DNA from: Chloroflexota bacterium
GTDB lineage: Bacteria; Chloroflexota; Chloroflexia; Chloroflexales; Roseiflexaceae
DNA length: 46,555 bases
Assembly (NCBI GenBank): GCA_003670675.1
Contig: QWQY01000003.1
Coordinates: 1 to 46,555, forward strand
Reading direction: 5' to 3'
In this document: positions 1 through 46,555 of the stretch, piece after piece
How the letters are laid out: each line of letters starts with the position of its first letter
Position numbering within the stretch: position 1 is the stretch's first letter
Made by a program: the position numbers and the translations under genes
The notes under the pieces: generated by a model
Seen by the model: only the letters and a program-made list of their open reading frames with translations
Databases searched by the model: none
What the model was told of the DNA's origin: nothing

Positions 1-140
1 ACAACTGTATCGAACCCCGGTGCGTACGTTTGCTCAGGTACTGCAGCATCGACACGTCGATGCCAGTTGCGATCTGACGAAGGCATTTTTCGTTGTAGCA
101 TTGACTGCATTCCGTAGCGGGTGCGCTGTATGGACAGAAA

Positions 141-166
141 ACCGCACGCGGCGCGCCGCGTGCGGT
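141..166. terminator. 26-bp perfect palindrome ACCGCACGCGGCGCGCCGCGTGCGGT, possible terminator or bidirectional hairpin
   Basis: Perfect self-complementarity read directly; no clear T-tract follows. Lies between the window edge and the FAD-domain gene. Confidence 0.4.
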
Positions 167-363
167 GTGAGTAGCCACGTGTAGCCTGTGTTGCTATGGA
201 ATGGTGGGGGTAGCAACAACGGTCGCAGTCGTTGATGGGGTTTTGGTCTTGGTGGTGGCGCAGGCAGGAGTGCGGGTTTGCAGTTGTATTTTGTTGGAGG
301 GCCTGCGGGAGGTTGACTCATCGAAAGAAAAAGTTGAAACATCTCTCTGCATGCAGGTGCTGC

Positions 364-1158
364 TCAGCGAAACAACTGCGCACCGATGTCCTCGTATGTC
401 CCGTCAAATGGGCATGCGTTGCGTAATGGGCAGTTTTCGCAATACAGATTATTGGTATAGCGTTGCACATTTTCGCGGTTGAAAAAATAGGGTTTGTGAC
501 TGAACGTACTGGCAATCCATTGCCACGACAGGTTGTTGCTGGCGGGATCACCGTCGAGTAAATGTTGGAGGAACCAACGCGCACCGGCCTGCCAGCGCAC
601 CCGTCGCCAGTGCACCACATAGGCCGCCAGCCACATGCGCGCGTGATTGTGCAGGTAGCCCGTGGCATCCAACTCTGCCACGAATCCATCGATACACGCG
701 AGCCCCGTCTGTCCCGCACGGATGTCATCCGGGAGTTGCTTGGCATAGGCGCTGGCAGGGTATCCGGTTTTGTAGGGCTCGCGGTCATACCAGACCCCAT
801 CGCCAATCGCTGCATAGACCCGTTGCCAGTAGTCACGCCAGGCCAATTCGTTCAGCAGTTTTTCGTCATCGTTCGCCTTGGTGACCCGAGCCAATACCAC
901 ATCACGCACCTGTGCCAACGACAGCACCCCGTGGCGGATGTAGGGGCTCAGCCCGGTTACTGCACCGGTCAGATGATTGCGCGTTTGTGCATAGCGTTGT
1001 GGATCGATCGGTGCCAAATGCTCCTGTGCAGCAGCGAGCCCACCCAGCGTGTCAGATACTGCATCGTCCGCGCCGACCACATCGGCAAAGGTGGTGCGTA
1101 TGTAGGCGATGAGTGCGGCGCGGTCTGTAAAGCTCCGCTGTAATGGTGCATCGGTCAT
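364..1158 (-). CDS. Stand-alone photolyase/cryptochrome-type FAD-binding domain protein
   Basis: 264 aa; motifs LTGLSPYIRHGVLS-like, ARMWLAAYVVHW, DGDPASNNLSWQWIASTFSHKPYFFN, C-terminal CENCPLRNAC. No N-terminal antenna (alpha/beta) domain. ATGA overlap with the upstream photolyase gene. Confidence 0.85.
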   Translation of the reverse strand: MTDAPLQRSFTDRAALIAYIRTTFADVVGADDAVSDTLGGLAAAQEHLAPIDPQRYAQTRNHLTGAVTGLSPYIRHGVLSLAQVRDVVLARVTKANDDEKLLNELAWRDYWQRVYAAIGDGVWYDREPYKTGYPASAYAKQLPDDIRAGQTGLACIDGFVAELDATGYLHNHARMWLAAYVVHWRRVRWQAGARWFLQHLLDGDPASNNLSWQWIASTFSHKPYFFNRENVQRYTNNLYCENCPLRNACPFDGTYEDIGAQLFR

Positions 1159-2681
1159 TGTTCGGTCCCTTCGCTGAGGCGTTCGAGCCAGATGACTGCC
1201 TGCGCCTGTATCGCACTGCGCTGGTCATCATCCACGTGGCGCAGGCCGAGCACTGCCGGGCCCATGCGTGGATTGGCGTGTAGGCGGGGTTGATGGGTGA
1301 GGAGAAAGTTCCAGTACAACAGGGTAAATGGGCAGGCATTGGGACCCGTGCGTACGGCGGGGTCGTAGCGACAGCCCGCGCAGTAGTTGCTCATGCGCTT
1401 GATGTATGCCCCCGACGAGATATACGGCTTGGTTGCAATCAACCCCCCGTCGGCGTTGAGCCCCATGCCACTGACGTTGGGCCACATGACCCAGTCGTAT
1501 GCATCAATATACCCCGCCAAGAACCACTCGTTCACCGCGACCGGGTCGATACCTGCCAACGTGCAGAAGTTGGTGAGGATCATCAAGCGCTCGATGTGAT
1601 GCGAATAGCCGGTACGCCAGACCCGCGCGATGACCGTATCGAGGCAGTGCATGCCGCTCTGCCCCTGCCAAAACCATGCGGGCAGCGGTCGTGTGGCGTT
1701 CCATGCATTCATGCGCCGCAACCCGGGCATCAACTCCCAGTAGCGACGGTACATGTACTCGCGCCAGCCGATAATCTGACGGATGAACCCCTCGGCCGCT
1801 GCCAGCGGTGCCAATCCGGCGCGGTAGGCCGCTTCGGCGGCGCGGGCACAGGTAAGTGGGTCGAGCAAGCCCAGATTGAGGTACGGCGACAGGACCGAGT
1901 GGAACAGCACGTCCTCGTCGGCCGCCATAGCGTCTTCGTAGCGGCCGAAATCTGGGAGCCGCTCGCGGATGAACCGCTCCAACGCATCGTCGGCCTGTGT
2001 ATGCGTGACAGCCAATCCAAACGTCGTCGCGTCGCCGCGCGCCTCGGGGTATGCGGCGACTTCGGTGATGACCTGCTGGGTGATGGCGTCGATCGGGTAG
2101 CGATAGACGGGTGGGATGGGGGCGTGTTTGGGGAGGGGCTTGCGGTTCTCGGCGTCGTAGTTCCAACTTCCGCCGACTGGCGAGCCATCTGGCTCGAGCA
2201 GGAGCTGATAGCGGGTGCGCATGCTGCGATAGAACGCCTCCATCGTCTGTCGTTTGGCCCCTGACGCCGCCGGGACATCTGCCGCCAGGAACTGCCGGTT
2301 GGGCAGTACCACCACGGGCCGTCCGAGCCACGTCGACCAACGCTCTTGCGCGCGCCGGGCGTTGTACTCGGCGCCGGCCATCGTGACGATGCTATCGGGG
2401 TTGATCTGCGCACATGCATCGGTCAAGCCAGCGCGCCACGAATCAGCCGTGCGGAGCGATACCTGCCAGCCCATCGCGTGCAACGCCGTGGCATAGTGCC
2501 GCAACGCACTCAACACCAACACCAGTTTGTGGCGTTGATACGGGCGCAACTGCAGGCGCGCGTGACTCTCGATCAGCACCACGTGGATGTCGCTGTGATC
2601 CGCCTGTGCCGCTGCATAGGTCAGAGCGGGGTGCTCACGCATGAGCTGATCGGCCAGAATGGCCACGAGGAGTGTCGGCAT
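1155..2681 (-). CDS. Cryptochrome/photolyase family protein, FeS-BCP (prokaryotic 6-4 photolyase-like)
   Basis: Starts MPTLLVAILADQL; C-terminal NFCTLAGIDP...NYCAGCRYDPAVRTGPNACPFTLLYW matches the FeS-BCP (PhrB-like) cysteine arrangement. The ORF-track start at 2741 would run through the terminator palindrome, so I use 2681. Confidence 0.88.
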   Translation of the reverse strand: MPTLLVAILADQLMREHPALTYAAAQADHSDIHVVLIESHARLQLRPYQRHKLVLVLSALRHYATALHAMGWQVSLRTADSWRAGLTDACAQINPDSIVTMAGAEYNARRAQERWSTWLGRPVVVLPNRQFLAADVPAASGAKRQTMEAFYRSMRTRYQLLLEPDGSPVGGSWNYDAENRKPLPKHAPIPPVYRYPIDAITQQVITEVAAYPEARGDATTFGLAVTHTQADDALERFIRERLPDFGRYEDAMAADEDVLFHSVLSPYLNLGLLDPLTCARAAEAAYRAGLAPLAAAEGFIRQIIGWREYMYRRYWELMPGLRRMNAWNATRPLPAWFWQGQSGMHCLDTVIARVWRTGYSHHIERLMILTNFCTLAGIDPVAVNEWFLAGYIDAYDWVMWPNVSGMGLNADGGLIATKPYISSGAYIKRMSNYCAGCRYDPAVRTGPNACPFTLLYWNFLLTHQPRLHANPRMGPAVLGLRHVDDDQRSAIQAQAVIWLERLSEGTEQ

Positions 2682-2696
2682 CGTTGAGCTTTCTCC

Positions 2697-2741
2697 AAAA
2701 AAAACAATTGAGCAGGGCTTATTGCAATAAGCCCTGCTCAA
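2697..2741 (-). terminator. Rho-independent terminator of the MacB operon
   Basis: 34-bp perfect palindrome TTGAGCAGGGCTTATTGCAATAAGCCCTGCTCAA (2708-2741), followed on the minus strand by a T-run (A8 on plus at 2697-2704). Confidence 0.9.
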
Positions 2742-2755
2742 TACACACGTCTACC

Positions 2756-4006
2756 CTACTCGTAACGTAGTGCTTCGATCGGGAGCAAAAGGGCAGCCCG
2801 TTTGGCGGGGTAATACCCAAAGCCCACGCCGATTGCCAGCGCGAACACGAGCGAGATGATGATTGCCGGGAACGACAGAATCATCCCCAACCCGGCAGCT
2901 GCTGCAATGGCAAGCACCAATGCAACCGCACTGCCAATGCCGATGAGACTGCCTATCAAGCTAATCGTGATTGCCTCGATGACAAACTGGCCGAGCACGT
3001 CGCGATCGGTTGCACCGAGTGCTTTGCGGACGCCGATTTCGCGCGTGCGCTCGGTCACCGCCACCAACATGATGTTCATGATGCCGATGCCACCGACGAC
3101 CAGACTGATGCCTGCCACCAGCGCGATGAATCCCGTGATAGCGCCGTTGATCCCCTTGAGGATGTTGAGCGATTGGGTCGGCGAGTTCAGCTTGAAGTCA
3201 TCGACCGCGCCGGCTGCCAACCGCCGGGTGTCACGCAGGGTCTGCGTAATCAATGCTTCGGCCTGGGTCACTTTGCCTTCGCTATTGAGACCGACCAAAA
3301 TCGACGACATCTGCAGACCGCGACCCGGCAGGTCTTGGTTGCCTGCGATGCGCAGGCGTGCCGTGCCCGCCGGTACGAGGATGCGTTGATCCGAGCTGAA
3401 CGGCCCGCCGGCGGCTTTCACCACACCGACCACCAACAGACTCTGACCATTGATGACCACCGTCTGCCCGACGGCAGCCGCTTTGTTCTCTGGGCCTTTG
3501 CCGAACAAGTCTTCGACCACCAGCCCACCAAGGACCGTCACCCGTGCGGATTCTTCGGACTCGCTGGCCGTAAAGAACCGTCCGTATTCGACTGGCACCG
3601 ACTGCACCTGCTGATACCCTTCACCGGTACCGACGACGAGTGCGTCGATTTCGGTGGTTTTGGCACGGGCACGTACCTTGATCGACACTTCGGGCACAAT
3701 CACGCGAAAGATGTCGGGGTAGGTGGCCGTCATGGTCTTGAGGGCTTCGTAGTCTTTGATCGACAACAAACCGTAGCCCGAAGTGATGCGTGCGCCGGCA
3801 GCGTCGGGGTCACCCGGCAGAATACCGATGCGCCGCGTACCCAAGTCGATGAAACTCTCGAACACCTGCCCTTGCAACGCATTGCCCAACGACAATACCG
3901 CTACCAGGGTGGACGAGCCGATGATGATACCCAACATGGTCAGCAACGAGCGAAACTTGTTCGCCCGTAGACTTTCCATCGCCATGCGAATTTGTTCACC
4001 CCACAT
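2756..4006 (-). CDS. MacB-like ABC transporter permease
   Basis: MWGEQIRMAMESLRANKFRSLLTMLGIIIGSSTLVAVLSLG N-terminus plus periplasmic and FtsX-like domains (IGVRKALGAT). Start chosen at 4006. Confidence 0.9.
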   Translation of the reverse strand: MWGEQIRMAMESLRANKFRSLLTMLGIIIGSSTLVAVLSLGNALQGQVFESFIDLGTRRIGILPGDPDAAGARITSGYGLLSIKDYEALKTMTATYPDIFRVIVPEVSIKVRARAKTTEIDALVVGTGEGYQQVQSVPVEYGRFFTASESEESARVTVLGGLVVEDLFGKGPENKAAAVGQTVVINGQSLLVVGVVKAAGGPFSSDQRILVPAGTARLRIAGNQDLPGRGLQMSSILVGLNSEGKVTQAEALITQTLRDTRRLAAGAVDDFKLNSPTQSLNILKGINGAITGFIALVAGISLVVGGIGIMNIMLVAVTERTREIGVRKALGATDRDVLGQFVIEAITISLIGSLIGIGSAVALVLAIAAAAGLGMILSFPAIIISLVFALAIGVGFGYYPAKRAALLLPIEALRYE

Positions 4007-4757
4007 TGACGACCTCCTGCACCGCAGTGCGTACCCGACCATGGTCATCGGTTGCAATGCCGTAGTAGTCGTGCAGCGCATCCATGTTGATGACGCCGTC
4101 GCGCAAACTGACAATGCGATCCATTTGTTTGCCGACTTCGGCATCGTGCGTCACGACGACCACGGTAATGCCCTGCGTCCGATTGAGCGTGCGGAACAGT
4201 TCCATAATCTCGTGCCCGGTGCGGCTGTCCAACGCACCAGTTGGTTCGTCAGCTAGCAAGAACTCCGGGTTGTTGACCAGCGAGCGGGCAATTGCCACAC
4301 GCTGTTTTTGGCCGCCCGACAGCTCGTTGGGCCGATTCTTGAGGCGATTCCCCAGGCCGACCGCTACGAGTGCTGCCGTGGCGCGTGCTTCGCGTTCTGC
4401 GGGTGGGATGCGCCCATAGACCATCGGCAAGGCGACATTCTGGAGCGCAGTCAGCCGCGGGAGCAGGTTGAAGTTCTGGAACACAAAGCCGATTTTTTGA
4501 TTGCGTACCGCTGCCTGCGCATCGCGATCGAGGGTGCTGGTGTCGATGCCATCGAGCATATAACGACCGCTGCTAGGGACGTCGAGCAGACCAATCACGG
4601 TCATCAACGTACTCTTGCCGCTCCCTGACGGTCCCATGATGGCCACCATCTCGCCGCGGTCGACGTGCATGGTCACGTTGTCGAGTGCGACGACGCGGTT
4701 GTCGCCACCGTCAAAGACCTTGGTCACGTTCGATACAGAGATGACCGGGGTGCTCAT
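3996..4757 (-). CDS. MacB/LolD-type ABC transporter ATP-binding protein
   Basis: Walker A GPSGSGKST, signature LSGGQKQRVAIARSL, Walker B EFLLADEPTGALD. Confidence 0.95.
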   Translation of the reverse strand: MSTPVISVSNVTKVFDGGDNRVVALDNVTMHVDRGEMVAIMGPSGSGKSTLMTVIGLLDVPSSGRYMLDGIDTSTLDRDAQAAVRNQKIGFVFQNFNLLPRLTALQNVALPMVYGRIPPAEREARATAALVAVGLGNRLKNRPNELSGGQKQRVAIARSLVNNPEFLLADEPTGALDSRTGHEIMELFRTLNRTQGITVVVVTHDAEVGKQMDRIVSLRDGVINMDALHDYYGIATDDHGRVRTAVQEVVNVG

Positions 4758-6433
4758 TTGCTCACCGCCGTGACTTCGACCACGTCACCCGCCTTGAGGC
4801 CACTGGTGATCTCGGTCATCTCGTTGCCGCGCAACCCGACGGTTACGGCACGCTCGACCCGTTTGCCGTCTTCGACGACCATCACCATGGTGACGCCGTC
4901 GACCTCGCTGATGGCACTGCGTGGCACACCAATGACGCCCTTGGCCTCTGCCGTGACAATCTGGGCCGAGGCAGTCATGCCGGATTTGAACGACCGCTCG
5001 TCGGGTGTGACGTTGACAATGACCTCGTACGAGACCACACCGCGGTCAGACTGTGCTTCGGGCGATACACGCACGACCGAACCGTTCAATGTCGGCGCTC
5101 CGAGTGCATCGACCAACACGATGACCGGTTGGCCGACGGCGATATTGGCCACGTCGACTTCGTCGACGGTTACTTTGACTTCGAACGCACTCAGGTTGAG
5201 CACGCTGACGACCGGTGCCGAACCGACAAACTCACCCACTTTGGCATCGACCTGGGCAACGACACCGGCAAACGGTGCCGTCAGAACTGTATCGTCGAGC
5301 CGCACGCCGGCCATCTGTGCTTGTGCCGTGGCCTGCGTCAATTTGCCGTTGGCACGGTCGAGGCCCGCTTTGGCTGCGGCGACGTTGGCTTCTTGGGCGG
5401 CCACAGCGGCGTCACGCTGGCTACCAATGACTTTGTTGAGGTTTGCTTCGGCACTCGCAACGGTTGCCTGGGCAGTGGCCAGATCAGCGCCGGCGCCGCT
5501 GGTCAACGCAGTCAGATCTGCTTGGGCTGTTGCGACACGGGCCTCGGCACTGGCAACGCCCGAGATTTCGTTCTGACGTGCTACATCTGCGTCACGCTGC
5601 GCCTGCAGCAACGTCCCCTGAGCATTGGTCAATGCACGCTCGGCTGTGGTGAAGGCATCGGCGAAGTCGCGCTTCTGGGCGTCGGAGAGTTCGCGCCCGG
5701 TGCGTGGGTCGGTGCCGTCTGCCTCGACATGCGCCAGGTCTGCACGGGCTGCATTGAAGGTTGTCTGGGCATCACGCACCGCATTAGCACGCTGTTCGAC
5801 CAGTGTATCTGCCTGCGTTTTGGCGCCCGACAAGTTCTTGCGCTGGGTGTCCAACGTCCCCTGGGCATCGGTCAACGCGCTCTGGGCGCGGGCGATTTGC
5901 TCGGGGCGCGTGCCGTTCGACAAGAGCGCCAAACGCTCCTGGGCGGCGGTCAGGTTAGCCCGCGCAGCACCGATTTCGGCAGCGCCGACGCTCCCCACCG
6001 TCTGCACCAGGACCGCTTCTGCACCGGCCAGCTGGGCTGTTGCAACGGCGACGTCCGCTTTGGCCTGATCGACCACTGCCAGTGCGCTGGTCTGCTCGAG
6101 GGTCAGCATGGTCTGGTCGAGCTGCACCAGCGGTGCATCGACGGCGACAGTGTCGCCACTCACGACATATACCTTGGCCACCCGACCGCCGATGGCGTAG
6201 CTCAGATTGGCACTTTCGATGGGTGTCATCTTGCCGGTAGCAGTGATGTCGGCGCGGATATCAACGGGACCTGCCACCATGGTCGTCCCCACCGCACTCG
6301 CTGTAGATTGGCTCTGCAACGCCGGGATGGCGATGCCCACTGCAATCAATACGGCAACCACAGCGCCGATAATGATCGTCTTTTTGCTCAATTGTGGGAG
6401 GCGATTGCGCATCCCCTGTGAAATCGTGGCCAT
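4754..6433 (-). CDS. MacA/HlyD-type efflux periplasmic adaptor subunit with long Ala-rich coiled coil
   Basis: N-terminal TM segment, lipoyl-type and coiled-coil pattern, C-terminal beta-barrel/MP domain (TAPFAGVVAQVDAKVGEFV). Start MATISQG at 6433. Confidence 0.88.
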   Translation of the reverse strand: MATISQGMRNRLPQLSKKTIIIGAVVAVLIAVGIAIPALQSQSTASAVGTTMVAGPVDIRADITATGKMTPIESANLSYAIGGRVAKVYVVSGDTVAVDAPLVQLDQTMLTLEQTSALAVVDQAKADVAVATAQLAGAEAVLVQTVGSVGAAEIGAARANLTAAQERLALLSNGTRPEQIARAQSALTDAQGTLDTQRKNLSGAKTQADTLVEQRANAVRDAQTTFNAARADLAHVEADGTDPRTGRELSDAQKRDFADAFTTAERALTNAQGTLLQAQRDADVARQNEISGVASAEARVATAQADLTALTSGAGADLATAQATVASAEANLNKVIGSQRDAAVAAQEANVAAAKAGLDRANGKLTQATAQAQMAGVRLDDTVLTAPFAGVVAQVDAKVGEFVGSAPVVSVLNLSAFEVKVTVDEVDVANIAVGQPVIVLVDALGAPTLNGSVVRVSPEAQSDRGVVSYEVIVNVTPDERSFKSGMTASAQIVTAEAKGVIGVPRSAISEVDGVTMVMVVEDGKRVERAVTVGLRGNEMTEITSGLKAGDVVEVTAVSK

Positions 6434-6437
6434 GTGT

Positions 6438-7049
6438 TTACTCCTCTGCGTGTATCTGTTCAACCCGAGTGACCCGTGGAGCAGCGACTCCATACAAAAA
6501 CATCTCGCTGATATGATCTGCCGTCAGCCGCAGGTGTACTGCCATTGCCTCGGGCCCTGTATACGCCTCGATCAGACACAAAAACAGCATCGCCAGCTCA
6601 CTTGCACTGCGGCCGACGAGTTCCCCGAGGCTGATACCGCGCTCCATCAATGTCTCGATGGGAGCCATCATCGACGCATAAAACCGCATCCCGATACGGT
6701 GTTGATGCGTTGCATCGAGATGCACGCGCATTTCGTGCCGCATCATGCGGAAATCCTCGCCGTTGTGCGCCTGGATGGCCAGAATCACCGCCCGTAGTTG
6801 GTGCGCAAACGGCATGTCTGCATCGCTGATTGCCGCCCGCAACTCGGTCCCCATCGTGTCCAATGCACGTTCGGCGACCGCTGCGTACAACGACTCTTTG
6901 TCGGCGTAGTGGTAATACAACGACGGTTTGGTGATGCCGACCGTCTGTACCACCTCGTTGATGGATACTCCGACGTAGCCCCGTGCCATAAACAAATGGT
7001 GCGCGGTCTCGAGTATTTTTTCGGCCGTTTGTTGCCCGCCTCGTACCAT
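6438..7049 (-). CDS. TetR/AcrR family transcriptional regulator
   Basis: AEKILETAHHLFMARGYVGVSINEVVQTVGITKPSLYYHYADKESLY: TetR HTH; first gene of the efflux operon. Confidence 0.93.
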   Translation of the reverse strand: MVRGGQQTAEKILETAHHLFMARGYVGVSINEVVQTVGITKPSLYYHYADKESLYAAVAERALDTMGTELRAAISDADMPFAHQLRAVILAIQAHNGEDFRMMRHEMRVHLDATHQHRIGMRFYASMMAPIETLMERGISLGELVGRSASELAMLFLCLIEAYTGPEAMAVHLRLTADHISEMFLYGVAAPRVTRVEQIHAEE

Positions 7050-7063
7050 TTCTTCCCCTACAC

Positions 7064-7075
7064 TACCGAACGGTA
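7064..7075. promoter_or_regulatory. TetR-family operator candidate TACCGAACGGTA
   Basis: Inverted repeat TACCG-AA-CGGTA located 15 bp upstream of the tetR-like start, at the predicted +1. Confidence 0.65.
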
Positions 7076-7081
7076 AGTATC

Positions 7082-7110
7082 ACTATACAGACTTTGCACA
7101 GATTTTGCAA
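7082..7110 (-). promoter_or_regulatory. Sigma-70-like promoter of the TetR-MacA-MacB operon
   Basis: Minus strand TTGCAA - 17 bp - TATAGT, immediately upstream of the operator palindrome. Confidence 0.65.
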
Positions 7111-7312
7111 TGTTTTGCACAGATTTGCTAGATGAGGATTAGTTGAGCGTTGATGACATTGGTCAATTATGTTTTTCTAAAGCCAAAAAACAATACGCAA
7201 GGTTTTGCAACGTTCGTGCACAGCTATCATTTGTTGCACAGGATTTGTCGATTTTTCATTGCATCATGCGAAAACAGTGTGCGCACACACCGCCACGAAC
7301 GCAAGGGTGACG

Positions 7313-7339
7313 TACCCCGCTTCGCGGGGCATGACGACG
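7313..7339. repeat. 27-bp hairpin module of a dispersed repeat (copy A): GTACCCCGCTTCGCGGGGCATGACGAC
   Basis: The reverse complement of 37154-37180 matches with one mismatch, in the loop. Confidence 0.75.
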
Positions 7340-7386
7340 TCGCCCGTAGAAGCCCATGCGCAGCAGCCGTGCGTGGCAGTGGGACA

Positions 7387-7583
7387 AACGGGCGATGCAT
7401 GGCGAGATGGCCGGCGATGTATGGGGGAAAAGCGGGCGATGTATGGGGGGATGGCGGGCGAAGTATGGGGAGGTGGTGGGCGAGGAGAGGGGAGATTGCG
7501 GGCGAGGTATGGGAGAATGCGGGCGAGGACTGTGAGATGTCGGGCGAGGTATGGCGAGATGGCGGGCGAGGTATACCTCGCCC
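7387..7583. repeat. Degenerate 21-22 bp tandem repeat, about nine units of GCGGGCGAGGTATGGGGAGATG
   Basis: Manual alignment in register from acgggcgatgcatggcgagatg to cgggcgaggtatacctcgccc. Confidence 0.85.
7564..7583. repeat. 20-bp perfect palindrome GGGCGAGGTATACCTCGCCC (copy A)
   Basis: Identical sequence at 37081-37100. Confidence 0.85.
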
Positions 7584-7713
7584 TTGGGCATGCAGGCCAT
7601 CACATCTGAGTTAGGTGATATCACATCAACCAGTTGTTTGACGGATCATAACCAGTTAGAGGGACAATCCCACGAAAGAAAAATCATATGTGGAACGAAT
7701 TCTTTCGTAGCGG

Positions 7714-7776
7714 TTCTGATTTCTGATTTCTGATTTCTTATCTCTGATCGCTACTAATTACTAATTAGTAATTACT
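7714..7776. repeat. Heptamer-register short tandem repeat (TTCTGAT x3, TTCTTAT, CTCTGAT, CGCTACT, AATTACT, AATTAGT, AATTACT)
   Basis: Nine consecutive 7-mers in a constant register; includes the perfect palindrome TAATTACTAATTAGTAATTA at 7755-7774. Confidence 0.75.
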
Positions 7777-7785
7777 CATTCCCTC

Positions 7786-8970
7786 CTACCATTGCTGGTG
7801 TACTCTGCCCACGATGTATTTGAGGTAACGTCCTTCGGGGAAGTGTGCCGGCACCGGATGATCCAGCGCATGGCCAGCCTCGTGCAACATCTGCACCGCC
7901 ATCCCGCACTCACTGGCGGCGCTGGCCACCATGGTACGGAAGTCTTCGGGGCTGACCTGACTGGTACAGCTCGCCGTTACTAGCAACCCATTGGCCGTCA
8001 AGCACTTCATCGCCAACGCATTCAGGCGTGTATACGCCACAATCGCCGCCTCACGCTGGGTGCGGGTCCGTGCGAAGCTGGGTGGATCGAGGATGATGAC
8101 GTCATATTTACGACCATCGCCGGTCATCTTCTGGAGCAAATCAAAGCAATCCGTCGTCACAAACTGATGACGTTCGGCGGGGAGATCGTTGAGGGCTATA
8201 TTTCGGTCTGCTGCCTCGGCCAAGCCACGTCCGATATCGGTGCTGACCACTTTGCGTGCGCCGCCACGCAGGGCATAGAGCGAAAAAGCGCCGGTGTACG
8301 AAAAGCAATTCAATACTGTTTTGTCGGCCACCCAGTGCATCAGCGAGTGTCGGTTTTCGCGGTGGTCGAGGAACAGCCCGGTCTTTTGGCCTACCTGTGG
8401 GTCCACCACAAAACGCAACCCGGCGTGTTCGGTCACGATCAGTTCACCGTCGGGCATCGCGCCCCACAAGAGCGCCCGGCGTTGTTCGCCCGGGGTATCG
8501 TCGTCGCGGCTCTTGCTCCCCAAAATCGCCTGCAAATCCGGATTGGCAGCCACCAAGGCGGGGATGAGCAACGGCATGAGCTGGCCGGGACCAGCGCCAT
8601 AGCTCTGTACCACTGCTACGGTGCCGTATAAGTCGACGGTCAGGCCCGGCAATCCATCACCCTCGCCGAACAACCAGCGGTAGGCAGTGACACCTTGGCG
8701 GCGCAACAACGAACGGCCGTTCCACGCGGCCAGCACACGCTGGTTGATGAGGGCGGCGTCGATGCGATCGTGACTACTGTAGATGCGGATGGCAATAGCC
8801 CCGGCGGCGTCCCATAGGCCAATCCCACGCCATCCGGCACAGCGCACCACGACCTCGGTGCCGTCCGCGTAACTCACTGCGGGATCGACGTGGTTGCGAT
8901 AGACCCACGGGTGACCGCTCCGGAGCGTGTCGCGTAGATGGCGGGGCAACGTGACTTCTGGTCGCGCCAT
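7786..8970 (-). CDS. Class I SAM-dependent rRNA methyltransferase, RlmI-like (PUA + MTase)
   Basis: MARPEVTLPRHLRDTLRSGHPWVYRNHV...GLFLDHRENR...VLNCFSYTGAFSLYA...IILDPPSFARTRTQ. Start at 8970; the longer ORF start at 9426 is not credible. Confidence 0.9.
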   Translation of the reverse strand: MARPEVTLPRHLRDTLRSGHPWVYRNHVDPAVSYADGTEVVVRCAGWRGIGLWDAAGAIAIRIYSSHDRIDAALINQRVLAAWNGRSLLRRQGVTAYRWLFGEGDGLPGLTVDLYGTVAVVQSYGAGPGQLMPLLIPALVAANPDLQAILGSKSRDDDTPGEQRRALLWGAMPDGELIVTEHAGLRFVVDPQVGQKTGLFLDHRENRHSLMHWVADKTVLNCFSYTGAFSLYALRGGARKVVSTDIGRGLAEAADRNIALNDLPAERHQFVTTDCFDLLQKMTGDGRKYDVIILDPPSFARTRTQREAAIVAYTRLNALAMKCLTANGLLVTASCTSQVSPEDFRTMVASAASECGMAVQMLHEAGHALDHPVPAHFPEGRYLKYIVGRVHQQW

Positions 8971-9065
8971 GGTGATATTCCTTCTCCGCATATTTCGTGA
9001 CACTACATGCATCACCCACCCGATGCACGTCCCTGCAGGACGGCGCCGGGTGGGCGCGACAGTGA

Positions 9066-9788
9066 TTATTTGGCTTCGTGTGACTTGTGATTGCCGTAGG
9101 TCGGGCGTACCAGACCATGCGGGGCTGCCCACTTTACCCCGTTGCCGATGACCAAACGGACGTTCTTGTCGAAGTACGTCGGGTACGACTCGTGCCCAGG
9201 GCGGAAGTAAAAGACTTTGCCATTGCCACGATGATAGCAGCAGCCACTGCGGAACACTTCGCCGCCGGTGAACCAGCTGACCATCACCAAATTGTCGGGT
9301 GCGGGGATGTCGAAGCGCTCGCCGTACATTTCTTCGGGCAGCTCGAAGTGCTGTGGCACGTTGGCAGCAATTGGGTGACTCGGCTCGATGACCCAGACCC
9401 GCTCGATGTCGTCTGACTCGCGCCACTTGAGGTCACAGGTTGTGCCCATCAACGACTTGAAGATTTTGGAGAAGTGACCTGAATGCAGGACCACCAAGCC
9501 CATACCACGTTCGACGACATGCTTCTTGACGCGGGCGACGACAGCGTCGTCGACCTTCTCGTGGGCGGCGTGCCCCCACCAGACCAACACGTCTGTTTCG
9601 GCCAGCACTGCCTCGCTCAAGCCATGTTCAGGCTCCTGCAAGGTGGCAGTCTTGACGGTCATCGAACCATCATATGCCTTCAAACCTTCGGCGATAGCGC
9701 CGTGGATGCCCGTTGGGTAGATTTTGCCGGCGGGATGCCCTGCTTCGTGCTCGTGAACAAATTCGTTCCATACGACTACACGCGTCAT
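9066..9788 (-). CDS. ThuA domain-containing (trehalose utilisation-like) protein
   Basis: [36 protein letters not shown]...[15 protein letters not shown]...[20 protein letters not shown]. Confidence 0.9.
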
Positions 9789-10116
9789 GGTGGTACTCCT
9801 CTCGTTGTGAACCGTGCCTTCTCAACTATACCACCAAGCACCGCCGCGCCCGTGATGCAGACACGTCTGTCTGCGCTATCCCGCAGCGCCGACACTGCGA
9901 GATGATTCATGCGCGCACCGGCAACCGAAAGATGCTTTGTTTGGCGATATTCACTTTACAAGAATAGTGATTTTTTTGCTTTATTAAAATAAAAAAACTG
10001 TGCAAGTGTTTACTAAATTGTGAATATCAACAGTACAAACCGTGGATGTGTGCGCCTCATCATTGGCCAGACGATGGTACAATCACAGAGATAAAAATAG
10101 TGCGGTGCGTGTGCAA

Positions 10117-10809
10117 ATGATTCCACAGCTCGACAACATCCCACACATCATGGCACAACTCGACCGAGCCGGAGCGATTCTCCCTGCGGAGTTGGTCACC
10201 CATATCGATGCCCATGCGGCGCACTACGCTCCGTTGTTGCGCGAGCGACTCGCACAACGCTTAGCGTTGACGAGTGATGAGCTGGCCGTCTATGGGCGCT
10301 CACATGCGTTGATTTTTTTGGCGCAATGGCATGACCCGATGACACTCACCCTGATAGGCGAACTCCTGCTCCGCCACGACGACATGCTCGACGGCCTGTA
10401 CGAGGTCTTCGAGGCGACTGTTCCTGCATATGGACCGGCAGCAATCCCTGTGTTGGCGCAGGTGATGGGAGATGCGACTGCACCAACGGCTTCGCGGATT
10501 GTCTGTACGACGACGCTTGGCTATATCGCCCATGTCCATCCGTTATCTGCCCGCGCAATTATCCGTACCTTGCGCGATGCACTCCCGGTCGGGGAGGATG
10601 TCGCTCATGACCATCACGAGGTGTGGTCGTGGGTAGTGACAACACTCGCCGAGTTGCGATCCAAGGCAGCAGCGGCGCAGGTCGACGAACTCTACAAAGC
10701 CGGCGTCCTTGACCCGAACATCTGTGGCCGCCCGGACGAATACCGCCGCGCGCTCAGGGAATCCCCGATCAAAGCAGTCTTTGCGCAACCACTGACCCTG
10801 TATTCATAA
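10117..10809 (+). CDS. Uncharacterised helical (HEAT-like/DUF1186-like) protein
   Basis: 231 codons from MIPQLDNIPHIMAQLDR to stop; coding-like, directly upstream of the polymerase gene. Family assignment is weak. Confidence 0.6.
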   Translation: MIPQLDNIPHIMAQLDRAGAILPAELVTHIDAHAAHYAPLLRERLAQRLALTSDELAVYGRSHALIFLAQWHDPMTLTLIGELLLRHDDMLDGLYEVFEATVPAYGPAAIPVLAQVMGDATAPTASRIVCTTTLGYIAHVHPLSARAIIRTLRDALPVGEDVAHDHHEVWSWVVTTLAELRSKAAAAQVDELYKAGVLDPNICGRPDEYRRALRESPIKAVFAQPLTLYS

Positions 10810-10810
10810 G

Positions 10811-12280
10811 GTGCCTATGCAGACTGCCTGGCACAATTTGACGCGGCCGAGCGACCGGCGCCCCCTGTGGGCAGTGCTCGGGGCGATTGTGGTGTGTCTC
10901 GCAGGGGCGGCAGGCGTCGTCTACGGGGCATTTTGGGCACCATTTGTGCTCATTGCCGCACTCACGGTCGGCTATTTCTCGCTCCGGAGCACACGGGTCA
11001 TGTTGGCCACGGTGGTCATGCTGATTACCGTTTTTCCCTTCGGCACATTACCTTTTCGGGCAGTGATTACACCGGCGTTTTTGTCCATCGCGATTGCTGC
11101 GTTGTTGGCGATGCGCGTATTGCATCTATTGACCACGCCCAACTATCGGGCGAACTTCACCTCGTATGCACCGGTTGTGTTTGGCTACATTGGGTTTACG
11201 TTGTTCGCGCTGTTTTTGGGTGCACGTGGCCTGCCAGACAGCACGACGTTGCATAACTACGCGAAGTTTCTGCTCGGCATTATGATGATGTTTGCCATCC
11301 TCGATGCAGTCCACGACGACATCGATGTGCAATGGGCATTACGGCTGTTGTTGGTCGGCGGGGCAGTGTCGGCGCTGATCGGATTGGTGCTGTATGTTAT
11401 CCCCGCCACGTATTCAGAGCAATTTCTGGTGCAGTTTGGGCGCTTCGGGTACCCCACGAGTGGGCGTGTGTTGCGCTATGTCGAGGATGACACCGACGGA
11501 CTGATGCGTGCCATCGGGCTCGCGGTTGACCCTAACAGTTACGGTGGCATGTTGGCAGTCATCGGTGCAATCGCAGCGACGCAGACCATCGTCGAAAAAC
11601 CCGTACTGCCACGCCCGTGGATGATTGCCATCAGTGGGATTGTCGTGCTCGTGTTGTTCCTGACGTTCTCACGGGCAGCCTTAGGCGGGCTGATGATTGC
11701 TGCAATTTATGTCGCAACGGTGCGCTATCGCCGTCTGTGGGGCTGGATTGTAGCAGCAGGGGTGTTGGCGACCATCCTGGTGGTGTTTGTGGGGATTGGC
11801 GAGCAGTTTGTCACACGCATCGTACAAGGTGTACAGTTCCAAGACCGTGCCAATCAGATGCGTTTGGCCGAGTTCAACAATGCCATTGCGGTCATTCAAG
11901 CCTATCCGTTCTTTGGGATTGGTTTTGGTACAGCACCCGACATCGACCTCGTCGCGGGCGTTTCGAACATTTATTTGGCGATCGCACAGCGGCTCGGATT
12001 GGTCGGCCTGGTGATCTTCGTCGGCATGATGCTCAATTTGTTTGTGCGATCGTGGCGAAGCCTGGGCCAGGCAGTGGCACAACACGACGAAGTCCATGCG
12101 AGTTGGCTGATCGGCTTGCAAGCCGGCATCGTGGCTGCACTCGCAGTGGGTATGTTGGATCACTATTTTTTCAATATCGAGTTCAGTCACATGACCGCGT
12201 TGCTCTGGAGTACGATCGGCTTGCAGCTCGCTGTGGCACGGAACATTGTGCCCGTCACCGACCATACAGAGGCGCTATGA
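10811..12280 (+). CDS. O-antigen ligase/polymerase (Wzy/WaaL-like) membrane protein
   Basis: Multiple TM segments; GLAVDPNSYGGMLAVIGAIAA and the NNAIAVIQAYPFFGIGFGTAPD pattern typical of O-antigen ligases. GTG start at 10811 or ATG at 10817. Confidence 0.82.
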   Translation: MPMQTAWHNLTRPSDRRPLWAVLGAIVVCLAGAAGVVYGAFWAPFVLIAALTVGYFSLRSTRVMLATVVMLITVFPFGTLPFRAVITPAFLSIAIAALLAMRVLHLLTTPNYRANFTSYAPVVFGYIGFTLFALFLGARGLPDSTTLHNYAKFLLGIMMMFAILDAVHDDIDVQWALRLLLVGGAVSALIGLVLYVIPATYSEQFLVQFGRFGYPTSGRVLRYVEDDTDGLMRAIGLAVDPNSYGGMLAVIGAIAATQTIVEKPVLPRPWMIAISGIVVLVLFLTFSRAALGGLMIAAIYVATVRYRRLWGWIVAAGVLATILVVFVGIGEQFVTRIVQGVQFQDRANQMRLAEFNNAIAVIQAYPFFGIGFGTAPDIDLVAGVSNIYLAIAQRLGLVGLVIFVGMMLNLFVRSWRSLGQAVAQHDEVHASWLIGLQAGIVAALAVGMLDHYFFNIEFSHMTALLWSTIGLQLAVARNIVPVTDHTEAL

Positions 12281-12915
12281 AGCCATTCATCATCGGCATT
12301 GCCGGCGGGAGCGGCTCGGGCAAAACCACCTTGACGCGGCAGATTATCGACGCGAGTCGTGCAGCCTCGGTAGCGTGGATTCCGTTCGATGCCTACTATC
12401 GAGATTTGTCGGCGTTTGACATCAGCGAGCGCCAGAAGATGAACTTCGATCATCCCGATGCCTTCGACACCGCGCTGTGTCTGCAGCATCTCGATGCGTT
12501 GGCGGAAGGACAGTCGGTTGTCGTGCCCGAGTACGATTTCGCTGCCTATACCCGTGCCCACGGCGGGCATCTGGTGCAGCCACGACCGGTGATTATCGTC
12601 GATGGCATTGTCTTGTTTGTCGATGCGGCCCTGCGGCAGCGCTTTGACTTACGGGTGTTTGTCGATGCACCAGACGACATCCGTCTGCTCCGGCGCATCC
12701 TGCGCGACACCCAAGAACGTGGCCGCGATGTTGCGTCGATTTGCGCACAGTACGTGACAACGGTCCGGCCGATGCATCAGGCATTTGTCGCCCCTTCGCG
12801 TGAACACGCCCACATCATCATCCCCAGCGGCGATGACACCCAACCGGCAATTACCCTTTTGCGTGCCGAAGTACAGCGCCACATCGATAAAGCGGCACAT
12901 CCGTCTGTGCGCTAG
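12277..12915 (+). CDS. udk: Uridine kinase
   Basis: MKPFIIGIAGGSGSGKTTLTRQI; FDAYYRDLS; NFDHPDAFD; ATGA overlap with the upstream gene. Confidence 0.9.
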   Translation: MKPFIIGIAGGSGSGKTTLTRQIIDASRAASVAWIPFDAYYRDLSAFDISERQKMNFDHPDAFDTALCLQHLDALAEGQSVVVPEYDFAAYTRAHGGHLVQPRPVIIVDGIVLFVDAALRQRFDLRVFVDAPDDIRLLRRILRDTQERGRDVASICAQYVTTVRPMHQAFVAPSREHAHIIIPSGDDTQPAITLLRAEVQRHIDKAAHPSVR

Positions 12916-12924
12916 GATGCATGT

Positions 12925-13974
12925 ATGCATATTTACCCGTTCCCACCCCGGCTCGCACAGAGCCCATATCTCGACGCGCTCTATGCCCAGTTGCCGGTCG
13001 ACGTATACGTCGATCGGCGTTCGCCGCGGCGCTCCTTCTGGCGTATGCTGTTGAGCCGTGGACAGCGTCTGTTACACCTGCACTTTTTCGATGCCGTCGT
13101 CCAGCATCCCAACCGCATCGTCTGTTGGATGCGGTCCACTGGGTGGGTGCTTTTGCTCATGCTGGTGCGATTCTGTGGCGTACGAATCGTGTGGACGGTC
13201 CATAATCTGCAACCGCACGAGTGCTTTCACCCGGACATCGCCACGCGGACCGTCGGTCGGGTCATTCGTCAATGTCATGCATTGACGGTGCATCATCATT
13301 GCACCAAGCAGCGTATCCAAAAGGAATATCATGGTGTGCCGTCTATCCACGTCATCCCACACGGGCACGCCGACGCACCGTTTGGCCCAATGCCTACCCG
13401 GGCAGCTGCACGTGCCAGCCTCGGGTTGGACCCGGATGTGCCAGTTTTTCTCTATATGGGGATGATTCGGCGCTACAAAGGGCTCGAGCTCTTGATTGAG
13501 GCGATGCCGCTCTTGCCACAAACCATGCTGATTATTGCCGGACATCCAGCCGATAAGCAATATCTGTCCGAAATTCACCAACGCACTGCGCGGCGCATCA
13601 ACATTTCGCTCCATCCGCGCTATATGAACGACAACGAAGCCGCCTGCTACTTGGCTGCCTGTGACGCCATGATCCTGCCATATACCCAAATCACGACCTC
13701 GGGCATGCTCGTCGCTGCGATGGCGGCGGGGATTGTCTGCGTTGTCCCGAACCTGCCACCACTCATCGAGCAGGTGCGGGATGGCGAAAACGGGTTTGTC
13801 TATTTGCATGGCAACGCACCGTCGCTCATCGCTGCCATGGAGCGCGTCAGTGCCACGCCACGGCGCGATCTCATCGGCCACCATGCACGCACATCGCTTG
13901 CGGCACACACCTGGCCGCACGTTGCAGGCCTCTTTCATGCCCTGTTTGTCACCGTGCTGCGGGAGCGCACATGA
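12925..13974 (+). CDS. Glycosyltransferase (GT4-like)
   Basis: VWTVHNLQPHE, FLYMGMIRRYKGLELLIEAM, C-terminal GT-B features. Confidence 0.85.
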   Translation: MHIYPFPPRLAQSPYLDALYAQLPVDVYVDRRSPRRSFWRMLLSRGQRLLHLHFFDAVVQHPNRIVCWMRSTGWVLLLMLVRFCGVRIVWTVHNLQPHECFHPDIATRTVGRVIRQCHALTVHHHCTKQRIQKEYHGVPSIHVIPHGHADAPFGPMPTRAAARASLGLDPDVPVFLYMGMIRRYKGLELLIEAMPLLPQTMLIIAGHPADKQYLSEIHQRTARRINISLHPRYMNDNEAACYLAACDAMILPYTQITTSGMLVAAMAAGIVCVVPNLPPLIEQVRDGENGFVYLHGNAPSLIAAMERVSATPRRDLIGHHARTSLAAHTWPHVAGLFHALFVTVLRERT

Positions 13975-14804
13975 GCGACACGCCATTGGTCAGCATTATC
14001 TTCGTCATCTATAACAGCGCCCACCGGTTGCCTGCCTTGGCAGTGTCGCTCGATGCAGACCCCGGGATGGCTGCCTGTGAACTCATTGTGGTAGACAACG
14101 ACTCGACAGACACACCAACACGCTGGCTGCAACACGCACAGTGGCTCGTGTTACCCAGCAATCTGGGCTATGGGAGCGCGTGTAATCGCGGTGCAGCGTT
14201 GGCTCGTGGCGACTATGTGGTCTTTTGCAACCCTGATATACTAGTCACACCGTATTGGTGTCAACGGCTTGTTGCCCATCTGGATGCGCACCCGTTGGTT
14301 GCTTGCATCACCCCCGAGACCCGCTATCCAGGCGAGTCCATCCCGCTGGGGACAGGGGTTGCCGATCGCGACGCCCTCCCCGGCGCGGCGCTGATGATGC
14401 GCCGGGCAGAATGGCAGGCGTTGGGTGGGTTCGACGAGCAGTTTTTTTTGTACTGGGAAGATACCGATCTCTGCTGGCGTGCCCAACGCGCAGGTCGACG
14501 TACCGTTGTGGCTCGTGATGTCGAAATAACCCATTCACGTAATGGGAGCGGTGGCGGTGCGCAGACATGGTTGCATCTCTACATCCAAAACGGGATCTAT
14601 GCCCACCTCAAATCGCAATCGTGGGCGCGGGTTGTTTGGTTTGTGGGCAAGCAGCTCATCGCGTTGCCGTGGCGACTGTTGCGCAGTCGTGACCCACGCC
14701 TGCTCGCGGCATTTGGTTGGAACATCAGACACTGTGCAGCTACGCTCCGCCACCGACAAAATATTCTGGCCGGCTTGCACGTACCATCTAAAGGAACTCC
14801 ATGA
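13971..14804 (+). CDS. Glycosyltransferase family 2
   Basis: VSIIFVIYNSAHRLPAL...ELIVVDNDSTD...GGFDEQFFLYWEDTDLCWRAQRAGRR. ATGA overlaps on both sides. Confidence 0.92.
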   Translation: MSDTPLVSIIFVIYNSAHRLPALAVSLDADPGMAACELIVVDNDSTDTPTRWLQHAQWLVLPSNLGYGSACNRGAALARGDYVVFCNPDILVTPYWCQRLVAHLDAHPLVACITPETRYPGESIPLGTGVADRDALPGAALMMRRAEWQALGGFDEQFFLYWEDTDLCWRAQRAGRRTVVARDVEITHSRNGSGGGAQTWLHLYIQNGIYAHLKSQSWARVVWFVGKQLIALPWRLLRSRDPRLLAAFGWNIRHCAATLRHRQNILAGLHVPSKGTP

Positions 14805-15943
14805 GCAATCACCGAGCGCCATTGGTCTATCTTATTGGGAAAGATGCCGCTGAGGACACTATTCACTACCTCGTCAATCTGGTCGCTCATAGCGCCGCAA
14901 TGCCGTTCCATATCATCATCGTCACACAAACGGGTAACGTGCATCCGGCAATTCTTGCACTCACACAGCAGTCAGCGCATGTCGAAGCCATTACGCTGGA
15001 TATCCCGCCCCACACGAAAGCACTCTTGCGCCTGCGTATTTTGATTGCCTGGCTGCTCTACACCAAACCCGCCATTGTACATTTGCTGGCCGCATCACCC
15101 GACACCGAAACCGAAGTCATTGCCGCGTTGTGGGTTGCGCAAATTCCCACCCGCATTATGACCTTGGCCGAAGTCGCGCCGACCGTCCGCAGTGACGGGG
15201 TACGCCCCATTTACAGCTTCGTCGTGCAGCGCTTGCTGCGCACATTCAGTGACATCATCGTCTACACCACTGCAGCCAAGCATATTCTGCAACAGGAATA
15301 TCGCTTGACTCACACCCACATCGCCGTGATACCCATTGGGATAGATACCACAATGTATGCGTTACACATGACCCCCGACCGTGGTCGAGCGGCGTACAAT
15401 CTGCCGGTAGATGGGCAGTTGATTGCGAGTGTCGGGCAGTTCGCTCCCCACAAAGGGCATTCGGTCCTCATACACGCCATGGATCACATATGGCAGTACA
15501 ACCCTGAGGTGTCTCTTGTGCTGGTCGGGACCGGCGAACACAGCGCACACCTGCGTGGGTTGGCCCAGCAGAGTGCGCAACCTGAACGGATCCACTTTTT
15601 CGACGACATGCCCGACCGGTCAGGATTTCTGCGCTGTGTGGATGTCTATGTGCAACCTTCTTTTTCTGAACCGATGTCGTTCGATTTGTTGATGGCGATG
15701 GCGATGGAACGCCCCGTTGTTGCTTCTGCAATCGCAAACATACATGAAATCATCGAATCCAATGCGAGCGGATTGCTGGTGCGTGCCGGCTCCTCCGACG
15801 CACTCGCATCGGCTATTATGCGTGTCTTCAATGATGCTGCGATCCGGATCACGGTATCGCTGAATGCCCGTACCCGTGTTGCACAGCGCTTTACGATGGA
15901 ACGCTGGCTCAATGCCACCGTCGCCCTGTACCGCTTTGTGTAG
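14801..15943 (+). CDS. Glycosyltransferase family 4
   Basis: IASVGQFAPHKGHSVLIHAM...VDVYVQPSFSEPMSFDLLMAMAMERPVVAS. Confidence 0.9.
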   Translation: MSNHRAPLVYLIGKDAAEDTIHYLVNLVAHSAAMPFHIIIVTQTGNVHPAILALTQQSAHVEAITLDIPPHTKALLRLRILIAWLLYTKPAIVHLLAASPDTETEVIAALWVAQIPTRIMTLAEVAPTVRSDGVRPIYSFVVQRLLRTFSDIIVYTTAAKHILQQEYRLTHTHIAVIPIGIDTTMYALHMTPDRGRAAYNLPVDGQLIASVGQFAPHKGHSVLIHAMDHIWQYNPEVSLVLVGTGEHSAHLRGLAQQSAQPERIHFFDDMPDRSGFLRCVDVYVQPSFSEPMSFDLLMAMAMERPVVASAIANIHEIIESNASGLLVRAGSSDALASAIMRVFNDAAIRITVSLNARTRVAQRFTMERWLNATVALYRFV

Positions 15944-15985
15944 GGTAACCGCGTACCGCGTATCTGCAACGACCAAGGGAGCACC

Positions 15986-16921
15986 GTGATTACAACACAA
16001 CCTCCCATCGGAGGTACACCCGACGGCACACCTGTTCATGCACCACGCATCGCGGTGATTATCCCCACCATGGCAACGACACCACTCGATGTCGAGGCGA
16101 TGATGGCCGCACAGACGATGCAGTCGAGCCAGGTCGTCATCGTCTATCGCCAAGCGCCCAATGGGTACGCGCGCAACGTGGGTGCCTACCGCGTCAGTGA
16201 CAGCGCTCCGCATGATCCCGTCGATTGGTACCTCTTCCTCGATGATGATGCGGTATTTGGGCATCCCGAGTGTATCGAACGACTCTACCTCGCGACCTGC
16301 CAACCGGGTGTTGCAATCGCCGGTGCAGCCCGCATCCTGCCGGCCGACGCAAGCCCCTTCGAACACGCTGTCGCACAGCAGGTAGCCCGCATCGTCAACC
16401 CCGTGGTACCGATTGATACGCGCACCAACCCGGATCCGCCGCACTACAGCTGCTCGATAACGACGACCTGCTGCTTGGTGTCACGCCGGGTCTTCGAAGC
16501 GGTTGGTGGCTTCGATCCCACCCTGACGCGGGGCGTCGATACCGAGTTTTTTGTGCGGGTGCGCCAGCTGCATCGAGCCGATGCACCGGTCCATTTGGTC
16601 CAAGCCGGCAATGCGTGGGTAACGCACCATGCCCCATTGACGATGGCTGCGTTGTGGCACAAGCACTATGCCTACGGCATGGGGCATGCCCAAGAAGTAC
16701 GTCGCGATCCGCGCCGTGCTCGTGCGGGCAACAACTTCCGGTCACGTCTGCAGGCTGCAGTGTGGCTCCTGTTGCGGACCATCTTGGTGCCCATCCATTG
16801 TGTCATCCCGTTTTCGTTTAGTGATCCGCGCTGGCGGTTTGCCTGGTCACCGCTCAAAGCCTATGCCTCGTATGCAAGTGCATTGGGGTACATCGATGGC
16901 TGGTATCGCCATGACCACTGA
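15986..16921 (+). CDS. Glycosyltransferase family 2
   Basis: IAVIIPTMATTPLDV...YLFLDDDAVFGHPEC...VGGFDPTLTRGVDTEFFVRVRQ. GTG start. Confidence 0.86.
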   Translation: MITTQPPIGGTPDGTPVHAPRIAVIIPTMATTPLDVEAMMAAQTMQSSQVVIVYRQAPNGYARNVGAYRVSDSAPHDPVDWYLFLDDDAVFGHPECIERLYLATCQPGVAIAGAARILPADASPFEHAVAQQVARIVNPVVPIDTRTNPDPPHYSCSITTTCCLVSRRVFEAVGGFDPTLTRGVDTEFFVRVRQLHRADAPVHLVQAGNAWVTHHAPLTMAALWHKHYAYGMGHAQEVRRDPRRARAGNNFRSRLQAAVWLLLRTILVPIHCVIPFSFSDPRWRFAWSPLKAYASYASALGYIDGWYRHDH

Positions 16922-18017
16922 GCGCCTGCGGATACTCGTCGATGCACGCTACGCGTGTGATGCGTACCCAGGCATTGGGCGAGTCGTAACCGGCATGGCC
17001 CACGCACTGGCGCACCATCCAGATGTCGCGCATCTGCACATCGTGACAAATCCCCGTCGTGTCAATACCCACCTGCAGCTCCCTACTGCAGCGGCGACCG
17101 TCACGCATCATGAGGTCAGCGGCCGTCCTGGGGGCGTGTGCGAGGGCCAACAGGTGCGACGGCTGGCAAACACAATCCCCGCTGATTGGTTTTATACGCC
17201 GTATCTGCGGTTGCCGTGGGGGCGTTTTGGTCCACGGACGATGGTGACCGTCCACGATGCCATCCCATTGCAGAGCGCGTCGACTCCGTGGCATCTACGC
17301 ATCGGGTTTCGGCTGGCGCTCTGGTTCGCAGCTGCTCGTGCGAGCCTCCTGACAACGGTGTCGTACGATGCAGCCGTGCAGATAACACCATACATTTGGC
17401 CGCATAGACCGCCTGCTGTTATTCGCAATGGTATCGATGCACAGTTTTTTGCGCCGGTGCCGGCATTTGATCCGCACGCACACGGCATTTCGGGCCCATA
17501 CGCATTGTGTGTAAGCTCCAATCAAGCACACAAAAACCTCGCAACATTGGTGGCCGCCTGGCGCATCCTGGTGACCGAACGGGCAATCGAAGCGCCCGCC
17601 ACGCTGGTTATTGCGGGGCAGTTCAATCCGGCTCGTGAACGGCCGTGGCGTGCCGCACCGGACCTTCCGATTGTCGAAATTGCTCATCCTGATGACGTGT
17701 TGCTCCGACAACTCTACCACGGTGCCACTCTGGTGGTGCAACCGTCACGGGCAGAGGGCTTCGGACTGCCCGTCTACGAAGCATTGGCGTGTGGCTGTGC
17801 GGTGTTGTGTAGTGACTTGCCGGTATATGGCGAGACAGTGGCCGATGCGGTTGTCACGACTGCTGTTGATAATCCTCAAGTCCTGGCCCGGGCCATAGCG
17901 GCACTCTGGAACAATCCCGTGCGTCGGGCGGACATGGCACGGCACGGTCCTCCGGTAGCGCGTCGCTTCGATTGGAGTGCCGCAGCAGCGCAGGCAATTG
18001 CCCTCATGCACAGATAA
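16911..18017 (+). CDS. Glycosyltransferase family 4
   Basis: LRILVDARYACDAYPGIGRVV...TMVTVHDAIPL...VVQPSRAEGFGLPVYEALACGCAVLCSDLPVYGE. ATG at 16911 or 16896. Confidence 0.9.
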   Translation: MTTERLRILVDARYACDAYPGIGRVVTGMAHALAHHPDVAHLHIVTNPRRVNTHLQLPTAAATVTHHEVSGRPGGVCEGQQVRRLANTIPADWFYTPYLRLPWGRFGPRTMVTVHDAIPLQSASTPWHLRIGFRLALWFAAARASLLTTVSYDAAVQITPYIWPHRPPAVIRNGIDAQFFAPVPAFDPHAHGISGPYALCVSSNQAHKNLATLVAAWRILVTERAIEAPATLVIAGQFNPARERPWRAAPDLPIVEIAHPDDVLLRQLYHGATLVVQPSRAEGFGLPVYEALACGCAVLCSDLPVYGETVADAVVTTAVDNPQVLARAIAALWNNPVRRADMARHGPPVARRFDWSAAAAQAIALMHR

Positions 18018-18041
18018 ACCCCCGGTCACTGACCGGGGGTT
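18017..18041. terminator. Bidirectional terminator between converging genes
   Basis: AACCCCCGGTCA-C-TGACCGGGGGTT: 12-bp perfect arms. Confidence 0.8.
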
Positions 18042-18068
18042 CGTCGTATTGTGTCATATTGGATTGCG

Positions 18069-20186
18069 TTATGGTGCTTCTGCTTCGGTTGGTTTGGGGG
18101 CATCTTCGACGGGTGCGGTCTGTGATGCGTTGATATAACGCACACCGGTTTCGGTGGTGACGCCGGGGGTATTGAGATTCCCCTGCGGTTCGGGCATTTC
18201 GATTTTGGGGAGCCCGTTTTCGAGGTCGGCGGGGTTAAAGACGTAGATATTGGGCCATGGCTTGAAGCGCGTCCGGTAGATTTCGGGTGCGCGTACGGTG
18301 CCATCGGGGTCGATAATGGTGCGGGCAATGTCGATGGTGATGCCATCGCGCGCACGGTCGCTCTGTTTGACTGCGCCTGCCGGCTGTTCTGCATCGGTCA
18401 CAAACACGGGTTCGACCGGTGCGCTGACGCGGTTGTAGATGTTTTGGATCATTTCGACTTTGCGGCCGGTCGGGGTCCCATAGAACTTGACCGATGCAAT
18501 CCCTGTTTTGGGATTGGATGACGTCTGGATGAGCAACCATTTGCCGGTATCATTCAAAAACTTCAAGTCTGGGCCACCCGTAAATATGGTCGAGTCCATC
18601 CCTGTTGGTCCGTATTTGTCATACCAGCTGATATAAAACGAATGTCCCCAGCGCTCAGTAATCGGCAACCCAGCCCAAAACGCCGCACGAAACACGGTCG
18701 TCGAGTCTTGGCAAATCCCGCCACCAAACTCGAGCTGGGTGCGCTGTTGGACAATCGCGTACCCTTCGACGAACCCCTGCGTCTCGTCGATGGCGCCGAT
18801 GGTCTCGTTGAACGAAAACTCATCGCCCGGTGGGATCAATACGCCGTCGAGTACGTTGAGGCCGGCTTGAATGTTCGTCACACGGTACTCTGCCGACCCA
18901 CTGAAATCGCTTTTGCCTTCCGACACCAAATCGACAATCCCGAGGGTGTTGAGGTTTGTCTCGTTGACGGGGATGGGTACATAGCGAGGCACCAACGTCA
19001 CACTGCGTACCCCGTTGTCGATGGTCGTGGTAATCAGGTCACGGGCTTCTTGTTTATTGAGGCGCCAGCCCGGGACACCTGGCTTGGTGATGGTCAATAC
19101 CCCCAAGTCCCATTTGACGCGTGGATACACGGGTTTGGTTTGGGTCTCTTCGGCTATTTTGTCGATGCGGCGCTCAATCATATACGGATTGAGCGACAAC
19201 GTATAGCCGGTTGGGCCACCTTGGGCATCGATCTGCACGTACTCGACCATGCGTGCCAACTCATCGCTGGTCCACGTGTATTCGGCATCACCGACCCGCA
19301 CGACGAGCGGTTGACCAACCAATGCGGTCATGCGTTGTTGTGCGGCATCTTTGGCGGCTTGGGTGATGTTCATCGGCAGTTCGCGGGTCGCCACGGTGAC
19401 GGGTTGTTGTTTGGCCATCAGCGGGAGGACCTCGCGGATGCGTGCGACGGTTTCGTCGATCAACACCATCCGCCCGACTGCACCACCGACGAAGCGCAAC
19501 GTTGTCCCATTGAGGACAACAGCGGGGTCTTGGGCAGGTCTATCGATGACCGGCACAAGCCGGGCAACACTTTCTTGGGTTTTGCGTTCGTCCACGACGA
19601 CTGTCACGGGGATCTCGAGCCCGCTTTTCATGACCTGCCAAATCGTCTCCATATTGGTGAGCATGTCACGCGATCGACCAATCGTAAATGCTTGGTCGAT
19701 ACTGTCGAGGTACGAGACGTCCATCCCCAGTTCGGTGCCGCTGACATTCCAGTTGCGGCCTTCGTAGCTCAGCACAATGGGTGTGTCGCGGAACGGCTTG
19801 AGGTGATCGACGAGAGCTTGTGTGGCTTCGGTCTTCGACAGGCCGCCGATGTTGACCCCCAAAATGCTGATATTGGGGTATACCCTATCTTGATAGCGGC
19901 GTTCGATGGACAAGAACCAGACCCCGCCGGCAGCCACAGCGATGAGCAACACCAACAGACCGTTCATCATCAGCTGACCTTGGCGCCGGACCCGCACGCG
20001 GTGCGACAGCAACGCACCACTGGTCGAACGGCGTGGTGTGTCGTTCGCAGAGGTTGTATAGCCGCTGATAGTTTCGGCGTCGTTTTGTTGACTATAGACA
20101 GGAGTAATGCGTGAATTTTGGCGTTTTGTTTGTCGTTCGAGGCCGCGTCGTCGATTTTTGTCCACCACTACCACCTTATGTCCCAC
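18069..20186 (-). CDS. VanW family protein with peptidoglycan-binding-4 type N-terminal domains
   Basis: TM segment, VNIGGLSKTEA, NIQAGLNVLDGVLIPPGDEFSFNETIGAI...GGGICQDSTTVFRAAFWAGLPITERWGHSFYISWYD. GTG start. Confidence 0.9.
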   Translation of the reverse strand: MGHKVVVVDKNRRRGLERQTKRQNSRITPVYSQQNDAETISGYTTSANDTPRRSTSGALLSHRVRVRRQGQLMMNGLLVLLIAVAAGGVWFLSIERRYQDRVYPNISILGVNIGGLSKTEATQALVDHLKPFRDTPIVLSYEGRNWNVSGTELGMDVSYLDSIDQAFTIGRSRDMLTNMETIWQVMKSGLEIPVTVVVDERKTQESVARLVPVIDRPAQDPAVVLNGTTLRFVGGAVGRMVLIDETVARIREVLPLMAKQQPVTVATRELPMNITQAAKDAAQQRMTALVGQPLVVRVGDAEYTWTSDELARMVEYVQIDAQGGPTGYTLSLNPYMIERRIDKIAEETQTKPVYPRVKWDLGVLTITKPGVPGWRLNKQEARDLITTTIDNGVRSVTLVPRYVPIPVNETNLNTLGIVDLVSEGKSDFSGSAEYRVTNIQAGLNVLDGVLIPPGDEFSFNETIGAIDETQGFVEGYAIVQQRTQLEFGGGICQDSTTVFRAAFWAGLPITERWGHSFYISWYDKYGPTGMDSTIFTGGPDLKFLNDTGKWLLIQTSSNPKTGIASVKFYGTPTGRKVEMIQNIYNRVSAPVEPVFVTDAEQPAGAVKQSDRARDGITIDIARTIIDPDGTVRAPEIYRTRFKPWPNIYVFNPADLENGLPKIEMPEPQGNLNTPGVTTETGVRYINASQTAPVEDAPKPTEAEAP

Positions 20187-20248
20187 ACGAGACGACTCGG
20201 AGTCTGTATTGCTATTCTAGACGAAATTTGCCGCAAAACGCACGTCGA

Positions 20249-21577
20249 TTATTCGCCGTTGCGGTTGGCACGCCGGTTTTTTTTGCGTGGTCGGCGGCGC
20301 CAATTAATGGTTAACCCGCCGTGTTCACGTAGGCGTTCCAACAGGCTCATGCTCAAATTGAGGACGCGTCGGGTTGGGGCCTCTTTGGGTTCGTGTCGCC
20401 GATTGAGAATAGCGGGCATGCGTGGTTTTTTGATGGGGAGTGGGGGCGATACATGCAATTGATCGATGATGATATCGGCAATGCGACTGGCTCCATCGCG
20501 CGGCACCGAATCGCCCAGACGAGCAATGGTGTCTGCGTGGACGGCGGGGTCCATCAACGAACCGACCGCTTCGATGATTTGTGCCACTGCTGGTGCATAT
20601 GCGCCCAGTCCGCGGTTCACCACAAAATCGATGTTGCCGTGTTCTTGCATGCCGACTGCTTCGGTGATGATGACCGGCCGGCGCATCACCAATGCCTCCA
20701 TCAGGGTCCCTGGGCCCGCCTTGGTCACGACGGTGTCGCTGGCGGCCATCAACACTTCCATGTTGTCGACGAAGCCGTACACGTGGACGTGCCGCGCCAA
20801 ATCGATACGCTGTAACTCGGTCCGCAATGCCGCATTGCGTCCGGTCACCACCAGCAATTGGAGCTCTGGGTAGGCGCTATGCAGGGCAATCACCAGCTCT
20901 TTGAGACGGCCCGAACCGACACCACCGGCGGTCAATAGCACCGTCGCGCGATGCACATCCACACCCAACGCCGTCCGCGCTGCTGCTTCGGACAACGTGC
21001 ACGCCGTGAATTTGGGATGCCCAGGAAAGCCCGCATACACGACTTTGTCTGCCGGCATGCCTTGGGCCAACAAGACATCGTGTCCCTCGTGGGTAGGGGC
21101 AATGCACAAATCGGCGTCCAAATCACCCCAGGCAGTGTGCAGACTGACCAGATCGGTGACCACGGTGATAAAGCGGAACTGCATGTTGTAGGCAATGCGC
21201 GAATGCCCGATGAACCGGTTCGTCAGCGGATGAACCGAAACCACAATATCGGGTTTGTATGACTCCAATGTCCGCCGGATGCTCCGTTGCGCCGATACAT
21301 AAGCAATTTGTGCCAATGTGTCGATGCGCCGTCGGCCGTTGGTCAACTGATAGAGTAAGTCAAACAATGGCAACCAGCGTGTCGACAGCTGATCGTAGAG
21401 CCCAGGAGCACTGCGGAGCAGCGGTAACCCCGTCGCAGTAATCAAATCGATTGTTGAATATTCAAATGAATCACCCAGTGCATGAAGTTTCAATGCCGCT
21501 TGTAACGCTTCGGCGCCGGAACGATGCCCGCCACCGGTGTCTGATATTGCAAAAAGGATTCGTTTCCGTTGAGTCAT
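20249..21577 (-). CDS. MGDG synthase/MurG-like glycosyltransferase (processive diacylglycerol glucosyltransferase family)
   Basis: RILFAISDTGGGHRSGAEALQAAL...VVSVHPLTNRF...DLVSLHTAWGDLDADLCIAPTHEGHDVLLAQGM...VVTKAGPGTLMEALVMRRPVIITE. Confidence 0.9.
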   Translation of the reverse strand: MTQRKRILFAISDTGGGHRSGAEALQAALKLHALGDSFEYSTIDLITATGLPLLRSAPGLYDQLSTRWLPLFDLLYQLTNGRRRIDTLAQIAYVSAQRSIRRTLESYKPDIVVSVHPLTNRFIGHSRIAYNMQFRFITVVTDLVSLHTAWGDLDADLCIAPTHEGHDVLLAQGMPADKVVYAGFPGHPKFTACTLSEAAARTALGVDVHRATVLLTAGGVGSGRLKELVIALHSAYPELQLLVVTGRNAALRTELQRIDLARHVHVYGFVDNMEVLMAASDTVVTKAGPGTLMEALVMRRPVIITEAVGMQEHGNIDFVVNRGLGAYAPAVAQIIEAVGSLMDPAVHADTIARLGDSVPRDGASRIADIIIDQLHVSPPLPIKKPRMPAILNRRHEPKEAPTRRVLNLSMSLLERLREHGGLTINWRRRPRKKNRRANRNGE

Positions 21578-21875
21578 TTCGCACTCCTCTGCGTCCCACG
21601 CGGTTCGCTTGGTTCACAGACAACCGACACCACCCGACCAGGCACCGTATGTGCGTCCAGTCACCACGAATCCGTGCCCCGTGGATTTGGATTTCCTTCA
21701 GATATTCTACCATTAATGGTCCAATTCCGATATCACTGATTGCACGCACTACAATAACTCGTACGACATATTGTGGGGGATGCAAAAACCGACCTTTTGG
21801 GGGATACCTGTAGCGCCTTGGTGGCGCTATCCTACAGACAGTCGTAGGTTGCCAGTCACAACAGGAGAGGCCGCT

Positions 21876-22670
21876 ATGCTCCACACAACGCGCCGCACCA
21901 ACACTGCCAAAGTTCGCCTACCCGCACTCACGGTCCAGACATTGGGGGCTTTTCGCTGTAGTCATGGCAGCACCGAAATCACGCAGACACAATGGCGTAG
22001 CCAGCGCGCGTGCGAATTGTTCCTGTTGTTGCTGACGAGCGATGGCTACAGTGTGTCGCGGGAATATGCGAGCGACCAGCTGTGGCCAGACCATTTGGGT
22101 GACGCGGCTGCCAATAATCTGCGGGTTGTCCTGCACCGGATGCGTAGTGCACTCGAACCAAGTGGGCAGCTACAGACCGTTGTGCATGCCACCCACCACA
22201 CCATTAGCTTGACACTGCCGAGTGGAAGCACCGTCGATAGCGACGAGTTCCGCCATGCGATTGCTGCTGCCCGCCGCAGTCCTGATGGCCGGACTGCGTT
22301 ACCCAATCTCCGCCGTGCATGTGATGTCTACAACGGCTACTACTTGGCAAATCTGCCGCTGGCAGAATGGGCCATTCCCCTGCGTGCAAAGTATGCAGCC
22401 GACTATGCGGCGGCAAGTACACGCCTGGGCCGCATATTGTTGACCCTCAACGCCCACACCGAACTGGTCGAACGCATGTGGCGCGCGCTAGATATTGACC
22501 CCAGCATCGAAGAAGCACACGAGATTCTGATGCAGTCGTATGCCGCTACCGGTAACCACGATCTCGTCAAGCGCGCTGCGCCGACCACCCCAGCGCTGCT
22601 TGCACACACACTCCGTGATGCCCACACAATGGTGCAACGGCGCATCTATCAGCAGGTGCTGAGTTCCTAA
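21876..22670 (+). CDS. BTAD/SARP-like DNA-binding transcriptional regulator
   Basis: LPALTVQTLGAFRCSHGSTEITQTQWRSQRACELFLLLLTSDGYSVSREYASDQLWPD...AANNLRVVLHRMRSALEP plus BTAD-like helical C-terminus. Confidence 0.8.
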   Translation: MLHTTRRTNTAKVRLPALTVQTLGAFRCSHGSTEITQTQWRSQRACELFLLLLTSDGYSVSREYASDQLWPDHLGDAAANNLRVVLHRMRSALEPSGQLQTVVHATHHTISLTLPSGSTVDSDEFRHAIAAARRSPDGRTALPNLRRACDVYNGYYLANLPLAEWAIPLRAKYAADYAAASTRLGRILLTLNAHTELVERMWRALDIDPSIEEAHEILMQSYAATGNHDLVKRAAPTTPALLAHTLRDAHTMVQRRIYQQVLSS

Positions 22671-22724
22671 ACCTGCAGGATGCGCATCATAGTGCGGATT
22701 ACTACAACGGTGTATAATCGATAT

Positions 22725-23744
22725 ATGAGCTGTACACTGACGCAAGCGCTCCAAGATTGGACCGTCGATCAACGCAAACGCCGCCGTGCCTTGTCCCCTG
22801 CCACCATCGCCTCGTATAGCGATGCGTGGCATGCATTCATGCAGTGGGCTGCGGCCAATGATCGCCATTCGACGCAATCGTTGCAGGCACGTGACTTCGC
22901 TGCCTGGATCAACACGCTCGGCCACCTCGCCGATGGATCGGTGCAGACCTACAGCCACGGTACCATTGCAATATGCAAATATCTGGCAGACCGCGGGCTA
23001 CTGGGATGCGAAATATCACTCATCCAAATGCACATTGGCGACGCGTTGCCACGCATCGTACCGAGTCGTGCACCCGACGTCGCAGACCTGCGCCGATTGG
23101 TCTCGTTCTACGACACAAACCTGTCTGCCGGTACGCCACACTCCAAGCCAGAGCGCGATCGGCTGTCGGCGTTGCGCAACAACGCGCTCCTGCATCTGCT
23201 TTTTTCGAGCGCCTGTCGTATCTCTGAAGTGCTCGCCATCGACATCGCCGATATCCGTGGTGATCACGGTGCAGTCGCGGCCCGTGTCTCGGTTGTCGGC
23301 AAAGGCAACAAACGACGCACCGTGTTTGTGCGGCCGCACGCGCGGACGGCGATCGAGGCCTATCTGCTGGCGCGGCGGGCGTCGTTCCCGAGTGCCACGG
23401 CGCTGTTTATTTCGCACGGGCCGCGGAGCCCAGGGCACCGGCTGAATCGGATCGCGGCGTGGAATGTCGTCACCCATGCGGCACTCACGCTGGCCGACAC
23501 CGTCGAATGCGATGGTCGCCCCCACGAAGCCGCACTCTTGCGCACGACCACCCCACACACCTTCCGCCATTTTGTTGCTATGTGGCTCCTCAACGAAGGC
23601 GTGCAGCTGTCAGAGGTATCGGCGATCCTCGGCCATGCCAATACACGCATCACCGAGCAATATTATGCGCGGCACACCGACGAACGCCTCGCCGAAGTGC
23701 ACGACCAATTCGCCGCAGATCCCCTGCCTCGCGGCGCACCCTGA
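22725..23744 (+). CDS. Tyrosine recombinase/integrase (XerC/D-like)
   Basis: Catalytic pattern ACRISEVLAIDIADI (R), TPHTFRHFVAMWLLNEG (HxxR), LGHANTRITEQYYARH (H/Y). Confidence 0.9.
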   Translation: MSCTLTQALQDWTVDQRKRRRALSPATIASYSDAWHAFMQWAAANDRHSTQSLQARDFAAWINTLGHLADGSVQTYSHGTIAICKYLADRGLLGCEISLIQMHIGDALPRIVPSRAPDVADLRRLVSFYDTNLSAGTPHSKPERDRLSALRNNALLHLLFSSACRISEVLAIDIADIRGDHGAVAARVSVVGKGNKRRTVFVRPHARTAIEAYLLARRASFPSATALFISHGPRSPGHRLNRIAAWNVVTHAALTLADTVECDGRPHEAALLRTTTPHTFRHFVAMWLLNEGVQLSEVSAILGHANTRITEQYYARHTDERLAEVHDQFAADPLPRGAP

Positions 23745-23880
23745 TGCGCGCTGTCGCGTGTATTGCGACGCAATTCCCACTCCGGCTATACACCTATCGC
23801 CGCATTCTGGTTTTCTCATGACGAACCGATGACCATCCTGCGTTCATCATCATTTATTCATCAGGGGTATGTCAGAACGA

Positions 23881-23910
23881 TTGAAAGAGCGTATCGTTCC
23901 ATGCTATAGT
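23881..23910 (+). promoter_or_regulatory. Sigma-70-like promoter upstream of the SH3/NlpC-P60 gene
   Basis: TTGAAA - 18 bp - TATAGT. Confidence 0.6.
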
Positions 23911-24055
23911 TTGTCTATGTCTCCTGCGATGGAGGCGTGATTCGCCTGTGCAGCCGCGTTGTTTCGCAACAACCGCACACCCCAAATCATGTTGCACATC
24001 ATGAATGACCTGTTTATCTGTCTATGTGGTCATTCACTGAGGGAGTACCTACTCA

Positions 24056-25657
24056 ATGGTCGACCAATCCAAACGCATGCGCAACGCCGCATCGGACCCA
24101 TATGAACTCATCCAACGGGTAAATCGCCGCCGTACCGAGTACCGCCGCGAAGAACGCACCACGCGTGTCACGGATCGAATCCCGAGCATCCAAACCCTGA
24201 TCCGCCGGCCTGAGCGTATTGCGGCGTTCTTTTCGCAGCGCATGGTGATGCACATTTTGGTGATTGCCCTGATCCCCGGTGCACTGCTGCTGAGCAAAAC
24301 CGAACTCGTTTTGGCAGTGCCCGAAATCGGCAGAGCCCCAATCCTGATTGATGATGGCAACAATGACTTCACGGTCGACGTCGCCCCTATCACGGACGAA
24401 TCGTTCAGCGAGGGCGATGCCCCGTTGACCGAGTCCGAAGACCTGCCCGTACCTATTTCGCTGGTGTCACGCAATCAGACCATGTCACCAGTCGTGGTCC
24501 CCGTCACGGTGATGACCGACCGCGCCTATATGCGCAACGGGCCTGGTACCAACTACGACCCAATCACCCGCGCATCGAGCGGACTCGAACTGCAAGTTAT
24601 CGGTAAATACGGCGACTGGTATCAGGTCCGCGAACGCGTCGACGCACCGGTGTTTTGGATGGCCGGCGAACTCTTGTCACTGCCCGAAAACGCTGCAGCA
24701 ACGATTTTTGACATCTTTGACAAAGACCTCCCGCCACCGCCCCCACCGCGGACAGGTATCGTGCTCGAATCAGGGCTGACCCTGCGTGACGGCCCCGGCG
24801 TCAATTACGTCGCCATCACCACACTCAAGCTCCGTGGCGAAGTCGAACTCATTGAAATCTATCAGGATTGGTACCATGTCGCGGTCGACTCGAAGACCGA
24901 CGGGTGGGTGAAGGCTCAATACATCGACGTCACCAAACCCGTCCTCGACCGCGTCATCACGGCTGATACCATCCCCGATCCATCACCAGAGCTCGTGGGT
25001 ACTGTCCGCGAAAGCAATGTCAATCTGCGCCTCGGACCTGATTCACGCCATGCCAAAGTCGGTACCGCTGATTTGGGGCGAAAGTTCGATCTGATAGGGA
25101 AGTACAAAGACTGGGTACAGGTCATGGACGGCAAAAAGAAGGTCTGGATCTTCAAAGACCTTTTGAACGCCACCTCGCATGTGCTCCGTCGTGTACCGAC
25201 CACGTCTGACTTCCCCGCGCTGCCGATTGGACCGACCCGTAATCGCAGTGGGAACAGCGGCGCGGGCGTCAGTACGAGTAGCGACGTCGCCAATGTGGCA
25301 TTACAGTTTGTTGGCTACAGGTATACCTGGGGCGGTACGACGCCCAAGTCTGGCTTCGACTGCTCTGGCTTGATGATGTACGCCTTCCGCCAAGTCGGCG
25401 TTACCATTCCACGGTTGGCGGCGTCGCAGTACAGCTTTAATGGTTCCATCGACATCAGCTGGGACAACATGGCGCCGGGCGACATGATGTTCTTCAAGAA
25501 CACCAGTGGTCGACGTGGGATTACCCACGTGTCGATGTACATCGGTGGTGGCAAAATGGTCCACGCAATGACCCCTACCTACGGCGTCCAGATTTCGAAC
25601 ATCTATGATGATTATTGGGTCAAGCATTTTTATGGTGCAGCCCGCGTCAAGCGCTAA
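24056..25657 (+). CDS. SH3-domain (three SH3b-like repeats) NlpC/P60 cell-wall hydrolase with TM/signal segment
   Basis: Repeats AYMRNGPGTNYDPITRASSG, LTLRDGPGVNYVAITTL, VNLRLGPDSRHAKVGTA; C-terminal YRYTWGGTTPKSGFDCSGLMMYAFRQVG ... HVSMYIGGGKMVHA. Confidence 0.93.
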   Translation: MVDQSKRMRNAASDPYELIQRVNRRRTEYRREERTTRVTDRIPSIQTLIRRPERIAAFFSQRMVMHILVIALIPGALLLSKTELVLAVPEIGRAPILIDDGNNDFTVDVAPITDESFSEGDAPLTESEDLPVPISLVSRNQTMSPVVVPVTVMTDRAYMRNGPGTNYDPITRASSGLELQVIGKYGDWYQVRERVDAPVFWMAGELLSLPENAAATIFDIFDKDLPPPPPPRTGIVLESGLTLRDGPGVNYVAITTLKLRGEVELIEIYQDWYHVAVDSKTDGWVKAQYIDVTKPVLDRVITADTIPDPSPELVGTVRESNVNLRLGPDSRHAKVGTADLGRKFDLIGKYKDWVQVMDGKKKVWIFKDLLNATSHVLRRVPTTSDFPALPIGPTRNRSGNSGAGVSTSSDVANVALQFVGYRYTWGGTTPKSGFDCSGLMMYAFRQVGVTIPRLAASQYSFNGSIDISWDNMAPGDMMFFKNTSGRRGITHVSMYIGGGKMVHAMTPTYGVQISNIYDDYWVKHFYGAARVKR

Positions 25658-25691
25658 GCCGCAAATCATCACGGTTCTGTCATCTCATGAT

Positions 25692-25724
25692 GAGGCATCG
25701 TCCTAGGACGATGCCTCGGTTTTT
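25692..25724 (+). terminator. Rho-independent terminator
   Basis: GAGGCATCGTCCTAGGACGATGCCTC perfect palindrome followed by GGTTTTTGTT. Confidence 0.9.
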
Positions 25725-25791
25725 GTTACTATACGAACATCACATACCAACGTGCGGCAATCTTGTGCCCGCACACGATAAAGGAGCCTGC

Positions 25792-26859
25792 ATGAAAGGT
25801 CTGATTCTGAGCGGTGGCAACGGGACACGTCTGCGCCCCATCACCTACACCAGCGCAAAACAACTCGTCCCCGTGGCGAACAAACCCGTGCTGTTCCGTG
25901 TCATCGAGACCATCCGCGACGCCGGTATAGACGATATCGGCATCATCGTCGGCAACACTGCCGCCGAAGTGATGGCAGCAGTCGGTGACGGCGCCAAGTT
26001 CGGTGTCAAAATCACCTACATCCAACAAGACGCCCCCTCAGGTCTGGCACATGCGGTCAAAATCGCCCATCCGTTCATTGGTGACGAGAAATTCGTCATG
26101 TTCCTCGGCGACAACTGCATCCAGGGCGGCATATCGGGCCTCATCAAGCAATTCCAAGACAGCACATATAACTCCCAGATTGTCCTGAAGGAAGTCCCCA
26201 ATCCGCGCTCATTCGGCGTCGCCGAACTGAACCCCGACGGCAGCATCTTGCGTCTGGTCGAAAAGCCCAAGGAACCCAAGTCGAACCTGGCCCTGGTTGG
26301 CATCTACATGTTCGACAACTCGATCTGGCACGCGATTGACTCGATCAAACCCTCGGCCCGTGGAGAGCTCGAGATAACCGACGCGATTCAGGCGCTGGTC
26401 GATACCGGCAAGACCGTGTTCCCCTACGTCCATCGCGGCTGGTGGATCGACACCGGCAAAAAAGACGATATGCTCGAGGCCAACCGCCTCGTCCTCGACG
26501 AAATGGCCGAGGTCAACAACGGCTCTATCGATGCCGCGTCGCATATCATCGGCAAGGTAATCATCGAAGAAGGAGCTGAAGTTATCAACAGCACCATCCG
26601 CGGCCCCGCCATCATCGGCAAAGGCACCCGCATCATCAACTCATACGTAGGGCCGTTTACGTCGATTTATCATCATTGCACCATCCAAAACAGCGAAATC
26701 GAGCACTCCATTGTCCTCGAAGACTGCACCATCAACGACCTGCCCGGTCGCCTGTGCGACAGCCTGATTGGCCGCTCGGTCGTGGTGTCACGCTCGTCGG
26801 CTCGGCCAAGTGCATACCGCCTCGTCCTCGGTGACCATAGTCACGTCGACGTTCTCTAG
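25792..26859 (+). CDS. Glucose-1-phosphate thymidylyltransferase (long RmlA/RfbA-like form with left-handed beta-helix C-terminus)
   Basis: MKGLILSGGNGTRLRPITYTSAKQLVPVANKPVLF...FLGDNCIQGGI...hexapeptide repeat region. Confidence 0.92.
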   Translation: MKGLILSGGNGTRLRPITYTSAKQLVPVANKPVLFRVIETIRDAGIDDIGIIVGNTAAEVMAAVGDGAKFGVKITYIQQDAPSGLAHAVKIAHPFIGDEKFVMFLGDNCIQGGISGLIKQFQDSTYNSQIVLKEVPNPRSFGVAELNPDGSILRLVEKPKEPKSNLALVGIYMFDNSIWHAIDSIKPSARGELEITDAIQALVDTGKTVFPYVHRGWWIDTGKKDDMLEANRLVLDEMAEVNNGSIDAASHIIGKVIIEEGAEVINSTIRGPAIIGKGTRIINSYVGPFTSIYHHCTIQNSEIEHSIVLEDCTINDLPGRLCDSLIGRSVVVSRSSARPSAYRLVLGDHSHVDVL

Positions 26860-26860
26860 A

Positions 26861-26881
26861 GATCAGAGATAAGAGATCAGA
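26861..26881. repeat. Heptamer triplet GATCAGA-GATAAGA-GATCAGA
   Basis: Three 7-mers in register; reverse complement resembles the heptamers at 7714-7748. Confidence 0.7.
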
Positions 26882-26921
26882 AAAAAATACCAGCGTCAGT
26901 TTCTCGACTGGCTGCTGGTAT
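26881..26921 (-). terminator. Terminator of the two-component operon
   Basis: ATACCAGC...GCTGGTAT with inner CAGT/ACTG arms; A7 on plus gives U7 on minus. Confidence 0.8.
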
Positions 26922-26946
26922 CTTATTTCCTAATTCCTAATTTATC

Positions 26947-28152
26947 CTATTCGTTGCTTTGCGCCGTTGGAATCGTAAAGAAAAACGTCGTTCCATAGCC
27001 CACGGTGCTCGACAGCCAGACGCGCCCGCCGTGGCCTTCGACCAAATGCCGCACAATCGCAAGCCCAAGCCCCGTGCCGGAACCACGGGTGCGTGCTTGA
27101 TCAACTTTATAAAATCGTTCAAAAATCCGGTGCTGATGCTCGAGCGGGATTCCCACGCCATTATCGGCAATACTCAAGAGCATCCATTCTCCCGGTGGAT
27201 GATCTGCCGGCAGATTGGTCACTGCTGCACCGTCTGATGGGAGGTGTACGACACGTGCGTCGAGACGTATCGCTCCATGGTCAGGGGTGAACTTCACTGC
27301 GTTGTGGAGCAAATTGAGAAACACCTGCGCCATCCGGCCGCGGTCGACCATGACTGCAGGCAGGTTGTCTGGGTAGGTTGCCTGCACCGTGATATAGTGT
27401 GCGTTTGCTTGTGGTGTGCTTCGCTCGATTGCTTGTTGGATGAGGGCAACCGTGTCGTATTGGGCATACTGGAGTGCGATGCGCCCCGCCTCGATTTGTG
27501 ACAAATCGTGCAGGTCCTCGACCAAGCGTGTCAGGGCATCGACTTCGTCCGAGATGCGCATCGCCATGCGTTGGGCAACCTCGGGCGGGGGCTGGCTGAC
27601 AATGGTGTCGCTGAGGATTTTGAGGGCGGCCAATGGGGTACGCAACTCGTGCGAGATGCTCACGATCATGTCACGGCGGGCACGTTCGAGTTGATTGATC
27701 TGCGTCACATCGCGGATAAGGACCATCACCACGACGTCCTCGTTGGGCAAAATCATCGGCCGCGCGACGACACGCATCGTGCGTGACGGGTTGCGCTGAT
27801 GGAGTTGCATTTCGTCGTTGACGCGTTTGGTGGCGGTGTCGCGCACGAATTCGTCGAGCTGATGATCGCGCACCAAGCTCATAATCGTTTGACCGTCGAC
27901 GCCGCCATCGATGCGCAAGACCGTCCGCAACGCAGGGTTGTGGTGCAACACGACGCCGTCGGCCGAAACATACATCACGCCGATGTCGAGCATTTCGACC
28001 GCGATATCGTTTGGCAAAAACGGCGGCGGTTCGGCCGGCGGAGGCGGCGTGCGCTTGATGCGCCGCTCAGAGGGGTTCTGTTGCCATGTGATAACCAACC
28101 AAATGATGGCTGCAATGGCAAATAGCCAGGGGTAGAGTGCATCGAGGTTCAT
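26947..28152 (-). CDS. PAS-containing sensor histidine kinase (PhoR-like)
   Basis: TM segment, PAS-like region, VSISHELRTPLAALKILSD, NLLHNAVKFTPD, DNGVGIPLEHQHRIFERFYKVDQARTRGSGTGLGLAIVRHLVEGHGG. Confidence 0.94.
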   Translation of the reverse strand: MNLDALYPWLFAIAAIIWLVITWQQNPSERRIKRTPPPPAEPPPFLPNDIAVEMLDIGVMYVSADGVVLHHNPALRTVLRIDGGVDGQTIMSLVRDHQLDEFVRDTATKRVNDEMQLHQRNPSRTMRVVARPMILPNEDVVVMVLIRDVTQINQLERARRDMIVSISHELRTPLAALKILSDTIVSQPPPEVAQRMAMRISDEVDALTRLVEDLHDLSQIEAGRIALQYAQYDTVALIQQAIERSTPQANAHYITVQATYPDNLPAVMVDRGRMAQVFLNLLHNAVKFTPDHGAIRLDARVVHLPSDGAAVTNLPADHPPGEWMLLSIADNGVGIPLEHQHRIFERFYKVDQARTRGSGTGLGLAIVRHLVEGHGGRVWLSSTVGYGTTFFFTIPTAQSNE

Positions 28153-28155
28153 CGA

Positions 28156-28860
28156 TTACTCGTGTGCTTTGGGCGTATCAAAGCGATAGCCGATGCCACG
28201 AACGGTCTGCACATAGGCAGGAGTACTCGGGTCGGCTTCGATTTTCTCGCGGAGCCAGCGGATGTGCACGTCGACGGTCCGACCATCACCGACATAATCG
28301 CCGCCCCAGACCCGCTCGAGCAAGACATCGCGCGACAATGCGAGGCCACGATTGCGCATCAAGCAGGCCAGCAAATCAAACTCTTTCTGCGAGAGTTGGA
28401 CCTCGGTTTCGTCGCGCCAGACGCGACGCGAGCCGGTGTCGAGTTTGATCCCGCCGATGACGACTGCATCGCGTTCGGTGGTAGGCTGACGGTCACTGCG
28501 GCGCAGGATGGCGCGGATCCGTGCCAACAATTCGCCCACGCTGAACGGTTTGGTCAGATAATCGTCTGCACCGAGTTCGAGGCCCGCAATGCGGTCGACC
28601 TCGTCTTGGCGAGCGGTCAACATGAGGATGGGGATCGTGCTCTCTTTGCGGAGCATCCGACAGACCGAAAATCCATCGAGACGCGGTAACATCACATCCA
28701 ACACGAGGATGTCGGGCGCGTCACGACGGGCCATTTCGAGCGCTGTCATGCCATCGCTGGCACGCAAGACGGTGTAGCCTTCGCGTTCAAGATTGTAGGT
28801 CAGCGCTTCGGCCAGCGTTGCATCGTCTTCGACCAAGAGAATCGTCTGCATGGACACCAT
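28156..28860 (-). CDS. OmpR/PhoB-family response regulator
   Basis: ILLVEDDATLAEALTYNLEREGY, DILVLDVMLPRLDGF, winged-helix C-terminus GDYVGDGRTVDVHIRWLREKIE. Confidence 0.94.
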   Translation of the reverse strand: MVSMQTILLVEDDATLAEALTYNLEREGYTVLRASDGMTALEMARRDAPDILVLDVMLPRLDGFSVCRMLRKESTIPILMLTARQDEVDRIAGLELGADDYLTKPFSVGELLARIRAILRRSDRQPTTERDAVVIGGIKLDTGSRRVWRDETEVQLSQKEFDLLACLMRNRGLALSRDVLLERVWGGDYVGDGRTVDVHIRWLREKIEADPSTPAYVQTVRGIGYRFDTPKAHE

Positions 28861-28900
28861 TCCTTTGTATCGTCAGGGTGACCATGTCACTGCCGACGAT

Positions 28901-30064
28901 CTATTCGGGGCGGATGCGTCCCACACCATCTGCCGCATGCGTCACATAGATCGACGCACTCCGACCGGTGGCTGCCAAATAGGCGGCTGCGACTTCGTGG
29001 CGGAAGTGTTCGACCGCCCCGTTTTCGACCAGACTTACCGTACAGCCCCCAAAACCAGCGCCGGTCAGACGTGACCCGTAGCACCCGCTGACGCGTTGTG
29101 CCGACGCCACCAGTGCGTCCATTTCGGGGATGCTGACGTTGTAGTCATCACGCATGCTGGCGTGCGAGGCATTCATCAAGCGACCAAACTCGGCCACATT
29201 GCCGGCGCGCAGGGCTGCCACGCCACTCAACACGCGTTCGTTTTCGCTGATGACGTGCCGCGCGCGTTGCAACACAAGCGACGGCAAGGCTTGGCTGTGC
29301 TGCTGTAACTGCTGGCTAGTCACGTCACGCAGGGCTTTGATGCCCGGCAACGACGCGCTCAGGATTTCGACTGCCTGCTCGCACTCAGCACGGCGTTGGT
29401 TGTATGCCGAGGCTGCCAATGAGCGTTCGATATGGCTGTCGCAGATAACGATGGATGCGTTTTCGGGCACGCTGACCGCCTGATAGCTCAGATCACGGCA
29501 GTCGATCAACAACGCGTGGTGGGCTTGGCCGAGGGTCACGATGAACTGATCCATGATGCCGCAGTTGACGCCGACGAAGTGATTCTCTGTGGCCTGCGCC
29601 ATCAATGCGAGCTCTTCGCCCAGGATGTTGAGGCCATAGAACAGCTGAAAGACATACCCCGTGGCTACTTCGAGGGCCGCCGATGACGACAATCCGGCAC
29701 CGCGGGGCACGCTACTCGATACCACCATGTCGGCACCATTGATGACATGCCCTGCGGCCAGCAAGGCACGTACCATGCCGCGGATGTAGTTGCTCCAGGG
29801 GCGGATACCGCTCGATTCGATATGGTCGATGGCGAACTCGTCGCTCTCGTTGAGATCTGCTGCGAACACGCGTACCCTACGGTCGCTCCGTGGCGCGGCC
29901 GCAATATAGGTCGCCCGATCGATTGCCGCAGGGAGCACAAAGCCATCGTTGTAGTCGGTGTGTTCGCCGATTAAGTTGACGCGACCCGGTGCGCGCACGA
30001 CCATGCTGGGCGCTTGTCCAAAATGCGTGGCGAAAAGTGCCTGGATCCCTGCTGCGTCAATCAT
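28901..30064 (-). CDS. galK: Galactokinase
   Basis: [56 protein letters not shown]. Confidence 0.95.
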
Positions 30065-30157
30065 GCATATGTCTCCAATGTTGGTAACTATCCACATTCT
30101 ATTATAAGAAATTGTTATGCATCCGTGTATTTCGCATCAAATCGCTGTGAATACTCA

Positions 30158-30826
30158 TCATGTACGCGTTCGAACAATCCGACTAATCCCCACCATCAGC
30201 AGCACGAATCCCACTGCAATGCCGACAGCCAAGCCGGGATTGCTCGTGCTCAGGTCGCCAGCCACGGTCAATACCATCAATCCGGGGGCAACGCCGAGCA
30301 GCGATCCGAGCAGGTACTGCCACCACGGCATGCTGCTACAGCCTGCTGCAAACGACACCAGCGTATACGCTGGCCCGGGCAATACCCGCAACAACAACAT
30401 GCCGGTCGGCGTGATGCGCACACACAGGTCATCAAACGCACCTTGCTCTGCCGCAGACAACCGCGTGCGGACGACCTGATGCCCCCACCGGCGGGCAATT
30501 GCAAACCCGACCAGCGCACCGATGAGGTCTCCCAACAGCGTCAAGCCAAAGCCCAGCCATGGTCCAAACACCAGTCCCGCGCCGACCTGCAGCACCGTTG
30601 CAGGCACCACCGGGACGACCAAGATGACCGCTATCCCCACCACGACAATCAGCGCACCCCAGCCACCGAGGGGTGCCAGGAGTGTGCGCATGCCACTCGG
30701 GGTCAAATCGATAACGCTGCGAAGCCACCAGAGGACAGCGAGGGCAACGACTGCGAGCACTGCCAGCCAGAGCAGCCGCCTGCGTGGCAGGAGTGTTTTG
30801 AGTGTGCTCCAGAACGATGTCTTCAT
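30158..30826 (-). CDS. TVP38/TMEM64 (VTT domain) family membrane protein
   Basis: Hydrophobic helices; VPVVPATVLQVGAGLVFGPWLGFGLTLLGDLIGALVGFAIAR; VLPGPAYTLVSFAAG. Confidence 0.88.
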   Translation of the reverse strand: MKTSFWSTLKTLLPRRRLLWLAVLAVVALAVLWWLRSVIDLTPSGMRTLLAPLGGWGALIVVVGIAVILVVPVVPATVLQVGAGLVFGPWLGFGLTLLGDLIGALVGFAIARRWGHQVVRTRLSAAEQGAFDDLCVRITPTGMLLLRVLPGPAYTLVSFAAGCSSMPWWQYLLGSLLGVAPGLMVLTVAGDLSTSNPGLAVGIAVGFVLLMVGISRIVRTRT

Positions 30827-32421
30827 AGTGTCGCTCCATCTTGCATTGTATAGCGGTACCCTTGGGCCACCAAAAACCGCTGGCGCTGCCAATTATCTTG
30901 GATTTCACGCGTGTGGGTGGTCATCAGCGCATAAAAGAACGCTTCGTGCCCATGATGGACGCGTAACACCCGGCCCAGCCGTTGTGCTTCTTCTTGGCGC
31001 GACCCAAATGCCCCCGATAGCTGTATCAATACCGTTGCATTGGGCAAATCAATGGCCTGATTGCCCACCTTCGACACAATCAGACGTGCTGCCTGCCCCG
31101 TGCGGAACGCCTCGTACAACGCCTGCCGCTCGTCCTCGGGCGTATTGCCGGTCAACAGCGGCCAGCCGGTCAGCGCCGCACACTGCTGCAACTGTTCGAT
31201 GTACTGCCCGATGACCAAAATCGATGCTTCGGCATGGAGCTGTGCCAGTCGTTCTACCACCGTCAGTTTGGCGCTGGCCATGGCAGCGATCCGCCCGTAT
31301 TGCCGCGGGAAGGCCGCGAGGTAGGTTGCCCGCTCGGCCGGCGTGTGGTCGACCGTGACCGCCACGCACTGGACGGGGGCAATATAGCCTGCTTGTTCGA
31401 GGGTACGCCACGGCATTGCATAGCGTTGCGGGCCGACGAGACTATAGACATCGGTGATGTTGCCGTCCTCGCGCACCAACGTTGCACTCAGGCCATAGCG
31501 CCGCCGCGATTGCAATGCTGCAGTGGTGCGGAAGACCGGGGCAGGCAGGGTGTGGACCTCGTCGTAGATAATGACGCCCCAGGCGGCGTCGAGCAGGCTC
31601 TGCGGCGCATGGATGAGCTGCTGATAGGTGGTCACCGTGATCGGCGTGAGTCCCGTTTGGCGCCGATAGATCCCTAGCGCTGTGGGCTCGACGGTGGTCG
31701 CACGCGCCACGCTGTCGTGCCATTGCTGTGCAGCAGCGCGACTGCTGGTGATAATCAGCGCGTGTTGTTGCAGGGTAGCGACTAGTGCCACGCCGATGTA
31801 GGTTTTGCCGCTCCCCGGGGGGAGGACGATGACGCCATGGGTCGTGGCGCAGGCGGCATCGACCGCCTGTTGTTGGTACGGATAGAGCGTGATGCTGTCG
31901 TTCCACGTGATGGCCAGTGCGCTCCCCGTCCGCGTCTGCGCATTGTCGATGACGGGCCAGCCGCGTTTGACCAATACCTGTTTGATCAGACCGCGTTGGT
32001 GGGCGTCGATCTGGTAGCGGTTTTCGCCTACGGGTTGCGCAAATACCGCATGCAAGCGGGCGTCGTGCAACAACATCAACGCCCCCAGCGGGTCATGCAC
32101 CGCGAGGATTAGTGCGTCTGCGGTGCCAGTCAACACCAACGCTCCCCAACGCTCCATCAGGGTGCGAATCGTGCGTTCAACGGTCGGCTCGAGTGCACCG
32201 GCATATCGTTGCAACGCGGCACAGACATCGACCGCAGTCATGCCGTTGGCAGCGGCGTTCCACAGGCTCGTGCGTTCGAGCCGGGCCCGCACATATCGAC
32301 CGGTGTATGCAGTAATACGGCTGAACCCCTGAAGCGCTTCGATGCAATCCCGGGCGTGCGGGTGATCGGTGTCGATCAACAACTGGCCGTGGGCCAACAC
32401 TACCAGCGGTACCGCACTCAT
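30823..32421 (-). CDS. XPB-like DEAD/DEAH superfamily 2 helicase
   Basis: LPPGSGKT (Walker A), IIYDEVHTLP, GLSATLVREDG (RED motif), GSRQEEAQRLGRVLR (motif VI). Confidence 0.9.
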   Translation of the reverse strand: MSAVPLVVLAHGQLLIDTDHPHARDCIEALQGFSRITAYTGRYVRARLERTSLWNAAANGMTAVDVCAALQRYAGALEPTVERTIRTLMERWGALVLTGTADALILAVHDPLGALMLLHDARLHAVFAQPVGENRYQIDAHQRGLIKQVLVKRGWPVIDNAQTRTGSALAITWNDSITLYPYQQQAVDAACATTHGVIVLPPGSGKTYIGVALVATLQQHALIITSSRAAAQQWHDSVARATTVEPTALGIYRRQTGLTPITVTTYQQLIHAPQSLLDAAWGVIIYDEVHTLPAPVFRTTAALQSRRRYGLSATLVREDGNITDVYSLVGPQRYAMPWRTLEQAGYIAPVQCVAVTVDHTPAERATYLAAFPRQYGRIAAMASAKLTVVERLAQLHAEASILVIGQYIEQLQQCAALTGWPLLTGNTPEDERQALYEAFRTGQAARLIVSKVGNQAIDLPNATVLIQLSGAFGSRQEEAQRLGRVLRVHHGHEAFFYALMTTHTREIQDNWQRQRFLVAQGYRYTMQDGATL

Positions 32422-32990
32422 GGCGCTAGATGCGCGTGCCGATGGCAATCCACGACGTGGTCATTGACCAGCCCCGTCGCCTCCATCAACGCATAGCACA
32501 TGGTCGGCCCGATAAATGTGAACCCAGCGCGTTTGAGATCGTTGGCCATCTGCGTCGACAACGGTGTGACCGTGGGAATCTGGGCATGTGTTTGATAGCG
32601 TGGTTGCAGCGGCGTGCCGTCCACATAGCGCCAAAAAAACGCATCCACACTGCCGTGTTTGGCTTGGAGTGCGAGGAACGCATGTGCGTTGCTGATCATG
32701 GCGACCAGTTTGGCACGATTGCGGATAATCCCGCTGTCGGCCATGAGCCGATCGACATCGTCTGGTGTAAATGTCGCCACCCGGTGCGGGTCGAACCCCG
32801 CGCAGACGGCCCGATAGTGGTCACGCTTGCGCAATACCGTCAGCCAGCTGAGGCCGGCCTGCATCGTCTCGAGCACGATACGCTCGTACCAGCCATGTTC
32901 ACTGTGCAGGGGCACGCCCCATTCGTGATCATGGTACTCCGCATACAACGCATCAGTACCGCACCAGACGCAGCGTTGTGGGTCACTCAT
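32418..32990 (-). CDS. tag: DNA-3-methyladenine glycosylase I
   Basis: RCVWCGTDALYAEYHDHEWGVPLHSEHGWYERIVLETMQAGLSWLTVLRKRDHYR; FTFIGPTMCYALMEATGLVNDH. Confidence 0.95.
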   Translation of the reverse strand: MSDPQRCVWCGTDALYAEYHDHEWGVPLHSEHGWYERIVLETMQAGLSWLTVLRKRDHYRAVCAGFDPHRVATFTPDDVDRLMADSGIIRNRAKLVAMISNAHAFLALQAKHGSVDAFFWRYVDGTPLQPRYQTHAQIPTVTPLSTQMANDLKRAGFTFIGPTMCYALMEATGLVNDHVVDCHRHAHLAP

Positions 32991-33723
32991 CGTGGGTCAC
33001 CGCCGGGTCGATGGCGATTGCATGTACACCAACGCTGATCGGTTGTACGTCTGGTACGACATGGAGCCGCGTGTCATTGATTGTCACAAACCAGCGCGGC
33101 CCGTCATGCTGCCAGGTAACCTGGGTGACCGGTGTTTTGGCGGCAGTCGCAATGTCGGCGAACAGCTGCGCGAGTGTGGTGTCCCCGTGGTCCACAGCCT
33201 GTGTGACGTGCAACACCGGTGCCTGCCACTGGGCGATGCAAGCGGTCAAATCGGCATCGCTCAGGATTGTCCCCGCTGCATGCAGTGCGACCGTGGCGAT
33301 GGGCTGCTCGTCGAACTTGCGCCACTGGATGGCGTGTGGCGTCACCCGCATCTGCGCCGGACAGCCAAACGTCAACGCGTCGATGACACAATCCGTGATT
33401 GCATGCACGACCTGGTGTTGGTAGGCGGCACTCGTTGCCCCATAATCAGGACTGCGCCGTGTGCCGCTGGCGACCAGGATGACCTCGACCGGGGTGATGG
33501 GGTGCAGATTAATATGAAAGGTCAACGAGCTCACGTCGATGCGCTCGGGATGCTCGATGTCGCAGACGACAAGGGCCAGCAGACAGTCTTCGCCACGGAA
33601 TCCGACCGCGTGCACCATCAGCGGGGCACCGACATGCGCAAATGTCGCATGTCCGGCACGTTCTGTGGTATCAGGATCAATCGCGCGGCTGGCACTCCCG
33701 ACAAACCAATCTGTCGTATTCAT
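32983..33723 (-). CDS. Hypothetical protein, possibly related to the neutral/alkaline ceramidase N-terminal domain
   Basis: FVGSASRAIDPDTT...LLALVVCDIEHPE...EVILVASGTRRSPDYG is a loose resemblance only. Overlaps tag by 8 nt. Confidence 0.55.
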   Translation of the reverse strand: MNTTDWFVGSASRAIDPDTTERAGHATFAHVGAPLMVHAVGFRGEDCLLALVVCDIEHPERIDVSSLTFHINLHPITPVEVILVASGTRRSPDYGATSAAYQHQVVHAITDCVIDALTFGCPAQMRVTPHAIQWRKFDEQPIATVALHAAGTILSDADLTACIAQWQAPVLHVTQAVDHGDTTLAQLFADIATAAKTPVTQVTWQHDGPRWFVTINDTRLHVVPDVQPISVGVHAIAIDPAVTHDE

Positions 33724-33757
33724 CGCAGACCTTCATTACAGAGTGAATGCGTGCATT

Positions 33758-35062
33758 TTACCGCACCGCACCAGGTGCTGCCGTGCCCGGACCGTATAAT
33801 CGGTCGATCCATGATGCATTGGTGCGGCGCAGGTCGTGCCAGACTTCCTCCACATGCTGCGCATCGGGGCCGAGTGGATTGCTCAGCAACGCCTGCATGG
33901 CGAGTACTTCGTTCCCTTCGACGGCTGCCCGAATCGTCAGTTGCTCGTACGCTTTGACCTGGCTCGTCAATCCGTGCATGACCGGTGCCAACGGCGCATG
34001 GCGCAGGGGATGCGCGCCCGTACGATCCACCACACACGGCACTTCGACAACCACATCATCGGGCAAGTCGGGCAATGCACCATCATTGCGCACATTGACG
34101 ACGTGCGTCGCGCCGTCTCCGAGGTGGTGCGAGCAGATGAGGGCGGCTGCGGCGGTCGAGTAGTAGGCGCCGCCACGTTCCATCAGTTCAGCCGGCTTTT
34201 CGCACAGATGGACATCGGCATAGCGCTCGATGAGGCGTCGTTCGACATCCATGACCACCTCGGCGCGGGTGGGGATGCCGCTCTGTTGTTGGGCGACGAT
34301 GGCTTTGGTCAGATAGAAATAATCCAAATACCCGCTGGGCAATGCCTGTAGCATCCCAATCAGTTCGGCGGGCACATGCACGCCATCGCTGCCGCGCAAC
34401 TCGTCCATGCGCTGGGCCAGGATGTCGGCCGTGACATCGCTCCCACCGACCGTGATGCGCCGGATCCAGTTCAAATGATTGAGTCCGACTTGTTCTATCT
34501 GCACCTCAGCGGGGTCGACAGCCAGCGATTTGGCGATGCCGCGTTGGGCAGTCATTGCATTGTTGCACAGGCCGATAACCTTGACGCCGCCGTGGCGGAC
34601 CAGTGCTTCGGTGATGATGCCGGCAGGGTTGGTGAAGTTGACCAGCAGGGCATCGGGACAAAATGCACGCATATCGGCAGCGATGTCGAGCATGATGGGG
34701 ATGGTCCGCAGAGCTTTGGCAAAACCACCCACGCCGGTCGTCTCCTGGCCAATGAGGCCATGCCGGCGCCCGAGCAGTTCGTCGCCGTGGCGGGCGGATT
34801 GGCCACCCACCCGAAGCTGTGTGATGACATAGTGTGGTGCACGCTGTAATGCCGCCCGCCGGTCTGCGGTGTCATGGATGACAAACTGCCCGCCGTGATG
34901 TGCCACCATGCGCCGGCAAAAAGCGGAGACGATCGATCTGCGCACGTCGTCGGGATCGACGAGGGTGACCGTGGTCAACCCCAAATCCGCAGCGCGGCCA
35001 ATCAGGCCATCTATCAGTTCGGGAGTGTAGGTGCTCGCGCCACCGATGACCACAACATGCAT
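33758..35062 (-). CDS. GH4 family 6-phospho-beta-glucosidase
   Basis: MHVVVIGGASTYTPELIDGLI; ITQLRVGGQSARHGDELLGRRHGLIGQETTGVGGFAKALRTIP; NFTNPAGIITEAL; GLCNNAMTAQRGIA. Confidence 0.93.
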   Translation of the reverse strand: MHVVVIGGASTYTPELIDGLIGRAADLGLTTVTLVDPDDVRRSIVSAFCRRMVAHHGGQFVIHDTADRRAALQRAPHYVITQLRVGGQSARHGDELLGRRHGLIGQETTGVGGFAKALRTIPIMLDIAADMRAFCPDALLVNFTNPAGIITEALVRHGGVKVIGLCNNAMTAQRGIAKSLAVDPAEVQIEQVGLNHLNWIRRITVGGSDVTADILAQRMDELRGSDGVHVPAELIGMLQALPSGYLDYFYLTKAIVAQQQSGIPTRAEVVMDVERRLIERYADVHLCEKPAELMERGGAYYSTAAAALICSHHLGDGATHVVNVRNDGALPDLPDDVVVEVPCVVDRTGAHPLRHAPLAPVMHGLTSQVKAYEQLTIRAAVEGNEVLAMQALLSNPLGPDAQHVEEVWHDLRRTNASWIDRLYGPGTAAPGAVR

Positions 35063-35202
35063 ATAAATCAGCTCCTTTTTGCAAGAATTCACACCGATGC
35101 GTGTCCGAATTATTGCAGTGCTATAGCAATGCAAACGTGTGCTTTCTGAGCCGAATCACATCTGATTATCATCTGCGCATGCCACTATATGTGGACAAAT
35201 CA

Positions 35203-35231
35203 TTGCGTTTTCATACCAAATATGGTATGAT
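35203..35231 (+). promoter_or_regulatory. Core promoter of the sigma-factor gene with embedded inverted repeat
   Basis: TTGCGT (35203-35208) - 17 bp - TATGAT (35226-35231); CATACCAAATATGGTATG (35212-35229) overlaps spacer and -10. Confidence 0.65.
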
Positions 35232-35276
35232 ACCAGACGGTTAGCTCTTCTTTTCGTAAGAGAAAGTTGGTGTCGC

Positions 35277-37031
35277 GTGGATAAACCACTCAGTCCACCC
35301 CAACAGAACATCCAGAGCGAAAACGAACCAAATGTCGTTACAGCCCACAACGACGTTGATGATATTTTCCCTACCGGAGTCGCCCACATCGTCGACGAAA
35401 TCCCCGAAGACGAGCTTGCACACATCGAGGCCGATGCCACTGCCGATACGGACAGTGATGTCGACGATTCGGTGCGGCTGTACCTCCGTGATATCGGTCG
35501 TATCGACCGGTTGAAATCTATTGTAGACGAAAAGAAACTGGCGTATTTTTACGAGACCGGTCTGCGTTCTGCGGTCATCGGGAGTTCAATCCAAGACGAC
35601 GATGAAGACTATCCACACGGCGCTGCGTCAGGAGAGTACGCTCCAGCTCTCGACGGGTCATTCGCCACGGGCGATGCCACAACCGAGTTGTCGGCCCTCC
35701 CCGAAAGCTATATCACCAAGCTCCGTGCAAACCTCGGCAAGCGCTTGTACTACGTCTACATGATTGTCTATGTGTGTAGCCACGAGGTCGAGCCGAGTCG
35801 TATGCTGGACCACCCCGTCATCGGCCCATTGTTGGCTGCTGATTCCGAGCTCCGTGATTTCTTCATCCCGCAGCCCGATGCCAAAACCGAAGACAAAACC
35901 GGCTACGAAAAACATTCGCTCAACAAGCCTGATGCACGCTTCTATGACAAATTGTGTGTGTTGGCGTGTATCGGTGTCGAAGACATCGTCGAAAAGAGTG
36001 GTCGTCGTGACGGCACCGGTGTTGACTTTACCGCACGGGTCCGTCTGATTGCGCTGTATTTGTTCTGCAAGCAAGCGAACGGCTACGATGCGCATCACGC
36101 CGTGACCCCCGACAGTGTCACCGACAAGTATCAGCGCATCATGGCTGATTATGCATTGCCGTGGCAACCAGCCGGGATGGCCGTGCAAGCCGCACCGGCC
36201 GTCAGCGAACGTGATTGGTCGCGGGCCGCCGACGAGTCCAGCAGTGATTCGTTAGAGGCACTGCAGAGCATTTTGACCGCTGCCAGCGGGTGGATCGCCA
36301 GCGAAGGCCCCAACGCACGCGAAGTACTCATCAATGCGAACCTGCGCTTGGTTGTCTCGAACGCCAAAAAATACCTCGGCCGGGGGATGTCGATGCTCGA
36401 CCTCATTCAAGAGGGCAGCATCGGTCTGATGCGCGCTACTGAGAAGTATGAACAGCGCCGTGGCTTTAAGTTCTCGACCTACGCCACCTGGTGGATCCGT
36501 CAGGCCATCACCCGCGCGGTAGCAGACCAGAGCCGCACGATTCGCCTCCCTGTGCACGTGGGCGAGACCATCAATCGCCTGATGCGTACTGCCGCCAACA
36601 TCCAACAAAAGACCGGCCGCGACGCATCGCCCGACGACATCGCCGACGAGCTACAGATGCCGGCTGATAAAGTCCGCCGAATCCTCGATGCGTCACGCCA
36701 GACGTTGTCGCTCGAGACACCGGTCGGCAACGACGGCGACGCCAATTTGGCAGACTTCATCGAAGACTACCACGGCGCTACCCCTGCCGAGACTGCAACC
36801 CAAACGTTGCTCCGTGAGCGCCTCAACGACGCACTCACCCGCTTGCCCGAGCGCGAGCGCCGCATCATCCAACTGCGCTTTGGCCTCGAAGACGGGCGCT
36901 CACGCACCCTCGAAGAAGTCGGCCGCGAGTTCGGCATCACCCGCGAACGCACCCGCCAAATCGAAGGCGAAGCCCTGCGCAAACTGCGTCATCCCGGCGT
37001 CGCGCGTGGCCTGCGGAGCTTTCTCGAATAA
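35277..37031 (+). CDS. RNA polymerase primary-type (RpoD/SigA-like) sigma factor with large insert between regions 1.2 and 2
   Basis: [17 protein letters not shown] (1.2); [73 protein letters not shown] (2); region 3; [29 protein letters not shown] (4). GTG start. Confidence 0.93.
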
Positions 37032-37060
37032 CCCATGCGCCTGCGTCCATGGGTGTATGC

Positions 37061-37190
37061 ACGGGCGATATCAAATGTACGGGCGAGGTATACCTCGCCC
37101 TTGTTTGTGCCTGATGTACCACGCCCCGAGCTGGGTATGTGTTCAGCGAGCGAAGTCGTCATGCCCCGCAAAGCGGGGTACCACGCCCCT
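37061..37190. repeat. Dispersed intergenic repeat (copy B): GGGCGAGGTATACCTCGCCC at 37081-37100 and GTCGTCATGCCCCGCAAAGCGGGGTAC at 37154-37180
   Basis: Shares two modules with 7313-7583; also an internal direct repeat GTACCACGCCCC (37116-37127, 37178-37189). Confidence 0.75.
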
Positions 37191-37203
37191 AGCCGTTGAT
37201 ACC

Positions 37204-37212
37204 TGATATACT
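37204..37212 (+). promoter_or_regulatory. Extended -10 promoter candidate TGA-TATACT
   Basis: TGnTATACT; no convincing -35. Confidence 0.4.
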
Positions 37213-37221
37213 ATGCGAAGC

Positions 37222-37250
37222 AGCGACGTCGCTCAGACGGCGCTTTTTTT
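37222..37250 (+). terminator. Terminator-like hairpin with T7 just upstream of the transaldolase gene
   Basis: AGCGaCGTC-gctca-GACGgCGCT followed by TTTTTTT. Confidence 0.75.
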
Positions 37251-37274
37251 GACATGATATAGGAGCGGATGCAC

Positions 37275-37922
37275 ATGCAAATCTATCTGGATACCGCGAA
37301 CATCAAAGAAATAGCCGAAGCAGCCAGCTGGGGCATTCTGAGCGGCGTGACCACCAACCCATCGTTGGTCGCCAAGGAACAAGGCATCGACCACAAGACG
37401 CTCATCACCGAGATTACCAAGTTGGTCGACGGCCCCATCAGCGCAGAAGCAATCTCGCTCGACGCCGCTGGCATGATTCGCGAAGGCCACGAATTTGCAA
37501 CCTGGCACCCCAACGTGATTGTCAAGGTGCCCGTCACGCCCGAAGGCCTCAAGGCGGTCTATGCCTTGGCCAAGGATGGTATCCGCACCAACGTGACCCT
37601 CTGCTTCAACGCAACCCAGGCACTGTTTGCGGCCCGCGCAGGTGCTTTCATCATCAGCCCGTTTATCGGCCGCGTCGATGACATGGGTGCAGACGGCATG
37701 CAACTCATCCGCGAAATTTCGGGGATCTACCGCTTGCATGGCATCACCACCAAGTTGTTGGCCGCCTCGATCCGACATCCGCGTCACATCATCGAATCTG
37801 CCCTGGCCGGTGCCGACATCGCGACCTGCCCGTTTGGCGTCATCAAGCAGAGCATGAAGCACCCATTGACCGACAGCGGCATCGAAAAGTTCTTGGCTGA
37901 TTACAAGAACAGCACCAAATAA
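37275..37922 (+). CDS. Transaldolase/fructose-6-phosphate aldolase-like protein
   Basis: [84 protein letters not shown] at 37275 or 37269. Confidence 0.95.
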
Positions 37923-37932
37923 AGGGATTGTG

Positions 37933-39939
37933 ATGCCATATACCGAAATAGACCAGCGGTCCATCAACACCCTTCGCGCCCTGGCCATCGACGCCATCCA
38001 GCAGGCAAATTCGGGCCACCCCGGGTTGCCGATGGGATCGGCTGCCATGGCGCACGTGCTGTTCACCCGCTTTTTGTCGTTCAACCCGCGTGATCCGCAT
38101 TGGCCCGATCGCGACCACTTCGTGCTGTCTGCCGGTCACGGCTCGATGCTGCTCTATGGGTTGTTGCATCTGGCTGGGTATGATCTGCCAATGGACGAAC
38201 TCAAGCGCTTCCGGCAGTGGGGGTCGATGACCCCCGGGCACCCTGAAGTGGGCGTCACCCCGGGTGTCGAAGTCAGCACCGGACCGTTGGGTCAGGGCGC
38301 CGCCAACGCGGTCGGCATGGCCGTCGCCGAGGCATTTTTGGCGGCTACCTACAACCGCCCCGACATCGCTCCGGTCGACCATTACACCTATGCCATCGTC
38401 AGCGACGGCGACCTGATGGAGGGCATCGCCTCCGAAGCAGCGTCGTTGGCCGGGCATTTGGGTCTGGGCAAGTTAATCTTTTTGTACGACGACAACCTCA
38501 TCTCGCTCGACGGCCCGACGTCGTTGGCCTATACCGAAGACGCTATGCAGCGCTTCGCGGCATATGGTTGGCACACCCAAAAGGTCGCCGACGGCAACGA
38601 CTGCGACGCCATCGAGGCAGCCATCCATGCTGCCCGTGCCGAAACGAGCAAACCATCGATTATTTCGGTGCGCACGGTGATCGGCTTTGGGTCGCCGGCC
38701 TATGCCGGCACGGCCCGGGCCCACGGCGAGCCGCTGGGCAAAGACGAAGTACGTGCCACCAAGGTGGCGTTGGGGCTCGATCCGGACAAGTCGTTCGACG
38801 TCTCGCCGGTGGTCACACAGCTCTGGGCCGACGTGGCCCGCCGCAATGCCAAGACGTACGAGGCCTGGCAAAAACGCGCCACCGTCTACGCAGCAGCACA
38901 TCCCGAGGCGGCAGCAGCATTGCGCAACGCCTGGGACGGGACGCTCCCCGCTGGTTGGAACGCCGGGCTCGACACCTTGTTTGCCACCAGTGCCGACATG
39001 GCGACGCGCGACGCATCGGGCAAGGTGATTGATGTGCTCCGGAGCCGCATCCCATGGTTTGTGGGTGGCGCGGCCGACCTGGCCGGGTCGAACAAAACAC
39101 CCAAAATCATCGACGGTGCCTTCCAAAAGAACAACTATGCCGGCTCGGTCATCTGGTTTGGGGTGCGCGAGCACGCCATGGGCGCCATGATGAACGGTAT
39201 GGTGGCGCACGGCGGAATCCGCCCGTACGGCGGGACGTTCTTGACCTTTTCGGATTACATGCGCGGCTCGATCCGCGTGGCGGCGTTGTCGCACCAACCG
39301 GTGGTCTATGTGTTCACGCACGACAGCATCGGCGTCGGCGAAGACGGACCGACCCATCAGCCGGTCGAACACCTGGCATCGCTACGGGCATTGCCCAATC
39401 TGCTGACCATACGCCCCTGCGACGCCGCCGAGACGGCCGCCGCCTGGGAGCTGGCGCTGACGCAGTCACATCGCCCAACGGCACTGATCCTCAGCCGCCA
39501 AAAACTGCCCAATTACGACCGCACTGTGTACCCCAGCGCCAGCAACGTGGCCCACGGTGGCTACATCCTTCGTGAGGCCAGCGGCGGTACGCCGCAGGCG
39601 ATTGTGATCGGCACCGGCTCCGAGGTGTCGTTGGCGATGCAGGCTGCCGAGACGCTCGAAGGCCAGGGCATTCCGACCCGTGTCGTGTCGATGCCATGTA
39701 CATCACTCTTCGACCAGCAGTCCGCCGACTACAAGGCACACGTACTGCCTGCGGCAGTGACCGTCCGGGTCGCCGTCGAGGCCGGTGTGTCGTTCGGATG
39801 GGAGCGTTACGTCGGCATGACCGGCGGACTGGTGACCATCGACCGCTTCGGCGCTTCGGCGCCGGCTCCTGAGATTTATCAGCAGCTCGGGATTACCAGC
39901 GCTGCCATCGTGGCATCGGTACACGCCCAACGGAGCTAA
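37933..39939 (+). CDS. tkt: Transketolase
   Basis: [83 protein letters not shown]. Confidence 0.97.
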
Positions 39940-39955
39940 TCAGCGTAGGCAACAG

Positions 39956-39983
39956 CCGGTGCGGGCCCGCCCGCACCGGTTTT
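39956..39983 (+). terminator. Rho-independent terminator after tkt
   Basis: CCGGTGCGGGC-CC-GCCCGCACCGG followed by TTTTC. Confidence 0.85.
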
Positions 39984-39996
39984 CTCCCCTATCCTC

Positions 39997-40025
39997 GTGA
40001 CAAAAAGTACAAAGCAACGTATACT
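39997..40025 (+). promoter_or_regulatory. Sigma-70-like promoter upstream of the GNAT gene
   Basis: GTGACA - 17 bp - TATACT. Confidence 0.6.
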
Positions 40026-40109
40026 GTGTTCTGTGATGAATTGCACGAATACATCCACGGCGGTGTGGTGTGCGTATATCAGGTACGGTGAAGTAGAGGA
40101 GGACGTCGC

Positions 40110-40655
40110 ATGACCATGCGCGTAGAGGCAACGTCGCCCGTCGTATTGCGCAATGGCGTGGCGGTGACGATTCGACCATTGGCCGAGGATGATCGCGTCG
40201 CGCTGGCGCGGTTCGGCAAAAGTCTCCCCGAAGACGATGCGTTGTACCTCGAGGATGATTTATCGGATCCCAATATCATCAATCGACTGATTAACGCCTA
40301 TGCCGCCGAAAACTGGCGCCAAATGGTGGCAGTGCGCGACGATGGTGAAGTGGTGGCATATAGTGCGGTCCGCAAATTGGTCGGCTGGTCGTCGCATGTG
40401 GGCGACATCCAACTGATGGTGGGCAAGGAGTTCCGGCGCTCGGGGTTGGGCACCGAAATGGCCAAGGCCATTTTTGAGTCAGCCCGTGGTCTGGGGGTCG
40501 CCAAGGTCATCGTCGAAATGCTGGCGGTGCAGGTGAGTGGTCGGGCCATCTTTGAGCGGCTGGGCTTTAGTCGCGAGGGGATTTTCAGCAAGCATGCACA
40601 TGATCGGCACGGCAATCGCCACGACCTCGTCGTGATGGCCTACCACGTCATGTAA
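40110..40655 (+). CDS. GNAT family N-acetyltransferase
   Basis: VTIRPLAEDDRVALARF...DIQLMVGKEFRRSGLGTEMAKAIFESARGLGVAKVIVEMLAVQVSGRAIFERLGF. Confidence 0.88.
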   Translation: MTMRVEATSPVVLRNGVAVTIRPLAEDDRVALARFGKSLPEDDALYLEDDLSDPNIINRLINAYAAENWRQMVAVRDDGEVVAYSAVRKLVGWSSHVGDIQLMVGKEFRRSGLGTEMAKAIFESARGLGVAKVIVEMLAVQVSGRAIFERLGFSREGIFSKHAHDRHGNRHDLVVMAYHVM

Positions 40656-40670
40656 CGTCGCGATAGAGAC

Positions 40671-40705
40671 AATCCCCCCGGAGCAGCTGCTCTGGGGGGA
40701 TTTTT
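40671..40705. terminator. Terminator between converging GNAT and serS genes
   Basis: AATCCCCCCgGAGCAGCTGCTCtGGGGGGATTTTTG. Confidence 0.85.
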
Positions 40706-40716
40706 GTGTGGTGGGA

Positions 40717-42000
40717 TTAGGCGTGGGTGTAGGGGCGGATGACGTCGATGCCGCCCAGGTATGGGCGTAGGACGTCGGGGACCGTTATCGAGCCGTCGGC
40801 GTTCTGGTAGTTTTCCATGATTGCGATCATGGTGCGCGGGATGCCCAAGCCCGAGCCGTTGAGGGTATGGACGAATTCGGGTTTGGCGCCGGCTTCGGGG
40901 CGGAAGCGGATGTTGGTGGCGCGTGCCTGGAACGACTCGACGTTGGAGCACGAGCTGACCTCGAGCCATTCGTCTTGGCCAGGAGCCCAGACTTCGATGT
41001 CGTAGGTCTTGGTCGACGCAAAGCCCATGTCGCCGGTGCACAGGACCTTGGTGCGGTAGGGGATGCCCAGCAGGCGGCAGCTCTCTTCGGCATCGAGGCG
41101 CAGTTGCTCGAGTTCGGCATAGCTGGTATCGGGATGAACGAACTTGTACATCTCGACCTTGTCGAACTGGTGGCCGCGCTTGATGCCGCGCACATCGCGA
41201 CCGGCGCTCATTTTTTCACGGCGGAAGCACGGTGTATAGGCGCAGTAGCTGATGGGCAGCTGTGTGGCGTCGATGATTTCGTCGCGATGCAGATTGGTCA
41301 CCGGTACTTCGGCGGTGGGCACCAACCACAAATCCTCTTCGGCGTCGTGGTACAGATTATCGCGGAACTTGGGGAGCTGGCGTGCCCCCCACAGGCTCAG
41401 TTCTTTGACGACGAACGGGGTGTAGACCTCGCAGTAGCCCTGTTTGCCGTGCAGATCGAGCAGCCATTGGATGAGCGCGCGCTGGAGCCGTGAGCCCATA
41501 CCTTTGAGGATATAGAAGCGCGAGCCCGAGACTTTGACGCCGCGCTCGAAGTCGATGATGTCGAGCGACGTACCCAGTTCCCAGTGGGGTTTGGGGGCGA
41601 AGTCGAAGGTGCGCTTGGTGCCGATGGTCTGGATGACGACGTTGCCTTCTTCGTCGGCGCCGACGGGAACAGACTCGTGGGGCAGATTGCGGAGCTCAAG
41701 GATGGCGGCCATTTGGGCTGCCTCGAGGTCGTTGACCTGCTTGTCGAGGTCGCTGATGCGGTCGCCGAGGGCACGCATGTCGGCGATTTTGGTGTCGCGC
41801 AAGGCGGCGTCTTTGAGCGTGCTGATTTCTTTGGAGGTGGTGTTGCGGTGCGCCTTGAGGCGTTCGACCTCGGTCAGCAAGGCGCGGCGTTGTTCGTCGA
41901 AGCCCAAGACGACGTCGACGGCCGCAGGATCGACGCCCGCACGGGCGAGGGTCGCTTTGACGGCGTCGGTTTGTTCACGGAGGAGGCGGATGTCGAGCAT
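40717..42000 (-). CDS. serS: Seryl-tRNA synthetase
   Basis: [23 protein letters not shown]-terminal coiled coil; class II motifs [54 protein letters not shown]. Confidence 0.97.
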
Positions 42001-42036
42001 GAGAAAACTCCTTGATGCGGTGGGTGCGCTGCGATA

Positions 42037-42540
42037 TCAGGGTGCCCGGGAGGCGATTTTGGTACACGTCCACGAGACCATCTTGCCGGCTTTGTATGGC
42101 GCCACGCCATGGAAGGTATAATCGTCGCCGTCAAAGACCATGTCGATCCAGAGGCGATCGGAATCCCACAAATTGAGGGTGTGCAGGTCGGCGACGGGGA
42201 TCCACTCGAGTGACCCTTCGTCGTTGTGGGTATGCACGTCGCCCGACCAGCGGTCGATACGAAAGACGAAGCCGAACCAGTCTTCTTCGTTTTTGCCGAA
42301 GCCGGGCCAGTTGAGGGTCCCGCGCAGGACCATGGCATCGACCGTGATGCCGGCTTCTTCGAACAGTTCGCGAGCCATCCCAGTGGCAGCGTCTTCGTTG
42401 GGGTCGAGTTTGCCGCCGAGGCCGTTGTACTTATCGAGATGGATGTCGTCGGGGCGCTTGTTGCGGTGTACCATCAGTACCCGGGTGCCGTCGGCCGACA
42501 TGATATAGCCCAGGGTAGCGACGATGGGTGTATAGGGCAT
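42037..42540 (-). CDS. NUDIX hydrolase (MutT/8-oxo-dGTPase-like)
   Basis: NUDIX box GGKLDPNEDAATGMARELFEEAGI. Confidence 0.9.
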   Translation of the reverse strand: MPYTPIVATLGYIMSADGTRVLMVHRNKRPDDIHLDKYNGLGGKLDPNEDAATGMARELFEEAGITVDAMVLRGTLNWPGFGKNEEDWFGFVFRIDRWSGDVHTHNDEGSLEWIPVADLHTLNLWDSDRLWIDMVFDGDDYTFHGVAPYKAGKMVSWTCTKIASRAP

Positions 42541-42548
42541 ACGGGCTC

Positions 42549-43046
42549 CTACCAGTGTGCGGCGACGGGTTTGCCCGTCAGGATTTCGTGGATACGGCGC
42601 AGGCAGCCGGGCTCGATGGCGTCGTCGAGCTCGTGGAAGACGCTCGGGTGGACAAAGCGGGCATCGGCGACCTCGATCGACCAGCGCGACGGCTGTGGGA
42701 TGGTGAGCTTGGGTGCGCGGGCGGCCACGGTGGTGACGATGCAGGGGTGGATTTCGTGGGCGCCTTCGCTGGTGCCATGGATATAGAAGAGTTTGGCGGG
42801 GATATTGACGCCGGCCTCTTCGTGGAGCTCGCGCCGGCCTGCTTCGATGACTGGTTCACGCGGGATGACGCCGCCGCCGGGGAGGGTCCAGGCGTATGGG
42901 CCGGCGCGGTGCCGCACCAGCAGGATGGCGTCGTTGGCATCGAGGATGATGACCCTGACGCCGGTGAGTTTGGGCTTGGTAATGGCCCAATAGACGTCCC
43001 GCCCGAAGCGCGCGACGATGTACAGGATACGCAGGACAACATCCAT
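42549..43046 (-). CDS. NUDIX hydrolase
   Basis: NUDIX box GGGVIPREPVIEAGRRELHEEAGV. Start MDVVLRILY at 43046, downstream of the T-box terminator. Confidence 0.88.
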   Translation of the reverse strand: MDVVLRILYIVARFGRDVYWAITKPKLTGVRVIILDANDAILLVRHRAGPYAWTLPGGGVIPREPVIEAGRRELHEEAGVNIPAKLFYIHGTSEGAHEIHPCIVTTVAARAPKLTIPQPSRWSIEVADARFVHPSVFHELDDAIEPGCLRRIHEILTGKPVAAHW

Positions 43047-43065
43047 AGCCGAGCCTTTTCGCCAC

Positions 43066-43290
43066 AAAAAAACACCACCCATCCGGCGAAGGACGAGAGG
43101 CGAATGCCTTCGTGGTGCCACCTTCGTTCGTCATCTGGGTGATGACCTCGTTGCACGATAACGGGTGCAACCGATCCGAGTCATCCTCGGCCGCTCGGGA
43201 GTGGAATCGCTGTGTGACCTGTGTGCCTCGCACCAACCGGCACTTCTCTGGACAGGGGCGACAGCGACGTATCTCCGTCGTCGCGTTATG
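43066..43290 (-). ncRNA. T-box leader (predicted tRNA-Ser responsive, specifier UCC)
   Basis: Minus strand: CCAGAGAAGTGCCGGTTGGTGCGAGGCAC (AG-bulge/GGUG apical features), GATTCCACTCC with UCC at 43205-43203, T-box GAACGAAGGTGGCACCACG (43128-43111), terminator CACCACGAAGG...CCTTCGCCGGATGGGTGGTGTTTTTTT. Confidence 0.88.
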
Positions 43291-43295
43291 CACCT

Positions 43296-43324
43296 AGTAT
43301 ACGCGGATTTGCCCGCATTGGCAA
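43296..43324 (-). promoter_or_regulatory. Promoter of the T-box / NUDIX / serS operon
   Basis: TTGCCA - 17 bp - TATACT on the minus strand. Confidence 0.7.
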
Positions 43325-43386
43325 CGCGAAGCGCGTGCATGTGGCGAAATGTACAGCTTTTGTGGCGTAATGTTGGCGTTTTTTGA

Positions 43387-43416
43387 TTGACCGGCCTTTC
43401 TTTTACATGCTATAGT
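43387..43416 (+). promoter_or_regulatory. Promoter of the ANTAR response regulator gene
   Basis: TTGACC - 18 bp - TATAGT. Confidence 0.6.
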
Positions 43417-43459
43417 CACAACAGACCCTTTTGTCAACATCCCGATCAGGGAGGTACCC

Positions 43460-44044
43460 ATGGCGAATCAACTCAGACTGGTCATCGCAGACGACGAATC
43501 TATTATTCGAATGAATCTGCGCGAGACGCTGGTAGGACTTGGATATTTGGTGGTGGGCGATGCCGGCGACGGCGTCAGTGCAATCCATTTGGCCCGTGAA
43601 TTGCGACCTGACTTGGTCATCATGGACATCAAAATGCCCAAGCTCGACGGGATTGCAGCGGCCAAGGTTTTGACCGAAGAAAAAATCGCCCCCGTGCTGT
43701 TGTTGACGGCCTACTCGGACCGCGAACTGGTCGAACGCGCGCGTGATGCGGGTGTCGTCAACTATATCGTCAAACCGTTCCGCGAGGCCGAGTTGTTGCC
43801 GGCTATCGAAATCGCGTTGGCCCGCTTTGCGGAGTTCAACAGCATGGCCACCGAACTGGGTGATCTGAAGGACACCATGGAGACGCGCAAATTGGTCGAG
43901 CGCGCCAAAGGTGTGTTGATGGACACGCAGGGGCTGAAGGAACAAGACGCCTTCCGCAAGATCCAACAGCTGTCGATGAACACCCGCAAGTCGATGCGCG
44001 AAATCGCGCAGGCGATTCTGTTGACGGCCCAAATCGACAAATAG
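43460..44044 (+). CDS. ANTAR domain-containing response regulator (AmiR/NasT-like)
   Basis: Receiver LRLVIADDESIIRMNLRETLVGLGY...LVIMDIKMPKLDG; C-terminal ANTAR LVERAKGVLMDTQGLKEQDAFRKIQQLSMNTRKSMREIAQAIL. Confidence 0.94.
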   Translation: MANQLRLVIADDESIIRMNLRETLVGLGYLVVGDAGDGVSAIHLARELRPDLVIMDIKMPKLDGIAAAKVLTEEKIAPVLLLTAYSDRELVERARDAGVVNYIVKPFREAELLPAIEIALARFAEFNSMATELGDLKDTMETRKLVERAKGVLMDTQGLKEQDAFRKIQQLSMNTRKSMREIAQAILLTAQIDK

Positions 44045-44078
44045 TGCACGACTATGCGCGGCGGAGTGACCACGGCAG

Positions 44079-44648
44079 ATGAGCGAACCACGCGCACAGC
44101 GACAACGGATGCGGCAACGACGCCTACTGAGGCGCACGTTGCCGCATCTTGTCACTGGGATTGTGACGCTGGCAGTGAGCTGGCTCTGGTTTGGGCGGGC
44201 ACCGCAATCTGTGCTGACCGAGTATGTGGCGCGTCGGGCCACGGCGACCGCCACACCAGCGCGCCCAATTGGGACCCCAACTCCCGTGGTGATCGTGCCA
44301 GCCGACATTACCCGGCAGGAGTTGCTGGATGTGACGGCACAGACAAACGCGTTGTGGAGCGCAGTGTATGTGTCGCGTGCGCAGTTGCACGCAGCAGACC
44401 TGGCGGCGGCCGTCGAGCTCAACGACGTGGTGCGGGCCCAACAGGTACTGTTGTCACTCGACGATGCACTGGCAATGGCCGCCGAGGTAGCGCCGACCGA
44501 GTATCGTGACCCGATTGCGCAATTGCGTCTTGAGGTGATTGGGATTCGGCAGGATTTCCCCATCCGGCCCGACGGCATCGGCGCGCGGGTGCAGCGTATC
44601 CGGCAGGCGTTGGTGCCCCTGATCGGGGCACCGGTCCCGACCCGTTAG
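44079..44648 (+). CDS. Hypothetical membrane-anchored protein
   Basis: One N-terminal TM segment (LVTGIVTLAVSWLWFG), Pro/Thr-rich linker, helical C-terminus. Confidence 0.65.
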   Translation: MSEPRAQRQRMRQRRLLRRTLPHLVTGIVTLAVSWLWFGRAPQSVLTEYVARRATATATPARPIGTPTPVVIVPADITRQELLDVTAQTNALWSAVYVSRAQLHAADLAAAVELNDVVRAQQVLLSLDDALAMAAEVAPTEYRDPIAQLRLEVIGIRQDFPIRPDGIGARVQRIRQALVPLIGAPVPTR

Positions 44649-45838
44649 CGCCAGGCGATGGTGTGCAGGTTGCGTAAGCGTTCGCCGGCAGCGCGCATGG
44701 TTTCGTCTTTTTTGGCGAAGCAAAAACGTGCCAGCTGCGGTGCATCGGGATCGACATAAAACGCCGTGATGGGGATGGCCGCGACACCGATTTCGCTCAC
44801 CAGACGACGGCAAAAGACGCGCACATCGCTCACCCCTAGCGGTGCGACATCAATGCTGATGAAGTACGAGCCGGCGGCATCGATAAGGGGCAACCCGGTC
44901 TGGCTGAGGATGTCCCGCAGGATGACCCGGCGCGCGCTATACTCGTGGACCAGCTGGGTATAGTAGCCGTTGCTCTCGGCCTGCATCAGGGCGACTGCCG
45001 AGGCATATTGCATGGGGGTCGAGGTCGCAAAGGTGACCCACTGGTGACTGGCGCGTAGGGCACTGTTGAGGGCGGCGGGGGCAATGGCCCAGCCGATCTT
45101 CCAGCCGGTTACGCTGAAGGTTTTGCCGATGCTGTTGAGGCTGATGGTGCGCTGCCACATGTCGGGCAGGCTGGCCAAGTGGATGTGGACGTGTTGGTCG
45201 TAGACCAACCGGTCATAGACCTCGTCGACGACGGCCAGAATGTCGTGGGTTTTGCACAAATCGGCAATCTCGGTCAATTCTGCCAGACTGAATACCTTGC
45301 CTGTCGGGTTGTGGGGTGTATTGAGCAAGAGCAGTTTGGGCTTTTGGGCACAGGCGGCTGCCAGGACCTGCGGGTCGTAGTGCCAGACCGGGTTGGTCGC
45401 GGTCGGTGGATGCAAGCGCACCGGGATGACGCGCCCGCCGGCCATGATGATGTCGGGCACATAGGCGTCGTAGGCGGGCTCGAAGATGACCACCGCGTCG
45501 CCCGGGTTGATGAACGACAGCATCACATCGCAGAGCAACTCGGTGGCGCCGCTGGCGACGCTGACCTCGGCCAGGGGATCGATGTCGATGCCGGTACGCG
45601 TGCGCCACATGGTGGCCACTGCTTGGCGCAGACCCAGGGTCCCAGGCATCGGAGCGTACTGGTTGTAGTCGGCTTGGATTGCCTCGATGGCAGCGTTTTT
45701 GACAAAGTCGGGGCCGGCAAAGTCAGGGAAGCCCTGGCCGAGATTGACGGCGTTGTGCTGGATTGCCAGGGCGCTCATCTCGGTGAAAATCGTCGTACCG
45801 AAGCTGGCGATACGGGATGCAGACGCAGGATGACTCAT
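44645..45838 (-). CDS. PLP-dependent aminotransferase class I/II (methionine/kynurenine aminotransferase-like)
   Basis: AVNLGQGFPDFAGPDFVKNAAIEAI, LNTPHNPTGKVFSLAEL, SLNSIGKTFSVTGWKIGWAIAP. The 633-aa ORF extends upstream antisense to glmS; the real start is at 45838. Confidence 0.94.
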   Translation of the reverse strand: MSHPASASRIASFGTTIFTEMSALAIQHNAVNLGQGFPDFAGPDFVKNAAIEAIQADYNQYAPMPGTLGLRQAVATMWRTRTGIDIDPLAEVSVASGATELLCDVMLSFINPGDAVVIFEPAYDAYVPDIIMAGGRVIPVRLHPPTATNPVWHYDPQVLAAACAQKPKLLLLNTPHNPTGKVFSLAELTEIADLCKTHDILAVVDEVYDRLVYDQHVHIHLASLPDMWQRTISLNSIGKTFSVTGWKIGWAIAPAALNSALRASHQWVTFATSTPMQYASAVALMQAESNGYYTQLVHEYSARRVILRDILSQTGLPLIDAAGSYFISIDVAPLGVSDVRVFCRRLVSEIGVAAIPITAFYVDPDAPQLARFCFAKKDETMRAAGERLRNLHTIAWR

Positions 45839-45937
45839 CGGTATTCTCGTATGTGTGATGGATGTAGCGCTATTATAGCCGTTCTCGTTGCTGTGGTCGG
45901 TGCCTCTGCCCGCCGCTGATGACCGAAGGAGTGCGAT

Positions 45938-46555
45938 ATGTGTGGAATCGTCGGATATGTGGGCGCACGGGCTGCTGCCCCGGTCATCGTCGATGGATTG
46001 GCGCGGCTCGAGTACCGTGGCTATGACTCGGCCGGTATCGCCGTCGACAATCAGGGGACGCTCGACATCCGCCGCAGCGTCGGCAAGTTGTCGGGCTTGA
46101 CCGCGGTGCTGGCTAATGCCCCGGTGCAGGGCACGATGGGCATCGGGCATACCCGCTGGGCGACACACGGCGACGTCACCGAGCAGAACGCACACCCCCA
46201 CCGCGACGCCAGCGGCCGTGTGGTGGTGATCCAAAACGGCATCGTCGAAAACTACCTCGAGCTGAAAAACGACCTCATCGCCGAGGGCCATACCTTTGTG
46301 TCGCAGACCGACACCGAGGTGATTGCCCACCTGCTGGGCCTGCATTTTGCCACCACAGGCAATCTGGCCGAGGCACTGCGGCGCACGGCGGCCATGCTCA
46401 AAGGGGGCAATGCGATTGTCGCGTTGAGTGTCGACGCACCTGGCACATTGGTGGCGACGCGCATCGGGCACGCCGGTGGCGTGGTCATCGGCATCGGCGA
46501 GGGCGAAATGTTTGTGGCGTCGGATGTGCCGGCGATTGTCGATCACACGCGGAAC
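45938..46555 (+). CDS. glmS: Glutamine-fructose-6-phosphate aminotransferase, N-terminal part (truncated by window end)
   Basis: Manual translation MCGIVGYVGARAAAPVIVDGLARLEYRGYDSAGIAV...GHTRWATHGDVTEQNAHPH. Not in the ORF track because no stop lies in the window. Confidence 0.95.
   Translation, partial: MCGIVGYVGARAAAPVIVDGLARLEYRGYDSAGIAVDNQGTLDIRRSVGKLSGLTAVLANAPVQGTMGIGHTRWATHGDVTEQNAHPHRDASGRVVVIQNGIVENYLELKNDLIAEGHTFVSQTDTEVIAHLLGLHFATTGNLAEALRRTAAMLKGGNAIVALSVDAPGTLVATRIGHAGGVVIGIGEGEMFVASDVPAIVDHTRN

Follow-up and report, generated by a model that had tools for sequence, protein, structure and literature searches.

The window, a 46,555-nucleotide stretch of Chloroflexota DNA, carries on its minus strand a serine T-box leader followed by the genes nudA, nudB and serS. 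With a probability of about 0.93, the leader is a class I transcription-terminating T-box riboswitch that controls the three genes as an operon, serS being its target and the two NUDIX hydrolase genes most likely passengers. A serine T-box in this place had been proposed by a sequence-only reading of the same DNA; the proposal is borne out, and every available sequence test agrees with it. The anatomy of the leader, its conservation, its match to tRNA and the order of the genes can all be read from the sequence.

Anatomy and conservation of the leader

The covariance search of the window with the Rfam T-box model RF00230, which the sequence-only reading had suggested as a check of the minus strand, gives a significant full-length match at 43290-43086 (81.9 bits, E 2.5e-18, model positions 1-219 of 219), although the score lies below the gathering score of 93 bits. 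A search of the whole genome finds the identical place, with an E value of 2.2e-18. The default Rfam scan of the window at the gathering threshold reports no T-box because 81.9 bits falls short of 93. Two further T-boxes of the same assembly score 89.9 and 80.5 bits, also below 93, and most T-box leaders of the genus reach 60-93 bits against RF00230. The miss in the default scan is a matter of the threshold, and the serine T-box leader is confirmed as real.

The leader RNA (43086..43290, minus strand) consists of Stem I, Stem II, Stem IIA/B, Stem III and the antiterminator, a class I organization supported by RF00230 and by covariation. It is preceded by the sigma-70-type promoter TTGCCA-17-TATACT (43296..43324, minus strand) that the earlier reading had pointed out, and which matches the consensus at 10 of 12 positions in a pattern scan; a TATAAT or TATACT box is found at the corresponding place in most relatives in the leader comparison. 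The AGAGA bulge of the distal Stem I, likewise predicted, is situated at 43249-43245 (minus strand), where it aligns to the RF00230 consensus, and it is invariant in alignment A3. The serine specifier UCC (43203..43205, minus strand) is placed by the RF00230 alignment within the Stem I specifier loop and occupies residues 2-4 counted from the loop end, the position that TBDB uses as the specifier (PMC7778990). It is followed by A 43202 and then by the lower Stem I helix CUCC. The A after UCC, to which the sequence-only reading had drawn attention, is thus present in the window, but it is not a conserved purine: the base 3' of UCC is A or C among 29 serS leaders, and C in many relatives. Stem II, the Stem IIA/B element (CCGUUA) and Stem III are aligned to the RF00230 model.

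The T-box sequence AAGGUGGCACCACG (43111..43124, minus strand) contains the tRNA-acceptor bulge UGGC at 43120-43117. It folds into an antiterminator of standard form (43087..43126, minus strand; -15.3 kcal/mol), in which CGAAGG/CCUUCG and ACGA/UCGU, helices 7 and 8 of the covariation count, enclose the seven-nucleotide bulge UGGCACC. The competing intrinsic terminator (43066..43118, minus strand; -21.0 kcal/mol), also found by the pattern scan, is formed by pairing of the T-box segment GCACCAC with GUGGUGU just 5' of the U run, U7 at 43072-43066. An intact T-box and a U7 terminator, as claimed from the letters alone, are both present. Comparison of the two folds shows that they are mutually exclusive. 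The expression platform is transcriptional, not translational. The fold energy of the whole leader is not better than that of shuffled sequences (z -1.08) and is uninformative. The leader shares with the class I transcriptional T-boxes of RF00230 the full model, AGAGA, the specifier loop, Stem IIA/B, the T-box bulge and the antiterminator/terminator pair; it is G+C-rich and lies below the curated cut-off, but is the same in kind.

Covariation was counted over 43 pairs in 14 distinct leaders, against 500 shuffles and slid controls. Standard pairs occur in 90% of the cells; 19 pairs change on both sides, giving 67 double-change cells. None of the 500 shuffles reaches the paired percentage or either of the double-change counts. 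The slid controls pair in 33-47%, far lower, although this comparison is tilted towards the counted structure by its derivation from the sequence of the window itself. Further pair types are no more numerous than in the shuffles. Both UCC and UGGC are invariant in the 29 aligned serS leaders, which represent four families within the order. The close relatives are Roseiflexaceae, mostly metagenome bins from freshwater, and the window is accordingly placed in this family of Chloroflexota. The leader has no match in the plasmid collection searched.

A strict T-box motif missed the leaders of the Roseiflexus type, among which a relaxed motif together with inspection found one that is intact (in the sister genome G023) and three relics. 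The relics, ahead of nudA in genomes G013, G021 and G019, are decayed serine T-boxes (L068, L067 and L101, at about 2690-2960 when read in the direction of serS). Their antiterminator stems remain and AGAGA is eroded; a clear terminator with T6 is kept in two of them, and UGGC reads UAGC in G021 or CGGC in G019. It is extremely improbable that the leader in the window has similarly decayed and no longer switches, as is seemingly under way in these three genomes. The relics themselves and the score below the Rfam cut-off would fit such a state, but the key elements are all intact both in the window and in all ten serS leaders of the same genus, and similar scores are obtained for the pheS and glyS leaders from this genome.

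Match between the leader and tRNA

A pattern based on TGGAAAG proved too strict for tRNA-Ser(GGA) and was mostly empty; the tRNAs were identified with RF00005 and ARAGORN. In the window's own assembly, which is 72% complete, tRNA-Ser(GGA) was not found. In two genomes of the same genus (G010 and G006) this tRNA ends in GCCA, with G73, and pairs with UGGC by Watson-Crick pairing, as the sequence-only reading had expected of tRNA-Ser. The tRNA-Ser(CGA) of the own genome also has G73 and fits UGGC. The tRNA-Ser(UGA) of G010 (L147 374-459) has U73, as against G73 in the GGA, GCU and CGA isoacceptors of that genome, and by its sequence would not fit UGGC.

Five T-box targets occur in the genus, trpS, pheS, glyS, ileS and serS, named by eye from the translated downstream frames. 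The variable base of UGGN is C for trpS, U for pheS, G or A for glyS, U for ileS and C for serS. The discriminators read are G73 for Trp, A73 for Phe, C73 or U73 for Gly, A73 for Ile (own genome) and G73 for Ser. To judge from these readings, the variable base fits the cognate discriminator across all five targets.

The glyS leader, whose specifier is GGC, shows this relation within a single gene. Eight such leaders of one genus were compared (L003, L264, L265, L269, L290, L293, L297 and L300). The leader carries UGGA in G002, G003, G008 and G009, where tRNA-Gly(GCC) ends in UCCA, and UGGG in G000, G005, G007 and G010, where it ends in CCCA, so that UGGG/UGGA tracks C73/U73 in eight of the eight genomes in which both were read. 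In G002, G008 and G009, tRNA-Gly(CCC) retains C73 beside the UGGA leader, showing that the glyS leader tracks the particular isoacceptor to which its specifier corresponds. The switch is a compensatory change between two RNAs, possibly a single event on the genus tree. The pattern is the one expected of a working contact between acceptor and bulge.

In the proposed mechanism, the anticodon of uncharged tRNA-Ser(GGA) would pair with the UCC specifier while its 3' GCCA end would pair with UGGC and stabilize the antiterminator, allowing RNA polymerase to continue through nudA, nudB and serS. With charged tRNA, the terminator, the more stable of the two folds, would form instead. A shortage of serine would thus turn on serS, whose product charges tRNA-Ser. 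This response to tRNA is what we infer from the leader.

The probable operon and the genes between switch and synthetase

The order NUDIX-NUDIX-serS behind the T-box, described by the sequence-only reading, is confirmed. The first gene, nudA (42549..43046, minus strand), encodes a NUDIX hydrolase of 165 residues (PF00293, E 4.3e-13), which has only distant similarity to any solved NUDIX protein and is without a close characterized relative. The second, nudB (42037..42540, minus strand), encodes a strongly conserved MTH1/MutT-like NUDIX hydrolase of 167 residues (PF00293, E 1.9e-16). Its best solved relatives are MTH1/NUDT1 (5otn, E 7e-11) and a MutT protein, with which it shares the NUDIX box GX5EX7REUXEEXGU (present in alignment A1) and sequence similarity, at low identity. 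Neither NUDIX protein matches an NCBIfam equivalog above its cut-off. The third gene, serS (40717..42000, minus strand), is preceded by an AAGGAG ribosome-binding site and encodes a seryl-tRNA synthetase of 427 residues (TIGR00414, 479.6 bits against a cut-off of 301.65, E 9e-144). The specifier UCC, the discriminator G73 and the downstream gene agree, as had been claimed. Adjoining the leader, in the divergent direction, is a gene whose product is a response regulator containing an ANTAR domain, which is an RNA-binding antitermination domain (window 43460-44044, plus strand).

The U run is separated from nudA by 19 nucleotides, nudA from nudB by 8 and nudB from serS by 36, and a pattern scan found no terminator-like sites between the three genes. 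The tight spacing and the lack of an internal terminator argue for a single operon running from the leader to serS, in which the genes would be co-transcribed. The only promoter-like site within it, TCGACA-17-GATTAT, lies inside nudB at 42146-42118. It is highly unlikely that serS is driven mainly from this site, leaving the T-box chiefly in control of the NUDIX genes: the site is weak, with 9 of 12 matches, which is near the chance expectation of a scan, and the association of the leader with serS is kept where the NUDIX genes are absent.

The region upstream of serS was compared in 53 related genomes and the window. An intact-looking serS T-box is found at 30 loci. The same genus provides ten, all of those testable, and the rest of its family seven; a second, a third and a fourth family contribute four, seven and two. 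At 23 of these loci nudA and nudB lie between the T-box and serS, and at the other seven different genes do. In the one locus of the second family that was read out in full, a glycosyltransferase gene comes first; in the third, Herpetosiphonaceae-like family the interval holds small membrane-protein genes and no NUDIX gene. At two Herpetosiphon-type loci (L087 2421-3984 and L064 2980-3953, read in the direction of serS) the NUDIX genes are replaced by two or three genes for small membrane proteins. Conversely, nudA-nudB-serS occurs without a detected T-box at 16 loci, some examined by covariance search and the rest by motif alone, one of them covering no more than about 1 kb ahead of nudA. The three loci with T-box relics come in addition to these 16.

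Since a T-box without NUDIX genes and NUDIX-serS without a T-box both occur, the bonds of serS to the T-box and to the NUDIX genes are separable, and it is for this reason that the NUDIX genes are read as probable passengers. The conservation of NUDIX-serS order that the sequence-only reading had proposed to check in relatives is evident, with and without the T-box, so that its description of the arrangement as unusual was overstated: it is typical of the lineage. Its further suggestion, that the NUDIX genes come under the control of uncharged tRNA-Ser, would follow from the gene order; the emphasis placed on it was weak, since in most of the order the NUDIX genes adjoin serS regardless of the T-box, and no sign of selection for such control is apparent in these sequences.

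The order nudA-nudB-serS is kept across several genera, which, together with the strong conservation of the MTH1-like nudB, might mean that the NUDIX genes are not passengers and that starvation for serine purposely increases, along with SerRS, the clean-up of nucleotides or the removal of dinucleoside polyphosphates that synthetases produce. This is unlikely, given that each linkage persists without the other, as described above, and that glycosyltransferase or small membrane-protein genes also fill the interval. Homologues of nudB with about 60% identity occur in other phyla, in Lysobacterales and Myxococcota among others, none of them beside serS in a check of neighbouring genes. A functional bond between the two hydrolases and SerRS in this order of bacteria, with the serine T-box raising them alongside serS, is improbable. 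If it exists, the hydrolases could, for example, clear dinucleoside polyphosphates or damaged nucleotides that accumulate when SerRS is without serine, and the link would join nucleotide sanitation to amino-acid starvation.

Relation to known T-boxes

One study gives serS as one of the commonest T-box targets in Firmicutes, present in most of them, and describes Chloroflexi T-boxes ahead of ileS and trp genes in Dehalococcoides (PMC2494555). Another T-box study also takes in the Chloroflexi phylum (PMC3766115). The present leader shares phylum and mechanism with these Chloroflexi T-boxes, for which the main texts mention no serS example. In the literature, supplementary tables excluded, no description of a Chloroflexi serS T-box or of a NUDIX-serS operon was found, and priority is not claimed; a search for Nudix together with seryl-tRNA synthetase returned no paper. 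Predictions for Clostridium include Ser(UCC) leaders, and on serA of Paenibacillus polymyxa a Ser T-box has been tested (PMC8002221). Serine specificity, mechanism and the serS target are common to the Firmicute T-boxes and the one described here. However, two NUDIX genes precede serS here, and whereas the P. polymyxa serA leader combines AGC with UGGU, which would pair with G73 only by wobble, the present leader combines UCC with UGGC, a Watson-Crick match.

The serine T-box described here adds to a known family, and its mechanism is already known. With it, the known range of serine T-boxes that use a UCC specifier grows to take in the freshwater Roseiflexaceae and the order to which they belong, and it shows that the Rfam cut-off hides real T-boxes in Chloroflexota. 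It also provides an example of an operon in which the middle genes vary while the switch and the synthetase stay.
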